Shown here: positions 1 to 64,000 of the stretch, piece by piece
How positions within the stretch are numbered: position 1 is the first letter of the stretch
How the letters are laid out: the number at the start of each line of letters is the position of its first letter
Assembly (NCBI GenBank): GCA_017409345.1
Contig: JAFQSX010000017.1
Location: 1 to 64,000, forward strand
From: Muribaculaceae bacterium
Lineage (GTDB): Bacteria; Bacteroidota; Bacteroidia; Bacteroidales; Muribaculaceae
DNA length: 64,000 nt
Reading direction: 5' to 3'
The notes under the pieces: generated by a model
Seen by the model: the letters and a program-made list of their open reading frames with translations, nothing else
The model's database searches: none
Told to the model about the DNA's origin: nothing
Made by a program: the position numbers and the translations under genes

Positions 1-151
1 CACTCGCACTGACACACAAAAGGCGTCGCTCGTGAAGCTCATTACCGAACTTCGGCAACAGTTCCCTAATGCCTCTGTGCATGGTCATCGTGAATTTGCC
101 AACAAAGCGTGTCCCTGTTTCGATGCACATAAGGAGTATAAGGATTTATAA
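1..151 (+). CDS. N-acetylmuramoyl-L-alanine amidase (endolysin), C-terminal fragment
   Basis: The gene enters from outside the window; the reading frame starts at base 2 and stops with TAA at 149-151, leaving 49 codons. The visible part carries the GHREF and KACPCFD motifs typical of the C-terminal end of Amidase_2 (T7-lysozyme-like) enzymes, where the His and the Cys are zinc ligands. Such enzymes cut the bond between MurNAc and L-Ala in peptidoglycan. Its place 11 bases ahead of a lipoprotein with a C-terminal membrane anchor and near tail genes indicates a phage lysis enzyme, not a housekeeping amidase. The N-terminal half, with the first zinc His, lies outside the window. Confidence 0.8.
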   Translation, partial: TRTDTQKASLVKLITELRQQFPNASVHGHREFANKACPCFDAHKEYKDL

Positions 152-162
152 TCTTTTCCGTT

Positions 163-654
163 ATGAAGAAACTTTCAATCATCTTTTTGCTCGTGGCTCT
201 CACGGCGTGCCACTCTAAAAAGAACATTGCAAGTTCGGTGTCGGCTGATGCCAACACTATCGCCACGACGGATATGCGCGTGAGTACAAGCAAGTTGGAC
301 TCGGCTTTCTCCTCTATGGCAATAAAGTTGGACTCTTTTGATATAACAGCCGAACCTGTGTTGATAGCCCCTTGCCCCGATAGTGTCAATACTCGCTCTG
401 CTGTGATTGCCTATCGTTATCGCATCAAAGCCAATAGTGCCACTGTCAAGGGGGAAAAGAATGCAGTAAGTCGTGCCTATGCCGACACACTGCAACAAGA
501 TAGTATAGCATCGAACTTAGTACACTCGTCGGCAAGTTCCGAACATCGTGATATGGTTTCGGTATATAAGCCTCCCGATACGACAGTCGTCTTAATAATC
601 ACAATCGTTATTGCGATTATTGTCGTGTTGATACTTTGGAAATTTCGTAAATAA
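163..654 (+). CDS. Small lipoprotein with C-terminal membrane anchor; candidate phage u-spanin
   Basis: A 163-residue protein. The N-terminus is a lipoprotein signal (residues 1-16, lipobox LTAC with Cys16). A soluble Ser/Ala-rich segment of about 125 residues follows, then one hydrophobic helix (about 141-158) and a basic end (KFRK). A lipid anchor at one end and an inner-membrane helix at the other is the layout of unimolecular spanins such as T1 gp11, which span the periplasm and fuse the two membranes in the last step of lysis. The gene directly follows the endolysin. I see no sequence similarity to a named spanin; the role is inferred from topology and position. It could instead be a phage lipoprotein of unrelated function. 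Confidence 0.6.
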   Translation: MKKLSIIFLLVALTACHSKKNIASSVSADANTIATTDMRVSTSKLDSAFSSMAIKLDSFDITAEPVLIAPCPDSVNTRSAVIAYRYRIKANSATVKGEKNAVSRAYADTLQQDSIASNLVHSSASSEHRDMVSVYKPPDTTVVLIITIVIAIIVVLILWKFRK

Positions 655-682
655 ATTCCCTCTATATCTCTGAATGTGTGTT

Positions 683-719
683 AGGTGGATTGCTCGTGAG
701 AGTAGTCCGCCTTTTTGTT
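683..719 (+). terminator. Rho-independent terminator after the lysis pair
   Basis: An imperfect stem of nine pairs, some of them G-U (AGGTGGATT at 683-691 with AGTCCGCCT at 704-712), is followed by a T-rich run. It lies 28 bases after the stop of the candidate spanin. Confidence 0.6.
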
Positions 720-1129
720 TTGATTGGGCTTATGCTTTGGCTTGGCACTAACGCTACGAGTTCGGGGTGAAGACGATACGCTATCAAGCAATTCCTTGTG
801 GACGGTCTGCAACCTCTTCGCTCTTTCGCCTGCACTCCATTCCTCTTTGAAACCTTCGCTTTGCTTCGGATTTCAAGGTTACATTCCGTTTCGGCTTCCG
901 GCTATTTGTGTTTGTATTTGCTCTCCACTCCGTTGTGAAACCTACGCACGCTTCGGTCTTCATAACTACGCTTCGTTTTATCCAAACAATAGCCTCGCTC
1001 AAAGGTTTTGACCGCACAATACGCTCAATAACACTCCTCGTCTTTACACCTCGAGTTCTCCACGCTCGCCAAGCCTTTCGCATTGCCCTTGTTAAGCCCC
1101 TAAAGGGAGAGAAGTGGGCTATTGTTCTC

Positions 1130-1161
1130 GCTGAAACCACATCGTGCCTCGTGGTTTCGGC
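1130..1161. repeat. Inverted repeat, 11-bp stem with 10-nt loop
   Basis: GCTGAAACCAC at 1130-1140 pairs with GTGGTTTCGGC at 1151-1161 (one T-G pair). There is no T-run on either side, so a plain terminator is unlikely. Confidence 0.5.
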
Positions 1162-1268
1162 TCATACAAAAGCGATTTTACCGCACATCGTTACATATAA
1201 CGCTTTGAAAAATAAATTTTTTTCGCAGTAAAGGCGTAGGGCGGTCGGGGGGTCTTTACAGACAGTAG

Positions 1269-1286
1269 TTAAGGGCAAGCCCTTAA
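1269..1286. repeat. Perfect 8-bp inverted repeat
   Basis: TTAAGGGC and GCCCTTAA are separated by only AA. The very short loop favours a protein-binding palindrome over an RNA hairpin. It is eight bases from a second, larger palindrome. Confidence 0.5.
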
Positions 1287-1294
1287 CAATCCCA

Positions 1295-1327
1295 TTAATT
1301 GGCTCGTATCGAGCCAATTAACTTTTT
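1295..1327. terminator. Perfect 12-bp hairpin with T-run, ahead of the tape measure gene
   Basis: TTAATTGGCTCG (1295-1306), loop TAT, CGAGCCAATTAA (1310-1321), then CTTTTT. The shape is that of a strong intrinsic terminator, and it closes the gene-free stretch before the tail genes. The nonamer ATCGAGCCA occurs inside it (1309-1317) and again at 1408-1416. Confidence 0.6.
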
Positions 1328-1456
1328 CAAGCCTTTAAAATGCGTGAACTTTTGTAAAAATCGGTGCTTGAAAACGCGTGTAATCTCTCTGTAAATCTGT
1401 CTTTTATCGAGCCATATTTTCAGCCTAATTTTGACTAAAACTTTATTCAAAATACT

Positions 1457-4400
1457 ATGAGCGATTACACAACTAATGCGTCAGTAAATCTGACGATGAA
1501 TGGTGAGCAACCTAAAAAGGTGCTCGAAGAATTGCGAAAGCGTGCTTTCAACCTTGAAAACGCTATCGCTAAGGCTGCATCGGCTGGAAACAAAACGGAA
1601 TTGACAAAATTGCGTAAGGAACTAAAAACTACGCAACGACAAATCCGTGAAATGGAGTCGGCAACTATGCAAGTGGAAAAGGTGCTGAAGCAACTTGACA
1701 AGGCGACTCCTAAAGAACTGCAAAGAACTCTCAAAACCCTCGAAAAGCAACTCAACAACCTTGAAAGAGGCTCCGAGGCTTGGAAACGCCAAACCGAATA
1801 CATCAAGCGTGTGCGTGCCGAGATTGACAAGGTTAACCGGGAACTGCGTAACGGTGAAACCTTTTGGGAAAGGTTCAACCGAAAAATGAACGATTGGCAA
1901 ACTACGCTTGCCGCCGGTGTTGCAGCAGTTACCGGATTGATTATGGCTTTTCGTCGGGCTGTTTCTTCTTATGCTGAAATGGAAGAGCAAATGGCGAATA
2001 CCCTTAAATATACCGGTATGAGCAAAGACCAAGTAAAACAGTTAAATGATGCGTTCCTTAAAATGGACACTCGAACACCTCGCGAAAAACTGAACGAACT
2101 TGCTCAAGAAGCTGGCCGTTTAGGTAAAAATACGCTTGAGAGTGTTCAAGGTTATGTTGAAGCAGCTGATATTATCAATGTGGCTTTGGTCGATTTAGGT
2201 AGTGGTGCGACACAAACCATTGCTAAAATATCTAATATCTTCGGTGTAGAAGAGATGCTTGGAACTAAAGATGCTATGCTTTCGGTTGGTTCAACGGTCA
2301 ATGTTTTATCACAAAACTGTACTGCATCTAAGCCTTATATCGTTGAATTTACTCAGCGTATGGCGGGTGTAGGAGCTCAAGCAAAACTTACTATCCCCGA
2401 AATTATGGCTTTTGCGGCCACTCTTGACGCTAATGGTCAAAAGGTGGAAATGTCAGCGTCGGCTTTATCTCGATTGATTATGATGTTATTCCAAAAACCA
2501 AAGGAAATTGCTCAACAAGTCGGGCTTGATGTGCAAAAGTTTAATGAAACACTTAATAAATCTACGAATGAAGGTGTTTTGATGTTTTTGGAACAACTTA
2601 AAAGTATCGGAGATAAAGACGCTCTTGCTGCTCTTGCTCCGTTATTTAAGGATTTGGGAATGGACGGTATTAGAATGTCCCAAGTGCTTGCAAACCTTGC
2701 TACTCACTTGGATATGGTCAAATGGGAGCAAGAGGAAGCAAACAAGGCTTTCAAAGAGGCTACATCTGCAACTAATGAATACAACATTTTTAATAATACG
2801 GTTCAAGCCGGTCTTGAAAAAGCCAAGAACCACATTCATGAGTTGGCTGTGGAATTGGGCGAAAAGATGTTGCCTCTGATGAAATACATTATGACTTCGT
2901 CAACTGCATTCTTGAAAGCGCTTAATCTATTAGTTGATTTCATTATTAAGTATAAAGGCGAAATAATTGTTGCTACGGCTTCTATCGTGGCTTATACTAT
3001 TGCTGTGAATGTAGCTGCTATCAAAACTAAGGCTTTTGCAGTGGCACAAGGTGTCGCAAAGGTGGCCACCATGGCGTGGACGGTAGTAACACAAGCGGCG
3101 GCTGTGGTTACGGCTCTCTTTACAGGCAAACTGCACAAAGCGAAAATCGAGTTTATGATTTTCTCTGCTTTGCTTAAGGCAAATCCTATCGGATTGCTCG
3201 TTGCCAGTATTACGGCTGTGGTAGGTGGTCTGCTTTTACTTACTAAAAGAACAGACGCGGCTACTCAGTCTCAAAAAATGCTGAACAAAATACGTGAGGA
3301 CGCTAAAGACAAAATGGCGGACGAGAAAACTCAAATTGAACTTCTTATAACGGCTGCTAAAAATGAAAAGTTGACTCTTGACGAACGCAAAAAGGCGATC
3401 GACAAGTTAAACAGCATTATTCCTAATTATAACGCTCAACTTGATATTACAACAGGTAAGTATGTGGCTAATAAAAAGGCTCTTGATGATTACTTGCTTT
3501 CGCTTGCTAAAATGTATGAAATTGAGGGCGCGAAAGACCAACTCGCTGAAATCGGGCGTAAAACAGCTAAATTGAAAACTGAACGTGCTGAAACTGAAAA
3601 GGCTTTAGATGACGCGAAAAAACGCACATCAAGTTCTTCTACCGGTGGTGGTACTCCGACTCCTCAAACTTCGGGTGGGGCTTACGCTCCTCGCTCTTAT
3701 CACGCTTCAATAGGTAATTCGGGTGAAATTGCGGCTTTGGAGAGTAAATTGTCGGATATTGATGACGATATTCGGATAGAAGAGCAAAAGCGTTCAACGA
3801 TTTTCAATGTGTATGGTGATGATTTGCAAAAAGAGGCGATTAATGCCCCGGTTATTACAAATCCTACAAATCCGAATCCTACAATTATCACTCCGACAAC
3901 GACAATACCTTCTGATGATGATGTTGATAATGCCAATGAAGACCGTTTCAAGGTGGAAAAAGAGTGGCGTAAACGCGAAGAGGCTCTTAATCGTATTGCG
4001 TACGCTACCGGTAAAAAATCTTATGAAGATTATACCAAGCGTATGAATGAAATCGAAGTGGAGTTTTACAATAAACAACTTGCTCATACTGACCTTTCGG
4101 AAAACGAACGCCTATCTATTCAAGCCCAATACTACGAGGCTGTCAAGAAGCAAAATGAAGCTAACTCTAATTTTACTCTCGACGCTGAAAAACAATCCTA
4201 TAACGAACGACTTGCTGAAGCTAAGCAGTTCTTCGTTGACGGCAAATATTCTATTGATACCTATAACGAGGCTGTCGCTCGTATCGAGGAAGAACATTTG
4301 CGTAATATGGTTACTCTCACAAAAGAGGGTACTAAGGAACGAATGGACGCTGAAAAGGCTCTCGCTGACTTCCAATATCAAGCAGCTCTCAAAAAACAAC

Positions 4401-5527
4401 AGGAGTTGAAGAAGCAACAAGACGCTATAAAAAAGTCGCAAGACGACCTCAAAAATGAGTATTTCGGGCTAAACGCTAATGAACGCAAGAACGCTTATGA
4501 CAACGATCTTGCTAATCTGAAAATCGTATATGAGGCTGAACTTGCTGCAACGCAAGGTAATGCTGAAGAGAAACTTCGCATTGAGGAAGCATACCAACAA
4601 GCGAAACTCGCTTTGCAAAAGAAGTATGGTTTCCTTGCCGTAGAGGATAATCGCAATGCTCTTGAATTGGCTAACGCTGAACTTGCTGAATGGCTCGAAT
4701 CGGAAGCCGGTAAGGCTGTGATGCAATCGTTCGACACGGTTATGTCGGGTATGGGTGCGATATTCTCTCAAGTTTCATCTATCGTGCAGTCGGAATTGGA
4801 AATACAGACGGCTGCGATTGAAAAGCGTTACGACAAGGAAATATCTCTTGCTGAGGGTAATTCTTATAAGGTGGCGAAGCTCGAAAAGCAAAAGGAAAAG
4901 GAAATCGCTAAGGCGAAGAATGAGGCTAACAAGAAAATGTTTGCTATGCAAGTCATTCAAGCAATAGCACAGACCGCAACCAACGCTATAAATGCTTATG
5001 GTTCGGCAGCTGCTATTCCGGTAGTAGGTTTCGTTATGGCTCCGATAGCGGCAGCTATGGCTGTCGCAGCCGGTGCGTTGCAGATTGCTGCAATCAAAAA
5101 GCAACAACAGGCATCGGAAGCCCAAGGTTACGCAAAGGGTGGTTTCACCCCTAAAGGTGCTGTTGATGAAGAGGTGGGCGTGGTTCACGCCGGTGAATGG
5201 GTAGCGTCGCAGAAGTTGCTCGCTAACCCGGTGGCTCGTCCTCTTATCAACGCTCTGGACTATGCTCAAAGAACTAACACTATCGGTTCGCTTCGCTCTG
5301 CAGATGTGTCAAGGACTGTCGCTCCTCAGGTGGTGGCACAATCTGCACCTACTATCGTAGTGGAGCAGAATGGTGAATATACCTATATAATGAAAAAGCT
5401 CGCCGAAAGGCTCGATGAACCTTTTGTTACTGTGAACACCATTACAGGCGATAATGGTATCAAAAAGGCTCAAGATGAATACGACAAACTTATTAGAAAC
5501 AAAACTCCTAAATCTAAACGAAAATGA
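1457..5527 (+). CDS. Phage tail tape measure protein
   Basis: 1,356 residues, the usual size for a long-tailed phage tape measure. It acts as the ruler for tail length and is threaded through the tail tube. The N-terminal 140 residues are charged coiled coil. A TP901-type core follows (about 150-430, with the MEEQMANTLKYTGMS region). A block of long hydrophobic helices lies at about 490-600, a Ser/Gly/Thr/Pro-rich linker near 720-740 and a Pro/Thr-rich one near 800-820, then a second coiled coil to about 1,170. The end has the YAKGGFT and GVVHAGEWV motifs common at tape measure C-termini. The start follows an A/T-rich leader without a Shine-Dalgarno sequence, normal for Bacteroidota. It overlaps the next gene by ATGA. 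Confidence 0.93.
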   Translation: MSDYTTNASVNLTMNGEQPKKVLEELRKRAFNLENAIAKAASAGNKTELTKLRKELKTTQRQIREMESATMQVEKVLKQLDKATPKELQRTLKTLEKQLNNLERGSEAWKRQTEYIKRVRAEIDKVNRELRNGETFWERFNRKMNDWQTTLAAGVAAVTGLIMAFRRAVSSYAEMEEQMANTLKYTGMSKDQVKQLNDAFLKMDTRTPREKLNELAQEAGRLGKNTLESVQGYVEAADIINVALVDLGSGATQTIAKISNIFGVEEMLGTKDAMLSVGSTVNVLSQNCTASKPYIVEFTQRMAGVGAQAKLTIPEIMAFAATLDANGQKVEMSASALSRLIMMLFQKPKEIAQQVGLDVQKFNETLNKSTNEGVLMFLEQLKSIGDKDALAALAPLFKDLGMDGIRMSQVLANLATHLDMVKWEQEEANKAFKEATSATNEYNIFNNTVQAGLEKAKNHIHELAVELGEKMLPLMKYIMTSSTAFLKALNLLVDFIIKYKGEIIVATASIVAYTIAVNVAAIKTKAFAVAQGVAKVATMAWTVVTQAAAVVTALFTGKLHKAKIEFMIFSALLKANPIGLLVASITAVVGGLLLLTKRTDAATQSQKMLNKIREDAKDKMADEKTQIELLITAAKNEKLTLDERKKAIDKLNSIIPNYNAQLDITTGKYVANKKALDDYLLSLAKMYEIEGAKDQLAEIGRKTAKLKTERAETEKALDDAKKRTSSSSTGGGTPTPQTSGGAYAPRSYHASIGNSGEIAALESKLSDIDDDIRIEEQKRSTIFNVYGDDLQKEAINAPVITNPTNPNPTIITPTTTIPSDDDVDNANEDRFKVEKEWRKREEALNRIAYATGKKSYEDYTKRMNEIEVEFYNKQLAHTDLSENERLSIQAQYYEAVKKQNEANSNFTLDAEKQSYNERLAEAKQFFVDGKYSIDTYNEAVARIEEEHLRNMVTLTKEGTKERMDAEKALADFQYQAALKKQQELKKQQDAIKKSQDDLKNEYFGLNANERKNAYDNDLANLKIVYEAELAATQGNAEEKLRIEEAYQQAKLALQKKYGFLAVEDNRNALELANAELAEWLESEAGKAVMQSFDTVMSGMGAIFSQVSSIVQSELEIQTAAIEKRYDKEISLAEGNSYKVAKLEKQKEKEIAKAKNEANKKMFAMQVIQAIAQTATNAINAYGSAAAIPVVGFVMAPIAAAMAVAAGALQIAAIKKQQQASEAQGYAKGGFTPKGAVDEEVGVVHAGEWVASQKLLANPVARPLINALDYAQRTNTIGSLRSADVSRTVAPQVVAQSAPTIVVEQNGEYTYIMKKLAERLDEPFVTVNTITGDNGIKKAQDEYDKLIRNKTPKSKRK

Positions 5528-7293
5528 GAATTATAATTAACGGCAAAACTGCCAAATTAAAGAAGAATACTTCCTTTGAGTTCGTGGCTGAAAATCGCTC
5601 TTTCACCGGTTCGGACAGCTATACGCTTTCCATTACTTTCCCTTTGCGTGGTTGCCCCGAAAATATTGATATTTTCGGCTACATCAATCGTACCGACATC
5701 GACAAATCAAAGGTGGTCTTTGATTGCGAAATTCAAGACATTAATTTCTATTCTGCCGGTACTATCACGATTGTAGAGATTAACGAAAAGGAAGTGAAAA
5801 CGCAATTTCTTGAAGGTCGCTCGGAGCAGAACTTCGACGACACTTTTGATGAAATCTACATCAACGAACTCAATTTAGGAAGTTATCCACTTTCGACTCT
5901 TCCAAATGAACCGGCGTCGCAATGGCAAGGACTATACTATGGTCAAGAGGCTGTCGCTCTGCCGTGGGTAAATAATTCTTCGGGAAATATCCAAAACGAA
6001 GTGGTGTACTCTAATGGTGCTTATTCATATCACGAAGATTGTAAAGGCCTGTCTTATCAGCCTTATCTTATTGTTGTAGTTCAGCGTATATGCTCGGCTC
6101 TCGGCTATTCTTGCGATGTGTCGCAGTGGAATAGTCGTCAAGATTTACGCTACTTACTTGTGTGCAATGCGTTGCCTTGGGCTTGGGAATTACCTCAGTT
6201 TGCTCGTGCTTTGCCTCATTGGAGTGTTACGGAGTTCTTTGAGAAACTTGAACAGTTCCTTGGTTGCGAGTTCGACATCGACCACAGAAACAAGTCAATA
6301 AAGTTCTCTTTTACATCGAATATCTTGACCAATGCACAATCTATAAAAATTGACAAGGTTGTTGACAGTTACACTGCCGAAGTTTCTGACACCAATGAAA
6401 GCAATTATATAGAGGCTTCTAATGTTCGCTACAAGGAGTGTGAACATAATATGTGGAAGTTCTATTGCTGTCCTTGGTTCTTGCGTGACACTTCGCCTGT
6501 TGTTTATGAAACACTATCGGCTCTGATTAGTGACACGAAGTCTTTTGCTCGTGTTCGCTCTTATGGGCGTGGCTCGAATATCCACAAAATATTCTACGCT
6601 AAAGATGTGGACGCTTACTTTATCATAAGGTGTATTCGTAATGAATATGTAGGCACTAACGCTCTTGGTCGAGATATCTATGACCGAATATGTGTGCTTC
6701 AGCCTATTAATCAGTTTGGAGATAAAATCGTGGACGAGAACAATGAGGACGCTATCGAATTGGACTTTGTGCCTGCTTGGATTGATGAAACGGAAACAAG
6801 CAAAGGGAATTGTTTGTTCCTTAATATTGCCGGCTATGAAGAAGATAATGCTGACTCTACTGCCGGAACTCGACCCGATGACAGTGAAGATACTGCCGCT
6901 AAAATTTATCAGCCCAATTCTATGCAAAGACTGCAAAATGGTGAACTAACAGAAAAATCAGAATATTTTGATAAAATCTATCTTGCTTTTTGGGACGGCG
7001 TCAATTACAATATCGGGAAATTGCCGTGTCCTAATGTTGACCATTTTGTCGTGCGTGAAGATTGGACTGCATATAACGCTATCGGCTCGCTACGGCTGCA
7101 TGCAAATGTCAAGTACAAAATCAATCCTAAACAGAAGTACAATTTCTCTTTTATCTCCAATACGATTCCAAATGTTCGCTCGGTATTTCATATCAATGGA
7201 AGAAAATACCTCTGCGAAAAAATAACTGCAACATTCACGGAAAATGGAATGTCGCAGTTACTAAAAGGTTGTTTTTATCTCTTATATGATTAA
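5524..7293 (+). CDS. Phage distal tail / baseplate protein, function not assigned
   Basis: 589 residues, beginning MRIIINGKTAKLKK. The start codon overlaps the tape measure stop (ATGA), so the two are translationally coupled. There is no signal peptide or membrane helix; the sequence is beta-rich with many aromatic residues, as in tail-tip and baseplate proteins. In tailed phages the genes right after the tape measure encode the distal tail protein and tail-tip proteins, which is the basis of the call. I do not recognise a named domain. It is the last rightward phage gene before the integrase; no receptor-binding fibre or chaperone follows, so the tail cluster may be shortened on this side. 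Confidence 0.7.
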   Translation: MRIIINGKTAKLKKNTSFEFVAENRSFTGSDSYTLSITFPLRGCPENIDIFGYINRTDIDKSKVVFDCEIQDINFYSAGTITIVEINEKEVKTQFLEGRSEQNFDDTFDEIYINELNLGSYPLSTLPNEPASQWQGLYYGQEAVALPWVNNSSGNIQNEVVYSNGAYSYHEDCKGLSYQPYLIVVVQRICSALGYSCDVSQWNSRQDLRYLLVCNALPWAWELPQFARALPHWSVTEFFEKLEQFLGCEFDIDHRNKSIKFSFTSNILTNAQSIKIDKVVDSYTAEVSDTNESNYIEASNVRYKECEHNMWKFYCCPWFLRDTSPVVYETLSALISDTKSFARVRSYGRGSNIHKIFYAKDVDAYFIIRCIRNEYVGTNALGRDIYDRICVLQPINQFGDKIVDENNEDAIELDFVPAWIDETETSKGNCLFLNIAGYEEDNADSTAGTRPDDSEDTAAKIYQPNSMQRLQNGELTEKSEYFDKIYLAFWDGVNYNIGKLPCPNVDHFVVREDWTAYNAIGSLRLHANVKYKINPKQKYNFSFISNTIPNVRSVFHINGRKYLCEKITATFTENGMSQLLKGCFYLLYD

Positions 7294-7356
7294 TATGTAA
7301 GATGTTATTACAAGTTCAAACATAATGTAAAACAATACTATCTACGCATAGTTCTA

Positions 7357-7405
7357 CAAAAATTGCAACTAATAATCACACAAAAAACTCACCAAAAATT
7401 GCAAC
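7357..7405. repeat. Pair of 13-bp direct repeats near the integrase 3' end
   Basis: CAAAAATTGCAAC occurs at 7357-7369 and 7393-7405, a spacing of 36 bp, in the 176-bp gap between the tail gene and the integrase. Paired short repeats like this can be arm-type recombinase sites, though the A-rich context makes chance similarity possible. Confidence 0.4.
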
Positions 7406-7421
7406 ACGAATTTATACAAAT

Positions 7422-7456
7422 AATGCCACACAAAACATTAAATTCCGTGTGGCATT
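7422..7456. terminator. Hairpin between convergent tail gene and integrase
   Basis: AATGCCACAC (7422-7431) and GTGTGGCATT (7447-7456) form a perfect 10-bp stem with a 15-nt loop. It sits between two genes that run toward each other, as expected for a two-way terminator. The T-runs are short. Confidence 0.55.
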
Positions 7457-7469
7457 TCCATTTTGGAGA

Positions 7470-8669
7470 TTAGCTATTTAGTATAAAATCTAATACTCTA
7501 CGATTTGCTGTATCAACTTTCTTTTGGTTGAATTTTATGTATATAGAAGTGGTAGAGCAACCATATGAATGTCCCAATGCAGCAGAAATGGTTTCTATCG
7601 GTATATCAAGTTCTGCAGCGATTGTCGCCCAAGAATGACGAGCCCAATATGAAGATATACGAGGTAATTGTTCCTTCTTGTCAAGACTTTTGTTTATATG
7701 GGTTATTATTGCATCAAGTCCTCTCTTTAATCTTCTGTTAAAATCACAAGGCTTTCCGTAGTTATCCATAATATTTAACAACCAATCTTTACCTTTATAT
7801 TTGTTGATTATTGCTATTGCTTCTTTTTCTACCTTTATTGAATAAAGTTTATGTGTTTTTGCTCTACGGTACTCTATTCTGCCATTCTCAATATGTTTAA
7901 GATTGCATAAATCAACTATATTAATACCACATAGCATAAAACTAAGCATGAAAATATCACGATACCGTTCTTGCCAATCTTCTATTTCTGCATTGATAAA
8001 TAATCTTAATTGCTCTACTGACAGGGAACGTTTTTTCGTTTCGGTTGATTTTATCTTAAACTTTCGGAATGGATAGTTTGTCGTTATTTCATCATCTATC
8101 GCTGCATTAAATATTGTTCGGATATTACGATAATGGACTGCTTTTGCATTTTCAGATTTCATTGTCTTAGATAAAAATGTATCGAAATCTGTCAGCCAAC
8201 GCTTTGTAATATCTTCAAATTTTAATGTTAATGCCTTTTTGTCAAATTTAAGTACCTTATCCAATGTTTGACGGTATATGCTTCTAGTTCCATCGGTCTT
8301 GCAAGTTTCAATGTATGCTCTAAATCGTGCTACAAATAAAGTATCATCTTCTTTGGGGGTTATAACCTCAGGATAGATTATTGAGTTTATGGAATCTCTA
8401 ATTTCCATTGCACTCATTGTTTCTGCTTTTCCGTCACGCATCATATCGTAGATTATATTATCTACATCTAACTTCTTTTGACGGATTACAAACCCCAACG
8501 CTTTTACAGAACCTACATATTGTTCTTTTACTGCGTCCCAATCATTGATTGGGACTTTAATTCCTAAGTTAAGAAATGCTTGTTTTCTTTCTTTGCGAAC
8601 AATGACTTTCATTGTCGCTGTTCCTGTTGTGGTACTTCTCGAATCGAGATAAAGTCTTGTTGTGACCAT
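7470..8669 (-). CDS. Tyrosine recombinase / phage integrase (IntDOT-like)
   Basis: 399 residues. An N-terminal arm-binding segment (about 1-100) precedes a SAM-like core-binding domain (about 105-200) and a catalytic domain (about 215-395). Visible active-site residues are Lys271, Arg344 (in YWARHSWAT), His367 (in ALGHS) and the nucleophile Tyr377 (in TTSIYIKF). Two usual residues are missing: the first catalytic Arg (normally G-L-R) is Asn250 in GINIVDL, and the His of HxxR is Tyr341. Loss of the first Arg is known from the IntDOT family of Bacteroides elements, so this does not itself mean inactivity. The start ATG lies 253 bases from the 3' end of a tRNA-Val gene, the usual target type. 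It would catalyse insertion and excision of the prophage. Confidence 0.93.
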   Translation of the reverse strand: MVTTRLYLDSRSTTTGTATMKVIVRKERKQAFLNLGIKVPINDWDAVKEQYVGSVKALGFVIRQKKLDVDNIIYDMMRDGKAETMSAMEIRDSINSIIYPEVITPKEDDTLFVARFRAYIETCKTDGTRSIYRQTLDKVLKFDKKALTLKFEDITKRWLTDFDTFLSKTMKSENAKAVHYRNIRTIFNAAIDDEITTNYPFRKFKIKSTETKKRSLSVEQLRLFINAEIEDWQERYRDIFMLSFMLCGINIVDLCNLKHIENGRIEYRRAKTHKLYSIKVEKEAIAIINKYKGKDWLLNIMDNYGKPCDFNRRLKRGLDAIITHINKSLDKKEQLPRISSYWARHSWATIAAELDIPIETISAALGHSYGCSTTSIYIKFNQKKVDTANRRVLDFILNS

Positions 8670-8922
8670 TTTTTATCCTCCAAGATTTTTCTCCAAAATG
8701 CCTTTTGTTTGGTGTGTGAAGATAGTTTTACCTTCACACAATCTTCACACACTTGTGGCAAATCGTGGCTTTTTACGGCATTTTTTGGCAAAAAAATCGT
8801 TTTTTTTAATGGCTGTTGAGAATGTTTTGACGCCATTTTTGCAGGGGATATAAAAGAAAAACGATTGGCAAATGCTTGATAATCTTAATTTTATCTTCAT
8901 TTCCAATCGATTTTTGTTTCTG

Positions 8923-8997
8923 TGGGCGTTGACGGATTCGAACCGCCGACCCTCTGCTTGTAAGGCAGATGCTCTGAACCAGCTGAGCTAAACGCCC
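8923..8997 (-). tRNA. tRNA-Val(UAC), copy next to the integrase
   Basis: The minus strand reads from GGGCGTT with acceptor partner AACGCCC, a D-arm AGCTC..GAGC, the anticodon stem TCTGC/GCAGA around loop CTTACAA (anticodon TAC, codon GUA), and the T-loop GGTTCGAATCC. Base 8923 is the discriminator A. The 3' end faces the integrase, so this gene is the likely attB/attR site. It is identical in its whole length to the second copy 38 bases away. Confidence 0.95.
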
Positions 8998-9035
8998 TAA
9001 TTGGGGATGCTTTCTTGAGAAGGAATTTTGAGTTG

Positions 9036-9110
9036 TGGGCGTTGACGGATTCGAACCGCCGACCCTCTGCTTGTAAGGCAGATGCTCTGAACCAGCTGAG
9101 CTAAACGCCC
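9036..9110 (-). tRNA. tRNA-Val(UAC), promoter-proximal copy
   Basis: Same sequence as the copy at 8923-8997: anticodon loop CTTACAA (TAC) and complete cloverleaf arms. It is the first of the pair from the promoter at 9130-9161, so both are probably made from one transcript. Confidence 0.95.
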
Positions 9111-9129
9111 GTTCTCTGAGAAAGCGATG

Positions 9130-9161
9130 CAAAGGTACAACGTTTTTTTTAATCTACCAAA
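9130..9161 (-). promoter_or_regulatory. Promoter for the tRNA-Val pair
   Basis: On the minus strand a -33 box TTTG (9158-9161) and a -7 box TACCTTTG (9130-9137) are separated by 20 bases, matching the Bacteroidota consensus TTTG/TAnnTTTG. The first tRNA begins 20 bases downstream. Confidence 0.7.
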
Positions 9162-9204
9162 CAAAAAAGTAAAAATTATCACTAAAAATTTCACTTATTG
9201 TTTG

Positions 9205-9212
9205 TAACTTTG
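9205..9212 (+). promoter_or_regulatory. -7 promoter box for purB
   Basis: TAACTTTG matches TAnnTTTG and lies 51 bases ahead of the purB start. No clear -33 box is visible at the usual spacing. Confidence 0.5.
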
Positions 9213-9262
9213 TAGTTCAATCGTTATTAATCGCAAATTATTAACTACTTACAAATATTATA

Positions 9263-10606
9263 ATGGAATTAACTTCTCTTACCGCAATTTCACCTGTCGA
9301 TGGTCGCTATCGTGGCAAATGTGAACGTCTTGATGAGTATTTCTCAGAATATGCACTTATTCGTTATCGTGTGCGCGTAGAAATAGAATATTTCATCGCC
9401 CTTTGCGAACTTGGTCTTGAACAACTCAATGGCGTAGATTCTTCTAAATTTGAATCTCTTCGCGACATCTATCGCAATTTTACTATTGCTGATGCTTCAC
9501 GCATCAAAGAGATTGAAAGCGTAACCAATCACGATGTAAAAGCAGTAGAATATTTCATCAAAGAAAAATTCGATATTCTCGGTTTGGAAAAATACAAAGA
9601 GTTTATCCACTTCGGATTGACCTCTCAAGACATCAACAACACTTCAGTGCCAATGTCAATCAAAGAAGCCATTGCCGATGTATATCGTCCTGTGTTAGTT
9701 GAATTAATTGAGCACCTTGAGGCTCGTGCTAATGATTGGTACGAAATCCCCATGTTGGCAAAAACTCATGGTCAGCCGGCATCTCCTACTCGCCTCGGCA
9801 AAGAAATCATGGTGTTTGCCTACCGTCTTCGCCAACAACTCAACATCCTTGACAATGTAGCAATCAGCGGAAAATTTGGTGGTGCTACCGGCAACTTCAA
9901 CGCTCACCTCACTGCATTCCCATCTATTGATTGGCGCAAATTTGGTGCAAAATTCTTGAGTGAAAGCCTTGGAATCGTACGCGAAGAATACACTACTCAA
10001 ATTTCAAACTACGACAACCTCGCAGCATTGTTTGATGCTCTTCGTCGCATCAACACCATAATCATTGACCTTGACCGCGACATTTGGCAATATATCTCAA
10101 TGGAGTACTTCAAACAAAAAATCAAAGCCGGCGAAGTGGGTTCAAGTGCAATGCCTCACAAAGTGAACCCTATCGACTTTGAGAACTCTGAAGGCAACCT
10201 CGGTATTGCAAACGCAATCCTTGACCACCTTGCGATGAAATTACCTATCTCTCGCCTTCAACGCGACTTGACCGACTCTACAGTGCTTCGCAACGTGGGT
10301 GTACCCTTGGCTCATGGTCTTATCGCAATGCACAGCACTCTTAAAGGTCTCAACAAACTTCTTCTCAACGAAGCCGCAATCAGTGCCGATCTTGATGCAA
10401 TGTGGAACGTCGTAGCAGAAGGTATCCAAACAATACTTCGCCGTGAAGGTTATCCAAAACCTTACGAAACGCTCAAAGAACTCACACGTGTCAACACTAC
10501 AGTGACAGCCGAAAGCATCGCTGCATTTATCGACACTCTCAATGTGAGCGACGAAGTAAAAGCCGAACTCAAAAAACTATCTCCACATAGTTACACCGGT
10601 TATTAA
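9263..10606 (+). CDS. purB: Adenylosuccinate lyase
   Basis: 447 residues, full length for the family. It splits SAICAR to AICAR and adenylosuccinate to AMP, each with release of fumarate, in purine synthesis. The N-terminus SPVDGRYRGK and the family signature SSAMPHKVNPIDFEN (about 293-307, with the flexible catalytic Ser loop) are clear; TSQDINNTS and the TKTHGQPAS-like segment AKTHGQPASPTRLGK are also present. It is a single-gene unit with its own promoter and a strong terminator. purC is elsewhere in this window, so purine genes are not clustered. Confidence 0.97.
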   Translation: MELTSLTAISPVDGRYRGKCERLDEYFSEYALIRYRVRVEIEYFIALCELGLEQLNGVDSSKFESLRDIYRNFTIADASRIKEIESVTNHDVKAVEYFIKEKFDILGLEKYKEFIHFGLTSQDINNTSVPMSIKEAIADVYRPVLVELIEHLEARANDWYEIPMLAKTHGQPASPTRLGKEIMVFAYRLRQQLNILDNVAISGKFGGATGNFNAHLTAFPSIDWRKFGAKFLSESLGIVREEYTTQISNYDNLAALFDALRRINTIIIDLDRDIWQYISMEYFKQKIKAGEVGSSAMPHKVNPIDFENSEGNLGIANAILDHLAMKLPISRLQRDLTDSTVLRNVGVPLAHGLIAMHSTLKGLNKLLLNEAAISADLDAMWNVVAEGIQTILRREGYPKPYETLKELTRVNTTVTAESIAAFIDTLNVSDEVKAELKKLSPHSYTGY

Positions 10607-10625
10607 TCATTAACCACATAATAGC

Positions 10626-10663
10626 AAAATGAGATGCATCGCAATGATGCATCTCATTTTTTA
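10626..10663 (+). terminator. purB terminator
   Basis: A perfect 15-bp stem (10626-10640 with 10646-10660, loop GCAAT) ends in a T-run. It begins 20 bases after the purB stop. Confidence 0.85.
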
Positions 10664-10744
10664 TGGTTTATTTGATTGAGTATATATGTCCACCAAGTCT
10701 TATTGCCCCTATTTGACCAATTAGACTCAGTTTACCTACTCCTA

Positions 10745-13615
10745 TTATTTCACAATCACCTTTTTCACTGTACCATTGCTATATTGCACAATGTTGATGC
10801 CGAGAGTTGGAGCAACAAGTTGACGGCCAAAGATATCGTAGCGTGCCACTTCGATAACATCATCCATTCCAACGCCCTCTACCCCTGTTTCTCCAGTGTA
10901 GCCATTAAATTTATATATACCATAATTTACCAATGAAAGGTCGGCTGTTTGGTTTGAGCCACCACCTTGACCATTGTTGAAGATAACCATAGGAGTAACA
11001 AGGTTGTCGGTAGTAGTAAATGAAATTTCCCACATACCTTCGGCATTTTTGGTCATAGTAGTTCCGGGCCATGCTCCAAGATATTGTTTGTTGGAATTTC
11101 CTGCATCCCACACATAAGCATATACAGTCGAACTACCCCAATTAGTATCGTTATAGAAGAATTTCCATACATTTTCACCTCCTATAGGCTCGTCATCTTC
11201 GGGCGTTTCGGGAATTTCACCTGCACCTTCGATAGTTTTCACATATCCATTTGCATTGTAATATCCACCATTTACCCAAGTAAAGTCGCCTGTTTGCGAA
11301 CTACCATTATTGAAAATTACACCACCGCTAATTTTATCTGTGCCGGTATAAGTCCATTTCCAAATATTATTTCCGAGGTAAGTACATGCTTGACCGGGCC
11401 AAGTGCCACCAGTGAAGTTTTTAGAGTCGCTCCACACCCATGCACGAATTGTGCCGTTCCAGTTAGAAGTGTTTTCAAAGAACACTGCTTGTTCACCTTC
11501 GTTCATTGAAGGAGTGATAACTTCTTCGGGTTCTTCAGTGCCACTTGATGGGTCGCTACCACCATTATTTGACGACAACTCTTCTTCAGTGCCGTCATAA
11601 GATGATTGAGAACCAGCTACTGATGAAGTAGAATAGATATACTTTCCATCTTGACCCACTTTACCGGGAGCTTTTGTTTTATCGGTATTAAGTACATACA
11701 CGCGCAAGTTACCTTTACCCGAGCAAGAAACTGTGAGAGATCCGTTTGTTACAGTTTTAGTATCACCGGTAACACAATCTACATAAGTACCGTTAAGAAT
11801 GTTTGAGAATGTTGCACCACCGCTAATAGATACAAGGACATACGAATCAGTGTTTGCATCGGTATAACGACGTTTGAACGCGAATGATCCTGAGCAACCT
11901 TCAGTGCTATATTGACCTTTGCGAAGCGCAGGCACTGCAGCACGAATTTGATTCAAGCGTTGAATATGCATAGCCAATGGGTGAGAGAGTGTTGCAGCGA
12001 TATTGCCACTTGCTCCACTATATTGAGCAAAGTCGGTCACATTAATATCACCCTTGATATATCCACCGAAATAAGCACGACCGGTTTCACGAAGTGCGAT
12101 ATTTGGGCCATTGTCGATAACACTACCTTTGCGGAATTCAATTTCCGAACCATAATAAATACAAGGAATACCACGGAAAGTGAACATCAATGAAAGGTTT
12201 TCGGCCCATGTATCTTGACTTTGGTTGAAGCGAGTGCTTTCAGGAGCACCGTCGGGAGCGTAGTCATGAGAATCCACATATACTACGTTGTAGGTAGCAT
12301 CGTTATAGAGGTTGTCGCCATATTTCACACCCCATGCTTCGGCTGCGCTACGGAAGTTCCAGTGCATAGGGAAGTCGATAACACTAAATCCTGAATATTT
12401 GCTATGATCGGGAGCATGATAGTTGTTTCCATTGAGCAATGCGTTGGTTGATGTGGGCATACCTGAATCATCTTGGTCATCTACGCCTTGAGCGTCAACC
12501 GATGTAATATTTGTGTGAGCACCCTTTTGGCCTTCCATCACCACTATTCCGTTCCACGATGTTTCGCTATCGTCCCACGCATAATTCTTAGATTCTTTCC
12601 ATGTGTAATAATAAGGAGAGCAGTTTTCGTGATTACGATATGTTACGTTACGTTCACGAGCACAAACTTCGCCATACATAAAGAATGGACCTCCATTACG
12701 TTTATCCTTGTATTGTTCGGCCAATGCTGTAAATTGAGGAATGAATGCCTTGTTGAATGTCAAACGTGAGATATGGCCCGATGTGTCGATACGGAAACCG
12801 TCAACACCCATTTTAATAAATTCGCCATAACATTTCACAAGATAATTTGACACGTAGGGGTTTTCAGTATTCAAGTCAACACAGTCGCCGGCGATTTGTC
12901 CATACCAACGAGAATAATCGTCCCAATTCCAACCATTACCCACATGGTGCCAATAGTTGTTCACATCGTGGTTTTTACCATCGGTATTTTTCATTTGAGC
13001 CAAACGAGCGGCATATTGATCGCCACCAATCATTGACAAATAATTATCGGGAAGTTTTCCTCCTTGTGATTGAGTAACGGGAATCATACACTCATCAAGT
13101 GTTGCTTGATTCTTCGTCCAATCACGTTCAAATAATTTGCAAAGGTTTTCTTCACCGAAGTTACCTGTGTGATTAAGTACGATATCAAGCACGATTTTCA
13201 TGCCACGAGCGTGAGCCGCATCAATTAGAGATTGGAATGATACATCTTCACTTTCATAACGATGGTCAACTTTGCTGAAATTCACTGCATGATAGCCATG
13301 ATAGTCATAACCTGAAGCATTTTCTACTACAGGAGTAATCCACACTGTAGTAAAACCGAGAGCCTTGATATAATCAAGTTTCTCAATAAGACCTTTAAAG
13401 TCGCCACGCCATGCAGGGTCGCCTTGATTTCGTTCTTGGTTATCCCAGCATTGAGTGTTGTTACTTGGGTCTCCATCATAAAAACGGGTCGTCATGACAA
13501 AATAAATTGTTTCATCGCGAAAATCATTACGGTCACCCACAAAAGTAGCAGCCAATGATTGCAACGAAACAAGCGCCATCAAGCCCGCAAGCATAATACT
13601 TGTAAACTTTTTCAT
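10745..13615 (-). CDS. Secreted GH13 alpha-amylase with two starch-binding modules and a T9SS sorting domain
   Basis: 956 residues from the ATG at 13615; an upstream in-frame ATG at 13663 would put a basic tail before the signal peptide MKKFTSIMLAGLMALVSLQS and is less likely. The GH13 catalytic regions are present: DIVLNH (I), GFRID with nucleophile Asp277 (II), YGEV with acid/base Glu316 (III) and VDSHD with Asp451 (IV). An acidic Gly/Ser linker leads to two CBM26-like modules (about 720-795 and 815-910, each with the WPG motif and a conserved IFNNG). The last 45 residues (YDIFGRQL..KKVIVK) are a type A T9SS C-terminal domain. The enzyme should be exported through the Por machinery encoded 10 kb away and cut starch at the cell surface or outside. 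Confidence 0.92.
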   Translation of the reverse strand: MKKFTSIMLAGLMALVSLQSLAATFVGDRNDFRDETIYFVMTTRFYDGDPSNNTQCWDNQERNQGDPAWRGDFKGLIEKLDYIKALGFTTVWITPVVENASGYDYHGYHAVNFSKVDHRYESEDVSFQSLIDAAHARGMKIVLDIVLNHTGNFGEENLCKLFERDWTKNQATLDECMIPVTQSQGGKLPDNYLSMIGGDQYAARLAQMKNTDGKNHDVNNYWHHVGNGWNWDDYSRWYGQIAGDCVDLNTENPYVSNYLVKCYGEFIKMGVDGFRIDTSGHISRLTFNKAFIPQFTALAEQYKDKRNGGPFFMYGEVCARERNVTYRNHENCSPYYYTWKESKNYAWDDSETSWNGIVVMEGQKGAHTNITSVDAQGVDDQDDSGMPTSTNALLNGNNYHAPDHSKYSGFSVIDFPMHWNFRSAAEAWGVKYGDNLYNDATYNVVYVDSHDYAPDGAPESTRFNQSQDTWAENLSLMFTFRGIPCIYYGSEIEFRKGSVIDNGPNIALRETGRAYFGGYIKGDINVTDFAQYSGASGNIAATLSHPLAMHIQRLNQIRAAVPALRKGQYSTEGCSGSFAFKRRYTDANTDSYVLVSISGGATFSNILNGTYVDCVTGDTKTVTNGSLTVSCSGKGNLRVYVLNTDKTKAPGKVGQDGKYIYSTSSVAGSQSSYDGTEEELSSNNGGSDPSSGTEEPEEVITPSMNEGEQAVFFENTSNWNGTIRAWVWSDSKNFTGGTWPGQACTYLGNNIWKWTYTGTDKISGGVIFNNGSSQTGDFTWVNGGYYNANGYVKTIEGAGEIPETPEDDEPIGGENVWKFFYNDTNWGSSTVYAYVWDAGNSNKQYLGAWPGTTMTKNAEGMWEISFTTTDNLVTPMVIFNNGQGGGSNQTADLSLVNYGIYKFNGYTGETGVEGVGMDDVIEVARYDIFGRQLVAPTLGINIVQYSNGTVKKVIVK

Positions 13616-13671
13616 TTTAAATTTAATTGTAAGAAGTTTTTTAATGTAAGTATAAAATCTCAAATATTGCG

Positions 13672-13679
13672 CAAAGGTA
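13672..13679 (-). promoter_or_regulatory. -7 promoter box for the amylase gene
   Basis: TACCTTTG on the minus strand, 56 bases ahead of the chosen ATG. It also supports the shorter start, because a start at 13663 would leave almost no leader. Confidence 0.5.
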
Positions 13680-13732
13680 GTAAAAATATCCTACCCAACC
13701 TCGCAATATGTTTTATAACATGTTTTTACACA

Positions 13733-13770
13733 AAATAAAAGCGAATCTCGATTGAGACTCGCTTTTATTT
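13733..13770 (-). terminator. fabF terminator
   Basis: A 17-position stem with one mismatch (13733-13749 with 13754-13770, loop GATT), A/T-rich at the base, 19 bases beyond the fabF stop. Because of its symmetry it may act on both strands. Confidence 0.8.
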
Positions 13771-13789
13771 GTATTTAAGTCAACTGAAA

Positions 13790-15055
13790 TTATTCAGTAT
13801 ACTTTTTCACGATTACTGTTGCATTGTGTCCACCAAAACCAAATGAGTTAGACAAAGCAGCGTTTACAGTGCGTTTTTGAGGCTTGTCAAATGTAAAGTT
13901 GAGGTTATAGTCGATATTTTCGTCTTTATCCTCCGGATCATGGTTGATTGTAGGAGGAACGATATCTTCTTGAACCGATTTAACACTAAACATAGCTTCA
14001 AGAGCACCTGTTGCGCCAAGCAAATGACCGGTCATTGATTTAGTAGAACTAATGTTCAACTTATAAGCATGGTCGCCAAATACTTCCTTTATTGCTTTCA
14101 CTTCCGACACGTCGCCCACAGGAGTTGAAGTGCCATGAACATTGATATAATCAATATCTTCGGGCTTCATTTCTGCGTCTTCAAGTGCATTATTCATAGC
14201 AAGAATAGCACCAAGACCTTCGGGGTGAGTTGCTGTCAAGTGATATGCATCGGCCGAAAGACCACCACCGGCTACTTCAGCGTAAATTTTTGCGCCACGA
14301 GCCTTTGCATGTTCCAATTCCTCAAGGATAAGCACAGCCGAACCTTCACCAATCACAAAGCCATCGCGAGATGCGCTGAACGGACGTGATGCAGTTTCGG
14401 GGCTATCATTGCGAGTTGAAAGGGCATGCATTGAGTTGAAACCACCTACCCCGGCAGGATATACAGCAGCTTCGGCTCCACCTGTAACCATCACATTGGC
14501 TTTACCAAGGCGAATAAGGTTAAAGGCGTCGATGATTGCATTATTTGAAGATGCACAAGCCGATACAACACCATAGTTAGGACCATGGAAACCATATTGC
14601 ATTGAGATGTGACCCGATGCAATATCGGCAATCATTTTGGGAATAAAGAAAGGATTGTATTTAGGACCTTGTTCTTCACCATGAACAGCATAGTAACCTG
14701 CTTCTTCTTCAAATGTGTGAAGACCGCCAATACCGGCTGCTACGATTACACCCACGCGATCTTTATTAATGCCTTCTTCTTCAAGTTTAGCATCTTCAAC
14801 CGCTTGCTTCGCTGCCACCAATGCATATTGTGCATATAGGTCAAGTTGACGAAGTTTTTTACGATCAAAATGTTCAGATGCATCAAAGTTCTTAACTTCA
14901 CATGCAAACTGAGTTTTAAATTTTGATGCGTCAAAATGGGTAATAGGACCTGCCCCACTCACACCGTTAAGTGCGTTGCGCCATGTTGTCTCAACGTCAT
15001 TACCGATAGGAGAAAGCACTCCAAGACCTGTTACTACAACTCTTTTTAATTCCAT
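13790..15055 (-). CDS. fabF: 3-oxoacyl-[ACP] synthase II
   Basis: 421 residues, full length. It condenses acyl-ACP with malonyl-ACP in fatty acid elongation. The thiolase-fold active site is complete: the nucleophile Cys in VSACASSNNAI, the first His in NVHGTSTPVGD and the second in SMTGHLLGATGA; the C-terminal glycine-rich NSFGFGGHNA loop is present. It lies 29 bases after acpP on the same strand, the common acpP-fabF pair, so carrier and enzyme are made together. Confidence 0.97.
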   Translation of the reverse strand: MELKRVVVTGLGVLSPIGNDVETTWRNALNGVSGAGPITHFDASKFKTQFACEVKNFDASEHFDRKKLRQLDLYAQYALVAAKQAVEDAKLEEEGINKDRVGVIVAAGIGGLHTFEEEAGYYAVHGEEQGPKYNPFFIPKMIADIASGHISMQYGFHGPNYGVVSACASSNNAIIDAFNLIRLGKANVMVTGGAEAAVYPAGVGGFNSMHALSTRNDSPETASRPFSASRDGFVIGEGSAVLILEELEHAKARGAKIYAEVAGGGLSADAYHLTATHPEGLGAILAMNNALEDAEMKPEDIDYINVHGTSTPVGDVSEVKAIKEVFGDHAYKLNISSTKSMTGHLLGATGALEAMFSVKSVQEDIVPPTINHDPEDKDENIDYNLNFTFDKPQKRTVNAALSNSFGFGGHNATVIVKKYTE

Positions 15056-15084
15056 TACTTTTTTAGTAGAATGTTGAATAGAAA

Positions 15085-15321
15085 TTATGCTTTTTCTGCT
15101 TCGATGTATGCGATAGCATCACCAACTGAGCTGATACCTTCAGCTTTGTCATCTGGAATGCTGATACCGAATTCTTTTTCAAATTCCATGATAAGTTCTA
15201 CAGTGTCAAGGCTGTCTGCGCCAAGATCAGTTGTAAATACTGCAGATTCTGTTACTTGATTTTCATCTACACCGAGTTTATCTACGATAATAGCTTTAAC
15301 ACGAGATGCAATTTCTGACAT
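15085..15321 (-). CDS. acpP: Acyl carrier protein
   Basis: 78 acidic residues with the [15 protein letters not shown] motif, whose Ser receives 4'-phosphopantetheine. It carries the growing acyl chain in fatty acid synthesis and is the first gene of the acpP-fabF unit. Confidence 0.97.
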
Positions 15322-15361
15322 AATAATACGATTTTATAATTAATAATTCAAATTTGCGGTG

Positions 15362-15394
15362 CAAAGATACACATTTTTCTTGCAATAACTCAAA
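15362..15394 (-). promoter_or_regulatory. Promoter for acpP-fabF
   Basis: On the minus strand -33 TTTG (15391-15394) and -7 TATCTTTG (15362-15369) are 21 bases apart. A second TAACTTTG stands upstream at 15406-15413 and could be an alternative -7 box. Confidence 0.65.
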
Positions 15395-15595
15395 CTTTTA
15401 GCGCACAAAGTTAGTAAAAGAGTGCTAAAGAGGCTATTTTTTTCTCATTTCATGCCTTTTAATAAGGGTTTTAAGAGGCATAGCCCCATTTCAAGATGTT
15501 ACAATATTGTTACAACAAACTATCGCCTTTTTGGTCATTTATTCTGATTTTGTTTGCTTTTTTACACTTTTAATATCTATTTCATTCTTTATTTC

Positions 15596-15603
15596 TACCT
15601 TTG
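15596..15603 (+). promoter_or_regulatory. -7 promoter box directly before the hybrid kinase start
   Basis: TACCTTTG ends only four bases before the ATG at 15608. With the usual distance from -7 box to transcription start, the mRNA would begin at or within a base or two of the start codon. No clear -33 box is seen. Confidence 0.45.
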
Positions 15604-15607
15604 CAAT

Positions 15608-18040
15608 ATGAAAACTCTCTCTTTAAAAGTTGCGATAGGATACATTATTATTATATTCCTATTTATAGGCACTTCATATTATATAAAGCGACAGGCCTCT
15701 ATTTTCTCATCGAGTAATAAATTAGAGGACTCTATTCAATCACGTCGCACATCATGCGACCATCTTATTGGATTAGTACTTGAAGCCGAAGCGTTGGCAC
15801 AGACATCAAGTATTGGAGACAATACCTCGTATAAAAAATACATATCAACTCTAAATCACATTGATTCAGCAATAATATTGCTTGATTCTATCTTTATTGA
15901 TTCCTCTAAACTTCTTCTTGACTCGTTGGCCAACACCATACATTATAAAGCTCTTATCGTAAAAAATCTTTATGAAATTTCTTCAAAAAATAACACAAAT
16001 ACCTACCAAAAACAAATCGAAGATTTAATTGCTAAATACAGCAATACTACTAATACGACCAACACCATCACAACAGTGATTAGTGAACAAAAAACAATTA
16101 CAATCGAAAAACCAAAGAAGAATGTAATAAGGCGCATCAAAGATGTGTTCAAGCCCGGGAACATCGATACTACAAATATTTCAAATACTTCTACGACATC
16201 AAGCGACACCTCAACTCGACTTGAAACAAAAACCACGAACCTGAGAAATGACTTCAATCGTATAAACTCTAATGCCTTACAACAAAAAATAAACCGACTT
16301 AATAAAATAAAAGGCAATATTGAAATCTTAAGAACTGAAGGAGGTGAATTGAGCTTGAAAATCTCTTCACTCATCAATTACATTGAGCAAGCCGAACATA
16401 ATTTCCGCCAACTCGCGTTAAACAAAGATCGCGAACTAAGAGATCAAAGCGTTGACATTACTTTCCGAATTGCAATCATCGCTTCTACTCTTGCTATATT
16501 ATTTTTTATTATAATATGGCGCGATATCACTCGCAGGAACCAATACCGAAAGGATTTAGAAGTCGCTCGTCTCAAGGCTGAAAATCTACTTGAAGCAAGA
16601 GAAAAACTCATGCTCACCATCACTCACGACATTAAAGCTCCGGCGGGCGCCATTAAAGGTTATTCCGAACTGATTGAATCGGCACAACAACCGTCAAAAA
16701 ACAAAGAATATATTCAAGCCATAAACAATTCGGCCTCTCACTTATTAAATCTTGTTTCGGCCCTTTTAGACTACCACAAACTTGACTTTGATGAAATCGA
16801 AATTGCACGTGACCAATTCCATGTAGCAACAGTTCTTGACAGCATAGTCAAAAACTTCACCCCGGCAGCGAAAAAGAAAGGGTTAACCTTATCATCACAA
16901 ATAGCTTCTTCGACCGACTGCTACATCACTTGCGATTTATTCCGTCTTCGCCAAATAATTGACAACCTATTAAGTAACGCCATAAAATTCACCGACAAAG
17001 GCGATGTTTCGCTATCGGCCAACATCATTGGCTCATCCCTCAACCTCATCATAAAAGATAGTGGACGAGGGATATCTCAAGAGGAGCAAGAAGTTATTTT
17101 CGAAGAATTTACTAGATTAAAAAATGCCACCGGCATTGAAGGAACCGGATTAGGATTATCTATCGTGGCTAAAATCACTAGTTTATTGGGCGGAGAAATT
17201 TCTCTATCAAGTGCTCCTTCCGAAGGCTCATCTTTCTTTGTAACAATACCCGTCGAAATCATTGAAGATCCTAATATTGACAACCCCCAACCCAAAGACT
17301 TAGAAACTCTACCAACCAATACCTTAATTACATCTTCAATCCTTAAAATCATCATCATTGATGATGATCCTATTCAATTAAAATACACTCAAGCGATGCT
17401 ACATAGCATCAACAGCCAATGGGAAATAACCTGTTGTGCAAATATTGACAATGATTTCGAAAGAGCAATATCCAACACCCCCCACATTATCTTCTCTGAC
17501 ATAAATATGCCACAAATCAATGGATTCGATTTAGCAAAAAAAATACGCCAATCTCTTCCTTCTATTCCTATTATAGCCCTTACTGCCAATAGCAACATAT
17601 CCATTAATAAATATACCGAAAACGGATTTTCTTATTTATTAGCAAAGCCGTATAATCGTCAGCAACTCATTGACGTATTAAACAGATTTATCACTATTGA
17701 CATTGACTTATCTGCTATAACACAATATGCCGACAACGATGAAGAAACAAAAGCGCTACTACTCTCCACAGTACTCGAAGAAACGACCAAAAACAGGGCA
17801 GAAATTACAAAGGCAATAACATCGTGCGATAAAGAAACAACTTGCGCTATTGCCCATAAAATGCTCCCCCTTATTTCAATGATAAATGCGCCCGGAATAG
17901 AAGCATTTGAATATTTCAACAATCAGCGCAACAACTCCAATTGGACCACAACCGATAGTAACAATGCGAAAATCGTTTTAGAAACGATTGCAATCATAAT
18001 CCAGGCATTAGAAAAGTCCTATTGTAATAAAAAAAATTAA
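15608..18040 (+). CDS. Hybrid sensor histidine kinase with receiver and C-terminal Hpt-like domain
   Basis: 810 residues from the ATG at 15608. An in-frame ATG at 15554 would add 18 mostly hydrophobic residues, but it lies upstream of the -7 box. Order of parts: membrane helix 1 (about 8-26); a periplasmic region of about 260 residues with a Thr/Asn/Ser-rich stretch and coiled coil; helix 2 (about 286-306); HisKA with His340 (THDIKAP); HATPase with N, G1 (DSGRGIS) and G2 (GTGLGLS) boxes; receiver with Asp631 (FSDINMP); and a helical end with AHKML (His750) like an Hpt domain. The chain could relay phosphate His340-Asp631-His750 to the response regulator encoded 56 bases downstream. The signal is unknown. 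Confidence 0.88.
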   Translation: MKTLSLKVAIGYIIIIFLFIGTSYYIKRQASIFSSSNKLEDSIQSRRTSCDHLIGLVLEAEALAQTSSIGDNTSYKKYISTLNHIDSAIILLDSIFIDSSKLLLDSLANTIHYKALIVKNLYEISSKNNTNTYQKQIEDLIAKYSNTTNTTNTITTVISEQKTITIEKPKKNVIRRIKDVFKPGNIDTTNISNTSTTSSDTSTRLETKTTNLRNDFNRINSNALQQKINRLNKIKGNIEILRTEGGELSLKISSLINYIEQAEHNFRQLALNKDRELRDQSVDITFRIAIIASTLAILFFIIIWRDITRRNQYRKDLEVARLKAENLLEAREKLMLTITHDIKAPAGAIKGYSELIESAQQPSKNKEYIQAINNSASHLLNLVSALLDYHKLDFDEIEIARDQFHVATVLDSIVKNFTPAAKKKGLTLSSQIASSTDCYITCDLFRLRQIIDNLLSNAIKFTDKGDVSLSANIIGSSLNLIIKDSGRGISQEEQEVIFEEFTRLKNATGIEGTGLGLSIVAKITSLLGGEISLSSAPSEGSSFFVTIPVEIIEDPNIDNPQPKDLETLPTNTLITSSILKIIIIDDDPIQLKYTQAMLHSINSQWEITCCANIDNDFERAISNTPHIIFSDINMPQINGFDLAKKIRQSLPSIPIIALTANSNISINKYTENGFSYLLAKPYNRQQLIDVLNRFITIDIDLSAITQYADNDEETKALLLSTVLEETTKNRAEITKAITSCDKETTCAIAHKMLPLISMINAPGIEAFEYFNNQRNNSNWTTTDSNNAKIVLETIAIIIQALEKSYCNKKN

Positions 18041-18068
18041 CGAAGATTATTTCATCGATAAAATACAT

Positions 18069-18076
18069 TACCTTTG
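18069..18076 (+). promoter_or_regulatory. Possible -7 box ahead of the NtrC-type regulator
   Basis: TACCTTTG lies in the 56-bp gap between kinase and regulator, 20 bases ahead of the regulator ATG. The regulator may therefore have its own promoter besides read-through from the kinase gene. Confidence 0.4.
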
Positions 18077-18096
18077 TATCACTTTTACAATTTTAG

Positions 18097-19419
18097 ATGA
18101 GTGCCATATTAATAATAGAAGACGATATCACATTCTTAACTATGATAAAAGCATGGTTAAGTAGGAATGGGTTTAAGGTTGATAGCGCATCATCCATCTC
18201 TCAAGGCTTAAAAGCCATTGACAACTCTCAATACGACCTCATTTTATCCGACATGCGCTTGCCCGATGGGGAAGGCATTTCTATTATCGACCACTTAAAA
18301 AAATTAGACACCCCCTCCCCTATCATAATCATGACAAGTTATGCCGACATCCAAAATGCGGTTAATGCCATGAAACGTGGAGCAGTGGATTACATCGCCA
18401 AACCAATAAACCCCGAGGTTCTTCTCGAAAAAATTAATAGTGCACTAATCTCATCACCACAAACAAAGGGAACACCCACTACCTACAAAAAGAGTTTTAC
18501 ACAATCTCCCAAACTCATAGAAGGCAATAGTGAAGTCGCTAAACGTCTTTATGGCTATGTATCACTCGTTGCCCCCACCTCTATGTCGGTCCTTATCACT
18601 GGCGCCAACGGAACCGGCAAAGAATATGTAGCTCATCGCATTCACCAACAAAGTCGTCGTAGCAACAAGCCATTTATTGCAATCGATTGTGGCGCACTTC
18701 TAAAAGATCTTGCCGCCTCGGAGCTTTTCGGTCATAAAAAAGGGGCTTTTACCGGTGCAACAACAGATAAAGTAGGGGCATTTTGCGAAGCGAATGGCGG
18801 AACAATCTTCCTTGATGAAGTAGGGAATCTAAGCTACGACATACAAGTTCAACTACTTCGCGCCATTCAAGAACGAAAAATACGCCCCATTGGCTCTACC
18901 AGAGAGATTGATATTGACGTAAGAATTATATGCGCCACCAACAAAGACCTTCTAAAAGCCATTTCCGATGGAGAGTTTCGAGAAGACCTATTCCACCGGT
19001 TAAATGAATTCAATCTCGAAATGCCACTACTTTGTCAACGAGGAAATGACATCATAATTTTTGCCAAACTATTTCTCAAACAAGCCAACGAGGAACTTGA
19101 ACGCAACATTATCGGTTTTTCTGACGAAGCAATCAATGCAATGCTTAAATATAGTTGGCCGGGGAATCTTCGACAAATGAAAAACATTATACGTCGTGCA
19201 ACACTAATTACTCAAGGCGATACCATTTCACTCAATGACCTCGGTAGCGAATTTAACAATTTGTCCTCTCCTTCTATGCAACTACGCAATGAGGAGTCGG
19301 AACGCGACTTAATAATAAAAGCCCTAGACGCATGCAACAACAACAAAGCTCAAGCAGCACGCATGCTTGGCATTGATCGCAAAACGCTTTACAACAAAAT
19401 AAAGCTACACAACCTTTAA
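18097..19419 (+). CDS. NtrC-family sigma54-dependent response regulator
   Basis: 440 residues. The receiver domain (1-120) has the acidic pair in IIEDD, phospho-acceptor Asp52 (LSDMRLPDGEG) and Lys in YIAKP. The AAA+ domain (about 140-375) has Walker A GANGTGKE (169-176), the sigma54-contacting GAFTGA loop (216-221) and Walker B in TIFLDEVG. A Fis-type helix-turn-helix closes the protein (about 405-437, QAARMLGIDRKTLYNKIK). It must open promoters bound by RNA polymerase-sigma54. The kinase is directly upstream; the heptamer cluster and the sigma54 promoter directly downstream make the next gene its most likely target. Confidence 0.95.
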   Translation: MSAILIIEDDITFLTMIKAWLSRNGFKVDSASSISQGLKAIDNSQYDLILSDMRLPDGEGISIIDHLKKLDTPSPIIIMTSYADIQNAVNAMKRGAVDYIAKPINPEVLLEKINSALISSPQTKGTPTTYKKSFTQSPKLIEGNSEVAKRLYGYVSLVAPTSMSVLITGANGTGKEYVAHRIHQQSRRSNKPFIAIDCGALLKDLAASELFGHKKGAFTGATTDKVGAFCEANGGTIFLDEVGNLSYDIQVQLLRAIQERKIRPIGSTREIDIDVRIICATNKDLLKAISDGEFREDLFHRLNEFNLEMPLLCQRGNDIIIFAKLFLKQANEELERNIIGFSDEAINAMLKYSWPGNLRQMKNIIRRATLITQGDTISLNDLGSEFNNLSSPSMQLRNEESERDLIIKALDACNNNKAQAARMLGIDRKTLYNKIKLHNL

Positions 19420-19440
19420 TTCGACTCTACTTACCACACT

Positions 19441-19509
19441 GAATGTGTGGAATTTTTCCACATTCCACACCACACATTCCACACATTCCACCCCTCATCC
19501 AATTCCACA
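19441..19509 (+). promoter_or_regulatory. Cluster of TTCCACA heptamers: probable enhancer (UAS) for the sigma54 activator
   Basis: Six copies of TTCCAC[AC] lie in 70 bp: 19446-19452 (reverse), then forward at 19456-19462, 19463-19469, 19477-19483, 19486-19492 (TTCCACC) and 19503-19509. The first two make the palindrome TGTGGAATTTTTCCACA. GAATGTGTGGAA (19441-19452) and TTCCACACATTC (19477-19488) are a perfect 12-bp inverted repeat. The cluster ends 41 bases before the sigma54 promoter, on the side where NtrC-type activators bind. The binding protein is inferred from position. Confidence 0.65.
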
Positions 19510-19550
19510 ACACGCTCATTATAGCCAAATTAGATTCTTGTGCCATTTTT

Positions 19551-19566
19551 TGGCATGCGTATTGTC
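19551..19566 (+). promoter_or_regulatory. Sigma54 (-24/-12) promoter
   Basis: TGGCATGCGTATTGTC matches the consensus TGGCACGNNNNTTGCW at ten of twelve fixed positions, with the correct spacing of the two boxes; the mismatches are T for C in the -24 box and T for C in the -12 box. Transcription would begin near 19577, giving a leader of about 50 bases for the gene at 19630. Confidence 0.65.
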
Positions 19567-19629
19567 ATATCTATATATGAAGTCTCATTTTTGAAATTAT
19601 TAATAACTAAAAAAATAAAAACATTAATT

Positions 19630-20067
19630 ATGAAGAAACTCGTTTTAACAGTAACAATGGCAATCAGCCTCAGTGCAGCATTCGCACTTTCTAACACAAA
19701 TAGTTCTAACACTTCTACTTCAAGCAATGATTCTATTGCTCAACCCGACACTGTAGTAAAAAAAGAAGTTATCGCCATGTTTGACAGTACATGTCCCGAT
19801 ACTACAAAGAAGCAAGAAATGATTGCAATGTTCGACAGCGTAAAGCCAGACACTGTAGTTCCTAAATCTGAATTTATGATAGCCTCTTTAGATAGTACTT
19901 GTCCCGACACGACACAAAACAAACAAGACATCCTTTTTGCAGCTTTTGATAGCATCAACACTGACACTACAGTCGTGAAGAAAGATTGTTTCTATGTTAC
20001 AATCGACAGCATTAATCCTGACACTATTGCCACTCCCTCAAAAGCCGCTACATTCATGATTGCATAA
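19630..20067 (+). CDS. Exported protein of DSxxPDT repeats, probable target of the sigma54 system
   Basis: 145 residues. The ATG at 19630 starts a clean signal peptide (MKKLVLTVTMAISLSAAFA); the upstream in-frame ATG at 19540 lies before the sigma54 promoter and is excluded if that promoter is used. The mature protein is almost wholly six units of about 17-22 residues built on [N/F/L/I]-D-S-x-x-[P/T]-D-T: NDSIAQPDT, FDSTCPDT, FDSVKPDT, LDSTCPDT, FDSINTDT and IDSINPDT, separated by Lys-rich or hydrophobic spacers. Two units share DSTCPDT, so the protein has a few Cys residues. There is no membrane helix or lipobox. I do not recognise the family and assign no function. It ends in its own terminator. 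Confidence 0.75.
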   Translation: MKKLVLTVTMAISLSAAFALSNTNSSNTSTSSNDSIAQPDTVVKKEVIAMFDSTCPDTTKKQEMIAMFDSVKPDTVVPKSEFMIASLDSTCPDTTQNKQDILFAAFDSINTDTTVVKKDCFYVTIDSINPDTIATPSKAATFMIA

Positions 20068-20120
20068 GGATTCATAAACAATCTATAATACGATTGTAAT
20101 TATTTAATCAATCATTCACC

Positions 20121-20162
20121 AAGGAAGGAGCATCACACCATAAGATGATCCTTCCTTTTTAT
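20121..20162 (+). terminator. Terminator of the repeat-protein gene
   Basis: AAGGAAGGA (20121-20129) pairs with TCCTTCCTT (20149-20157), extended by CATC/GATG, followed by six T. Confidence 0.8.
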
Positions 20163-20402
20163 TGTTTCATATTAATCGAGTGAAAGTACAAACCGAACAT
20201 AGTTTTCACATTTTTATCTATAACCAGTTTATGCTACAATCATTAAAAGATTTCGTTTTATAAAAATAAGAAAGATTGCACTGTTTTCATCATCTGTTCT
20301 TGTCCTAATCCATGGCACGTAATTTCAACTACATATTAACAAATCGTTCTGATGCCAACCTGCGCCACCCCTACCAATTAACATCTATCAATCACAACAA
20401 AA
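20163..20402. other. Gap of 240 bases without a recognisable gene
   Basis: The A/T-rich sequence between the repeat-protein terminator and the por operon terminator contains no credible frame. A TGGCACG word at 20313-20319 resembles a -24 box but lacks a -12 partner. Confidence 0.6.
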
Positions 20403-20426
20403 AAAGAGGGAGCTTTCTCCCTCTTT
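20403..20426 (-). terminator. Terminator of the por operon
   Basis: A perfect 10-bp stem AAAGAGGGAG/CTCCCTCTTT with a four-base loop, 25 bases past the porN stop; the minus-strand flank is T-rich. Confidence 0.8.
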
Positions 20427-20450
20427 ATACCATAATATATCATTTCGCAA

Positions 20451-21605
20451 TTACTTACGACGACGTACTGATCGCACTGCCGAATTACTATTGCTTTTTA
20501 CCTTGCTTTCTTTTACTTTAGTTTCTTTGCGTTTTACAGGCTTACGATCGTTGCTTTTTTCTTTTGAGCGAGATGAGCGAGATGAGCGAGATGACGATTT
20601 TTTATCCTCTTTCACGGTAGCATTGTCTTCATCTTCTTTTACTGACGTTGAATCATTTTCTTCCTCCATTTGAGCAGCCTTTGCTTCTTCGGCTTCGCGC
20701 TTAGCAATTATTTCTTCGCGATCAGGTATCCAAAGTTTGTTTTCAAATGAGTCAAGACGCGCTTGGATGCTATCTTGAGCACGATGGCGAGCATCTTCAT
20801 CGGGATAAAGTTGCATCATTGACTTATTTTGAAGGTTTCTAGTCTTATAAATATCTCCTTTATACATTGACAACAAGAAGAAATCGTCATAAGTATATTT
20901 TGGAAGATTATTATCATCGTCGGTAAAGATGTATTGTTGAGCCATCCATGGACGGATATCTTGCAATTTCACCCAAAACATTGGATATTTCATCGCTTCG
21001 CCACCAAAATCACCCGAACGATGAAGTACCGGACAGATAGCTTCTACACGAGTGCGCATCTGGTTACTGCGTGAATCAAATTCCCAACGCTCAAGGATAT
21101 AATATGACAACACTTCATTTGCAGGCACATCACTATCATCAATAGTGAACTTGGGGTTCTTTTCGGTTGAACCTTTAGCCTCATCATACAACACGTGGAA
21201 ACGATCAAGCATATCACGAACCTTGATACGATATTCATCTGTAAAAATCTCACGACCATCAAGATACTCATATGCTTGAATCTGATTATTGGCCAATAGT
21301 CGCATAATTATGCGAAATAGGTTTTCTTGATCTTGTGTCTTTTCTTCAGGGAAGAATAATGGCGCATTATTATCATTGTTGGCATCAAGTTGACGATAAA
21401 TAACACGCATCCACATCAAGTCAGCCTCACTTGTAGGCTCTTCCTCAAAGAATGACTGCATGCGGTCAGTTACTTGTGCTCCGTTTTGTTTATCACGATT
21501 ACGGTCATTGCCGTTTCGTTTACGCACTACTTGAGCCTGAGCCACTGATGACACAAAACCCACCATGGCAACTGCTATAATGATATATTTCTTGAATAGT
21601 TTCAT
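20451..21605 (-). CDS. porN: T9SS component PorN/GldN
   Basis: 384 residues with a signal peptide (about 1-24, ending VAQAQ). PorN is a periplasmic partner that with PorK forms the large ring under the outer membrane in the type IX system. The body (about 45-300, with the conserved EEPTSEADLMWMR and YIFTDDDNN regions) matches the GldN family. The last about 75 residues are low complexity: an acidic run, then Ser/Arg/Lys repeats (SSRSSRSSRSK) ending in RRRK. The Arg-Ser part is encoded by three copies of the 9-mer GAGCGAGAT (plus-strand reading, near 20566-20592). It is the last gene of the por operon. Confidence 0.93.
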   Translation of the reverse strand: MKLFKKYIIIAVAMVGFVSSVAQAQVVRKRNGNDRNRDKQNGAQVTDRMQSFFEEEPTSEADLMWMRVIYRQLDANNDNNAPLFFPEEKTQDQENLFRIIMRLLANNQIQAYEYLDGREIFTDEYRIKVRDMLDRFHVLYDEAKGSTEKNPKFTIDDSDVPANEVLSYYILERWEFDSRSNQMRTRVEAICPVLHRSGDFGGEAMKYPMFWVKLQDIRPWMAQQYIFTDDDNNLPKYTYDDFFLLSMYKGDIYKTRNLQNKSMMQLYPDEDARHRAQDSIQARLDSFENKLWIPDREEIIAKREAEEAKAAQMEEENDSTSVKEDEDNATVKEDKKSSSRSSRSSRSKEKSNDRKPVKRKETKVKESKVKSNSNSAVRSVRRRK

Positions 21606-21647
21606 ATTATATATTATGATTCTAAAACTGTTACTCTTATTAATTGA

Positions 21648-23201
21648 TTAGTTTACGATAACTTCAAGTGGAGAAAGGTCGCGGGTTATTCCATCGGGGC
21701 CCTTTGCCTTAATACGTGATATATAGAAACGTTTTCCACGTGATAGTCGTTTAAACTGATCTTTTTGTCGTTGTGAGAAATTTACTCCATTTGACACCTC
21801 CGGAATAGCATTACCCATTGAATCAAAGAACACTGTTTCGAAACTCAATACAGTAAAACTTATATTAAGCAATCCGTCATCAATAGCAGCCCCTATGCCG
21901 GGTGCTTGCAACAATAGCGCCTTTGAGAATGGCTTTCCACCAAGATACTTATCGGTATTACCCTTATCATCTTTATACGCGATAAATGGTGTTGGATTTG
22001 GCAATTTACGCACACGGAAAGTTGTTGTATTAACAGTTTGACTTCTTCCATCGACTGTGGCAGTAACGGTAATAACCGCATCAGAGCCAACAGTAGTAGG
22101 ACGTGCCACCCACGCATCTCCGCTACGAGTCAATGAGCCATTAGTCATCGATGCATTAACTTGTGACGTAGGGATACCGGGCACAGAGATACTTATAGGG
22201 TTATCAATCCCGGCATAAAGTACATTCATCATTGTTGCCGACACGGTTGCAGCCGGCTCAATCACTGTATAAGACGATTTGAAATCATGGCGTGCCATTG
22301 TACCATCGCCACGAGGCACTTCAAGATATCCCGAATAATCAAAGACTCCTGTTGAACCACAATTAAGCTCATACAATCCATTAGTTATCTGACGTCCACC
22401 AATAAAAATATTAGGACGTTGCGTAGTATCTATCGCTGCCAATACAACACGAGCCGAATAGCGACCACCTCGCATCACAATGCGGGAATCAGGAATTACA
22501 AATGCACTTAATTGATTAACTCGCACATCACTTGCATCTACATTTGTAAGCAAGTATGCAAGGGCCTCCCCTTCGGCATATCGCAAGTCGTTCTGAAGTT
22601 TTGCTAACAATGTAATTGCAGCAACAACCGGTTGGCTCTCAAACTTAGAGTTTTCCCAACTTTGTTTCGCCCCATTGCTAACAACTGACTCAGTTGACAA
22701 TATTTCATTTATATTAGCACGTTTTACAGTATCGGCAATTATTGAAGTAATATAGTTACGATAGTCATCTACCGATTTGCGCAACACCACTCCACGCTTA
22801 TTAGTTGGAGACAACATAATAAACGCCGCCGCTTCAAGGTCATCACGACGTTGAATATTATTCACATCGCCATCAGGGCCATCTGCCTCAACAACAATAA
22901 GTGTTTTAAGTGAATCGATATATTGATACAACTTTGCGGTTATTTGACGCACTTCAGTTGCCTTGTCATACCACACTTGACCTTTTTGTGGATTCTTTTG
23001 TGCGAATTCCTCAAGAGTGCGATATATGGCAAGGTTACGTTGCTCAATATTTTCGTTAGTGCGATTAAGACCTTCTTCTACCTGTGTAAAACCATCAAGC
23101 ACATCACTCGACACATTAAGCGCAAGCATTGCCGTTAAGACGATATACATCAAGTTTATCATCTTCTGACGGGGAGAAAGTCTTGTTATATTTTCAGCCA
23201 T
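21648..23201 (-). CDS. porM: T9SS motor component PorM/GldM
   Basis: 517 residues. A short cytoplasmic start is followed by one membrane helix (about 14-31, MINLMYIVLTAMLALNVSSD), then a long periplasmic part of stacked domains. The N-terminal SPRQKMINLMY motif is diagnostic. PorM with PorL forms the proton-driven rotary motor of the type IX system, and its periplasmic stalk contacts the PorK/N ring. It lies between porL and porN, as in other Bacteroidota. Confidence 0.95.
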   Translation of the reverse strand: MAENITRLSPRQKMINLMYIVLTAMLALNVSSDVLDGFTQVEEGLNRTNENIEQRNLAIYRTLEEFAQKNPQKGQVWYDKATEVRQITAKLYQYIDSLKTLIVVEADGPDGDVNNIQRRDDLEAAAFIMLSPTNKRGVVLRKSVDDYRNYITSIIADTVKRANINEILSTESVVSNGAKQSWENSKFESQPVVAAITLLAKLQNDLRYAEGEALAYLLTNVDASDVRVNQLSAFVIPDSRIVMRGGRYSARVVLAAIDTTQRPNIFIGGRQITNGLYELNCGSTGVFDYSGYLEVPRGDGTMARHDFKSSYTVIEPAATVSATMMNVLYAGIDNPISISVPGIPTSQVNASMTNGSLTRSGDAWVARPTTVGSDAVITVTATVDGRSQTVNTTTFRVRKLPNPTPFIAYKDDKGNTDKYLGGKPFSKALLLQAPGIGAAIDDGLLNISFTVLSFETVFFDSMGNAIPEVSNGVNFSQRQKDQFKRLSRGKRFYISRIKAKGPDGITRDLSPLEVIVN

Positions 23202-23247
23202 TTAAGTAATCTTAATTCTTATTATTTAAATCCTAATCAACACAAAA

Positions 23248-24264
23248 TCAACTATTAGAAGAATCTTCATTATTTGGATTTTGCATTCCATGAATGTCAC
23301 CACCCATCATTGGTCGATACATATTGATGGTCATTGCAGTAATCATCTTTTCATATACCGAGTTGAGTTGTTGCATATAGCGAGCCATCTTTTCGGTTTC
23401 TTCGCAGTAACGAGCACTTTGTTGTGAACTCTTTTCATACATATCACGAATATCTTTAATACCACGATTAACGCGATCAATTGAGTCAAGTTGTGATGAC
23501 ACACTCTTCAATTGTATTTCGTAGATTGTATTCAATCCACCGATATTACGATTAAGATCTTGCATTTGCTCTATATATCCGGTAGAACTGCTAGTAATAT
23601 TTTCAGAATTTTCGGTAATTGCACGATAAGATTCAAGCAACACATCCGATACCTTGTTTAATGCTTGTGTTGTTTCGCGTAGGCGCAACATCTCTTCACT
23701 TATAGCAGCCATTTGATCAAGATATTTTTGTGTTGCAGTTGTTAGTTCGGCCATACGTGCCAATTGGTCAGATGCTGCCGACATTTTTGCAATACTTTCC
23801 GATAGTGACATAGTGTCTTCTTCCGATAGATTAACCCCTGCAGGGATACCCACTGCACGACGAGCATCATCACCACTAACCGAAGGTGCAACTGATGGAA
23901 CAATAGGATTTCCATCTTCATCATATGCCACTTCGCCACCGCCAACAATACCGCCATTTACAATCACTCCACCACCATTGGCAAAATCGGGGCGATCTTC
24001 GGGGTCTTTAGAATCAAGAACAGGGAACACTTCTTCCCATTTATATTCTTTTGGAGGACGATCAAAGGCAGTTATAATAAACATCAAAACTTCTGTACCC
24101 ATACCTATGGTCAAGATTTCATTACCAAAGGGGAGGTGTAGAATTTTAAACAATGCTCCAAGAATTACGACAGCAGCACCAATACTATAAGCAAAGTTGA
24201 ATAATCGTTGGCCACCTTCCCAAGAGAAGAGGCGTCGTAGTCCGGCTTTACTAATCTTTCCCAT
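23248..24264 (-). CDS. porL: T9SS motor component PorL/GldL
   Basis: 338 residues. Two membrane helices (about 23-43 and 50-67, around FKILHLPFGNE) form the stator channel; the second contains a Glu in GTEVLMF, the type of residue used for proton transfer. A Gly-rich linker (about 97-110) leads to a long cytoplasmic coiled-coil region. It sits in the inner membrane with PorM and powers secretion. Confidence 0.94.
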   Translation of the reverse strand: MGKISKAGLRRLFSWEGGQRLFNFAYSIGAAVVILGALFKILHLPFGNEILTIGMGTEVLMFIITAFDRPPKEYKWEEVFPVLDSKDPEDRPDFANGGGVIVNGGIVGGGEVAYDEDGNPIVPSVAPSVSGDDARRAVGIPAGVNLSEEDTMSLSESIAKMSAASDQLARMAELTTATQKYLDQMAAISEEMLRLRETTQALNKVSDVLLESYRAITENSENITSSSTGYIEQMQDLNRNIGGLNTIYEIQLKSVSSQLDSIDRVNRGIKDIRDMYEKSSQQSARYCEETEKMARYMQQLNSVYEKMITAMTINMYRPMMGGDIHGMQNPNNEDSSNS

Positions 24265-24303
24265 ATATGAAGTCTATATAATATTCGTTATTAATTATTT
24301 TGA

Positions 24304-25746
24304 TTATCGTTTATTTTGCTTTTGTCCGCGAGCAAACCCGATTTGTGATCGCACACAACGGAAACCAATATAAGATCGTTGCTCATTTTGATATTCCCAC
24401 ATGCGAATATCACTTCTGATATTGTGAGCCACATCTTTCCAAGAACCACCACGCACGATTTTGCGTTTCATCTTATATGGATCTTCTTTGGCTGCATCAT
24501 ATCGATATTCAGGGTTAAGATCACTTGTGAGACGTCCTACGCTTTCAGTATATGCTGTAGATGTCCATTCGCTCACATTACCGGCCATATCATAAAGACC
24601 AAAATCGTTGGGTGAATATGTTCCCACTTGTGAGGTTATTAATTGACCGTCTTTCATATAGTTACCCTTTTGAGGCTTAAAGTTGGCATAAAAACAGCCT
24701 TTATCTTCAGTCATTGGAAGATCGCCTTCCCAAGGATACATATTTTCATTTACACCGGCACGAGCAGCATATTCCCATTCGGCATCAGTTGGCAAACGAT
24801 AAGGCTCAATATATACACCTTCTTTTCCCAATGTGCGACGAAGGAAATCAGTACGCCAATTAGCAAATGCATTTGCTTGCTCCCAACTTACACCTACCAC
24901 AGGGTAATTGCTATATCCACCATGCGCAAAATACATACGCACATAAGGTTCATTATAAGCATTATCAAAGTCGTTAATCCAAGCAGTAGTATCGGGATAC
25001 ACATTTACTATATATGTATTGAGGAAATCATAATCGCCTGTCAATCCACGAGTCACTGTTTCGCGAACGATTGTACCTTCATCATTTATATATGCTGTAT
25101 CTTTTGAAATAATAGGCACATCAGTAGGCACAGGCTTATCGGTATTATATTCTCTACGAGCAGGATCAAGACGGTGTTTGCGCTTTGCTGCTTGTGTGTG
25201 ATTATATATTTCGTAACGATAATTCATCTGTGTGGGGTCAAGTTCTTTGACTCCGGTAATGGGGTTAATGCGATATACGCTCTCTATTGCACGCGCTTCA
25301 TCTTCACTAGGATTTCGCCATGGAATAGGTTTATTCCAATTGAGATAAGGCTTTATAGGATTACCTTCGCGATCTTCCTCTATCTTAAATTCCTCATTGC
25401 CACCATACGAAGGATCGGCAAGACGTTCACGAATAATTGAGTCTCGTACCCAAAACACAAACTGTTTATATTTTGCATTTGTGATTTCGGTTTCATCCAT
25501 CCAAAATGCATCAACCGAAATGCCACGAGGGTCTGCTTTAAGATTCCACGCGCTGTCGGCCTTTTGTGGACCGACTTCCATCGAACCACGGTCAACCAAT
25601 ACCATCCCGTAGGGAGTAGGCTCGGCCCATGAAGTACCACTAACTCCGGTAACTTCGCCGCCTGCCGAACTTTGACCGCCCGCGAAACATGAACTCACGA
25701 GCAATGCGACAACGATAGGTAATAGATAAATAGAAACTTTTTTCAT
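24304..25746 (-). CDS. porK: T9SS lipoprotein PorK/GldK
   Basis: 480 residues. A lipoprotein signal ends at Cys20 (LLVSSC), so the protein is lipid-anchored, and in known systems it forms with PorN a ring on the periplasmic face of the outer membrane. The body has the fold of formylglycine-generating (SUMF1-type) enzymes: DRGSMEVG near the start, WEQANAFANWR, RLPTDAEWEYAARAG, GNVSEWT and GFRCVR. In PorK this fold is structural. The gene is two bases after porP. Confidence 0.95.
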   Translation of the reverse strand: MKKVSIYLLPIVVALLVSSCFAGGQSSAGGEVTGVSGTSWAEPTPYGMVLVDRGSMEVGPQKADSAWNLKADPRGISVDAFWMDETEITNAKYKQFVFWVRDSIIRERLADPSYGGNEEFKIEEDREGNPIKPYLNWNKPIPWRNPSEDEARAIESVYRINPITGVKELDPTQMNYRYEIYNHTQAAKRKHRLDPARREYNTDKPVPTDVPIISKDTAYINDEGTIVRETVTRGLTGDYDFLNTYIVNVYPDTTAWINDFDNAYNEPYVRMYFAHGGYSNYPVVGVSWEQANAFANWRTDFLRRTLGKEGVYIEPYRLPTDAEWEYAARAGVNENMYPWEGDLPMTEDKGCFYANFKPQKGNYMKDGQLITSQVGTYSPNDFGLYDMAGNVSEWTSTAYTESVGRLTSDLNPEYRYDAAKEDPYKMKRKIVRGGSWKDVAHNIRSDIRMWEYQNEQRSYIGFRCVRSQIGFARGQKQNKR

Positions 25747-25748
25747 AA

Positions 25749-26744
25749 TTACATTATGCGTATACTCTTGTGTTTATTTTTATTCTTTTCTGAAAAATCA
25801 AGTTTAAGTTTATAGCCTAGCATGATTTCATGGCTACCGCTACTTGCTTTTGCTATTTCCGACATGTGATAATCGTAACTATATCCGAGATAGAAATTCT
25901 TATACTCGGCTCCGACCATAGCCATTATAGCATCATCATAGCGATATCCAATACCGGCCGAGAGAAATTTATTATATCTTACTCGTCCGGTGATTTCACC
26001 GGTTGTAAAAGTAAAATCACTCTTAACCAATACCGATGGTATCACTTCAAATAACGTATTTTTTATCGGAATATTGCTACCTGCCATAAAATAGAGTGTT
26101 CTTCCGGCCTGAAATTCGTAATTTTTTTCATTTCCGCCCTCGCCACTTTCTGCATTCAGAGTGATTGTGGGAGAATTAACATGAGTGCATGACACACCCG
26201 CCCAAAATAGTTTGTGAGTATAAAATACCCCTACACCAAGGTCAAGAGCATTTCCACCAATATCAGTCGTTGGGATTGCATCATCATTACCTTCATGATA
26301 GTCATCATTATCAGGAATAAACACTTCTGATCCTTTAAAAGACTCATTAAGTAATCCCACTTGCACACCGGCAGTAAATTCTCCTTTAAGCAACTTAAAT
26401 TTATACCCTAATTGAGCGCCTAAAACCATATTTTTATATAACCCAAGGCTTTCTTGTTGCATCACAACCCCTACTCCAAATCGCTTATTCAAGAATTTGA
26501 ATGGCATATCGGCTGTTGCAACAAATGATTGAGGAGCATTTTCAATCCCAACCCATTGCATACGCATTCCTCCTCTAATTTTCACAAAATCCGTTGTTCC
26601 TATTGCTGCAGGGTTGTAATAGTTGGGGACTTCAAAATATTGTGTATGTTGAGCATCAACTTGTGCAATGAGCGACTGTGGCAAAACGAGCAGACTAATT
26701 GCCACAAACCAAAGTACTTTTATATTGAATCGAATATTATGCAT
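25749..26744 (-). CDS. porP: T9SS outer-membrane protein PorP/SprF family
   Basis: 331 residues with a signal peptide (about 1-28) and a beta-barrel-like body starting AQHTQYFEVPNYYNPAA, the hallmark of the PorP/SprF family. In the type IX machine it is an outer-membrane protein linked to the PorK/N ring. It is directly upstream of porK, the normal order, and five bases after porT. Confidence 0.92.
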   Translation of the reverse strand: MHNIRFNIKVLWFVAISLLVLPQSLIAQVDAQHTQYFEVPNYYNPAAIGTTDFVKIRGGMRMQWVGIENAPQSFVATADMPFKFLNKRFGVGVVMQQESLGLYKNMVLGAQLGYKFKLLKGEFTAGVQVGLLNESFKGSEVFIPDNDDYHEGNDDAIPTTDIGGNALDLGVGVFYTHKLFWAGVSCTHVNSPTITLNAESGEGGNEKNYEFQAGRTLYFMAGSNIPIKNTLFEVIPSVLVKSDFTFTTGEITGRVRYNKFLSAGIGYRYDDAIMAMVGAEYKNFYLGYSYDYHMSEIAKASSGSHEIMLGYKLKLDFSEKNKNKHKSIRIM

Positions 26745-26749
26745 ATAAT

Positions 26750-27478
26750 TTATTCAAAATAGAATGTCAATACAACCATTTGCGATGTCGCTTTTGACAA
26801 TGATTGAGTAAATTTCAATTTATCAGGGTCATCGACTAGATCCGGGCGATTAGTATTTAGCACATCAGTCAAGCCAAAACAAAATTTCACTTCAGGGTTA
26901 AACTTAAAGTATGGCAAATAAAAATCGCATCCAAACCCAATTGTGAGATAAAAATCAAATGTATTTAATTTCAAAAAATCACTACGTTTTTTTGTCACAT
27001 CATAGGTAGGCATAACTCCACCCACAAGATATGGACGCACGTTACGATATCTCATTGCCGAATATTTCAAATCTAAAGGAAATACGACATGGGCCGACTT
27101 GATATTTTGTCGTTCTTGAGCCCCGGAATTTGCCTCATACATCCTGACGTCGCGATTCCCGAAATACATTCCAGGAGAAAATCTCACATTAAAATAGTCA
27201 TTCAATCGCAAGTCAACCAACCCATTAACACAAAAACCGGGAGAAAATGCCGGTTGTTCTATAAACCATGATTCCCCTTTATCTGTGATATAACCATTAT
27301 TAGTAAAATTCAAGTCTTGAGTGTGAACTCCGACCGAAAAGCCTAAGTGCCAACGACGCAAATCGGCATAAGGACGATTCATCAATTTATCGTTAAAATC
27401 TCGTGCTCCGGCATTAAATGCCACTGCCATAAAGATTAATACGACAACTAACGATGCTATGTGACTGAATTTTCTCAT
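26750..27478 (-). CDS. porT: PorT-family outer-membrane protein of the T9SS
   Basis: 242 residues with a signal peptide (about 1-25, ending NAGA) and an eight-strand-like barrel ending in Phe-Glu (VVLTFYFE). The WHLGFSVGVHTQDLNF start, LNDYFNVRFSPGMYFGNR, VVFPLDLKY and GFGCDFYLPYFKFNPEVKF segments match the PorT family, an outer-membrane protein needed for type IX secretion. It is the first gene of the run. In Porphyromonas gingivalis porT is, as I recall, unlinked from porPKLMN; here it is only five bases ahead of porP. Confidence 0.85.
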   Translation of the reverse strand: MRKFSHIASLVVVLIFMAVAFNAGARDFNDKLMNRPYADLRRWHLGFSVGVHTQDLNFTNNGYITDKGESWFIEQPAFSPGFCVNGLVDLRLNDYFNVRFSPGMYFGNRDVRMYEANSGAQERQNIKSAHVVFPLDLKYSAMRYRNVRPYLVGGVMPTYDVTKKRSDFLKLNTFDFYLTIGFGCDFYLPYFKFNPEVKFCFGLTDVLNTNRPDLVDDPDKLKFTQSLSKATSQMVVLTFYFE

Positions 27479-27642
27479 TATTTTAATAAAACGAGAGGTT
27501 TTAATTATTATTGCACAAATACCCGATAAATTGAAAGTTGAGAAGAATATCTTCTAATAATTTACCTTTTCATTACCTCATTCAGCATCCCATGACAAAC
27601 AGCTGAAAACTATTCAAATAGCCACGCTCCTCTTTTGCACAT

Positions 27643-27684
27643 AATATAAAAAAAATTCAATCAACCTTAATAGATTGATTGAAT
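27643..27684 (-). terminator. Terminator of the GT2 gene
   Basis: ATTCAATCAA (27655-27664) pairs with TTGATTGAAT (27675-27684); on the minus strand the stem is followed by a run of T. It is 31 bases beyond the glycosyltransferase stop. Confidence 0.75.
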
Positions 27685-27715
27685 CAGTATATTTTTAGAA
27701 ATTTACATTAAATGA

Positions 27716-29662
27716 TTACAAATAACGATAAAATTGCATCACAGTATAGAATAATTGAGAAGCTTTATATTTCTCAGTAGCTTGCAACAATAACGACACT
27801 TCATCTTTATCTTTAATTGCTTTATATTTCTCTGAATCCAACAACGGAGACACCGTTTTCCACACTGAATCAGCCAAACACTCTTTAATCCAATTAGATA
27901 TTTTTTCCTTTGAACGCAATGGATTGGCAATATAATGTGCAATATTATTTATAAAACTATCAGCCAAACCTTTAGCCACAGCCTCTTTATATTTCTTATC
28001 AGTCAACCCAAGTTCCTTCAAAAGATCTTCACATAGCCCATATAAAAACTTATCTTCTTGCCATGTTTTATCATATTTCATTGAAGTGGAACGTCCTCCC
28101 ATCGTCCAATTATAGCCTACATAATCAGTATACGATAGTTTTAAGTTATTGCTAAAAATTCGGATTGTTGTCAAAAAGTCCTCTCCATGGAAATTTACCT
28201 CGGCCAATGGATTTATCTTTTTGAGCAAATCGCGTTGAAACAATTTATCCACCAAACTAAATGAGAACCCATGACGTCCAAGTATTATCGGCAATAACTC
28301 TCGAGTATCTGTCGTTTCTTTCTTTAACACCCTTGATGGTGTAAAATAAGGAATCTTTACTCCAAGCAATCGGCTTGACCGTTGAGACCCCATAACTACA
28401 ATATCAGCCTCACTCTTTAATGCTTGATTATACATTTCTTCAGTTGCCAATGGGTTAAGGGTATCACTTCCATCCATAAATTGCACATAATCGCCTACGG
28501 CCATAAGCCATCCCGTGCGACGAGCAGCACTTAATCCCAAATTCTCATAATGTCGCAACACCTTTACTCGACCATCAACGGCCGAAATAGTGCGTATTAC
28601 ATCAAGAGTATTATCAGTTGATGCATCATCAACAACAATCAATTCTATATCTCGGAATGATTGTTGCAATACCGAGCGCATTGCTCGCTCAATACTTTTT
28701 GCCTCATTATATGCCGACATTACCACACTCACCTTCACCGCGCCCGATACTTGCCGAATATCTTTGTGTCGCTTGGCCACATAACGGCGCAAGCGCTTGC
28801 TATGCAACATCCAATAAATCAATTTATCATGACCTCTTAATTTATGATGTCGAGCCTCTTTGACGATGCTTTGTATTTCGGGATTAGAGTAATCAAATTC
28901 AATTCCTTGCGTAATTACTCCATCATACAATCTATGAAGTTTAAATAATAATGCAGTTTCTTCATCGGCAAATCGAGTGATGCCATTAAATAATCGATAC
29001 CACCCCTCAAATGTCATAGTCATTTTATGACTCATCCCATCGGGGCGAAATATCAAGTTATACACTTTTAAATCATTATCAATTACAACCTTTCGTGCTT
29101 CTCCGGCAACAGAAACAAGCATCAACAAGTCTTCAAAATGCGTAATCCGGCGATGTGGAATCCATTGTCCTTTAAGAAATAACGAGCGACGCATCAATTT
29201 TGCCCATGGTCCAACACTTGTTTCATAGTTAAGCACCGCTTTGATATATTCCTTTCCGGTCATAGTTCGCGATTGCTCCATTAAAAGAGGATAATAACCT
29301 GTTTCGGTAGATCGTTGCACTGACCCTACAACAATATCCACATCATCCGACACTCGAGTCAAAAATTGTTCTAATGCATTGGGGGGCAACACATCATCGC
29401 CATCAAGCATTAACACCCACTCGCCTTTTGCCTTGGCCACTCCCAACTTACGAGCAGCACCGGCACCGGCATTTTTTCCGTGCAACACATGAATGCGCTC
29501 ATCGGTGTTTGCAATAGCATCACACAATTTGCCCGAACTATCAGTCGAGCCATCATTAACCATTATCAATTCCCAATCAGTAACAGTTTGGGCTTTGACA
29601 CTATCTACACTTCGTTTTAAAAGTGTTTCAAGATTATAAACAGGAATAATAACTGATATCAT
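27716..29662 (-). CDS. Glycosyltransferase with two tandem GT2 domains
   Basis: 648 residues, cytoplasmic, without membrane helices. The first GT-A domain (about 1-230) starts MISVIIPVYNLE and has VNDGSTDSSG and the metal-binding LDGDDV. The second (about 310-540) starts VKVSVVMSAYNEA and has VDDASTDNT and MDGSD in the DxD position. Each half should transfer a sugar from a nucleotide donor, likely in surface polysaccharide assembly, but the substrates cannot be told. The gene stands alone between its own promoter and terminator. Translation starts exactly at the expected domain start, and the promoter leaves almost no leader. Confidence 0.9.
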   Translation of the reverse strand: MISVIIPVYNLETLLKRSVDSVKAQTVTDWELIMVNDGSTDSSGKLCDAIANTDERIHVLHGKNAGAGAARKLGVAKAKGEWVLMLDGDDVLPPNALEQFLTRVSDDVDIVVGSVQRSTETGYYPLLMEQSRTMTGKEYIKAVLNYETSVGPWAKLMRRSLFLKGQWIPHRRITHFEDLLMLVSVAGEARKVVIDNDLKVYNLIFRPDGMSHKMTMTFEGWYRLFNGITRFADEETALLFKLHRLYDGVITQGIEFDYSNPEIQSIVKEARHHKLRGHDKLIYWMLHSKRLRRYVAKRHKDIRQVSGAVKVSVVMSAYNEAKSIERAMRSVLQQSFRDIELIVVDDASTDNTLDVIRTISAVDGRVKVLRHYENLGLSAARRTGWLMAVGDYVQFMDGSDTLNPLATEEMYNQALKSEADIVVMGSQRSSRLLGVKIPYFTPSRVLKKETTDTRELLPIILGRHGFSFSLVDKLFQRDLLKKINPLAEVNFHGEDFLTTIRIFSNNLKLSYTDYVGYNWTMGGRSTSMKYDKTWQEDKFLYGLCEDLLKELGLTDKKYKEAVAKGLADSFINNIAHYIANPLRSKEKISNWIKECLADSVWKTVSPLLDSEKYKAIKDKDEVSLLLQATEKYKASQLFYTVMQFYRYL

Positions 29663-29667
29663 AGGTA

Positions 29668-29698
29668 CAAATATACAACATTTTACATAGAATTCAAA
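29668..29698 (-). promoter_or_regulatory. Promoter of the GT2 gene, consistent with a leaderless mRNA
   Basis: On the minus strand -33 TTTG (29695-29698) and -7 TATATTTG (29668-29675) are 19 bases apart, a full consensus match. The start codon begins at 29662, five bases after the -7 box, which is where transcription should begin. Confidence 0.65.
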
Positions 29699-29702
29699 CC
29701 AA

Positions 29703-29731
29703 ATGGCACATTTTCATTTTAAATGTGCCAT
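29703..29731. promoter_or_regulatory. Perfect 11-bp inverted repeat in a divergent promoter region
   Basis: ATGGCACATTT (29703-29713) and AAATGTGCCAT (29721-29731) are separated by seven bases. It lies upstream of the GT2 promoter on one side and 21 bases upstream of the -33 region of the oxidoreductase promoter on the other, so an operator for either gene is plausible. It follows no gene end, so a terminator is unlikely. Confidence 0.45.
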
Positions 29732-29752
29732 AGGTTAAGGTTGTGTTAAACA

Positions 29753-29783
29753 TTGGTGTTGTCAAAAACTTTCACTACTTTTG
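29753..29783 (+). promoter_or_regulatory. Promoter of the 2-oxoacid:ferredoxin oxidoreductase operon
   Basis: A TTGG -33-like box at 29753-29756 and the -7 box TACTTTTG at 29776-29783 are 19 bases apart. The first gene starts 39 bases downstream. Confidence 0.55.
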
Positions 29784-29822
29784 CACTATAAAAATAGAAT
29801 TAACTTTAATTTTTGCACAAAT

Positions 29823-30056
29823 ATGGCTAAAATTTTAGGTGCAGTAACCATTAATCAAGAACGTTGTAAAGGATGCGACTTATGTGTCGTTGCCTGCCCA
29901 AAAGATGTGTTATTGCTTCAACCAAAAGAAGTTAACAATCGAGGATACCACTTCGCCTTTATGAAAAATCCCGACGCTTGTATCGGTTGTGCAGCTTGCG
30001 CCACTGTGTGCCCCGATGGCTGTATCGAAGTTTATCGTGTGAAAGTTCCCGATTAA
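29823..30056 (+). CDS. 4Fe-4S ferredoxin subunit of a 2-oxoacid:ferredoxin oxidoreductase
   Basis: 77 residues from the ATG at 29823; an in-frame ATG at 29781 overlaps the promoter box and is rejected. Two CxxCxxCxxxCP clusters (CKGCDLCVVACP and CIGCAACATVCP) bind two [4Fe-4S] centres. This is the delta-type subunit that passes electrons from the TPP centre to external ferredoxin. It leads the four-gene operon with the alpha, beta and gamma subunits. Confidence 0.92.
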   Translation: MAKILGAVTINQERCKGCDLCVVACPKDVLLLQPKEVNNRGYHFAFMKNPDACIGCAACATVCPDGCIEVYRVKVPD

Positions 30057-30084
30057 TTACATTCATCATTTAGCATTTTATCTT

Positions 30085-31176
30085 ATGAATGAAGAAGTAA
30101 AATTATTAAAAGGCAACGAAGCGATTGCTCTTGCCGCTATCAGATATGGTGCCGATGGCTATTTCGGTTACCCCATTACTCCTCAATCTGAAATTCTTGA
30201 AACGCTTGAAGCCGAAATGCCTTGGGAAACTACCGGCATGGTAGTCCTTCAAGCCGAAAGCGAAGTCGCTGCCATCAATATGGTTTATGGCGGAGCCTCA
30301 TGTGGGAAGGCTGTGATGACATCATCATCAAGCCCCGGTGTGAGTCTCAAGCAAGAAGGAATCTCGTTTATTGCCGCATCAGAATTGCCTGCATTGGTGA
30401 TAAATGTGATGCGTGGAGGACCGGGGCTTGGCACTATCCACCCGTCTCAAGCCGACTATTTCCAAGCGACCAAAGGCGGTGGCCACGGTGATTATCACCT
30501 CATCGTTCTTGCACCAAAGACTGTACAAGAAATGGCCGATTTTGTTTATCTCGGTTTTGATCTTGCATTCAAATATCGCACTCCGGCAATGATTCTTGCC
30601 GATGGTATCGTGGGGCAAATGATGGAAAAAGTAGTACTTCCTCCGGCTCGTCCTCGTCGCACAAAAGAGCAAATCGCCGAGCAATGTCCTTGGGCTATCA
30701 CCGGCAAACCATCATCACGCAAGCAAAATATCATCACCTCACTCGAACTCGACACTGCTGTGATGGAAGAAAACAACAATCGTTTCCAACGCACATATCG
30801 CCTTATCGAGCAAAATGAACAACGATGTGAAGAATATCTCACCGAAGATGCCGAATATCTTTTCGTCGCATTTGGTTCAATGGCTCGTATTTGCCAAAAG
30901 GTAATCGACGACATGCGTGAACAAGGCATCAAAGTGGGACTCGTGCGCCCAATAACTCTTTGGCCATTCCCCACCGAAGCCGTTAATCGTGTGTCACAAC
31001 GCGTGAAAGGCATGTTGGTAGTAGAACTCAATGCCGGACAGATGATTGAAGATGTAAAACTTGCATCACAATGCCGCGTACCAACCTACCACTTCGGACG
31101 TCTTGGCGGCATCGTGCCCAACTTGGGTGAGATTTCCGACGCGTTCTTTAACTATTTCCCCGACGCTAAAAAATAA
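30085..31176 (+). CDS. vorB: 2-oxoacid:ferredoxin oxidoreductase, alpha subunit (VorB/KorA type)
   Basis: 363 residues. The N-terminal half has GYPITPQSEI, the pyrimidine-binding domain signature, and a C-terminal transketolase-like domain (LVRPITLWPFPTEAV). With the beta subunit it forms the TPP site that oxidatively decarboxylates a 2-oxoacid to acyl-CoA and reduces ferredoxin. The four-subunit layout fits the 2-oxoglutarate or branched-chain type; which one cannot be told here. In anaerobic Bacteroidales such enzymes also run in the reductive direction. Confidence 0.9.
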   Translation: MNEEVKLLKGNEAIALAAIRYGADGYFGYPITPQSEILETLEAEMPWETTGMVVLQAESEVAAINMVYGGASCGKAVMTSSSSPGVSLKQEGISFIAASELPALVINVMRGGPGLGTIHPSQADYFQATKGGGHGDYHLIVLAPKTVQEMADFVYLGFDLAFKYRTPAMILADGIVGQMMEKVVLPPARPRRTKEQIAEQCPWAITGKPSSRKQNIITSLELDTAVMEENNNRFQRTYRLIEQNEQRCEEYLTEDAEYLFVAFGSMARICQKVIDDMREQGIKVGLVRPITLWPFPTEAVNRVSQRVKGMLVVELNAGQMIEDVKLASQCRVPTYHFGRLGGIVPNLGEISDAFFNYFPDAKK

Positions 31177-31184
31177 TCACGACT

Positions 31185-31952
31185 ATGAATATCAACGATA
31201 TAATTAAGCCCGAAAATCTTGTTTATGCCAAGCCTCGCTTGCTTAAAGACAACCACATGCACTATTGCCCCGGTTGTAGCCATGGCGTGGTTCATAAACT
31301 TGTTGCTGAAGTTCTTGAAGAAATGGGCATGGAAGAAAAAGCGATAGGTGTGGCTCCTGTAGGTTGCGCCGTGTTTGCTTATAACTATGTAGATATCGAC
31401 TGGATTGAAGCCGCTCATGGTCGCGCTCCTGCTATCGCCACTGCAGTAAAACGCCTCAACCCCGAAAACCTTGTGTTTACCTACCAAGGCGATGGCGACC
31501 TTGCTGCCATTGGCACTTGCGAAACGATCCACGCTGCCAATCGTGGCGAAAACATCGCTATCATCTTCATCAACAATGGGATTTATGGCATGACCGGTGG
31601 TCAAATGGCTCCCACAACCCTTGAGGGAATGAAAACATCGACAACCCCCTACGGACGCCGAGTTGATCTCAACGGACATCCTCTTGCCATCGCTCCCCTA
31701 TTAGCACAACTCGACGGCACTTGCTACATCACGCGTCAAGCCGTTCACACACCTGTAGCCGTACGCAAAGCCAAGGCTGCCATTCGCCAAGCATTCGAAA
31801 ACTCAATGAACGGGCTCGGCACATCAATGGTAGAAATCGTGAGCACTTGTAACTCGGGCTGGAAAATGACTCCTGCGCAATCAAACGCATGGATGGAAGA
31901 AAATATGTTTAAGAAATATCCCTTGGGGGACATCAAAAATACAGTAAAATGA
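31185..31952 (+). CDS. 2-oxoacid:ferredoxin oxidoreductase, beta (TPP-binding) subunit
   Basis: 255 residues. CPGCSHG near residue 28 and the TPP/Mg motif (GDGDLAAIGTCE, then FINNGIYGMTGGQ) identify the TPP-binding subunit. It lies eight bases after the alpha gene and overlaps the gamma gene by ATGA, so the subunits are made in step. Confidence 0.92.
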   Translation: MNINDIIKPENLVYAKPRLLKDNHMHYCPGCSHGVVHKLVAEVLEEMGMEEKAIGVAPVGCAVFAYNYVDIDWIEAAHGRAPAIATAVKRLNPENLVFTYQGDGDLAAIGTCETIHAANRGENIAIIFINNGIYGMTGGQMAPTTLEGMKTSTTPYGRRVDLNGHPLAIAPLLAQLDGTCYITRQAVHTPVAVRKAKAAIRQAFENSMNGLGTSMVEIVSTCNSGWKMTPAQSNAWMEENMFKKYPLGDIKNTVK

Positions 31953-32485
31953 AAGAAGAATTAATCATAGCAGGATTCGGTGGACAAGGCGTGCTCTCTA
32001 TGGGCAAAATTCTCGCTTATGCCGCCCTCATGGATAATCTTGAAGTAACTTGGATGCCCTCTTACGGACCCGAACAACGTGGTGGTACTGCCAACGTGAC
32101 TGTTATTCTCAGCGACTCGGCAATCAGTTCACCTATGCTCGACACTTACGACACAGCAGTAATTCTCAACCAACAAAGTCTCGACAAATTTGAGAGCAAA
32201 GTAAAGCCTGGAGGCACTCTCATTTATGACTCTTACGGCATACACAAAGCACCCACACGCACCGACATCAACATCTATCGCATCGATGCAATGGAAGCGA
32301 CTTTTGAAATGGAGAATGCCAAAGCCTACAACATGGTAGTACTCGGTGCATTACTCAAAATCAAAAATCTTCTCCCCATTGAGAGCGTGATTAAAGGCTT
32401 GAAAAAGACTCTCCCCGAGCGTCATCACCACCTCATTCCAATGAACGAAGACGCCATCAACCGCGGAATGAGCCTCGTAAAATAA
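31949..32485 (+). CDS. 2-oxoacid:ferredoxin oxidoreductase, gamma subunit
   Basis: 178 residues starting MKEELIIAGFGGQGVLSMGK, the signature of the gamma domain that binds coenzyme A and joins the catalytic subunits. It is the last gene of the operon, followed by a terminator. Confidence 0.92.
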   Translation: MKEELIIAGFGGQGVLSMGKILAYAALMDNLEVTWMPSYGPEQRGGTANVTVILSDSAISSPMLDTYDTAVILNQQSLDKFESKVKPGGTLIYDSYGIHKAPTRTDINIYRIDAMEATFEMENAKAYNMVVLGALLKIKNLLPIESVIKGLKKTLPERHHHLIPMNEDAINRGMSLVK

Positions 32486-32514
32486 TACATAATATTTTAA
32501 TTTCACATAAACAA

Positions 32515-32550
32515 ATGCCCTGAGCCCTTCGCTTGGGGTATTTTCTTTTT
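32515..32550 (+). terminator. Terminator of the oxidoreductase operon
   Basis: An 11-pair stem with G-U pairs (32515-32525 with 32531-32541, loop CCTTC) followed by a T-rich run, 29 bases after the gamma stop. Confidence 0.65.
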
Positions 32551-32601
32551 AAGTCCATCTGATTTTAATTGGCTACAAATTCCACATTTTGAAAAAATTA
32601 G

Positions 32602-32609
32602 TACCTTTG
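32602..32609 (+). promoter_or_regulatory. -7 promoter box for the DUF554 gene
   Basis: TACCTTTG, 23 bases ahead of the ATG; no convincing -33 box. Confidence 0.5.
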
Positions 32610-32632
32610 CAGCACAAAAAATTAGTACAACA

Positions 32633-33328
32633 ATGTTAGGAACAATCGTAAACACATGTACCATAATCGTTGGCAGCATAGCGGGTGCTGTAATGAATAG
32701 AGGCATAAAGGAGAAATATAAAGAGACATTATATACCGCACTTGGATTGGCTTGTCTTGGTATTGGGCTCAATGCCGTGATTAGCAACTTCGGCAAAAGC
32801 GAATATCCGGTGCTTTTCATTGTGTCGATTGCATTAGGTAGCGTTATTGGCACTGCGCTGAATCTCGACGGTCGTTTTGCCAACTTGATAAACAAACGCT
32901 CAAAAAGCAACAATAAGAACACCAATCTTGCCGATGGCTTATCAACTGCCATTCTGTTATATTGTATCGGCCCTCTTGCCATGCTCGGCCCGGTGATAAG
33001 CGCACTAAAAGGCGACAACACATTCCTATTCACCAATGCAACACTCGATTTGGTTACATCGGCCGTATTTGCCAGTACCTACGGCATATGGGTGATACTT
33101 GCAGCGCCTGTGCTATTCTGTTGGCAAGGAATGTTTTATTTAGTGGCAAAAGTGTCAAGTACGGCCATAAGCGAGGCTCTCATGGCCGTACTTCTTATCG
33201 TAGGTGGCTTGATGATTGTCGCTTCAGGATTATCGTTACTAAAACTAAAAGACTGCAAAACTTTAAACATGCTCCCTTCACTGCTTATCCCCGTCATTTG
33301 GTTTCTCATAAAAAGCCTTATTGAGTAA
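32633..33328 (+). CDS. DUF554 family membrane protein
   Basis: 231 residues with six or seven hydrophobic helices and the opening MLGTIVNTCTIIVGSIAGA, typical of the DUF554 (YdfK/YqgA-like) family. Family members are inner-membrane proteins; a transport role has been suggested but no substrate is settled. A single-gene unit with its own promoter and terminator. Confidence 0.88.
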   Translation: MLGTIVNTCTIIVGSIAGAVMNRGIKEKYKETLYTALGLACLGIGLNAVISNFGKSEYPVLFIVSIALGSVIGTALNLDGRFANLINKRSKSNNKNTNLADGLSTAILLYCIGPLAMLGPVISALKGDNTFLFTNATLDLVTSAVFASTYGIWVILAAPVLFCWQGMFYLVAKVSSTAISEALMAVLLIVGGLMIVASGLSLLKLKDCKTLNMLPSLLIPVIWFLIKSLIE

Positions 33329-33375
33329 TAAATGACATTTTAATTTTCAGGCTATACATTCTCGATATAAAACAG

Positions 33376-33411
33376 AAACGGCTGAACCGGTGAATCGGTT
33401 CAGCCGTTTTT
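33376..33411. terminator. Two-way terminator between DUF554 and the choice-of-anchor gene
   Basis: A perfect 14-bp stem (33376-33389 with 33396-33409, loop GTGAAT) with T on one side and A on the other, between convergent genes. Confidence 0.85.
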
Positions 33412-33433
33412 CTATGAGTGAATAGATCTTTGT

Positions 33434-35806
33434 CTATTTCTTAACAATCTTTTTGGTTATAATGCCATCGGCAGTAGTGACACGCACAATGTAAACACCG
33501 GTTGCCAACTCTTGAGTTGAGATTACATTTGCATTGGCTACTGCCACATTGCGACCATTCATATCACAAATTGCAATCTCTTTCACTTCAGTGCCAACCA
33601 CTTCAATAGCGTTTGCACTTATTTTCACCAATACATCGTTAGTTTCAACAGCATCAACTCCACTAACTTCGCCACCATATAATTCGATATTATCGAGAAT
33701 GAGGTGTTCGCAATTCTTTGAACGAAGGCGGAATGCGATATAGATTGTATCAGAAGCATAAGAGCTCAAATCAAGACCACGAGTTTTGAATTCAGGGCTT
33801 TCGAGGTGATACTCTTCTTCGGTGAAATAATACCAAGAATCATCACCATTTGAAGAAATCATCACTGAATAAGTTTCAAGATAATTGGGGTTGAAAGAAG
33901 CCACGTCCCACACAAGGAAAGAAGATTCTGTTGGGCAGAATGGAGGCAATACACACCAACGGTCGGCCTTATCTGTACCATCGAGCCATGAAGTACCGGC
34001 CAACATGTATTCGCCAAATTGTTCATGTTTTTGAATCTTGAAGATACCCCAACCTTCTTCATTAAATTCGCTACCGGCACTTGGATTTACGGTACCTTCA
34101 TCTTCGACACGGAACACAAATCCTTCAGGGAGTTTCCCATCTTCAAAATCCCATGCTCGAGCAGGAGTTCCCATCACGCGGAATTTCAATGAATCAATAT
34201 TGTTTTCTTGCACCTTATCATCGGCTGCAACAACTTCAATAGCAAGTTTATGTTCACCTTCGCTTAATGTAGCAAGCACATCAGGAAGTGATTGTGATGA
34301 AATTTCTTGAGCCAAAATAGTAGTATTTGTTTCGCTCACCACAGCATCATCAATCTTAACGCGGATAGTGGCATCTACATTTGTGATACCATAGTTGCGC
34401 ACTTTAAATCCGATTGCTTTCTTTGAACCTTTGTGATAGAATTCACCCGGATTTGTGATTTCGGTAACAGCGAGGTCAACATTATCGCTTTCAATTTTTT
34501 CAAACGACACATCATCAACACACAACCAGTTTTCGTCCTTGTCGCTAAATGCGTAGAAACCGATATAGATTGTTTGAGGCTTGTCGATATAGATGATATT
34601 GATTGATTCTTCATAAGCACTGCGTGCAAATGGGGCATATTCCACAATCTTGTTGCTCATAGCTGAAGGATCACATTCGTTGCCATAATACACACCCAAT
34701 TTTTCGGGGTGAGTATCATCGCCCGAATACCAGAATTTCAACACATAGTAACCGGCTTCGGTAATCGCAATAGGTTCAAGTATAGTCCAGTCATTGGCAT
34801 TATTATCTCTATTATAGTTATATGCAAGACAATAGTCACCGGTGTGCGATAACGACCACCATGGATCGGTATAAACGTCCCATGTTCCATCATCTTCATT
34901 GAGATTGAAGAATGTGATACCATCGGTATATTCCGACGCCTCAAAGCCCATAAAATAAGGGACTGAAGCAGGAGCCTTGTGAAGCACACTTATTGAAGTA
35001 GCGTCATTGCTTGCGTTGATATCGTCGGCATGAGTTACCCATGCTTTGATGTTAAAGTTTTTGCGAGGTTGCGACAAGTCGGCTTTTGCAGTAAATGTAT
35101 ATTCCATTTCCGCTCCAATTGCAAGTGCTTGATTTATCTTCTCTGTTGCGATAGTGCTATCATCAATAGCAAACGACAAGTCAAAAGATTCAACGGCAGT
35201 ATTACCTTCGTTTTTCACTTTCACCGTTACAGTTTCTTGCGACAAACCGAAACCGCTCACCGGTGCTGAAATTTCTGTAACCGACAAGTCAACTGGATTA
35301 GTAGTGAATTTAACCGACACATTGCTTAGATACAAACGCCATTTGTCGGGATCGCTACACGCGTGTAAACCAAGGTAGATAGATTCATTAGCAGTAACAC
35401 TCATCAAATACAAATGAGTTGTTTCGCTATCATTAAGAGCCAAAGTATCACAAATGCGATAGGTCATAGCATCAACAGTAGCGGCATTCCCACTAAACAC
35501 CTCCAATTTTTCGCCATAAGAACTACCTTTTACAGTAAATGACACTGCAATAGTCCCCGATTGAGTTGAAGTGATAGCTGGAGAGATTAGCCAGTCATTG
35601 GCTGAATTTGTTGAGTGATAACTATAGAACACCGAAGGTGATGTTGATGAATCATATTGCCATGTCTTACCATCGTCATTGCCATCGACAACAGTCCATG
35701 CTTTAAATTCATCTTCGTTTTGGAAACTTGCATTAAATATCTCTTGTGCCAACAAAGGAGATACACACAAGCAGATTGTAGCAATAAAAGTAGAAATTCT
35801 TTTCAT
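33434..35806 (-). CDS. Secreted choice-of-anchor-J type protein with T9SS sorting domain
   Basis: 790 residues with signal peptide MKRISTFIATICLCVSPLLA. It contains three jelly-roll domains of the choice-of-anchor-J (MAM-like) kind (about 22-165, 285-440 and 555-715), each with a W..D/N..W..SP pattern, separated by Ig-like CARDB-type segments (about 170-270, 445-540; NxGxxAVESF and NYGITNVDATI). The C-terminus (about 728-790, ending ATGVYIVRVTTADGIITKK) is a type A T9SS sorting domain. It should be exported by the Por system and anchored at, or released from, the surface. Such folds usually bind glycans or proteins; no catalytic motif is seen. Confidence 0.85.
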   Translation of the reverse strand: MKRISTFIATICLCVSPLLAQEIFNASFQNEDEFKAWTVVDGNDDGKTWQYDSSTSPSVFYSYHSTNSANDWLISPAITSTQSGTIAVSFTVKGSSYGEKLEVFSGNAATVDAMTYRICDTLALNDSETTHLYLMSVTANESIYLGLHACSDPDKWRLYLSNVSVKFTTNPVDLSVTEISAPVSGFGLSQETVTVKVKNEGNTAVESFDLSFAIDDSTIATEKINQALAIGAEMEYTFTAKADLSQPRKNFNIKAWVTHADDINASNDATSISVLHKAPASVPYFMGFEASEYTDGITFFNLNEDDGTWDVYTDPWWSLSHTGDYCLAYNYNRDNNANDWTILEPIAITEAGYYVLKFWYSGDDTHPEKLGVYYGNECDPSAMSNKIVEYAPFARSAYEESINIIYIDKPQTIYIGFYAFSDKDENWLCVDDVSFEKIESDNVDLAVTEITNPGEFYHKGSKKAIGFKVRNYGITNVDATIRVKIDDAVVSETNTTILAQEISSQSLPDVLATLSEGEHKLAIEVVAADDKVQENNIDSLKFRVMGTPARAWDFEDGKLPEGFVFRVEDEGTVNPSAGSEFNEEGWGIFKIQKHEQFGEYMLAGTSWLDGTDKADRWCVLPPFCPTESSFLVWDVASFNPNYLETYSVMISSNGDDSWYYFTEEEYHLESPEFKTRGLDLSSYASDTIYIAFRLRSKNCEHLILDNIELYGGEVSGVDAVETNDVLVKISANAIEVVGTEVKEIAICDMNGRNVAVANANVISTQELATGVYIVRVTTADGIITKKIVKK

Positions 35807-35892
35807 ATAAATTCCACGAACTCATTTGTTAAGTCAAACCAAGAATCGAGTTCTTAAATTCTCGCTGACACCTTAAACCGTTTTAACAATCA

Positions 35893-35900
35893 CAAAGATA
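35893..35900 (-). promoter_or_regulatory. -7 promoter box for the choice-of-anchor gene
   Basis: TATCTTTG on the minus strand, 86 bases ahead of the start codon; a TTTG at 35916-35919 lies 15 bases upstream, somewhat close for a -33 box. Confidence 0.45.
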
Positions 35901-36056
35901 TATTCTAAAAATTAACAAATAATCATAAAGGCTAAATTATTCATCTTTTTTAACCAAAAAAAGAATTTTTATTCACATATGATTTTTGTCGACATTTTAG
36001 TGTTTTTTTAATCTATTTTTTGTTCCATTTTTATACATCGTATCGCATTTTATTTG

Positions 36057-36064
36057 TACTTTTG
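36057..36064 (+). promoter_or_regulatory. -7 promoter box for pyrG
   Basis: TACTTTTG, 33 bases ahead of the pyrG ATG, in an A/T-rich leader. Confidence 0.45.
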
Positions 36065-36094
36065 CACTTTAATATAGAATTATAAAATTAATAA

Positions 36095-37708
<1,614 letters not shown>

Positions 37709-37746
37709 CGATTTTTTATTTTATATTAATAACATAATAACTCATA

Positions 37747-39846
37747 ATGGATAAAAACAACCTTCTCGGACTTCTTTTGATGGGGGCTGTCATCTTCGGG
37801 TTTATGTACCTAAATCAACCTTCCGAAGAAGAGATTGCCGCAGCAAAAAAGGCTCAGATCGAATCTACCCAAACAGATAATTCTAAAGAGGAACCTATTA
37901 CTATTGACTCTCTCACCGCCAACCATGTGAACAAACTCACTGCCATGGTTAAGGGCGCAGGTGTTGCACAAAACGATGGCACTTATTCTTTCACTACTGC
38001 CGGCGTTGATCTTCGTTACGATTCTGTCAAAGTTTCAGGTACTATAAACGTAAACAACACGGCTGTTGATGTAGCAAAAATCATCAATAACAATCTTGAC
38101 GAACTACCTCAACAAGTTGCCAAAGCAGCAGTTGACACTTTAATCGCAACCATTGATCGCTATGACTCATACGGAAATTTTGCCAAATACATGAGTGGCA
38201 AGGGCGATACCTTATCTCTTGAAAACGACGTAATGAAAGTCGATTTTTCAAGCCAAGGGGGTAAGATTGCAAAAGTAACGCTCAAAAAATATGACACTTA
38301 TGTTTCGGGCGATACAACTAATGTTGTGCCCTACAATGGAGAGACCGACTACTACTCATTCTCTCTCCCAGCGGGAGCCGGATATATTGAGACTCGCGAC
38401 CTTAAGTTCAAGGCTGTTCAAGAAAACGATAGCACCATATTAATGAAACTTGACCTCGATGGAGGTGCTATATGGGGAATTCGCTACACTCTTGCCAAAG
38501 GCGAAAGTTACATTGTAAAAATGGACATCGTGCAAGACAAGATTGAAAATGTGTTTGCTTCAAACATGTCAGATATCACAATGTCATGGCACCAAAAAAT
38601 GTCTCGTAACGAAAAAGGCAAAACATTTGAAGAAAGAAACAGCACTATATATTATAAATATGTAGGTGACAACCCCGACTATCTTACAGAAAACGGGGAC
38701 CAAAGTGAAGAACTTGAGCAAGAATTGAAATGGATTTCATTTAAAAATCAATTCTTCTCTAGCATAATCATACCTAATACATCTATCAAACGTGCATCGG
38801 TTGCCACAAAAGATATCAAAGATCAACCTGGATATCTTAAAATACTTGATGTAAAAGATGCGATTATTTCTTACTCTACAAAGTCGGAAAATCCGGCATC
38901 GTTTGACATGGTGTTTACCCCCAACCTCTATCCATTACTTTCAAGTTATGATGACCAAGTTAAAACCGAAGAAGACCTTGAGTTAACTCGATTGATTCCT
39001 CTTGGCTGGGGTCTATTCCGTTGGATTAACACCTACCTCATAATTCCTATCTTTACATTCCTCGGTGGGTTTATTTCTAACTATGGTATAATCATTCTAT
39101 TATTGACTATCTTTGTCAAACTCATTCTCTTCCCATTCACCTATAAGAGTTATATGTCTCAGGCCAAGATGAGAGTGTTGGCTCCCGAAATCAAGGCCAT
39201 CAATGACAAATATCCCAATAAGGAAGACGCCATGGTTAAACAACAAAAAACCATGGAACTATACAGCAAAGCCGGAGCAAGTCCGTTCTCAGGATGCCTC
39301 CCCATGTTGCTACAAATGCCTATCCTCATTGCAATGTTCACATTCTTCCCTTCTTGCATTGAGTTACGTGGGCAGTCATTCCTTTGGGCAACCGACCTTT
39401 CAGCTCCCGATGCGATATTCACTTGGACTACACACATTCCTTTCATTTCTGATTGGTTTGGAAACCATGTGAGCCTATTCTGCTTATTGATGACTATTAC
39501 CAACATCATTTACACTCGCATCAATATGCAAAATCAACCGGGTGGAGCATCTATGCCCGGTATGAAATGGATGATGTATCTCATGCCTGTAATGTTTTTA
39601 TTCTTCTTCAATGACTATGCTTCAGGATTGAGTTACTACTATTTCCTTTCATTATTGATTACAATCATTCAGACTTATGTTTTCCGTCTTGTTATTGATG
39701 AAGAAAAAGTAAGAGCCGAAATGATTGCAAACACTAAAAAACCTCGTAAAAAATCCGGATTCATGGCTCGACTTGAAGAAGCACAACGCAAACAACAAGC
39801 AATGATCCGTGAACAACAAAAACAACAAGCCAAAAAGCGCCGTTAA
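37747..39846 (+). CDS. yidC: Membrane protein insertase YidC
   Basis: 699 residues, somewhat longer than proteobacterial YidC. Parts: N-terminal membrane helix (about 5-20), a large periplasmic beta domain (about 150-420), and the conserved insertase core of five helices (about 430-660) starting near LIPLGWGLFRWINTYLIIPIF, with the GCLPMLLQMPIL segment. A basic, Gln-rich cytoplasmic tail (ends KKRR) can bind ribosomes. It inserts inner-membrane proteins with or without the Sec channel. Confidence 0.97.
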   Translation: MDKNNLLGLLLMGAVIFGFMYLNQPSEEEIAAAKKAQIESTQTDNSKEEPITIDSLTANHVNKLTAMVKGAGVAQNDGTYSFTTAGVDLRYDSVKVSGTINVNNTAVDVAKIINNNLDELPQQVAKAAVDTLIATIDRYDSYGNFAKYMSGKGDTLSLENDVMKVDFSSQGGKIAKVTLKKYDTYVSGDTTNVVPYNGETDYYSFSLPAGAGYIETRDLKFKAVQENDSTILMKLDLDGGAIWGIRYTLAKGESYIVKMDIVQDKIENVFASNMSDITMSWHQKMSRNEKGKTFEERNSTIYYKYVGDNPDYLTENGDQSEELEQELKWISFKNQFFSSIIIPNTSIKRASVATKDIKDQPGYLKILDVKDAIISYSTKSENPASFDMVFTPNLYPLLSSYDDQVKTEEDLELTRLIPLGWGLFRWINTYLIIPIFTFLGGFISNYGIIILLLTIFVKLILFPFTYKSYMSQAKMRVLAPEIKAINDKYPNKEDAMVKQQKTMELYSKAGASPFSGCLPMLLQMPILIAMFTFFPSCIELRGQSFLWATDLSAPDAIFTWTTHIPFISDWFGNHVSLFCLLMTITNIIYTRINMQNQPGGASMPGMKWMMYLMPVMFLFFFNDYASGLSYYYFLSLLITIIQTYVFRLVIDEEKVRAEMIANTKKPRKKSGFMARLEEAQRKQQAMIREQQKQQAKKRR

Positions 39847-39867
39847 TCATTCATAAACACAATATAG

Positions 39868-39899
39868 AAAAGCCTCAAGCGACTGCTTGAGGCTTTTTA
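39868..39899 (+). terminator. yidC terminator
   Basis: A 13-bp perfect stem (39868-39880 with 39885-39897, loop GACT) ending in T, 21 bases after the stop. Confidence 0.85.
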
Positions 39900-39944
39900 T
39901 CTTATTAACACCCCTGCGCAATACGTGTTGCCCAAGTGGAGTTT

Positions 39945-39952
39945 TATCTTTG
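39945..39952 (+). promoter_or_regulatory. Possible -7 box ahead of a small open frame
   Basis: TATCTTTG in the yidC-GlmU gap, with a TTG 14 bases upstream (short spacing). No annotated-size gene follows on this strand; the only candidate is the 24-codon frame at 39986. Confidence 0.3.
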
Positions 39953-39985
39953 CGTTAGATTTTTAAACCTTAAACTTTAAGATAT

Positions 39986-40060
39986 ATGTTATTTGCGATA
40001 TGCGTAATTATTTGGCTGATGGGTGATGTGTTTGGACAGATGACCGGACGCCATAATTAG
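39986..40060 (+). CDS. Candidate 24-residue hydrophobic peptide
   Basis: ATG at 39986 to TAG at 40058-40060 encodes MLFAICVIIWLMGDV followed by a short polar end. It begins 33 bases after a TAnnTTTG box and lies between the yidC terminator and the convergent GlmU-like gene. One short membrane helix followed by a polar tail is common in small membrane peptides and type I toxin-like products, but such short frames also arise by chance. Confidence 0.25.
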   Translation: MLFAICVIIWLMGDVFGQMTGRHN

Positions 40061-40160
40061 ATTTTGTTTGTTTGCTCCAAATTTGCATGCACTATTTGGG
40101 CATAATTGTACTTTTTTTTGATTAGTGACTTTATCCTTGTATAAGTAACATTGTGAAATA

Positions 40161-41357
40161 TTACTTATAATTATCGGCAATGGCGTGGATTGATTCAAAT
40201 ATGCGCATATCCACCTCTGTAAGAGTCAATCCACGACGCGCCATCATTCTACGAGCAATATCAAAGAATTTTGTTAATGACACATCGGTAAATCCTGCCA
40301 CACTTCCTTCACTAAATGAAGCCACGAAGTTACGAGGGAAACCTGCGCCATGTATATTTACCCCCACTCCAAGCACCGTTGCTGTGTTAAACATACAGTT
40401 GATTCCCGATTTAGAGTGATCTCCCATAATCAACCCACAAAACTGCAAACCGGTGCGCAAAAAGCGATGAGCCGGATAATTCCACAACTTAATCTCAGTA
40501 TAATCATTTTTAAGATTTGAAGCAGTAGAGCCTCCTCCTATATTACACCACTCTCCTATCACGGCATTCCCAAGAAATCCGTCGTGAGCCTTGTTGGAAT
40601 AGCCCATCATAACCACATTATTCACCTCTCCGCCCACTTTGCAATAAGGGCCTAAGGTTGTGGCACCATACACTCGCGCGCCCATATTTATCACGGCATG
40701 CTCACACAACGCAATGGGACCTCGCAAACAACTGCCTTCCATCACCTCGGCATCACGCCCCACATAGATAGGTCCGTTTTTCACATTGAGCATAGCACCT
40801 TCCACCACGGCTCCCTCCTCTATAAATATCATAGAGTTGCCATTAGCATCGACAGGCGCACCGATAATAGTATTTGTATCACTCAATGGCTGGCTTGTGC
40901 GACCATGAGTGAGCAAAGCAAAATCCTCAACTATGCCACGATGATTTTGCATAAAAATATCATATAGCATCGAAATCGAGAGGCAATCTTCGTCACACAC
41001 AATCTCTTTGACAAAGTTACGTGAATTAAAGTCCTCCATACTGCCACGGAAAGCCATCAAATCACCTTTAAGCGACAACAAAGCCTCGCCTTGATTTAAT
41101 GCCATGATGCACGTCACAAGCGACTCCGTTGGGAATATATTCCCAGCCACAAATATGTTGTCATCAGCAACTATTGTGGGATATTTTTCTTGAAGATAAT
41201 CAACCGTAAGATAGGAATAAGCACTTTCAAGCACACGTTCCCACTTCTCACGAATAGTAAGTATCCCCACTCTCAAATCGGCCACCGGACGAGTAAACGT
41301 CATCGGCAACAAATTCTCACGCACATCCGATGCATCAAAAAGTATAATATTACGCAT
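40161..41357 (-). CDS. GlmU-like putative sugar nucleotidyltransferase with hexapeptide repeats
   Basis: 398 residues from the ATG at 41357; an in-frame ATG at 41390 overlaps the promoter box and is rejected. The N-terminal part (about 1-150, IILFDASDVRENLLPMTFTRPVADLRVG) is the Bacteroidota GlmU-like nucleotidyltransferase region, in which the usual GxGTRM loop is not evident. The middle (about 160-340) is a left-handed beta helix of hexapeptide repeats (IGAPVDANG, VGRDAEVMEG, MGARVYGATTLGPYCKVGG). The family is annotated as a sugar nucleotidyltransferase; its substrate is not known. Single-gene unit. Confidence 0.8.
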   Translation of the reverse strand: MRNIILFDASDVRENLLPMTFTRPVADLRVGILTIREKWERVLESAYSYLTVDYLQEKYPTIVADDNIFVAGNIFPTESLVTCIMALNQGEALLSLKGDLMAFRGSMEDFNSRNFVKEIVCDEDCLSISMLYDIFMQNHRGIVEDFALLTHGRTSQPLSDTNTIIGAPVDANGNSMIFIEEGAVVEGAMLNVKNGPIYVGRDAEVMEGSCLRGPIALCEHAVINMGARVYGATTLGPYCKVGGEVNNVVMMGYSNKAHDGFLGNAVIGEWCNIGGGSTASNLKNDYTEIKLWNYPAHRFLRTGLQFCGLIMGDHSKSGINCMFNTATVLGVGVNIHGAGFPRNFVASFSEGSVAGFTDVSLTKFFDIARRMMARRGLTLTEVDMRIFESIHAIADNYK

Positions 41358-41378
41358 AAATCTCTTAATTTTACACTG

Positions 41379-41386
41379 CAAAGGTA
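41379..41386 (-). promoter_or_regulatory. -7 promoter box for the GlmU-like gene
   Basis: TACCTTTG on the minus strand, 21 bases ahead of the chosen ATG. Confidence 0.55.
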
Positions 41387-41579
41387 ACAATTATAACTCT
41401 ACCGAAAAACTATATCCCTTCTATTTTGTCTCCGACTAAAATACAAAAATTGAAACGTTCTCTCAAAATCATCAGCAAATAAACAATCAGAGCCCATTTA
41501 CTTAACAAATATAGCAACTGATTATCTCTGAGTTCGTGTCACCCACGAGGCACAATGAGATTAATTGTTTTTGTTTCCA

Positions 41580-41621
41580 TAAAAAAAGAATGTTACTATA
41601 CCAATAGTACAGCAACATTCT
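41580..41621 (-). terminator. Terminator of the aspartic protease gene
   Basis: Outer stem GAATGTT/AACATTC and inner stem ACTAT/ATAGT, read on the minus strand into seven T. It lies 47 bases beyond the protease stop. Confidence 0.75.
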
Positions 41622-41668
41622 CTATGCGTAAAAGACAATTTTTATTTGAGACAGATAGTTGAGACAAA

Positions 41669-42988
41669 TTATTTATATGCAGTAAACACAAAGTCCACCA
41701 TATTGAAACGAACTTTATTATATAGCATCATAGATTTAAGTCCTAAACTACCCTCGTATTCAACAATAGCATTAGTGCTATTTTGAATTTTAACAACCAT
41801 TTCGGGAACAACGACTTGTTTATTTCCTATTTCAATCGAAATATTGGGGACTCGATAGCATTCCGATATTTGCACCCCACCAATCCCTGCCGTACGGACA
41901 GTATCTAAGTTACAATTAGTGGTAATATATTCTTTGTTGTTCTCAAAAAACTTACCGCCTAAATAGCCATAAGAAGCATCGCCAGTATCTAAATTCATTA
42001 ATTCAGGCTTCCCTTGTACAATCACAGCTCCTAACAAATTCATATGAGATGAAAAACACATATTTGGAGATACTTGGCTTCGTTTTGGAGCATCTGCCGG
42101 GACTGTAATTTTTTGATTAACAAAATCAACGGTTAGGTCTTTAAGTTGTAACATCAGTTCACTACCGACAACAACATTGAAATAATCGACATATTTGTCG
42201 GCCTCTTCGTGATTGGTTGTTATATTTATAACATAAAATGGCACGTCCTTAACAATGACATCTCCAATTTTCAATTCCTTAGCAATGGCATAACTCCCAT
42301 TCTGCATACCGATTCCTCCAACAGTACTTGATGCTTCAAGCGGAATTAAATTATATTTTATAGCTAATGAATCGGAAATAATATTTACTCCTGCTCCTGT
42401 ATCAAAAGTAACATCTGCGTCAATGCCATTAATCGATGAGTTTCTAAGATGCATTAATACTGAATTATTCTTTTGAGGACCGACAGGTACAACTTCAAAA
42501 GGGATAGTCCCTAACGATTTTTCAAATGTAATTTTATAAGGATTGTATTTAGATAGTGCTTCATATTGATTAATCGATTGCTGAACACCTACTATAGTTG
42601 TACTATCAAGATGTGCGCGTACTGAATTGAGAACCGAAGATAACATTTCTGCAGCCGCTTTATTTTCTCCGGTTCTACTTAAATCCATAGCAAACATTAT
42701 AGATGAATTGAGCACGTTGCCAAGGTCAAGGTTTTCTGATTGAGTATTGAGCAATTCCGTAAATGCAGAGATAGAAACATCGGGGCGGTTTAGCCTATTC
42801 CCTATAAGGCAACGAGAAAATATTTCGAGAAACTCGCTTATTGAATCTTTGGGTTCGGTTTGATATAACGAATCTAATGCGAACCAATCGGAATTATTCA
42901 TTGCACTAACTATTTTTTCATCTGATGTTTGTGCAAAACTATATGAAATTATAGAGGAGAACAGAAATATGGAAAATATTTTCTTCAT
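41669..42988 (-). CDS. Exported retropepsin-like aspartic protease with two DTG motifs
   Basis: 439 residues with signal peptide MKKIFSIFLFSSIISYSFAQ. A helical N-terminal region (about 21-150) resembles a TPR-like spacer. The protease part has two aspartate motifs: DTGAG at Asp196 and DTGDA at Asp334. Retroviral-type proteases have one DTG per chain and work as dimers; two in one chain suggests an internally duplicated, pepsin-like arrangement, or a second site used for another purpose. Substrate unknown; action in the periplasm or outside. Single-gene unit with promoter and terminator. Confidence 0.75.
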   Translation of the reverse strand: MKKIFSIFLFSSIISYSFAQTSDEKIVSAMNNSDWFALDSLYQTEPKDSISEFLEIFSRCLIGNRLNRPDVSISAFTELLNTQSENLDLGNVLNSSIMFAMDLSRTGENKAAAEMLSSVLNSVRAHLDSTTIVGVQQSINQYEALSKYNPYKITFEKSLGTIPFEVVPVGPQKNNSVLMHLRNSSINGIDADVTFDTGAGVNIISDSLAIKYNLIPLEASSTVGGIGMQNGSYAIAKELKIGDVIVKDVPFYVINITTNHEEADKYVDYFNVVVGSELMLQLKDLTVDFVNQKITVPADAPKRSQVSPNMCFSSHMNLLGAVIVQGKPELMNLDTGDASYGYLGGKFFENNKEYITTNCNLDTVRTAGIGGVQISECYRVPNISIEIGNKQVVVPEMVVKIQNSTNAIVEYEGSLGLKSMMLYNKVRFNMVDFVFTAYK

Positions 42989-43016
42989 AGCAATTTTATC
43001 TTATTTTTTATAGAAA

Positions 43017-43045
43017 CAAAGATATCTTGATTATTTTAGAGCAAA
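43017..43045 (-). promoter_or_regulatory. Promoter of the aspartic protease gene
   Basis: On the minus strand TTTG (43042-43045) and TATCTTTG (43017-43024), 17 bases apart; the start codon lies 28 bases downstream. Confidence 0.5.
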
Positions 43046-43390
43046 AAAATAACAACAAAACGACATATACAACTTATAGACTGTATTTTTTTGCGACCTA
43101 TAACTTTATTTTTCTTTTATTTACAAATACTAAGTAGACGAGTTCAACTTCTCCATGTCAGAATTATGCCACTAAGGAAACTCGTCGGGGGTGTCGCCGA
43201 GATGTAGTTATCGCTCTTCAACATTTATATAATTGATGAGTCAACTAAATAAGAATGCATCATAATGCCAATTAGATAATAAATGTAATCGCTACATTTG
43301 TGAAAAATTACGCTACACTTATGCCCTTGCTTTATAGCAACTGCGAGATTTAATAATGACAATATTGTACTAACTTAAATACATATCAAA
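43046..43390. other. Divergent intergenic region of about 345 bases, no gene seen
   Basis: It contains the perfect 8-bp inverted repeat GACGAGTT (43137-43144) and AACTCGTC (43179-43186) around a 34-base loop, and a TACATTTG box at 43293-43300 that could serve the lipoprotein gene at 43391. No open frame of interest. Confidence 0.5.
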
Positions 43391-44122
43391 ATGAAAAAAT
43401 TTCTATTCCTAACGCTAATCCTTATTTCATCGGCAATTATCGTTTCTTGTAGCAGCGACGATGAACCAAAAGCAAAATTCAGAGACATTACTCTTAATTG
43501 TGGTCAATCATATACCATAGCCGATGCTGATGCCGAATGGACTACATCTAATGAATACATCGTTTCGGTTTCAAAAAACGTCATTACCGCCGAACGTGTT
43601 GGCGAAGCCCTTATTTCAAGTTCAAAAGGAGAATTTAAAGTAACAGTAAATGGCGTCGTTCCTGAGGCATATTTCATACCATACACTAATTGGGGCGCAA
43701 CACAAAGCACAGTCAAGAATTTCATGAAAGAATATACTATTTTTGCTGAAGAACCTAAGGCATTAGGCTATTCCGTAGGGGCTTATTCATATGTTCTCTA
43801 TTCATTCGACGAAGACCGCCTAAATACAGCCATTACAATAATCGATGGCAATTATGTCGATGATAATACTATTTTTGATTTTATGTATGAAAGATATATC
43901 CTTTTTGACATTAACCAAGATATAAATACTTACTATTTCTTAACGACCGACCAAAAAACTTTAATAGCATTTGCATCAAATAACATCGAATCGGGAGTTG
44001 TTTACATGATTGCATATATGCCTTATAACAAAAGCCGTTCTTTAAATGACATCAAAAATCAATTTGATTTTGCAATACCAAAGATGGCTGCAAGTCAATT
44101 TATGACTCGTTTAACTCGCTAA
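43391..44122 (+). CDS. Lipoprotein of unknown function with Ig-like N-terminal part
   Basis: 243 residues. A lipoprotein signal ends at Cys20 (IVSC), followed by an acidic SSDDEPK spacer typical of surface-directed lipoproteins. Residues about 30-90 (LNCGQSYTIADADAEWTTSN..VITAERVGEALI) look like a bacterial Ig-like (Big_2) domain, and the remainder (about 95-243) is not recognised. It stands alone between its own leader and a strong terminator. Confidence 0.75.
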   Translation: MKKFLFLTLILISSAIIVSCSSDDEPKAKFRDITLNCGQSYTIADADAEWTTSNEYIVSVSKNVITAERVGEALISSSKGEFKVTVNGVVPEAYFIPYTNWGATQSTVKNFMKEYTIFAEEPKALGYSVGAYSYVLYSFDEDRLNTAITIIDGNYVDDNTIFDFMYERYILFDINQDINTYYFLTTDQKTLIAFASNNIESGVVYMIAYMPYNKSRSLNDIKNQFDFAIPKMAASQFMTRLTR

Positions 44123-44149
44123 AGAGTAACAATCATATAATCAAATCAC

Positions 44150-44182
44150 ACGCCGAGGAAAATATTCTCCTCGGCGTATTTT
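44150..44182 (+). terminator. Terminator of the lipoprotein gene
   Basis: ACGCCGAGGA (44150-44159) pairs with TCCTCGGCGT (44168-44177), then a T-run. Confidence 0.85.
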
Positions 44183-44229
44183 TGTCACAAATATTCTCCT
44201 ACTGTAACCATAATCTCAACAAATTAGTG

Positions 44230-44237
44230 TATCTTTG
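44230..44237 (+). promoter_or_regulatory. -7 promoter box for rfbC
   Basis: TATCTTTG, 23 bases ahead of the start codon. Confidence 0.5.
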
Positions 44238-44260
44238 TAGAAACATCTAATTAATCGACA

Positions 44261-44812
44261 ATGACTTTTACCGAACAAAATATTAAAGGTGTGTGGATAA
44301 TAGAGCCTGTGCGACATGGTGATGCACGTGGCTACTTTATGGAAAGTTTCAAAAAGGCTGAATTTCAAGCCCATATAGGCGAAGTGGAGTTTGTGCAAGA
44401 CAATGAATCGGTATCAACTCGTGGTGTGTTGCGAGGGTTACATTTTCAACGCAACGAATGGGCTCAGGCCAAGTTGGTAAGAGTGTCGCGCGGTCGAGTG
44501 ATAGATGTGATTGTAGATATTCGCAAAGACTCCCCCACTTTTGGGCAACACCTTGCCGTGGAGTTGAGTGAGGACAACTGCCGTCAACTTTTTGTGCCTC
44601 GCGGCATGGCTCACGGCTTTATCGTGTTGAGCGACATAGCACAATTCCAATACAAGGTCGATAATGTGTATGCCCCTCAAGCCGAAGCCACATTGCGATT
44701 TGACGACCCTGTTCTCGGCATCGAATGGCCACTCCCGGCTAATGAACTCAACCTCTCTGAAAAAGACTCCCATGGTCTATCGCTCAGCGAAATCGAACCT
44801 CAAGTAGTATAA
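44261..44812 (+). CDS. rfbC: dTDP-4-dehydrorhamnose 3,5-epimerase
   Basis: 183 residues, full length for RmlC. It isomerises dTDP-4-keto-6-deoxy-glucose to the L-rhamno form in dTDP-L-rhamnose synthesis. The cupin core shows VRHGDARGYFMESF, the catalytic His in RGLHFQ and RGMAHGFIVLS. No rfbA, rfbB or rfbD lies in this window, so the gene is separated from the rest of its pathway here. Confidence 0.93.
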   Translation: MTFTEQNIKGVWIIEPVRHGDARGYFMESFKKAEFQAHIGEVEFVQDNESVSTRGVLRGLHFQRNEWAQAKLVRVSRGRVIDVIVDIRKDSPTFGQHLAVELSEDNCRQLFVPRGMAHGFIVLSDIAQFQYKVDNVYAPQAEATLRFDDPVLGIEWPLPANELNLSEKDSHGLSLSEIEPQVV

Positions 44813-44836
44813 TATTCAATCAATATAACACAAAAA

Positions 44837-44873
44837 AAATAGTTGCTATAAAATTTTATAGCAACTATTTTTT
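44837..44873. terminator. Two-way terminator between rfbC and the esterase gene
   Basis: A perfect palindrome of 34 bases (44837-44870; arms AAATAGTTGCTATAAAA) with A and T flanks, between convergent genes. Confidence 0.85.
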
Positions 44874-44886
44874 ATATCATAACACT

Positions 44887-45789
44887 TTACTTGTTAAAGA
44901 TATCGTGGAAATATTGGAGATGATAGCGAATTGAGTTTTTCCAATATGCATGAGAGTGTTTACCCGGACGTTCACCATAATCGTGTGCCACTTTATATTT
45001 CAACATTTCTTCATGGAGTTCGCGATTCACACCGATGAAGAAATCATCTACACCACAGTCAAATGTAATGTTCAATTGACCGGGCTTCAAGTTTTTCACG
45101 AGAGTTATAACAGTGTGCTCTTTCCAGCGTTGAGGATACTGCGCTTGCGAGCCCAATCGTTGAGCCATTTTCCACGATTTAGCCCATTTTGTTTTATTGA
45201 TATTAACACCACCACTCATGCTACCAGCCGAGCCCCAAATGTCGCTATGACGCATAGCCAAGAAAAGACTACCATGTCCTCCCATACTCAAGCCTGTGAT
45301 GGCACGATGTTTTTTATCGGCAATAGTGCGATAATTTTTATCAATATAGGGCACAAGTTCTTCAACAAAGAATGATTCCATTTTGAGTTTTGGATCAGCG
45401 GGAGCGTCCCAATACCAACTATCGCGACCGTCGGGCAATACAAATATCATATCATAATGCGAAGCAAGGCTATCCAATTTTGGTTCAGTGAGAGTGAGCC
45501 ATGTATTATAGTCTCCATCATAACCATGAAGAATATATACCACCGGATATTCTTTATCTTCAGATGTGGCATACGACTCCGGTAATATCACATTCACATC
45601 CATAGGCGATGCAATATTTGTAGCAGGGACTTGAATATGATTCACTTGTTTAAAATCAGTTTTTGGAGCAGGCACATCATTTTGCACAGCAACCGGCTGC
45701 ACGCTCGTTTGAGGCGGCACATTCTCACCGGCACAAGCAACTGTAACGACACATCCGGCAAGCAAAATTGACAATAGGCATTTTTTCAT
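44887..45789 (-). CDS. Exported alpha/beta-hydrolase esterase (esterase D-like), copy 1
   Basis: 300 residues. The signal could be lipid-modified (LAGC, Cys13) or cut by signal peptidase I near ACA-GE; the sequence does not settle this. A Pro/Gln-rich spacer (to about 48) precedes the hydrolase. Catalytic Ser168 stands in GLSMGGHGS, the Asp is probably in DCGVDDFF and the His in KHSHAYW; HGYDGDYNTW forms the oxyanion side. Relatives cleave short esters on sugars or S-formylglutathione; export suggests de-esterification of a glycan. It is a paralogue of the next gene upstream, from which it is separated by 35 coding-boundary bases plus the intact stop. Confidence 0.88.
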   Translation of the reverse strand: MKKCLLSILLAGCVVTVACAGENVPPQTSVQPVAVQNDVPAPKTDFKQVNHIQVPATNIASPMDVNVILPESYATSEDKEYPVVYILHGYDGDYNTWLTLTEPKLDSLASHYDMIFVLPDGRDSWYWDAPADPKLKMESFFVEELVPYIDKNYRTIADKKHRAITGLSMGGHGSLFLAMRHSDIWGSAGSMSGGVNINKTKWAKSWKMAQRLGSQAQYPQRWKEHTVITLVKNLKPGQLNITFDCGVDDFFIGVNRELHEEMLKYKVAHDYGERPGKHSHAYWKNSIRYHLQYFHDIFNK

Positions 45790-45824
45790 GTTAATTGATT
45801 TTATTAGTTAATTTGAATATTATT

Positions 45825-46664
45825 TTACTTTGAGAATATATTATGAAAATATATCAAATGATATCGTATTGAATTTTTCCAATAAGGGTGCACATGACGA
45901 CCGGGACGCTCAGTATAGTCGTGTGGAATCTTATATTTCAATAATTGTTGGTGCAATTTACGATTGGCATTAATAAAAAAGTCATCAACACCACAATCAA
46001 TTATAATATTAACTTGATTTGGTCTTAATTGAGGCACAAGAGATATCACAGTGTGAGATTTCCACACATCCATATTGGCCTCTCTATCGCCTAATCTTCG
46101 ATACATATCCCAATATTTTGCCCAGCGAGCATCGTCTAATATATCCACTCCTCCGCTCATACTGCCTCCTGTCTTCCACACATCGCTATGTCGCATGGCT
46201 AGCCACAATCCGCCATGTCCACCCATGCTAAATCCTGTAATGGCACGATATTTTGCCGATGGTTTTGTGCGATATTTTTTATCAATATAAGGGACCAATT
46301 CATCAACCAAGAATGTCTCCATTTTAATTGTTGAATCAATGGGAGCATCCCAATACCAAGTATTACGGCCATCGGGACACACAATTATCATATCATACAC
46401 CGATGCAAGACTATCGAGTCGAGGCTCATTAAACTTCAACCACGAATCTTCATCGCCACCGTGACCATTAAGCAAATACACTACAGGATATTGTTTCGTA
46501 GCATCGGTAGCATAAGATTCGGGAAGAATAACCTTCACATCCATCGGTGATGCGATATTAACAGCCGGGACTTGAATATGTGTTATTGCTTGAAAGGTCT
46601 CGTTGCCAAAAACTTCAGCAACAAAAGACATTAGGAATGCTATTGATAAGATTATTTTTTTCAT
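45825..46664 (-). CDS. Exported alpha/beta-hydrolase esterase, copy 2 (tandem paralogue)
   Basis: 279 residues from the ATG at 46664 (MKKIILSIAFLMSFVAEVFG signal peptide); an in-frame ATG at 46724 lies upstream of the -7 box and is rejected. It aligns with copy 1 almost end to end after the spacer (ITHIQVPAVNIASPMDVKVI, GFSMGGHGG with the nucleophile Ser, DCGVDDFF, GRHVHPYW). It lacks the Pro/Gln spacer and the lipobox. The pair looks like a tandem duplication that has since diverged; this copy has the promoter, so the two are likely co-transcribed. Confidence 0.88.
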   Translation of the reverse strand: MKKIILSIAFLMSFVAEVFGNETFQAITHIQVPAVNIASPMDVKVILPESYATDATKQYPVVYLLNGHGGDEDSWLKFNEPRLDSLASVYDMIIVCPDGRNTWYWDAPIDSTIKMETFLVDELVPYIDKKYRTKPSAKYRAITGFSMGGHGGLWLAMRHSDVWKTGGSMSGGVDILDDARWAKYWDMYRRLGDREANMDVWKSHTVISLVPQLRPNQVNIIIDCGVDDFFINANRKLHQQLLKYKIPHDYTERPGRHVHPYWKNSIRYHLIYFHNIFSK

Positions 46665-46693
46665 TAAACTCAAAGTATTTCCCTTAATATTGA

Positions 46694-46725
46694 CAAAGGT
46701 ACAATTTCCATTAATAATTAGCAAA
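46694..46725 (-). promoter_or_regulatory. Promoter of the tandem esterase genes
   Basis: On the minus strand -33 TTTG (46722-46725) and -7 TACCTTTG (46694-46701), 20 bases apart. Confidence 0.7.
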
Positions 46726-46753
46726 AATAATTTATTGTTATCGTCGTGTTATA

Positions 46754-46784
46754 TTGCAATTTCATCACAAAGTTGCTACCTTTG
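46754..46784 (+). promoter_or_regulatory. Promoter of the PhoH-purC-menG run
   Basis: TTG at 46754-46756 and -7 TACCTTTG at 46777-46784, 20 bases apart; the ATG follows after 23 bases. It is back to back with the esterase promoter. Confidence 0.65.
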
Positions 46785-46807
46785 TAACATAAATTAAATT
46801 CATCCGA

Positions 46808-47794
46808 ATGATTGAACGCATTGTAATTATCGATAACGTTGACCCGGTGAGTTTTTATGGCGTCAACAACTGCAATATGCAACTGATTCGCAACCTTTTC
46901 CCTAAATTGCGAATGGCTGCACGTGGGTCGGTAATAAAAGTTATTGGCGACAACGATGAGACTGCCGATTTTGAAAAGAAAATCAAAGAACTTGAATCTT
47001 ATTGCGCCAAATACAACCACCTCACCGAAGAGGTAATCCTTGAAGTCGTAAAAGGAGGTACACCTCAAGAGGTTAAAAGCGACGATGTGATAATCTTTGG
47101 CATCAATGGCAAGCCCATTTCTCCTCGTTCACCCAACCAACAATTACTTGTTGAAGCGGTATTGAAAAATGACCTCACTTTTGCTCTTGGCCCTGCCGGA
47201 ACAGGAAAAACCTATCTTGCCATCGCTCTTGCAGTGAGAGCATTGAAAAATCGTGAAGTGCGTAAAATAATTCTTTCTCGTCCGGCAGTTGAAGCCGGCG
47301 AAAAACTCGGATTCCTACCCGGTGATATGAAAGATAAAATCGACCCATATCTCCAACCACTCTATGATGCTCTTGAAGATATGATTCCGGCAGTGAAGTT
47401 AAAAGAATATATGGAAACCAATGTGATACAAATAGCGCCATTGGCTTTCATGCGTGGACGCACACTAAACGATGCTGTAATTGTGCTTGATGAAGCACAA
47501 AACACCACAACTCATCAAATCAAGATGTTCCTTACTCGCTTGGGCATGAACGCAAAAATGATTATAACAGGCGATGCTACTCAAATCGACTTGCCACGTT
47601 CAACCGTATCTGGATTGATGCATGCCCTTCGCGTATTGAAAGGGATTCCAGGAATAGGACATGTGGAATTTGGCAAAAAAGACATCGTGCGCCACCAACT
47701 TGTGCAACGCATTGTTGAAGCGTATGAAAAATGGGATAAAAATGCTCAAAAAGAGGATTCTACTCCCAATAACGACAATAAAGAAACAAATTAA
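46808..47794 (+). CDS. PhoH-family ATPase (PhoL/YbeZ type)
   Basis: 328 residues. The ATPase domain (about 110-310) has Walker A GPAGTGKTYLA and Walker B VIVLDEAQN. The N-terminal third resembles the small RNA-binding (KH-like) domain of the YbeZ/PhoL subgroup. PhoH proteins are cytoplasmic ATPases linked to RNA metabolism and ribosome maturation, usually with YbeY; no ybeY is seen here. First gene of a run with purC and menG. Confidence 0.92.
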   Translation: MIERIVIIDNVDPVSFYGVNNCNMQLIRNLFPKLRMAARGSVIKVIGDNDETADFEKKIKELESYCAKYNHLTEEVILEVVKGGTPQEVKSDDVIIFGINGKPISPRSPNQQLLVEAVLKNDLTFALGPAGTGKTYLAIALAVRALKNREVRKIILSRPAVEAGEKLGFLPGDMKDKIDPYLQPLYDALEDMIPAVKLKEYMETNVIQIAPLAFMRGRTLNDAVIVLDEAQNTTTHQIKMFLTRLGMNAKMIITGDATQIDLPRSTVSGLMHALRVLKGIPGIGHVEFGKKDIVRHQLVQRIVEAYEKWDKNAQKEDSTPNNDNKETN

Positions 47795-47809
47795 AAAAAC
47801 AAATATATT

Positions 47810-48760
47810 ATGGCTACATTATCTAACACCGACTTTAATTTTCCCGGTCAAAAAAGCGTATATCACGGTAAAGTGCGTGAAGTTTACAACATTGACGATG
47901 ACATCTTGGTAATGATTGCATCGGATCGCATCTCGGCTTTCGACGTTATCCTTCCTAAAGGTATCCCCTACAAAGGACAAGTTTTAAACCAAATTGCGGC
48001 TAAATTCCTCGACGCTACTGCCGATATCGTTCCTAACTGGAAGCTCGCCACTCCCGACCCAATGGTTACAGTGGGTTTGAAATGCGAAGGATTCCGTGTT
48101 GAAATGATTATCCGTGGATACCTCACAGGCAGCGCTTGGCGCGAATATCAAGCCGGTTGTCGCGAACTTTGTGGCGTGAAACTCCCCGATGGAATGCGTG
48201 AAAACGAACGTTTCCCCGAGCCCATCATCACCCCAACAACAAAAGCCGACGAAGGTCACGACGAAAACATTTCTCGTGAAGAAATCCTTGCTCAAGGCAT
48301 CGTGAGCAAAGAAGATTATGAAGTGATGGAACAATATACCCGCGCGCTTTTTGCTCGTGGCACTGAAATTGCTGCCGAAAAAGGATTGATTCTTGTTGAT
48401 ACAAAATACGAATTTGGCAAACGCGATGGTAAAGTGTACCTCATTGACGAAATTCACACTCCCGACTCTTCTCGTTATTTCTATGCCGAAGGTTATCAAG
48501 AACGATTCGAAAAAGGCGAACCACAAAAGCAACTTTCTAAAGAATTTGTACGCCAATGGCTCATCGAAAACAATTTCATGGGCAAACCCGGACAAGTTGT
48601 TCCTGAAATGACCGATGAATATTGCGAAAGTGTTTCACAACGATATATTGAACTATATGAGCACATCACAGGCGAAAAGTTCGTAAAAGACGAAGATCCC
48701 AACTTGAGCCAACGCATTGAAAAGAATGTGGTAGAATGTCTCAAAAACCTCAAAAAATAA
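47810..48760 (+). CDS. purC: Phosphoribosylaminoimidazole-succinocarboxamide (SAICAR) synthase
   Basis: 316 residues, the longer (yeast-like) form of the enzyme. It joins CAIR and aspartate with ATP to give SAICAR, the substrate of PurB encoded at 9263. [30 protein letters not shown] and the substrate loop RGYLTGSAW are visible. 15 bases after the PhoH gene and 12 before menG. Confidence 0.96.
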
Positions 48761-48772
48761 TTTGACATTTTA

Positions 48773-49510
48773 ATGGACGTTAAAGCCGAAAAAATAAATC
48801 CTTACGACAACGATAGAGCAAAAACCGAACAAGTCAAAGAAATGTTCGACTCTATTGCCCCGGCCTACGACTTCATGAATCGTGCCATGACCTTTGGCAT
48901 CGACAAATGTTGGAGGGCTAAAGCCGTAAAGATGATTAAGGCTCATACTCCAAAAAACATACTTGATGTGGCAACCGGCACGGGCGATTTAGCGATTAAA
49001 CTCGCCCGTGACCTACGCCCTCAACACATTACCGGCATTGATTTGTCGGAAGGAATGATTACAATAGGCCGCAAAAAAGTTTCGGATGCAAAACTTAATA
49101 ATGTCATAGACTTTGTTGTAGGTGATTGTCTTGACCTTCCATTCCAAGAAAACGCTTTTGACTGCATTACCGTGGCTTATGGGGTACGTAATTTTGAGCA
49201 CCTTGACAAAGGCTATTGCGAAATGCATCGCGTACTTAAATCGGGAGGAGTTTTATGTGTCATTGAATTGTCAACTCCCATTTCTCCTATCATCCGTCCT
49301 TTATACAATTTCTACACTCGATGCATCATCCCATTTGTTGGACGATTGATTTCTAAAGATGTTCGTGCCTACAGTTATCTACCCGAAAGCATTGCCGCCG
49401 TACCGCAAGGCGATGAAATGCTTCACCTCATGCGTGAAGCCGGATTTAACGATTGTAGTTTCAAACGCTTAACATTTGGAACTTGCACAATCTATTTGGC
49501 TGTAAAATAG
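48773..49510 (+). CDS. menG: Demethylmenaquinone / 2-polyprenyl-benzoquinol methyltransferase
   Basis: 245 residues. SAM-dependent methyltransferase of the UbiE/MenG family: FDSIAPAYDFMNRAMTFGID at the start, SAM motif DVATGTGDLAIKLA and the downstream signature YGVRNFEHLDKG. In an anaerobic Bacteroidales member it performs the last step of menaquinone synthesis. No other men genes are nearby. Confidence 0.94.
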   Translation: MDVKAEKINPYDNDRAKTEQVKEMFDSIAPAYDFMNRAMTFGIDKCWRAKAVKMIKAHTPKNILDVATGTGDLAIKLARDLRPQHITGIDLSEGMITIGRKKVSDAKLNNVIDFVVGDCLDLPFQENAFDCITVAYGVRNFEHLDKGYCEMHRVLKSGGVLCVIELSTPISPIIRPLYNFYTRCIIPFVGRLISKDVRAYSYLPESIAAVPQGDEMLHLMREAGFNDCSFKRLTFGTCTIYLAVK

Positions 49511-49541
49511 AGTTTCACCTATCTCATCATATTGTTGACTT

Positions 49542-50999
49542 ATGAAAATCTTAACTAATATTTTATTATCTTGTTTGTTTTGTTGTATAGCATCAACATC
49601 TTCGGCCCAAGGTGTTATATATCGACCACCCATTGTGCGCGTACAACCCACATTGGTTGGAGACACAACTTCATCACCGATTACTACAACAAAATTTTAT
49701 AATGACACTCTCATTGTTGACTCAATGGTAATGCGCAATCGCCCTAAAACAATGCGCAAAGCCACCGAACTCGACACACTCTTAAACCAGTTAAAAGCAA
49801 AATTGGAATCGCCCGATTTTTATAATATTGAAGTAGATACAACCATTGAAACTCTCCCTATACCCATTTACTTTTTCCGCCAACCCGTGTTTTGTGGTTA
49901 TGATGCCAATCTTGACACAGAGATCAACACTTATAAATCCGCTCAATGCAATACCGATAGTTCTTTAACATGGTTAAATCAAAAGATTCAACATAATCGT
50001 CATCTTGAGAGCATCAAACAAAAATACATGATTAACCACCCTCAAACGGTAAGATATAACATGGAGACTCTTCCTATAGCACCCAAGCGTGTATTCTCCA
50101 AGATTGACCCTCGCGACTCTAAAATTACCGTGCAACAACAAGATTTGTCATCAATCTCTACCACTTTTGAAAATGCCGAAATAAAACGTCGAAATTGGCT
50201 ACATTCGTTTAATGGATCTTTACAATTCTCCCAAGCATATAATTCTCCCAACTGGTATCAAGGTGGTAACAACAACCTCAACATGTTGCTCAATGCCGAA
50301 TTCAACATCAAACTCAACGAAGCATTTCATCCCAATTTACTCTTTGAAACAAACATCAAATATAAATTGGCAATGAATAGTGCTCCTGAAGACACAATCC
50401 GCAATTATAGTATCAGTGATGATATTTTCCAAATCAACAGCAAATTTGGGGTTCGTGCAGCCAAGCGTTGGTTCTACTCTGTACAAGTGCAATTCAAAAC
50501 ACAATTACTCAACGGATACAAGACCAACACCAATGATTTAAAAGCATCATTCCTTTCTCCCGGAGAACTAAATGTGGGTCTCGGTATGACCTACAACTAT
50601 GCCAACGAAAAGAAAACGTTTACCTTTGACGCGTCAGTTTCACCACTTTCATACAACATGAAAACGTGCACCAATTGGCGCATGGACGAAACGGCATTTG
50701 GCATCCATGAAGGGAAAAAGACAGTTAGCGAAATGGGTTCCAGTGGTGAAGCAAAACTCAATTGGCGCATTTCTCACAACATATCATTAGCCACCCGATT
50801 ATTTGCGTTTACCGATTACTCATATTTCCAAGGCGATTTAGAAAACACTCTTTCTTTTGCAATAAATCGATTCCTCTCAACTCAAATAAACGTGATTCTT
50901 CGTTATGATACAAGCGTACCTAGCGACATAAAGTGGCACAAACTACAATTAAAAGAGATATTGAGTTTTGGGTTTGCTTATAGTTTTAAAAACTTATAA
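49542..50999 (+). CDS. DUF3078 outer-membrane beta-barrel protein
   Basis: 485 residues with signal peptide (about 1-22, ending SSAQG). The C-terminal half (about 215-485) is made of alternating amphipathic strands (WLHSFNGSLQFSQAYNSPNW, GGNNNLNMLLNAEF) and ends in a barrel-like strand, matching DUF3078, a Bacteroidota-specific family placed in the outer membrane. Function is not known. It lies 31 bases after menG and three before the next gene, so it is in the same transcript. Confidence 0.85.
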   Translation: MKILTNILLSCLFCCIASTSSAQGVIYRPPIVRVQPTLVGDTTSSPITTTKFYNDTLIVDSMVMRNRPKTMRKATELDTLLNQLKAKLESPDFYNIEVDTTIETLPIPIYFFRQPVFCGYDANLDTEINTYKSAQCNTDSSLTWLNQKIQHNRHLESIKQKYMINHPQTVRYNMETLPIAPKRVFSKIDPRDSKITVQQQDLSSISTTFENAEIKRRNWLHSFNGSLQFSQAYNSPNWYQGGNNNLNMLLNAEFNIKLNEAFHPNLLFETNIKYKLAMNSAPEDTIRNYSISDDIFQINSKFGVRAAKRWFYSVQVQFKTQLLNGYKTNTNDLKASFLSPGELNVGLGMTYNYANEKKTFTFDASVSPLSYNMKTCTNWRMDETAFGIHEGKKTVSEMGSSGEAKLNWRISHNISLATRLFAFTDYSYFQGDLENTLSFAINRFLSTQINVILRYDTSVPSDIKWHKLQLKEILSFGFAYSFKNL

Positions 51000-51002
51000 T
51001 AC

Positions 51003-51617
51003 ATGACTCGCAATCATTTGCGACATATAATCTTCGCCTTATTAACACTCGTCATTTCGCATGCGACATCGGCTCACATTTTAGATGCGCTTCCCGAAGA
51101 ATCACAAGTGCTGAACGGATATCAATATGATTCGGTAGTAACTCGTTTAGACCAATCTCCACTACACGACATTGAAGGAGTGTGGCAATTTATTGATAAT
51201 GGTGCGACAATCGTTATTGAACGATTTGATCCCGACGTTGTTGCCGGTTATCAAGCAAACATCTATCGCATAGTCATCATTAAATCGCCCATGCTTTCGA
51301 TTGAAAACGGCACGCTAATGGGATACATTTCCAATACTGCAAAACGTAATTGCTATGAAGGCAAACTATACACTAAAGGTAGCCTTAATGGAATATTATC
51401 AAAACCTCAAACGTTCACGCTCAATCTGACCGATGATTACCTACTATCATTTCACGAATATAAAACCGAAGTAAAAATTGACCTATGGCGATGGATTCCA
51501 TATATGTATCGAGTGGGATTTTCCATTAAAAACACTCGTCCCAAAGGACTTGATGGATGCGTACGCATATATCCACAATCTACGACCCATCCACCTCTTA
51601 ACCCTCGTTATCTATGA
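51003..51617 (+). CDS. Exported protein of unknown function
   Basis: 204 residues with a signal peptide (about 1-24, ending ATSA). The rest is beta-rich (DIEGVWQFIDNGATIVIERF) and I do not recognise a family; the GVWQF..GATIVIE opening recalls lipocalin-like folds. It starts three bases after the DUF3078 gene and overlaps the next gene by ATGA, so the three are translated together and may act together at the envelope. Confidence 0.7.
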   Translation: MTRNHLRHIIFALLTLVISHATSAHILDALPEESQVLNGYQYDSVVTRLDQSPLHDIEGVWQFIDNGATIVIERFDPDVVAGYQANIYRIVIIKSPMLSIENGTLMGYISNTAKRNCYEGKLYTKGSLNGILSKPQTFTLNLTDDYLLSFHEYKTEVKIDLWRWIPYMYRVGFSIKNTRPKGLDGCVRIYPQSTTHPPLNPRYL

Positions 51618-52066
51618 AACTTTACTCCATCATATTAATTCTTTGTGCCATTGCAATTAACTGTTCGGCTCAACGCACTACGCGTAAAAATCTCAAACCT
51701 ATAAATAATCACGCGATGACCATTGCAGGTGACACAATAAGGGACATCAGAGCCAACTTGCTTAAAATCACAGGATATGACAAACCGTTAAACTCTAATA
51801 AAGAAACGTTTTTCGCCTCTAATAATGGCACATCAACCATCACTGCGATGAATATCACTTTCAACTATTTTGATAGTCAAAATCGCCAACTACACTCGGC
51901 GTCACACACCATTGAATGTTCCATTCCCCCTGGAGAAACTCGTCAATTATCGGTATCATCGTGGGACAAGCAGAAGTCATTCTTCTACTATCGTAGTGCC
52001 AAACCTCGCCGAAAAGCAGCACCATATAGTGTTACCCACACAATTAATTTCGTAATTTCTCATTAG
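51614..52066 (+). CDS. Small exported protein with FxLYD-like domain
   Basis: 150 residues with signal peptide (about 1-19, ending NCSAQ; the Cys is not in a good lipobox). Residues about 65-115 (FFASNNGTSTITAMNITFNY, then SIPPGETRQLSVSSW) resemble FxLYD-type Ig-like folds that bind at the envelope. It overlaps the preceding gene by four bases. No function is assigned. Confidence 0.7.
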   Translation: MKLYSIILILCAIAINCSAQRTTRKNLKPINNHAMTIAGDTIRDIRANLLKITGYDKPLNSNKETFFASNNGTSTITAMNITFNYFDSQNRQLHSASHTIECSIPPGETRQLSVSSWDKQKSFFYYRSAKPRRKAAPYSVTHTINFVISH

Positions 52067-52088
52067 TCACAATAACTTTTGCAAAAAA

Positions 52089-53423
52089 ATGACTCATAAA
52101 ACCATACCCAACATCAGTTGCAAATATTTCAACGAGAAGGAAGAAACTCTTTCGCGACAACAAATTGAGACGTTGCAACTTGAACGACTGCAAGCCACTG
52201 TGAAGCATTGCATGAACTCTCCGTTCTATAAAGCACGTTTTGAAGAAGCCGGCCTTAAACCCGAAGACATCACAACGCTTGAAGATATTCGCAAAATCCC
52301 ATTCACCACAAAACAAGATTTACGCGACACCTATCCATTCGGAATGGCAAGCACTTCGCTAAAGGACTGCATACGCCTACATTCATCAAGTGGCACAACA
52401 GGCAACCCCACCGTTATACTTCACACTCAAAACGACATTGACGAATGGGCCAACCAAGTGGCACGCAACCTGTGGATGGTGGGACTTCGCCCCGATGATG
52501 TGTTCCAAAACTCATCGGGATACGGAATGTTTACCGGAGGACTTGGCTTTCAATATGGAGCAGAACGTGTAGGCATGCTTACCATACCTGCCGCCGCCGG
52601 GAATTCGCTTCGCCAAATAAAATTCATGACCGACTTCGGCACTACAGCAGTGCATGCCGTTCCCTCTTATGTTACAAGATTAAAAGAAGTAATGGATCAA
52701 GTGGGAATAGACCCCCGAAAAGACACTAAACTTCGTGTGCTCGCAATCGGTGCCGAGCCTCACTCCGAAGAGCAACGCCGTCGCATCGAGGATATGATGG
52801 GTGTGAAAGCCTACAACTCTTTTGGGATGTCGGAGATGTGTGGACCGGGCGTAGGCTTTGAATGTCCCGAACAAAACGGTCTACACTTTTGGGAAGACTA
52901 CTACATTGTTGAAATTGTCGATCCCGAAACATTAGAACCCGTAGCCGACGGCGAAATAGGCGAATTGGTTCTTACTACATTGTGCCGCGAAGCGATGCCT
53001 CTTCTTCGCTATCGCACTCGCGACCTCACCCGTGTATTGGGGCGCAGTTGTCCTTGTGGCAGAAACCACGTGAGAATCGACCGTATGAAAGGACGTTCCG
53101 ACGATATGATTGTGCTTCGTGGAGTAAATATCTTCCCTATTCAGATAGAAAAGATTCTCATGCAATTCCCCGAGTTGGCAAACAACTATCTTATCACTCT
53201 CACCACCGATGAAGATAATGATAATATGACAGTAGAAGTGGAACTTGAAGAACTCTTTACCGACGACTTCCAACGATTGCTCAAACTCACAAGCGATGTG
53301 AAACGTGCATTGAAAGACGAAATATTGCTCACCCCTCATGTGAAACTCGTGCCCAAAGGCTCATTGCCCGTCTCTGAAGGCAAGGCAGTGCGTGTAGTGG
53401 ACAAACGCACAGTGTATCAATAA
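52089..53423 (+). CDS. paaK: Phenylacetate-CoA ligase family protein
   Basis: 444 residues, full length. Adenylate-forming enzyme that joins an aryl-acetic acid to CoA using ATP. Visible are the ATP loop SSGTTGNPTVI, FGMSEMCGPG, YRTRDLTRVL and the C-terminal Lys-containing KGSLPVSEGKAVRV. A following ACT-domain gene is its common partner in anaerobes, where the substrate is often an aryl acid from amino acid breakdown; the true substrate is not shown. Confidence 0.9.
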   Translation: MTHKTIPNISCKYFNEKEETLSRQQIETLQLERLQATVKHCMNSPFYKARFEEAGLKPEDITTLEDIRKIPFTTKQDLRDTYPFGMASTSLKDCIRLHSSSGTTGNPTVILHTQNDIDEWANQVARNLWMVGLRPDDVFQNSSGYGMFTGGLGFQYGAERVGMLTIPAAAGNSLRQIKFMTDFGTTAVHAVPSYVTRLKEVMDQVGIDPRKDTKLRVLAIGAEPHSEEQRRRIEDMMGVKAYNSFGMSEMCGPGVGFECPEQNGLHFWEDYYIVEIVDPETLEPVADGEIGELVLTTLCREAMPLLRYRTRDLTRVLGRSCPCGRNHVRIDRMKGRSDDMIVLRGVNIFPIQIEKILMQFPELANNYLITLTTDEDNDNMTVEVELEELFTDDFQRLLKLTSDVKRALKDEILLTPHVKLVPKGSLPVSEGKAVRVVDKRTVYQ

Positions 53424-53439
53424 AAAACTATGATACTCT

Positions 53440-53476
53440 ACTTTCCTAAAATTACATTGTAATTTTTAGTGGAAGT
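53440..53476. repeat. Long A/T-rich hairpin between paaK and the ACT-domain gene
   Basis: ACTTTCCTAAAATTACA pairs imperfectly with TGTAATTTTTAGTGGAAGT. No T-run follows, so it is more likely an mRNA-processing or attenuating structure than a full terminator. Confidence 0.4.
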
Positions 53477-53539
53477 ACCCCAAAGGGAGAAGCATAATTC
53501 ATTATTCAAAGAAATAACGACATTAACCATTAAACCGAT

Positions 53540-53959
53540 ATGACAATAAAACAACTTTCAATTTTCATTGAAAATAAAGGAGGGACTCTGATAAAAGTGC
53601 TTGATTTATTAAGCAAAGCCAACATTCAAATCATAGCATCTACCATTGCCGACACAAAAGACTATGGCATTTATCGTGTGCTATGCAACAACCCTTCACA
53701 AGCCTACTCCATTCTCAAAGATGCCGGAATAAACGTGCAGTTGGCCGATGTCATAGCATTGAGCATCGACGACGAACCGGGACACGCGGCTAATGCGATC
53801 AAAACACTATCCGACAATGGGATAAGTATTCTATACATGTATTCATTCCTTTGGCGAAGCAAAGGAGTGTTGGTATTCCGTGCCGACCCTGCCGAAAAAG
53901 CAAAAGAAACAATTATGCTTAATAAACTCAGCTTCCTCACCGAAGCCGATTTCGCATAA
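53540..53959 (+). CDS. ACT-domain protein (paired ACT domains)
   Basis: 139 residues made of two ACT domains (about 1-70 and 71-139): IKQLSIFIENKGGTLIKVLDLL and a second beta-alpha-beta unit with NAIKTLSDNGISILYMY. ACT domains bind amino acids and control enzymes or transcription. Stand-alone double-ACT proteins often follow paaK, suggesting amino-acid control of aryl-acid activation. Confidence 0.88.
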   Translation: MTIKQLSIFIENKGGTLIKVLDLLSKANIQIIASTIADTKDYGIYRVLCNNPSQAYSILKDAGINVQLADVIALSIDDEPGHAANAIKTLSDNGISILYMYSFLWRSKGVLVFRADPAEKAKETIMLNKLSFLTEADFA

Positions 53960-53965
53960 ACTATC

Positions 53966-54379
53966 ATGACTTTACAAGAACGACTAAACAACGATGACCG
54001 ATTTGCCAAAAGCATCGGTGCCCAACTCGTTGAGGTTCGCGAAGGTTATGCGCGTGCCCGGCTAACTATTACAGAGCAACATCTAAATGGTGCCGGGGTG
54101 TGTCAAGGGGGTGTAATATACACCCTCGCCGACTTGGCTTTTGCTGCCGTAGCCAACTGTCATGGCATACTTAGCCTTGGTATTTCAAACACCATAACTT
54201 TCATAAAATCGGCCCAATTAGGCGAAACAATCAATGCTGAATGCATCGAGCAAGTTAATCATCACAAGCTCCCCTATTGCGACATAAAAGTGAGCAATGA
54301 ACAAGGCGAAACACTCGCAATAATGACTGGCCTCGCCTACCGCATGAAAAAAGATTTTGAGTTTGATTCGTTGATGTAA
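53966..54379 (+). CDS. PaaI-family hotdog thioesterase
   Basis: 137 residues with a single hotdog fold. HLNGAGVCQGGVIYTLADLAF is the PaaI-type active-site helix, with the catalytic Asp in LADLA. It hydrolyses acyl- or aryl-CoA thioesters; next to paaK it could recover CoA from dead-end aryl-CoA. Six bases after the ACT-domain gene. Confidence 0.9.
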   Translation: MTLQERLNNDDRFAKSIGAQLVEVREGYARARLTITEQHLNGAGVCQGGVIYTLADLAFAAVANCHGILSLGISNTITFIKSAQLGETINAECIEQVNHHKLPYCDIKVSNEQGETLAIMTGLAYRMKKDFEFDSLM

Positions 54380-54465
54380 TCCAACGCAAAAGACAATACA
54401 CTCATCAAATGATAGAAAATTTTATGCATTATCTATGTGATTTTGCACAGATTTCATGTGCTAAA

Positions 54466-54498
54466 TTGTGGATATTTCGTGAAGTTGCATTAATTTTG
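54466..54498 (+). promoter_or_regulatory. Promoter of metG-ansA
   Basis: TTG at 54466-54468 and -7 TAATTTTG at 54491-54498, 22 bases apart; the ATG is 29 bases downstream. Confidence 0.5.
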
Positions 54499-54527
54499 TA
54501 GTCAGAAAATAAAAAACTTGATATATA

Positions 54528-56570
54528 ATGGAAAAGAACTTTAAAAGAACCCTTATAACCACAGCGTTACCCTACGCTAACGGTCCTGTCCACATCGGAC
54601 ACCTCGCAGGTGTGTATGTACCTGCCGACATCTACGCTCGTTATCTCCGTCTTTGTGGCAAAGACGTGGTGATGATTGGCGGTAGCGACGAACATGGTGT
54701 ACCCATTACTATCAAAGCTAAAAACGAAGGTGTTACCCCTCAAGACATTGTTGACCGCTATCATGGCATCATCAAGGAATCTTTTAAAGGTCTTGGCATC
54801 TCGTTCGACATCTATTCTCGCACCACTTCGGCTATGCACAAAGAAACAGCGAGCGAGTTTTTCCGTCGCCTCTACGACAAAGGAGAGTTTGTTGAAAAAA
54901 CATCAATGCAACTCTACGACGAAAAAGCCAATCAATTCCTTGCCGACCGTTATGTAACAGGCGAATGCCCTCATTGTCATAACGAACGTGCTTATGGCGA
55001 CCAATGTGAGGCTTGTGGCACATCACTAAATGCCACCGACCTCATCAACCCCAAAAGCGCAATCACCGGCAACACTCCCATTCTCAAAGAGACAAAACAC
55101 TGGTATCTTCCACTTGATAAATGGGAATCACACTTGAGCAAATGGATTCTTGAAGGTCACAAAGAATGGAAAACCAACGTGTATGGTCAATGCAAATCAT
55201 GGATTGATATGGGATTGCAACCTCGTGCCGTGAGCCGCGACCTCGATTGGGGTGTGCCCGTACCGGTTGAAGGAGCCGAAGGCAAAGTGCTTTATGTGTG
55301 GTTTGACGCGCCTATCGGTTATATCTCTAACACAAAAGAACTCCTTCCCGACACTTGGGAAACATATTGGAAAGACCCCGAAACTCGCATCATCAACTTC
55401 ATCGGGAAGGATAACATCGTGTTCCACTGTATCGTATTCCCTGCCATGTTGAGTGCCTACGGCGACAATTTCCAATTGCCCGATAACGTACCTGCCAACG
55501 AGTTTCTCAACCTCGAAGGCGACAAAATATCAACATCACGCAACTGGGCTGTGTGGTTACACGAATACCTCGTTGACTTCCCCGGCAAACAAGATGTGTT
55601 GCGTTATGTATTGACAGCCAATGCTCCCGAAACAAAAGACAATGACTTCACTTGGCGAGACTTCCAAGCACGCAACAACAACGAACTTGTTGCAATCCTC
55701 GGTAACTTTGTGAATCGTGCAATCGTGCTTACTCACAAATATTTCGGCGGAAAAGTGCCTGCAGCAGGAGAACTTCAAGATGTTGACAAGGCTGCATTTG
55801 CCGAATTGGCTGAAATCAAAGCATCGTTGAGCGAAAACCTCGACACTTTCCACTTCCGCGAAGCATTGAAAGATGCTATGAACATCGCTCGTCTTGGCAA
55901 CAAATATCTCCAAGAAACAGAGCCTTGGAAATTGGCGAAAACCGACATGGCACGTGTGGAAACAATACTCAACGTAGCACTCCAAATCTGTGCTAACATC
56001 GCTATTGCATTTGAGCCATTCTTACCTTTCATGTCGGCAAAACTCTCAAAAATGCTCGGTCTTGAAAAACTCGATTGGAACACCCTCGGCGCAAGCGATA
56101 TCCTCGCTGCCGATGCCGAAATCGCTCCTGCCGAATTGCTCTTTGAAAAAATCGAAGATGATGCCATCCAAGCACAAATCGACCGTCTTGAAAAGACCAA
56201 AGAAGATAATAAAATCAACAGTTGGACACCTGCTCCTCAACAACCCGATGTGGATTTCGACACATTTATGAAACTCGACATTCGTGTGGGCACAGTACTT
56301 GAATGTCAAAAAGTGCCTAAAGCCGACAAGTTGCTTCAATTCCTCATCGATGATGGTATGGAAAAACGCACTATCGTATCGGGCATCGCAAAATATTATG
56401 CTCCGGAAGATTTGGTTGGCAAGCAAGTATGTTTTGTTTCAAACTTTGCACCTCGCAAACTCAAAGGTGTACTCTCTCAAGGTATGATTCTCTCGGCCGA
56501 AAATGCCGATGGCTCATTGGTCGTATGTGGTCCAACAGGTCCTGTTGCTCCAGGTGCTCAAGTTAAATAA
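54528..56570 (+). CDS. metG: Methionyl-tRNA synthetase
   Basis: 680 residues, the long form. Class I signatures: HIGH in [10 protein letters not shown] and the KMSKS variant KISTS (DKISTSRNW). Between them a zinc knuckle CPHC..CEAC (about 145-160). The C-terminal 110 residues are an EMAPII/Trbp111-like tRNA-binding domain ([19 protein letters not shown]), which makes the enzyme a dimer. It charges initiator and elongator tRNA-Met. Confidence 0.97.
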
Positions 56571-56590
56571 TAACTTCATTTCTCTCCCCT

Positions 56591-57634
56591 ATGACAAAGC
56601 AAAGTCGCAAACCTCATATTCTCATAATCTACACTGGTGGCACTATCGGGATGATTGAAAATCCCGATACCCACTCGTTAGAGCCTTTTGACTTCACACA
56701 CCTCATTGACAATGTGCCTAAAATCAAAATGCTCGACTATAATATCGACAATATCCAGTTCAACCCTCCTATCGACTCAAGCGATATGAGTCAACAACAT
56801 TGGGTGGAGATTGCTCGACACATTGAAGAGAATTTCGATCGTTTCGATGGCTTTGTTGTGCTTCATGGTACCGACACCATGGCCTACACCGCCTCGGCGC
56901 TGTCATTTATGCTCGAAAACTTACATAAACCGGTCATTATCACCGGCTCACAATTACCTATTGGTGAAGTGCGCACCGACGGCGAAGAAAACCTCATCAC
57001 CGCCCTACAAATAGCAGCTGCAACCGATGCCAATGGCGATCCAATGGTGCAAGAAGTGGCGATTTTGTTTGAAGACTATTTGTGGCGTGGCAACCGCTCC
57101 ACAAAGATGAGCGCCGATAATTTCAATGCATTCAAGAGCAACAACTATCCTTCATTGGCAAAAATCGGGCTTGGTATTCATTTCAACGAAGAAGCCTTGT
57201 GGCGTGTTCAAGCCAAACGCCCTCTAAATGTGCAGTATGGCATGGATACAGCCGTAATGTTTATTGACCTCAATCCGGGCATTACCGAATCAACTCTCCG
57301 CCACCAACTTGCCACTCCTGGCATAAAAGGTATAGTCTTGAAAACATTCGGGTCGGGCAATGCCCCCACTGCCGATTGGTTCAGATCGGCCATTCGCGAG
57401 GCTGTAGAACGAGGAATTGTCATTCTCAATGTCACCCAATGCGTGAATGGCGGTGTTCATGCTCGCCGATATGCAACCGGCAACATGTTAGCCGACACTG
57501 GTGTCGTTTCAGGACATGACATAACTTGCGAAGCAGCAATAACTAAAATGATGTACCTCTTCGGGCTCGGACTCCCGGCACAAGATGTACGCCGCTACCT
57601 TTCATGCTCTCTCTGTGGCGAAATGACAATATAA
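56591..57634 (+). CDS. ansA: L-asparaginase type I
   Basis: 347 residues, cytoplasmic (no signal peptide). Catalytic Thr in IYTGGTIGM and the second triad segment HGTDTMAYTASALSFML are complete. It hydrolyses asparagine to aspartate and ammonia. It lies 20 bases after metG, probably in the same transcript. Confidence 0.95.
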   Translation: MTKQSRKPHILIIYTGGTIGMIENPDTHSLEPFDFTHLIDNVPKIKMLDYNIDNIQFNPPIDSSDMSQQHWVEIARHIEENFDRFDGFVVLHGTDTMAYTASALSFMLENLHKPVIITGSQLPIGEVRTDGEENLITALQIAAATDANGDPMVQEVAILFEDYLWRGNRSTKMSADNFNAFKSNNYPSLAKIGLGIHFNEEALWRVQAKRPLNVQYGMDTAVMFIDLNPGITESTLRHQLATPGIKGIVLKTFGSGNAPTADWFRSAIREAVERGIVILNVTQCVNGGVHARRYATGNMLADTGVVSGHDITCEAAITKMMYLFGLGLPAQDVRRYLSCSLCGEMTI

Positions 57635-57638
57635 CTTA

Positions 57639-58232
57639 TTGTCCCTAAGACATCTAAGGCCACTAATATCAACTGATATAGGAAATACATTCTTAAAACA
57701 GCGTGGAGGTTATAGGAATCTAATTGCCTATCAAAAGGCTGAATGCATTTATGATGTTACTTTTTATTTTGCGAACAAGCATTTAACTAAAGGAGATCGC
57801 ACTATTGACCAAATGATACAGGCTGCTCGTTCGGGGAAACAAAATATTGTTGAAGGTTGTTCGGCTTCAACCACTTCAAGAGAAACAGAAATTAAACTCA
57901 TAAATGTTGCTAAAGCGAGTTTGCAAGAATTGCTAATTGACTATGAAGATTATTTGCGAGTAAGAGAACTAACGTTATGGGAATCTAACGACAAACGTGC
58001 TATTCATACTCGCGAGGTGTGTAAAACCAACAACGATTCGGCTTATTATCGAGAAATAATTAAACGGTGTACCGATGAGATGATTGCCAATATCGCGATT
58101 ACATTGATTCATCAAACCGACTTTTTATTAGAACGGTTATTAAAAAACGCAAAACAAGAATTTGTTGAGAATGGTGGCATACGTGAAGAAATGTCAAGAG
58201 CAAGGATTTTTCATCGCAAAAATAATCAGTAA
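57639..58232 (+). CDS. Four-helix-bundle (S23-type) protein with non-ATG start
   Basis: 197 residues. The body (NLIAYQKAECIYDVTF, RTIDQMIQAARSGKQNIVEG, EIKLINVAKASLQELLIDYE) is the four-helix-bundle family first found in 23S rRNA intervening sequences, here in the longer 'suffix domain' form. Members are small helical, probably oligomeric proteins that may bind nucleic acid; related accessory proteins work in diversity-generating retroelements, but no reverse transcriptase is here. There is no ATG before the domain: the frame is closed by TGA at 57624, and TTG at 57639, four bases after the ansA stop, is the only usual alternative start. Inverted repeats stand on both sides. Confidence 0.8.
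   Translation: MSLRHLRPLISTDIGNTFLKQRGGYRNLIAYQKAECIYDVTFYFANKHLTKGDRTIDQMIQAARSGKQNIVEGCSASTTSRETEIKLINVAKASLQELLIDYEDYLRVRELTLWESNDKRAIHTREVCKTNNDSAYYREIIKRCTDEMIANIAITLIHQTDFLLERLLKNAKQEFVENGGIREEMSRARIFHRKNNQ
57649..57665 (+). repeat. Left inverted repeat flanking the four-helix-bundle gene
   Basis: GACATCTAAGGCCACTA. Its reverse complement occurs at 58293-58309 with two mismatches in 17 bases. The repeat lies within the first codons of the TTG-start frame. Confidence 0.55.
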
Positions 58233-58243
58233 AAGATTAGAAT

Positions 58244-58276
58244 AACCAAATCCCCTAAAATTAGGGGATTTGGTTT
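58244..58276. terminator. Terminator of the four-helix-bundle gene
   Basis: AACCAAATCCCCTAA (58244-58258) and TTAGGGGATTTGGTT (58261-58275) form a perfect stem, 11 bases after the stop. Confidence 0.75.
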
Positions 58277-58292
58277 ATATTTGGGGAGAACA

Positions 58293-58309
58293 TAGTGGTC
58301 TTAGTTGTC
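58293..58309 (-). repeat. Right inverted repeat flanking the four-helix-bundle gene
   Basis: On the minus strand GACAACTAAGACCACTA, 15 of 17 identical to the left repeat at 57649-57665. The neighbouring plus-strand bases repeat the pattern AGTTGTC/AGTTGTCCC, as if built from short tandem units. Confidence 0.55.
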
Positions 58310-58354
58310 ATAGTTGTCCCAGTTATCTTATTTGCTCCACTTTATAAAACAACT

Positions 58355-58384
58355 CACGCCCGATAGCATAGGCTATCGAGCGTG
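58355..58384 (-). terminator. Terminator of the zinc-ribbon protein gene
   Basis: CACGC-CGATAGC and GCTATCG-GCGTG (one opposed mismatch), loop ATAG; on the minus strand followed by a T-rich flank. Confidence 0.7.
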
Positions 58385-58407
58385 ATGATTTTACTTATTT
58401 CCAATAT

Positions 58408-58773
58408 TTAGTAATTAAAATATACCTTTTTCCCTTTTAATTTATAACGGAAATTGCGATTATCGGAAGAAACCACGTCATACGAATACCCCCCATGGCT
58501 AACCTTCTGACTTTCGGTATAATACAATGCCTTGCCTAATCTTTCCCCATCTTCATCATATAAAGTAACATGATGAACACCTCTAAAAGATACCGAATTA
58601 TTAGGGACTAAAATATATCCATTTCCTCCACAAGCTGGACAATAAACTATACCATAAGGAGAATACCAACCTCCTTGACCAGAACAATTTCCACAAATTT
58701 GTCGTGAATAAGATTGTGCAAAAACGACTAAAGCACAACTTAAACTCAAAATTATTGATATTATTTTTTTCAT
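58408..58773 (-). CDS. Secreted protein with DnaJ-like zinc-ribbon
   Basis: 121 residues with signal peptide (about 1-19, ending VVFAQ). CGNCSGQGGW at about residue 27 and CPACGGNGY at about 45 are two CxxCxGxG motifs, as in the zinc region of DnaJ, here in an exported protein. The rest is beta-rich and not recognised. It lies eight bases after a small lipoprotein gene on the same strand, so the two form a pair. Confidence 0.65.
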   Translation of the reverse strand: MKKIISIILSLSCALVVFAQSYSRQICGNCSGQGGWYSPYGIVYCPACGGNGYILVPNNSVSFRGVHHVTLYDEDGERLGKALYYTESQKVSHGGYSYDVVSSDNRNFRYKLKGKKVYFNY

Positions 58774-58781
58774 AATTTATT

Positions 58782-59057
58782 TTATTCGTGTAATACTACT
58801 TCTTTCCAATACTCTCCAGCAATTAATATATAATATCTACCATCCTTCTCCCATACTACATGCCCAGACATTCGATGTGGAGTATAAGAAAATCCCTCAT
58901 TTGCTGCCTTTTTATTTTCATCTAAAACATCTTCAACTATTTGATCAACATCAATTTCTTGTCCTTTATTCACATCATATGTGGTATTATCAGATGAATT
59001 ACAACTAAACAAATTTATCGTTATCCATAATAACAAAATAGTCTTTAAAAATTTCAT
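58782..59057 (-). CDS. Small lipoprotein of unknown function
   Basis: 91 residues. Lipoprotein signal with lipobox LFSC (Cys19), then a polar linker (NSSDNTTYD) and a short domain (HMSGHVVWEKDGRYYILIAG). Too small for a known enzyme; I do not recognise a family. First gene of the pair with the zinc-ribbon protein. Confidence 0.65.
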   Translation of the reverse strand: MKFLKTILLLWITINLFSCNSSDNTTYDVNKGQEIDVDQIVEDVLDENKKAANEGFSYTPHRMSGHVVWEKDGRYYILIAGEYWKEVVLHE

Positions 59058-59119
59058 ATATTATCAATTTAAGTTTAATAATCATTTCTTTTTTTGCACC
59101 AATAAGGATCTTCACATAT

Positions 59120-59268
59120 ACAAAAGAAGCACGGTGCTTATATCGTATTCTGCTTCCTTTGGTGTTTGCCGCAACCTAGACCAACAAAATAGCGAAAAGC
59201 CCGTGCTTATACACGAGCATCTTGCTGTTGTCTTTCTGGTCTTTATTAGTCGGCAAACTTTAAGGAAG
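59120..59268. ncRNA. Nested inverted-repeat element: candidate structured RNA or palindromic repeat
   Basis: No protein-like frame. From outside in: CTTCCTT (59153-59159)/AAGGAAG (59262-59268); GTTTGCCG (59164-59171)/CGGCAAAC (59251-59258); AGACCA (59178-59183)/TGGTCT (59237-59242); ACAA (59184-59187)/TTGT (59228-59231); CGTG (59202-59205)/CACG (59212-59215) with loop CTTATA. Ahead of it AAGCAC-G-GTGCTT (59127-59139) repeats part of the inner loop, and GTGCTTATA occurs twice (59134, 59203). The nested order means the whole can fold as one long arm on either strand. Whether it is transcribed is unknown. Confidence 0.5.
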
Positions 59269-59373
59269 AAAGAAATAGCTTAATGCTTTTTTCTATTATA
59301 GTATATGTTAAATTACATTATCTATTTCATAGGCAATAATTCTATTAAATCTTAAACAATTTATATGAGAAAC

Positions 59374-60831
59374 TTACTTTTTTTCTACTGTTTTCTTTTT
59401 AGCAGGGGCTTTGGCAGCCGTTTTTGTGGCTGGCTCGGCTTTTTTAGTAGCGCATTTCTTTGCTGCAGGCTTTTTCGCAGGTTTCGCTTCTGCCGTTGCC
59501 AATGCTTCACGCAATTTATGTTCTTCGTTGAAGTGCTCAATATTCTTACGCATTGATGTCAACTCTTTATTGAGTGCTTCAATTTCGTGAGCCTGATTAC
59601 GAATAGTTGTAAGCAATGCATTCAACTCTTCGTTTTCGATTGAAAGAGGATATTGTTCCTCAACACGCACGATAAAGTCGGCAAGCACATTCATATAATT
59701 AGTGAATGCTTGGAACGGAGTTTCGTAGGGAGAGAAGTGGCTATGAACAGCCCCATCGCTACCATGGCGAGTTGACATATAGAAGAAGTGGTCACTTGCT
59801 TGAAGGTAGTTCCAGTCTTGTTTGATGCGACGGTCATCACAAAGGCGAACACGTTCGGCTACTGAATAAAGTTTGTTGAACGCTTCGTTTTGCAATTTAT
59901 TACCTAACCACGCCGATGTGTCACGAGCCTCATCAGCCCAAGAGATTGGGTGCATTACGCTCAATTCTCCCACTGGCTTAATTTTTGATATTGCTTCGCT
60001 TGGAGTAAGGAAATCAATACCTGCTTCGGCTGCAAATCGTGGAAGAGCCTCAAGGAATTGGAAAATACCTGTTTCACGACCTTGCATTTCACCAAATGTC
60101 TCAAGGTTCATGAAGAGGTTTATGATTTGTTCTTCTTGAGGAGTTTCGGCAATCCATCCGATATATTTTTCGGCAGTCAATGGATATGCGTCCCATTCAT
60201 AGTTGCTGAAACGGAATGCAATATCATCGCTAAGTTTTGAGTTCTTCAACAACATTTTGAGTTTAGGTGCCGATGCTGCTGAATATACATAGTTGGGCGA
60301 TTTCCAACCAAGAATATGTTTAGCGCCTTCGGTGATAACACCTTTATAACCCATCGCTGCAATTTGAGGAGCGAGGTCGTCGCAATAAATCAACTCTGTG
60401 TTGCGGAACACTTTAGGTTTCACTCCGAAAAGGTCATTGAGTTTCTTTTCGTGATCTTTCACTTGTGCCATAAATTCTTCGGGCTCGGTGAGCGAAGAAA
60501 GAGAGTGAGCATAAGTTTCAGCAAGGAATTCAACTTTACCTGTATCGGCAAGTTTTTTCAACAAGTCGATAAATTCAGGTACATATTGTTCACATTGTTC
60601 AAGAGCCACCCCTGTGATAGAGATAGCGCATTTAAATTTACCCTTGCCTTCTTGAATCATATTGAGCAATGTTTCGGCTGCAGGGATATAACTGCGATAG
60701 GCTATGCGAGTGATAATATCATCATTAGCAAAGTCGTCGTAATAGTAATGGTCGTTGCCAATGTCAAAGAAACGATATCTTTTAAGACGGAATGGCTGAT
60801 GAATCTGGAAATAAAAACAGATTGCTTTCAT
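59374..60831 (-). CDS. GH57 alpha-amylase / glucanotransferase with Ala-Lys-rich tail
   Basis: 485 residues, no signal peptide, so cytoplasmic. GH57 features: HQPFRLKRY at the start, nucleophile Glu146 in FRNTELIY and acid/base Asp214 in YEWDAYP. The enzyme acts on alpha-1,4-glucan, here most likely glycogen, since the genes just upstream encode a glycogen synthase and a debranching enzyme. A coiled coil (about 400-440) is followed by a 37-residue tail made almost only of Ala, Lys, Pro and Thr (PAKKPAAKK..), like the tail of histone H1-type proteins and not part of the GH57 fold. Confidence 0.92.
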   Translation of the reverse strand: MKAICFYFQIHQPFRLKRYRFFDIGNDHYYYDDFANDDIITRIAYRSYIPAAETLLNMIQEGKGKFKCAISITGVALEQCEQYVPEFIDLLKKLADTGKVEFLAETYAHSLSSLTEPEEFMAQVKDHEKKLNDLFGVKPKVFRNTELIYCDDLAPQIAAMGYKGVITEGAKHILGWKSPNYVYSAASAPKLKMLLKNSKLSDDIAFRFSNYEWDAYPLTAEKYIGWIAETPQEEQIINLFMNLETFGEMQGRETGIFQFLEALPRFAAEAGIDFLTPSEAISKIKPVGELSVMHPISWADEARDTSAWLGNKLQNEAFNKLYSVAERVRLCDDRRIKQDWNYLQASDHFFYMSTRHGSDGAVHSHFSPYETPFQAFTNYMNVLADFIVRVEEQYPLSIENEELNALLTTIRNQAHEIEALNKELTSMRKNIEHFNEEHKLREALATAEAKPAKKPAAKKCATKKAEPATKTAAKAPAKKKTVEKK

Positions 60832-60865
60832 AATCTATATTGTTTTGTGAAATTACATTGATTGA

Positions 60866-62134
60866 TTAAAAATTATAATAACTTAACACCTTGCGATAGA
60901 TATCAATAACCTTTGCACCGGCTTTGTCCCAAGTGATTTGATTCACTTCGTTCAACCCGTCTTCACGAAGTTGTTCATACATTGCCGGATAGGTAACGAT
61001 TGAGTTTATCGCATCGGCCATTGCGTCGATATCCCAATAGTCGGTCTTTATAACATTGCTAAGAATTTCGGCACAGCCCGATTGTTTTGAAATAATCGAA
61101 GGCACACCCATCTGCATTGCTTCAAGAGGTGAAATACCAAAAGGCTCTGATACCGAAGGCATGATATACACATCCGATGCTTTGAGCATTTCATATACTT
61201 GTTTACCTTTTTGGAAACCGGGGAAGTGGAAACGATCAGAGATTCCACGTTCAGCAGCAAGAGCAATCATTTTGTCCATCATATCACCACTACCGGCCAT
61301 TACAAATCGCACATTGTGGTTATTCTTCAACACTTTTGCGGCTGCTTCCACAAAGTATTCCGGACCCTTCTGCATTGTGATACGTCCGAGGAATGTTACT
61401 ACTTTTTCTTTTGGTTTATTAGCCGTTACAGCGAGTAATTCAGGGCTTAATGGCTCAACTGCATTGTGCACGGTGGTCACCTTTGCCGGGTCGATACCAT
61501 ATTTCTCAATCACAGTGCGACGAGTGAGATCACTCACAGTGATGATATGGTCGGCATGGTGCATCCCATCTAGTTCTATACCAAACACCGTTGGGTTCAC
61601 ATTGCCACGCGAACGGTCAAAGTCGGTAGCATGAACGTGAATCACAAGTGGCTTACCTGTCACTTGCTTGGCATGAATACCGGCAGGATAAGTGAGCCAG
61701 TCGTGAGAGTGGATGATATCAAATTGTTCGGTGCGAGCAATCACACCTGCCATTGTTGAATAATTGTTAATCTCTTCAAGAAGATTTTCAGGGTAACGAC
61801 CGGAGAACTCGATACATCCGAGGTCGTTGGTACGCATATAGTTAAAGTCGGCATAAATATTATCACGCAAACGGAAATAATAGTCAGGATCCATCAAGTG
61901 ACCTATGCGACCTTCAACATACTCACGATTTACATCACGCCATGCAACAGGCACTTGCGATGCGCCAATGATTCGCGCAAATGATCGTTCTTCATCTCCA
62001 TGAGGTTTGGGGATTACAAACGTGATGTCCATATCGCCACACTCCCACATACCCTTTGTGAGACCATAACTGGCAGTTCCGAGACCGCCTAGGATATGAG
62101 GTGGAAATTCCCACCCAAACATTAATGCTTTCAT
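60866..62134 (-). CDS. Glycogen synthase-like glycosyltransferase (GT4/GT5 type)
   Basis: 422 residues, GT-B fold. The N-terminal domain starts MKALMFGWEFPPHILGGLGT, the KxGGL-like glycine loop binding the acceptor, and HSHDWLTYPAG; the C-terminal donor domain has GRITMQKGPEYFVEAA and the EX7E-type motif EPFGISPLEAMQMG. In Bacteroides the corresponding gene between a GH57 and a debranching enzyme gene is taken as the glycogen synthase. It adds glucose to the growing chain. 34 bases before the GH57 gene. Confidence 0.9.
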   Translation of the reverse strand: MKALMFGWEFPPHILGGLGTASYGLTKGMWECGDMDITFVIPKPHGDEERSFARIIGASQVPVAWRDVNREYVEGRIGHLMDPDYYFRLRDNIYADFNYMRTNDLGCIEFSGRYPENLLEEINNYSTMAGVIARTEQFDIIHSHDWLTYPAGIHAKQVTGKPLVIHVHATDFDRSRGNVNPTVFGIELDGMHHADHIITVSDLTRRTVIEKYGIDPAKVTTVHNAVEPLSPELLAVTANKPKEKVVTFLGRITMQKGPEYFVEAAAKVLKNNHNVRFVMAGSGDMMDKMIALAAERGISDRFHFPGFQKGKQVYEMLKASDVYIMPSVSEPFGISPLEAMQMGVPSIISKQSGCAEILSNVIKTDYWDIDAMADAINSIVTYPAMYEQLREDGLNEVNQITWDKAGAKVIDIYRKVLSYYNF

Positions 62135-62162
62135 AATCTTTACGTCGGTATATGTTGAGTGA

Positions 62163-64000
62163 TTAAACAGTTAATTTTTTAAGAGTGCGCAATGTGCGAA
62201 GCACTTCGGCCACATTGGTTGCATGAGAAATAGCACCACGTCCGGCAAATGGAGGATTACCATCGTAGAGTTGAGATAATGATCCGATACAACCTTGCGA
62301 CATTTCGTCTTCAAAGCCGATGAGCATGCGGTCGATATATGACACCCCACTCATGCCAAACACACGAAGATAAGCATCGGCATAGAAGCCCATCAACCAT
62401 GGACGTGCCGGGCCATTGTGAAGTGAGATTTCGCGATCTTCGGGCGAACCGAGATAGAACGGACGATAGCCGTAACTTCTTGGTGACAAAGAGCGCAATC
62501 CCTTAGGTGTGAGCAATTCGCGAGTCACAACATCAAGCACGCGTTTGCGTTGACGGCGATCAAGTGGAGAATAATCAAGCCCTATTGCTATTGCCATATT
62601 TGGGCGCACCGATGGGTCGGCATAAGTTCCATTCACATAGTCATATAGATAACCATAGTCATTAAGGAACATATCGACAAATGGTTGTGCCATTTTTTCG
62701 ACTTGTGCCATACATTTATCATGAAACTCTTGGCGATTTTCGTCATTTTCGCATAAAGTGGCAGCAAAACGCAATGCATTATACCACAAAGCATTAAACT
62801 CAACAAGATATCCTGTGCGAGGCACTACAGGCTTACCCCACATCATTGAGTTCATCCACGATACGGGAGTTGATGTACCAATGGTTGATACCATTGCATT
62901 GTCATCAACTTGCAGATTGGGGTGATTGTTTTCAAGGATATAGTTGATTATTTTTTCAACTAAATCCATATATGCTTCATGAGCAGCCGATGTGCTTATT
63001 GACTTGGCATATTGTTGCACTGCCCATACTGCCCAAAGTGGAATATCAGGAAGGTCAATGCCATGAATGCGTGCGCTCAACTCGCCGGTTTCCATAAACT
63101 TCACTAGTTCACTACTTGCTGTTGCCATAATTGACTCAAAGTCATATTTATGGTCAATGGCCAATGTAGTGCCGGGTAGCGACATAAACGTATTTCGAGC
63201 CAATACAGTACCCCATGGATAACCCGATAGGATAAAGTCGCCATCTTTATCTTTGAGATAGAACTGCTTCGCAGCATTTTTCAAGCAATTAAAGAAACTT
63301 GAACGACATGTGCGCGATGCAATCTCTTTTTCATACATTTTGTTTAGTGAACGTGGCGAAACTTCTTTGATACCGGCCGAGAATATTATCGATTCACCCT
63401 TTTTAATAGGCACTTCAAAATATCCCGGTACCCAAAGGTCTTCGGTATAAGGCACTCCTCGTTCAAGGTCTTTCACATACTCGATGCCGTTGTACCAATG
63501 TGGATCATTTACCCATTTAGGTTTATGGCTAAACTGCATATATAACGTAGGATAACCATTATAGAGACAACTCGCCACACCATTAGGCACCTCTTCGCAT
63601 GCTGTATTTAGGCTTGAATTAGCCATACACAATTCATTTGATTCACGGAATGCCAAGAATGGACGGAACTGCAATGTTGTGGGCGAATGAGCCTCAACCA
63701 ATGTGTAACGAATCAAAATGCGATTTTCGTGTGAAATGAAAATCTTCTCTTTTGTAAGAATTACACCACCCACACGATATGTGGTGCGAGGCACACTTTC
63801 GCAGTCAAATTCGCGAATGTATTTGTGCCCATTGGGGCTGTAAACCCCACCCTGATAACGATGTAAACCCAGATTAAATGGAGCACCATGTTGTATCACT
63901 GTTTCATCAAGCGATGACAACAAGACATGAGGTTTGTTGCCCATCTCAGCAATGGGAATTACCAACAACCCGTGTTGTTTACGGGTATTACAACCCACAA
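62163..64000 (-). CDS. Glycogen debranching enzyme (amylo-alpha-1,6-glucosidase), 5' end cut by the window
   Basis: At least 611 residues are visible; the frame runs through the window end, and family members begin about 35 residues earlier, so the GTG at 63998 is not the start. The GCNTRKQHGLLV motif opens the N-terminal beta domain (GDE_N); the C-terminal (alpha/alpha)6 barrel (about 230-600) has DIPLWAVWAVQQ and the conserved SPEDREISLHNGPARPWLMG near the end. It removes alpha-1,6 branches of glycogen. First visible gene of the glycogen operon, 28 bases ahead of the synthase gene. Confidence 0.92.
   Translation of the reverse strand, partial: VGCNTRKQHGLLVIPIAEMGNKPHVLLSSLDETVIQHGAPFNLGLHRYQGGVYSPNGHKYIREFDCESVPRTTYRVGGVILTKEKIFISHENRILIRYTLVEAHSPTTLQFRPFLAFRESNELCMANSSLNTACEEVPNGVASCLYNGYPTLYMQFSHKPKWVNDPHWYNGIEYVKDLERGVPYTEDLWVPGYFEVPIKKGESIIFSAGIKEVSPRSLNKMYEKEIASRTCRSSFFNCLKNAAKQFYLKDKDGDFILSGYPWGTVLARNTFMSLPGTTLAIDHKYDFESIMATASSELVKFMETGELSARIHGIDLPDIPLWAVWAVQQYAKSISTSAAHEAYMDLVEKIINYILENNHPNLQVDDNAMVSTIGTSTPVSWMNSMMWGKPVVPRTGYLVEFNALWYNALRFAATLCENDENRQEFHDKCMAQVEKMAQPFVDMFLNDYGYLYDYVNGTYADPSVRPNMAIAIGLDYSPLDRRQRKRVLDVVTRELLTPKGLRSLSPRSYGYRPFYLGSPEDREISLHNGPARPWLMGFYADAYLRVFGMSGVSYIDRMLIGFEDEMSQGCIGSLSQLYDGNPPFAGRGAISHATNVAEVLRTLRTLKKLTV

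Follow-up and report, generated by a model that had tools for sequence, protein, structure and literature searches.

A predicted sigma54 phosphorelay with a palindromic operator and an exported repeat protein in a Muribaculaceae genome

The window, a stretch of 64,000 nucleotides from contig JAFQSX010000017.1 of a Muribaculaceae bacterium, probably encodes a phosphorelay working through sigma54, in which a hybrid kinase would act by way of an NtrC-type regulator and a palindromic site on the gene for an exported protein (Table 1). The predicted wiring from kinase to regulator, palindrome, promoter and output is well supported by comparison among relatives; the kinase signal and the function of the exported protein are inferred. 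On our best reading, the locus would be an envelope- or antimicrobial-stress relay dependent on sigma54, here down to one detectable output.

Table 1. Coordinates of predicted features of the locus (window positions).
Feature	Position	Strand	Remarks
Candidate housekeeping -7 box TACCTTTG of kinase gene	15596..15603	+	TAnnTTTG scan
Hybrid sensor kinase, 810 aa	15608..18040	+	ORF starts ATG 15608
Candidate housekeeping -7 box TACCTTTG of regulator gene	18069..18076	+	TAnnTTTG scan
NtrC-type sigma54-dependent response regulator, 440 aa	18097..19419	+	Pfam and translation
Predicted palindromic operator GTGTGGAATTTTTCCACAT	19445..19463	.	Arms of 8 bp around a 3-bp spacer; one mismatch at an end
Further half-sites TTCCAC[AC] at 19463, 19477, 19486, 19503	19463..19509	+	
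-24/-12 sigma54 promoter TGGCATGCGTATTGTC (predicted)	19551..19566	+	106 bp after palindrome start
Exported repeat protein (predicted export), 145 aa	19630..20067	+	ATG 19630
Intrinsic terminator hairpin	20121..20157	+	Inside 103-nt fold, -23.2 kcal/mol, z -4.6

The hybrid kinase named in the original prediction was confirmed by Pfam, with matches to HisKA (residues 331–393), HATPase_c (444–550) and a receiver (581–691) behind an N-terminus that by eye is membrane-spanning. Its C-terminal region had no Pfam Hpt match and contains an HPt-like histidine, that of AHKMLP, kept in 34 of 34 aligned kinases. This end of the protein is probably an HPt domain, which makes a four-step phosphorelay likely. 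The predicted sensor is periplasmic and helical with a possibly TorS/QseE-like fold, although such helical-bundle matches are weakly specific; a sequence search of solved structures with the sensor alignment gave nothing useful (best E 0.016), and Foldseek alone returned no match at E ≤0.001. Neither the kinase nor the exported output had a PADLOC match.

The regulator contains the intact GAFTGA motif claimed for it, and its domain set (receiver, Sigma54_activat, AAA lid and Fis-type HTH, with recognition helix DRKTLYNK) is that of an NtrC-type protein (Response_reg, 4e-28; Sigma54_activat, 8.6e-65; HTH_8, 6.3e-15). Scores against the equivalog models for ZraR (367.6 bits; cut-off 760) and GlrR (364.2; cut-off 763) and against PEP_resp_reg, the model of the PEP-CTERM regulator PrsR (347.7; cut-off 502.6), were all below cut-off. 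The draft genome also contains rpoN (one Sigma54_DBD match, 157.7 bits).

Downstream lies the small exported gene with its own terminator that had been proposed. Its product has a signal-peptide-like start (by eye), a body of ~19-residue units of the form KxE-hydrophobic-A-hydrophobic-DSxxPDT and a terminal FMIA. Neither Pfam nor NCBIfam gave it a match at cut-off, and its structure model (pLDDT 32.7, three sequences aligned) is consistent with disorder but no proof of it. The outputs of the circuit are short, mostly acidic and disorder-like, and 12 of 16 tested contain tandem repeats with lineage-dependent periods of 15–33 residues.

Most likely, the exported protein would protect or buffer the envelope or feed back on the kinase. 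It might, for instance, be a ligand of the kinase sensor in the manner of CpxP or ZraP, shutting the kinase off until titrated or degraded under stress. Such a role would suit a gene that adjoins kinase and regulator in most loci having an output, and a product whose start is signal-peptide-like and whose short hydrophobic-acidic motifs could serve binding; moreover, QseE, one fold match of the sensor, has a solved structure (entry title 9m08) together with the lipoprotein QseG, and CpxP/ZraP feedback is treated in PMC10848872. However, the repeat unit, period and length of the output differ between families while the sensor core stays alignable (19–30% identity outside the window's genus), and in G025 the linked output is not a repeat protein but an unrelated PepSY-like one. 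We therefore regard the feedback ligand as possible, if on the unlikely side.

All six TTCCAC[AC] heptamers reported within 70 bp were found inside 19446–19509: TTCCACA on the + strand at 19456, 19463, 19477 and 19503 and on the - strand at 19446–19452, and TTCCACC at 19486. Across the window TTCCACA occurs 21 times versus 10.6 ± 3.3 in shuffles, with 0 of 100 shuffles reaching 21. Two heptamers form one palindrome, GTGTGGAA-N3-TTCCACAT, and the conserved element is this palindrome, not the heptamer number: plus-strand copies of TTCCAC number five near the palindrome of this locus, four, three and two near the palindromes of G103, G053 and G025, and two and one near those of two Paraprevotella loci. 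The proposal that the regulator binds the heptamers is retained as a predicted binding site in the form of a palindrome conserved in relatives, which is likely the operator, and the idea of six equal heptamers is dropped. The 17-bp palindrome core has one exact copy in the 2.09-Mb draft genome, and a search for further regulon sites there yielded three 1-mismatch relatives, all rejected; we claim a single site because these are intragenic and the count at ≤2 mismatches equals the control (37 and 41). As the draft is 75% complete, additional outputs may be missed.

The association between heptamer site, promoter and repeat gene, which the original prediction had put forward as its test, held across genera and families. 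Among 43 orthologous regulator loci, palindrome and promoter were present in 19, with the small exported gene as well in 15, and 24 had no palindrome–promoter pair within 3.2 kb. Such pairs numbered 21 in 312 kb near the regulators versus a single one in the 345 kb of more distant flanks, and operator-bearing rows were clustered on the regulator tree (3 changes versus 15.0 in shuffles, with 0 of 500 as low). As the draft genome gave three strong matches to sigma54 activators, the palindrome could in principle serve a different activator, the neighbouring regulator working elsewhere, but both the tracking of the pairs with regulator orthologues and their clustering on its tree make this improbable. 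Still less probable is an RNA hairpin closing the regulator transcript, as might be imagined for a self-pairing palindrome directly 3′ of the regulator stop: no T-run follows it, a like palindrome stands ahead of an RND fusion gene remote from the regulator, the two f30 genomes have it on the upstream side of the regulator, ahead of the output gene, and its spacing to the promoter is largely preserved across relatives.

The palindrome is followed by the predicted promoter. The -24/-12 consensus is TGGCACG-N4-TTGCW, to which TGGCATGCGTATTGTC conforms at 9 of 12 positions by hand count (8 of 11 against TGGCAC-N5-TTGCA), its -12 being GT, not GC. The claimed element is present at 19551 and kept in relatives, although the '10 of 12' first given for it was slightly generous. 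The window holds 46 near matches to the pattern versus 37 expected, 19551 being one of three exact, and we base the promoter call on conservation because the pattern alone would not stand out. Distances from palindrome to promoter fall at 105–107, 115–118 and 125–126 bp (Rayleigh p 0.0002 to 0.002, 20 sites), a helical phasing that is no more than suggestive, given related sites and hand-entered distances. TAnnTTTG boxes precede the kinase and regulator genes, one each, the former possibly chance or leaderless because merely 4 nt separate it from the ATG. That a housekeeping promoter drives the output gene, with an incidental -24/-12 match, is hardly credible even granting how weak that match alone is against chance, since the + strand lacks a TAnnTTTG box from 18077 to 22538 and 11/11 matches occur at a like position in G053 (TGGCACACGCATTGCA) and G377 (TGGCACGGAGATTGCA).

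The locus had also been described as self-contained with one output. One exact palindrome in the draft genome agrees with this, but in the wider family the switch extends to an RND efflux operon: in families other than the window's, the same palindrome precedes the operon in 10 of 16 orthologues, as scanned with a degenerate palindrome defined after inspecting such sites. The other six lack it, including all four of family f109, although the linked circuit is present there, and the -12 is degenerate in most of the efflux promoters. In one genome (G377, locus L222), Pfam identified a HlyD/AcrA-type fusion protein (HlyD_D23, 6.3e-16) with an AcrB-type pump alongside (ACR_tran, 1113.5 bits). A switch shared with efflux genes hints at an undescribed envelope-defence response. 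More speculatively, and somewhat doubtfully, the system could be an undescribed Bacteroidales sigma54 defence relay whose outputs form a new class of exported proteins, fast-evolving tandem arrays of short hydrophobic-acidic motifs that each lineage rebuilds from a different repeat (periods of 15 to 33 residues). These would act as secreted decoys or sponges for antimicrobial molecules or be cut into peptides, with the RND pump as a second arm.

A coiled-coil lipoprotein, whose family is present in 45 of 50 genomes, was rejected as a general second target: none of its 30 best matches, 29 with a readable gene, had the palindrome upstream at ≤3 mismatches. A lipoprotein of this family is nevertheless preceded by palindrome plus promoter in two genomes (G046, G066) and by a weak palindrome in a third (G405).

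In the relay that we favour, the membrane kinase would sense an envelope signal through its periplasmic helical-bundle sensor, most likely envelope damage or toxic compounds because the palindrome elsewhere also precedes the efflux operon. Judging from the domains and the conserved His, phosphate would pass from the kinase receiver through the HPt-like module to the regulator, which would bind GTGTGGAA-N3-TTCCACAC, probably spreading to adjacent TTCCACA half-sites, and loop to the -24/-12 promoter ~106 bp away to activate the short, disorder-like exported protein. This protein would be the sole detected output in the window's genus, where six genomes searched yielded no RND efflux orthologue.

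Several known systems share parts of this arrangement. In enterobacteria, ZraPSR unites the kinase ZraS, the sigma54 activator ZraR, the periplasmic protein ZraP and a -24/-12 promoter in one locus. The window likewise combines a kinase, an NtrC-type regulator, a small exported protein and a -24/-12 promoter, but its kinase is a hybrid with receiver and HPt-like region, its regulator falls below the ZraR cut-off and its output is disordered-repeat-like with no Pfam family at cut-off. The available text of PMC10848872 ties ZraPSR to envelope stress and antibiotics. QseE-QseG-QseF (GlrK/GlrR) differs in its operator and outputs, in the hybrid nature of the window kinase and in the unmet GlrR cut-off. 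The BaeSR regulon includes the RND pumps mdtABC and acrD together with the periplasmic protein Spy, a set of efflux pump and small exported protein resembling that in families other than the window's; BaeR is not known to be a sigma54 activator. Within the same phylum, the Flavobacterium psychrophilum sigma54 regulon (motif SM4) similarly has sigma54-type promoters ahead of genes for envelope stress and for uncharacterised exported proteins, but the accessible portions of its description assign no operator or activator and put no repeat protein or efflux pump on the motif (PMC9723704). Sigma54 promoters have been predicted in Bacteroidia, for example for ABC-type antimicrobial peptide permeases, and GrpE and GroES of B. 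thetaiotaomicron are cited as sigma54-dependent, according to the parts of PMC12316311 available. Neither this operator nor this kinase–regulator–output set of Bacteroidales appeared in the mainly openly readable literature, as far as the accessible text extends (including PMC12316311, PMC8050853, PMC9723704, PMC10197588 and PMC10848872), and a term search of the available text of PMC3162934 matched no passage.

The literature found thus says little on activators and operators of sigma54 in Bacteroidales, for which this locus supplies a concrete predicted operator, promoter, kinase–regulator pair and output, testable in cultured Paraprevotella xylaniphila YIT 11841 (L036). The comparison further suggests a recurrent format for the output, namely an exported, disorder-like protein of repeats that retains its switch although its own sequence is exchanged; the switch is linked to an efflux operon as well. 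If confirmed, the system would represent a response to envelope stress in a large bacterial group, one that includes common gut commensals.

The 2.09-Mb draft genome carrying the window (75% complete; window on contig 12) contains three consecutive plus-strand genes between acpP and gldN, encoding a hybrid kinase, an NtrC-type response regulator and a 145-residue exported protein, the last with a strong terminator (z -4.6). The best named relatives, Paraprevotella, and the presence of type IX secretion genes point to a member of the Bacteroidales. A Pfam search returned the domain content originally predicted for the kinase and regulator, and the draft genome also encodes rpoN, along with three strong and two weak sigma54-activator matches. 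All six predicted TTCCAC[AC] heptamers were found, and the key feature of the operator is the palindrome formed by two of them, GTGTGGAA-TTT-TTCCACAT. Its 17-bp core, TGTGGAWNNNWTCCACA, has one exact copy in the draft genome, while the 37 copies at two mismatches are background (control, 41). The remaining half-sites look secondary because their number differs among relatives.

Features of the window and of two loci from other genomes (G025, G227)
Feature	Position	Strand
Two adjacent tRNA genes, equal score	8923-9110	-
Hybrid kinase	15608-18040	+
NtrC-type response regulator	18097-19419	+
Palindrome (putative operator)	19445-19463	
Six heptamers	19446-19509	
-24/-12 element	19551-19566	
Exported protein	19630-20067	+
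gldN, gldM, gldL, gldK	20451-25746	-
Tandem repeat, TGAGCGAGA x 3.3	20565-20594	
Operator, promoter and PepSY-like gene, G025	L161:8629-9100	
Two palindromes, then TGGCACAGGAATCGTT, G227 contig 17	L218:6178-6320	

Immediately downstream, on the opposite strand, come the core genes of type IX secretion; a gldK-like frame is also found near the circuit in G103 and none in G053 within the stretch listed, both being species of the window's genus. The 3' part of gldN holds the sole tandem repeat in the window at score 50, coding for an SRSSRS stretch.

We compared 43 orthologous regulator loci, comprising the window, two Paraprevotella loci and 40 fetched others (five from a family search and 35 of the 55 other genomes matching in an order search). 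A kinase relative lies within 2.5 kb in 33 of these and a palindrome within 3.2 kb in 21, followed by a -24/-12 match in 19. The check proposed with the original prediction, whether the parts stay together in relatives, gave a positive answer, with palindrome, promoter and a small signal-peptide gene co-occurring at 15 of the 43. The 19 palindrome-promoter loci do not include G143, which carries a similar gene and a palindrome weakened by three mismatches. The layout elements recur in G474 and G477, two genomes found through a composite pattern. G103 and G053 preserve the palindrome, the -24/-12 element and the beginning of the exported gene, with variable stretches in between, and their promoters (TGGCACGCGCATTGTC and TGGCACACGCATTGCA, respectively) are better than that of the window. 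Counted per strand, palindrome-promoter pairs number 21 in 312 kb near the regulators, compared with 1 in 345 kb of the farther flanks of the same loci and 1 in 697 kb around 71 other regulator loci, most of which come from outside Bacteroidota. Across the order, the composite pattern matched 14 of 393 genomes (control, 1 of 393), and among the 10 of 14 sites examined, nine adjoin this kinase or regulator and one, in G227, does not. Together, these comparisons support operator, promoter, regulator and exported gene as a conserved unit.

Operator-bearing loci group together on the regulator tree, with 3 changes versus a shuffled mean of 15.0 (0 of 500 shuffles as low), and 42 of 43 regulators retain the recognition helix DRKTLYNK, operator nearby or not. 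Among the sigma54-contact loops, 7 read GAFTGA, 28 GSFTGA and 1 GSYTGA; the other seven (L180, L182, L184, L189, L190, L193 and L197) have GSFTSA or GSFTDA, and none is among the 19 loci with palindrome and promoter. Such distant orthologues may have lost the ability to work with sigma54.

What the exported proteins have in common is a format, not a sequence: they begin with a signal-peptide-like stretch, span 54 to 223 residues and have a mature part that is 56 to 83% D, E, K, S, T, P, N and Q (cleavage points guessed by rule), with mostly negative net charge (exceptions, one +3 and one 0). Neither the window protein nor three others submitted reached any Pfam family cut-off, and the structure model of the window protein has a pLDDT of 32.7. 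Of the 16 proteins with sufficient length for the test, 12 had a tandem period that exceeded all 500 shuffles, at 19 residues in G000 and G103, 18 in G053, 15 and 22 in Paraprevotella, 21 in G286, 24 in G230 and G411, 26 in G477, 27 in G474, 29 in G329 and 33 in G143. Periodicity was weaker in G264 (9/500 shuffles as high) and G285 (18/500) and was not detected in G180 or G181. The unit in the window's genus is KxE-hydrophobic-A-hydrophobic-DSxxPDT. Substitution ratios show purifying selection on the window protein, with dN/dS of 0.13 against G103 (kinase and regulator, 0.09) and 0.23 against G053 (regulator, 0.08). G025 is an exception: there, this operator and promoter lie upstream of a gene for a PepSY-like exported protein, not for a repeat protein. 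The output seems to have been exchanged under a retained switch.

A second palindrome copy stands immediately before an RND membrane-fusion gene in G025, G181 and G377, and in G377 an AcrB-type pump gene comes after it; G408 also turned up in the initial scan. The fusion gene was found in 16 of 28 genomes searched at E 1e-60. In 10 of the 16, including 6 of 12 genomes not used to find the link, a palindrome, defined by a degenerate pattern fixed after viewing such sites, lies at most 260 bp upstream; nine of these reach the lowest attainable shuffle p, 0.0025, and G227 has 0.012. The palindrome was absent from this interval in G143, G133 and all four genomes of family f109. A good -12 element follows in G377 and G286 and a degenerate one in most others, so that the link to efflux is supported as far as the palindrome goes, and less so for sigma54. 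No orthologue of the fusion gene, the only efflux gene covered, was detected in six window-genus genomes (E 1e-60). Separately, the G227 site at L218 has no ATG-start frame of at least 40 aa within 260 bp downstream of TGGCACAGGAATCGTT, and could be the remnant of a former target or a small RNA. A family of coiled-coil lipoproteins that share the conserved C-terminal end ILSTHPxDSY...ITNxxxFWxxSKYLVI occurs in 45 of 50 genomes searched and adjoins the orthologous regulator or kinase at several loci (L191 in G046, L215 in G066, L182, L184, L188, L193, L198, L181 and L183), with palindrome and promoter in G046 and G066.

Within the window's genus, the regulator was recovered at E 1e-110 in only 3 of 12 genomes, and in 1 of 4 when completeness of 90% or more is required. 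The site beside acpP (L281-L292) holds the kinase in these three and other frames in the remaining nine, by eye truA-like in several and ferritin-like in one. This pattern suggests, as the simplest reading, that an ancestor of the three carriers gained the genes once, within one sub-clade; loss from the other nine may explain it instead. The genus regulator groups with Paraprevotella (100/97), and such a gain may have been by transfer.

In the proposed mechanism, a phosphorelay within the kinase-regulator pair would lead the regulator to bind the palindrome, and the exported gene would be transcribed via sigma54. More tentatively, the signal may be envelope damage or toxic compounds, given the efflux link and the content of the Flavobacterium psychrophilum sigma54 regulon, which includes functions in protein quality control and envelope stress as well as exported proteins without a known function (PMC9723704). 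The circuit works like ZraPSR and QseEFG, yet belongs to neither by the models tested, and the literature searched gave no description of this operator or kinase-regulator-output set in Bacteroidales. The exported protein may be a protective effector or a feedback ligand, the two main options. The two-component sigma54 logic of the circuit is ordinary; what is unusual is its output, which has been rebuilt repeatedly.
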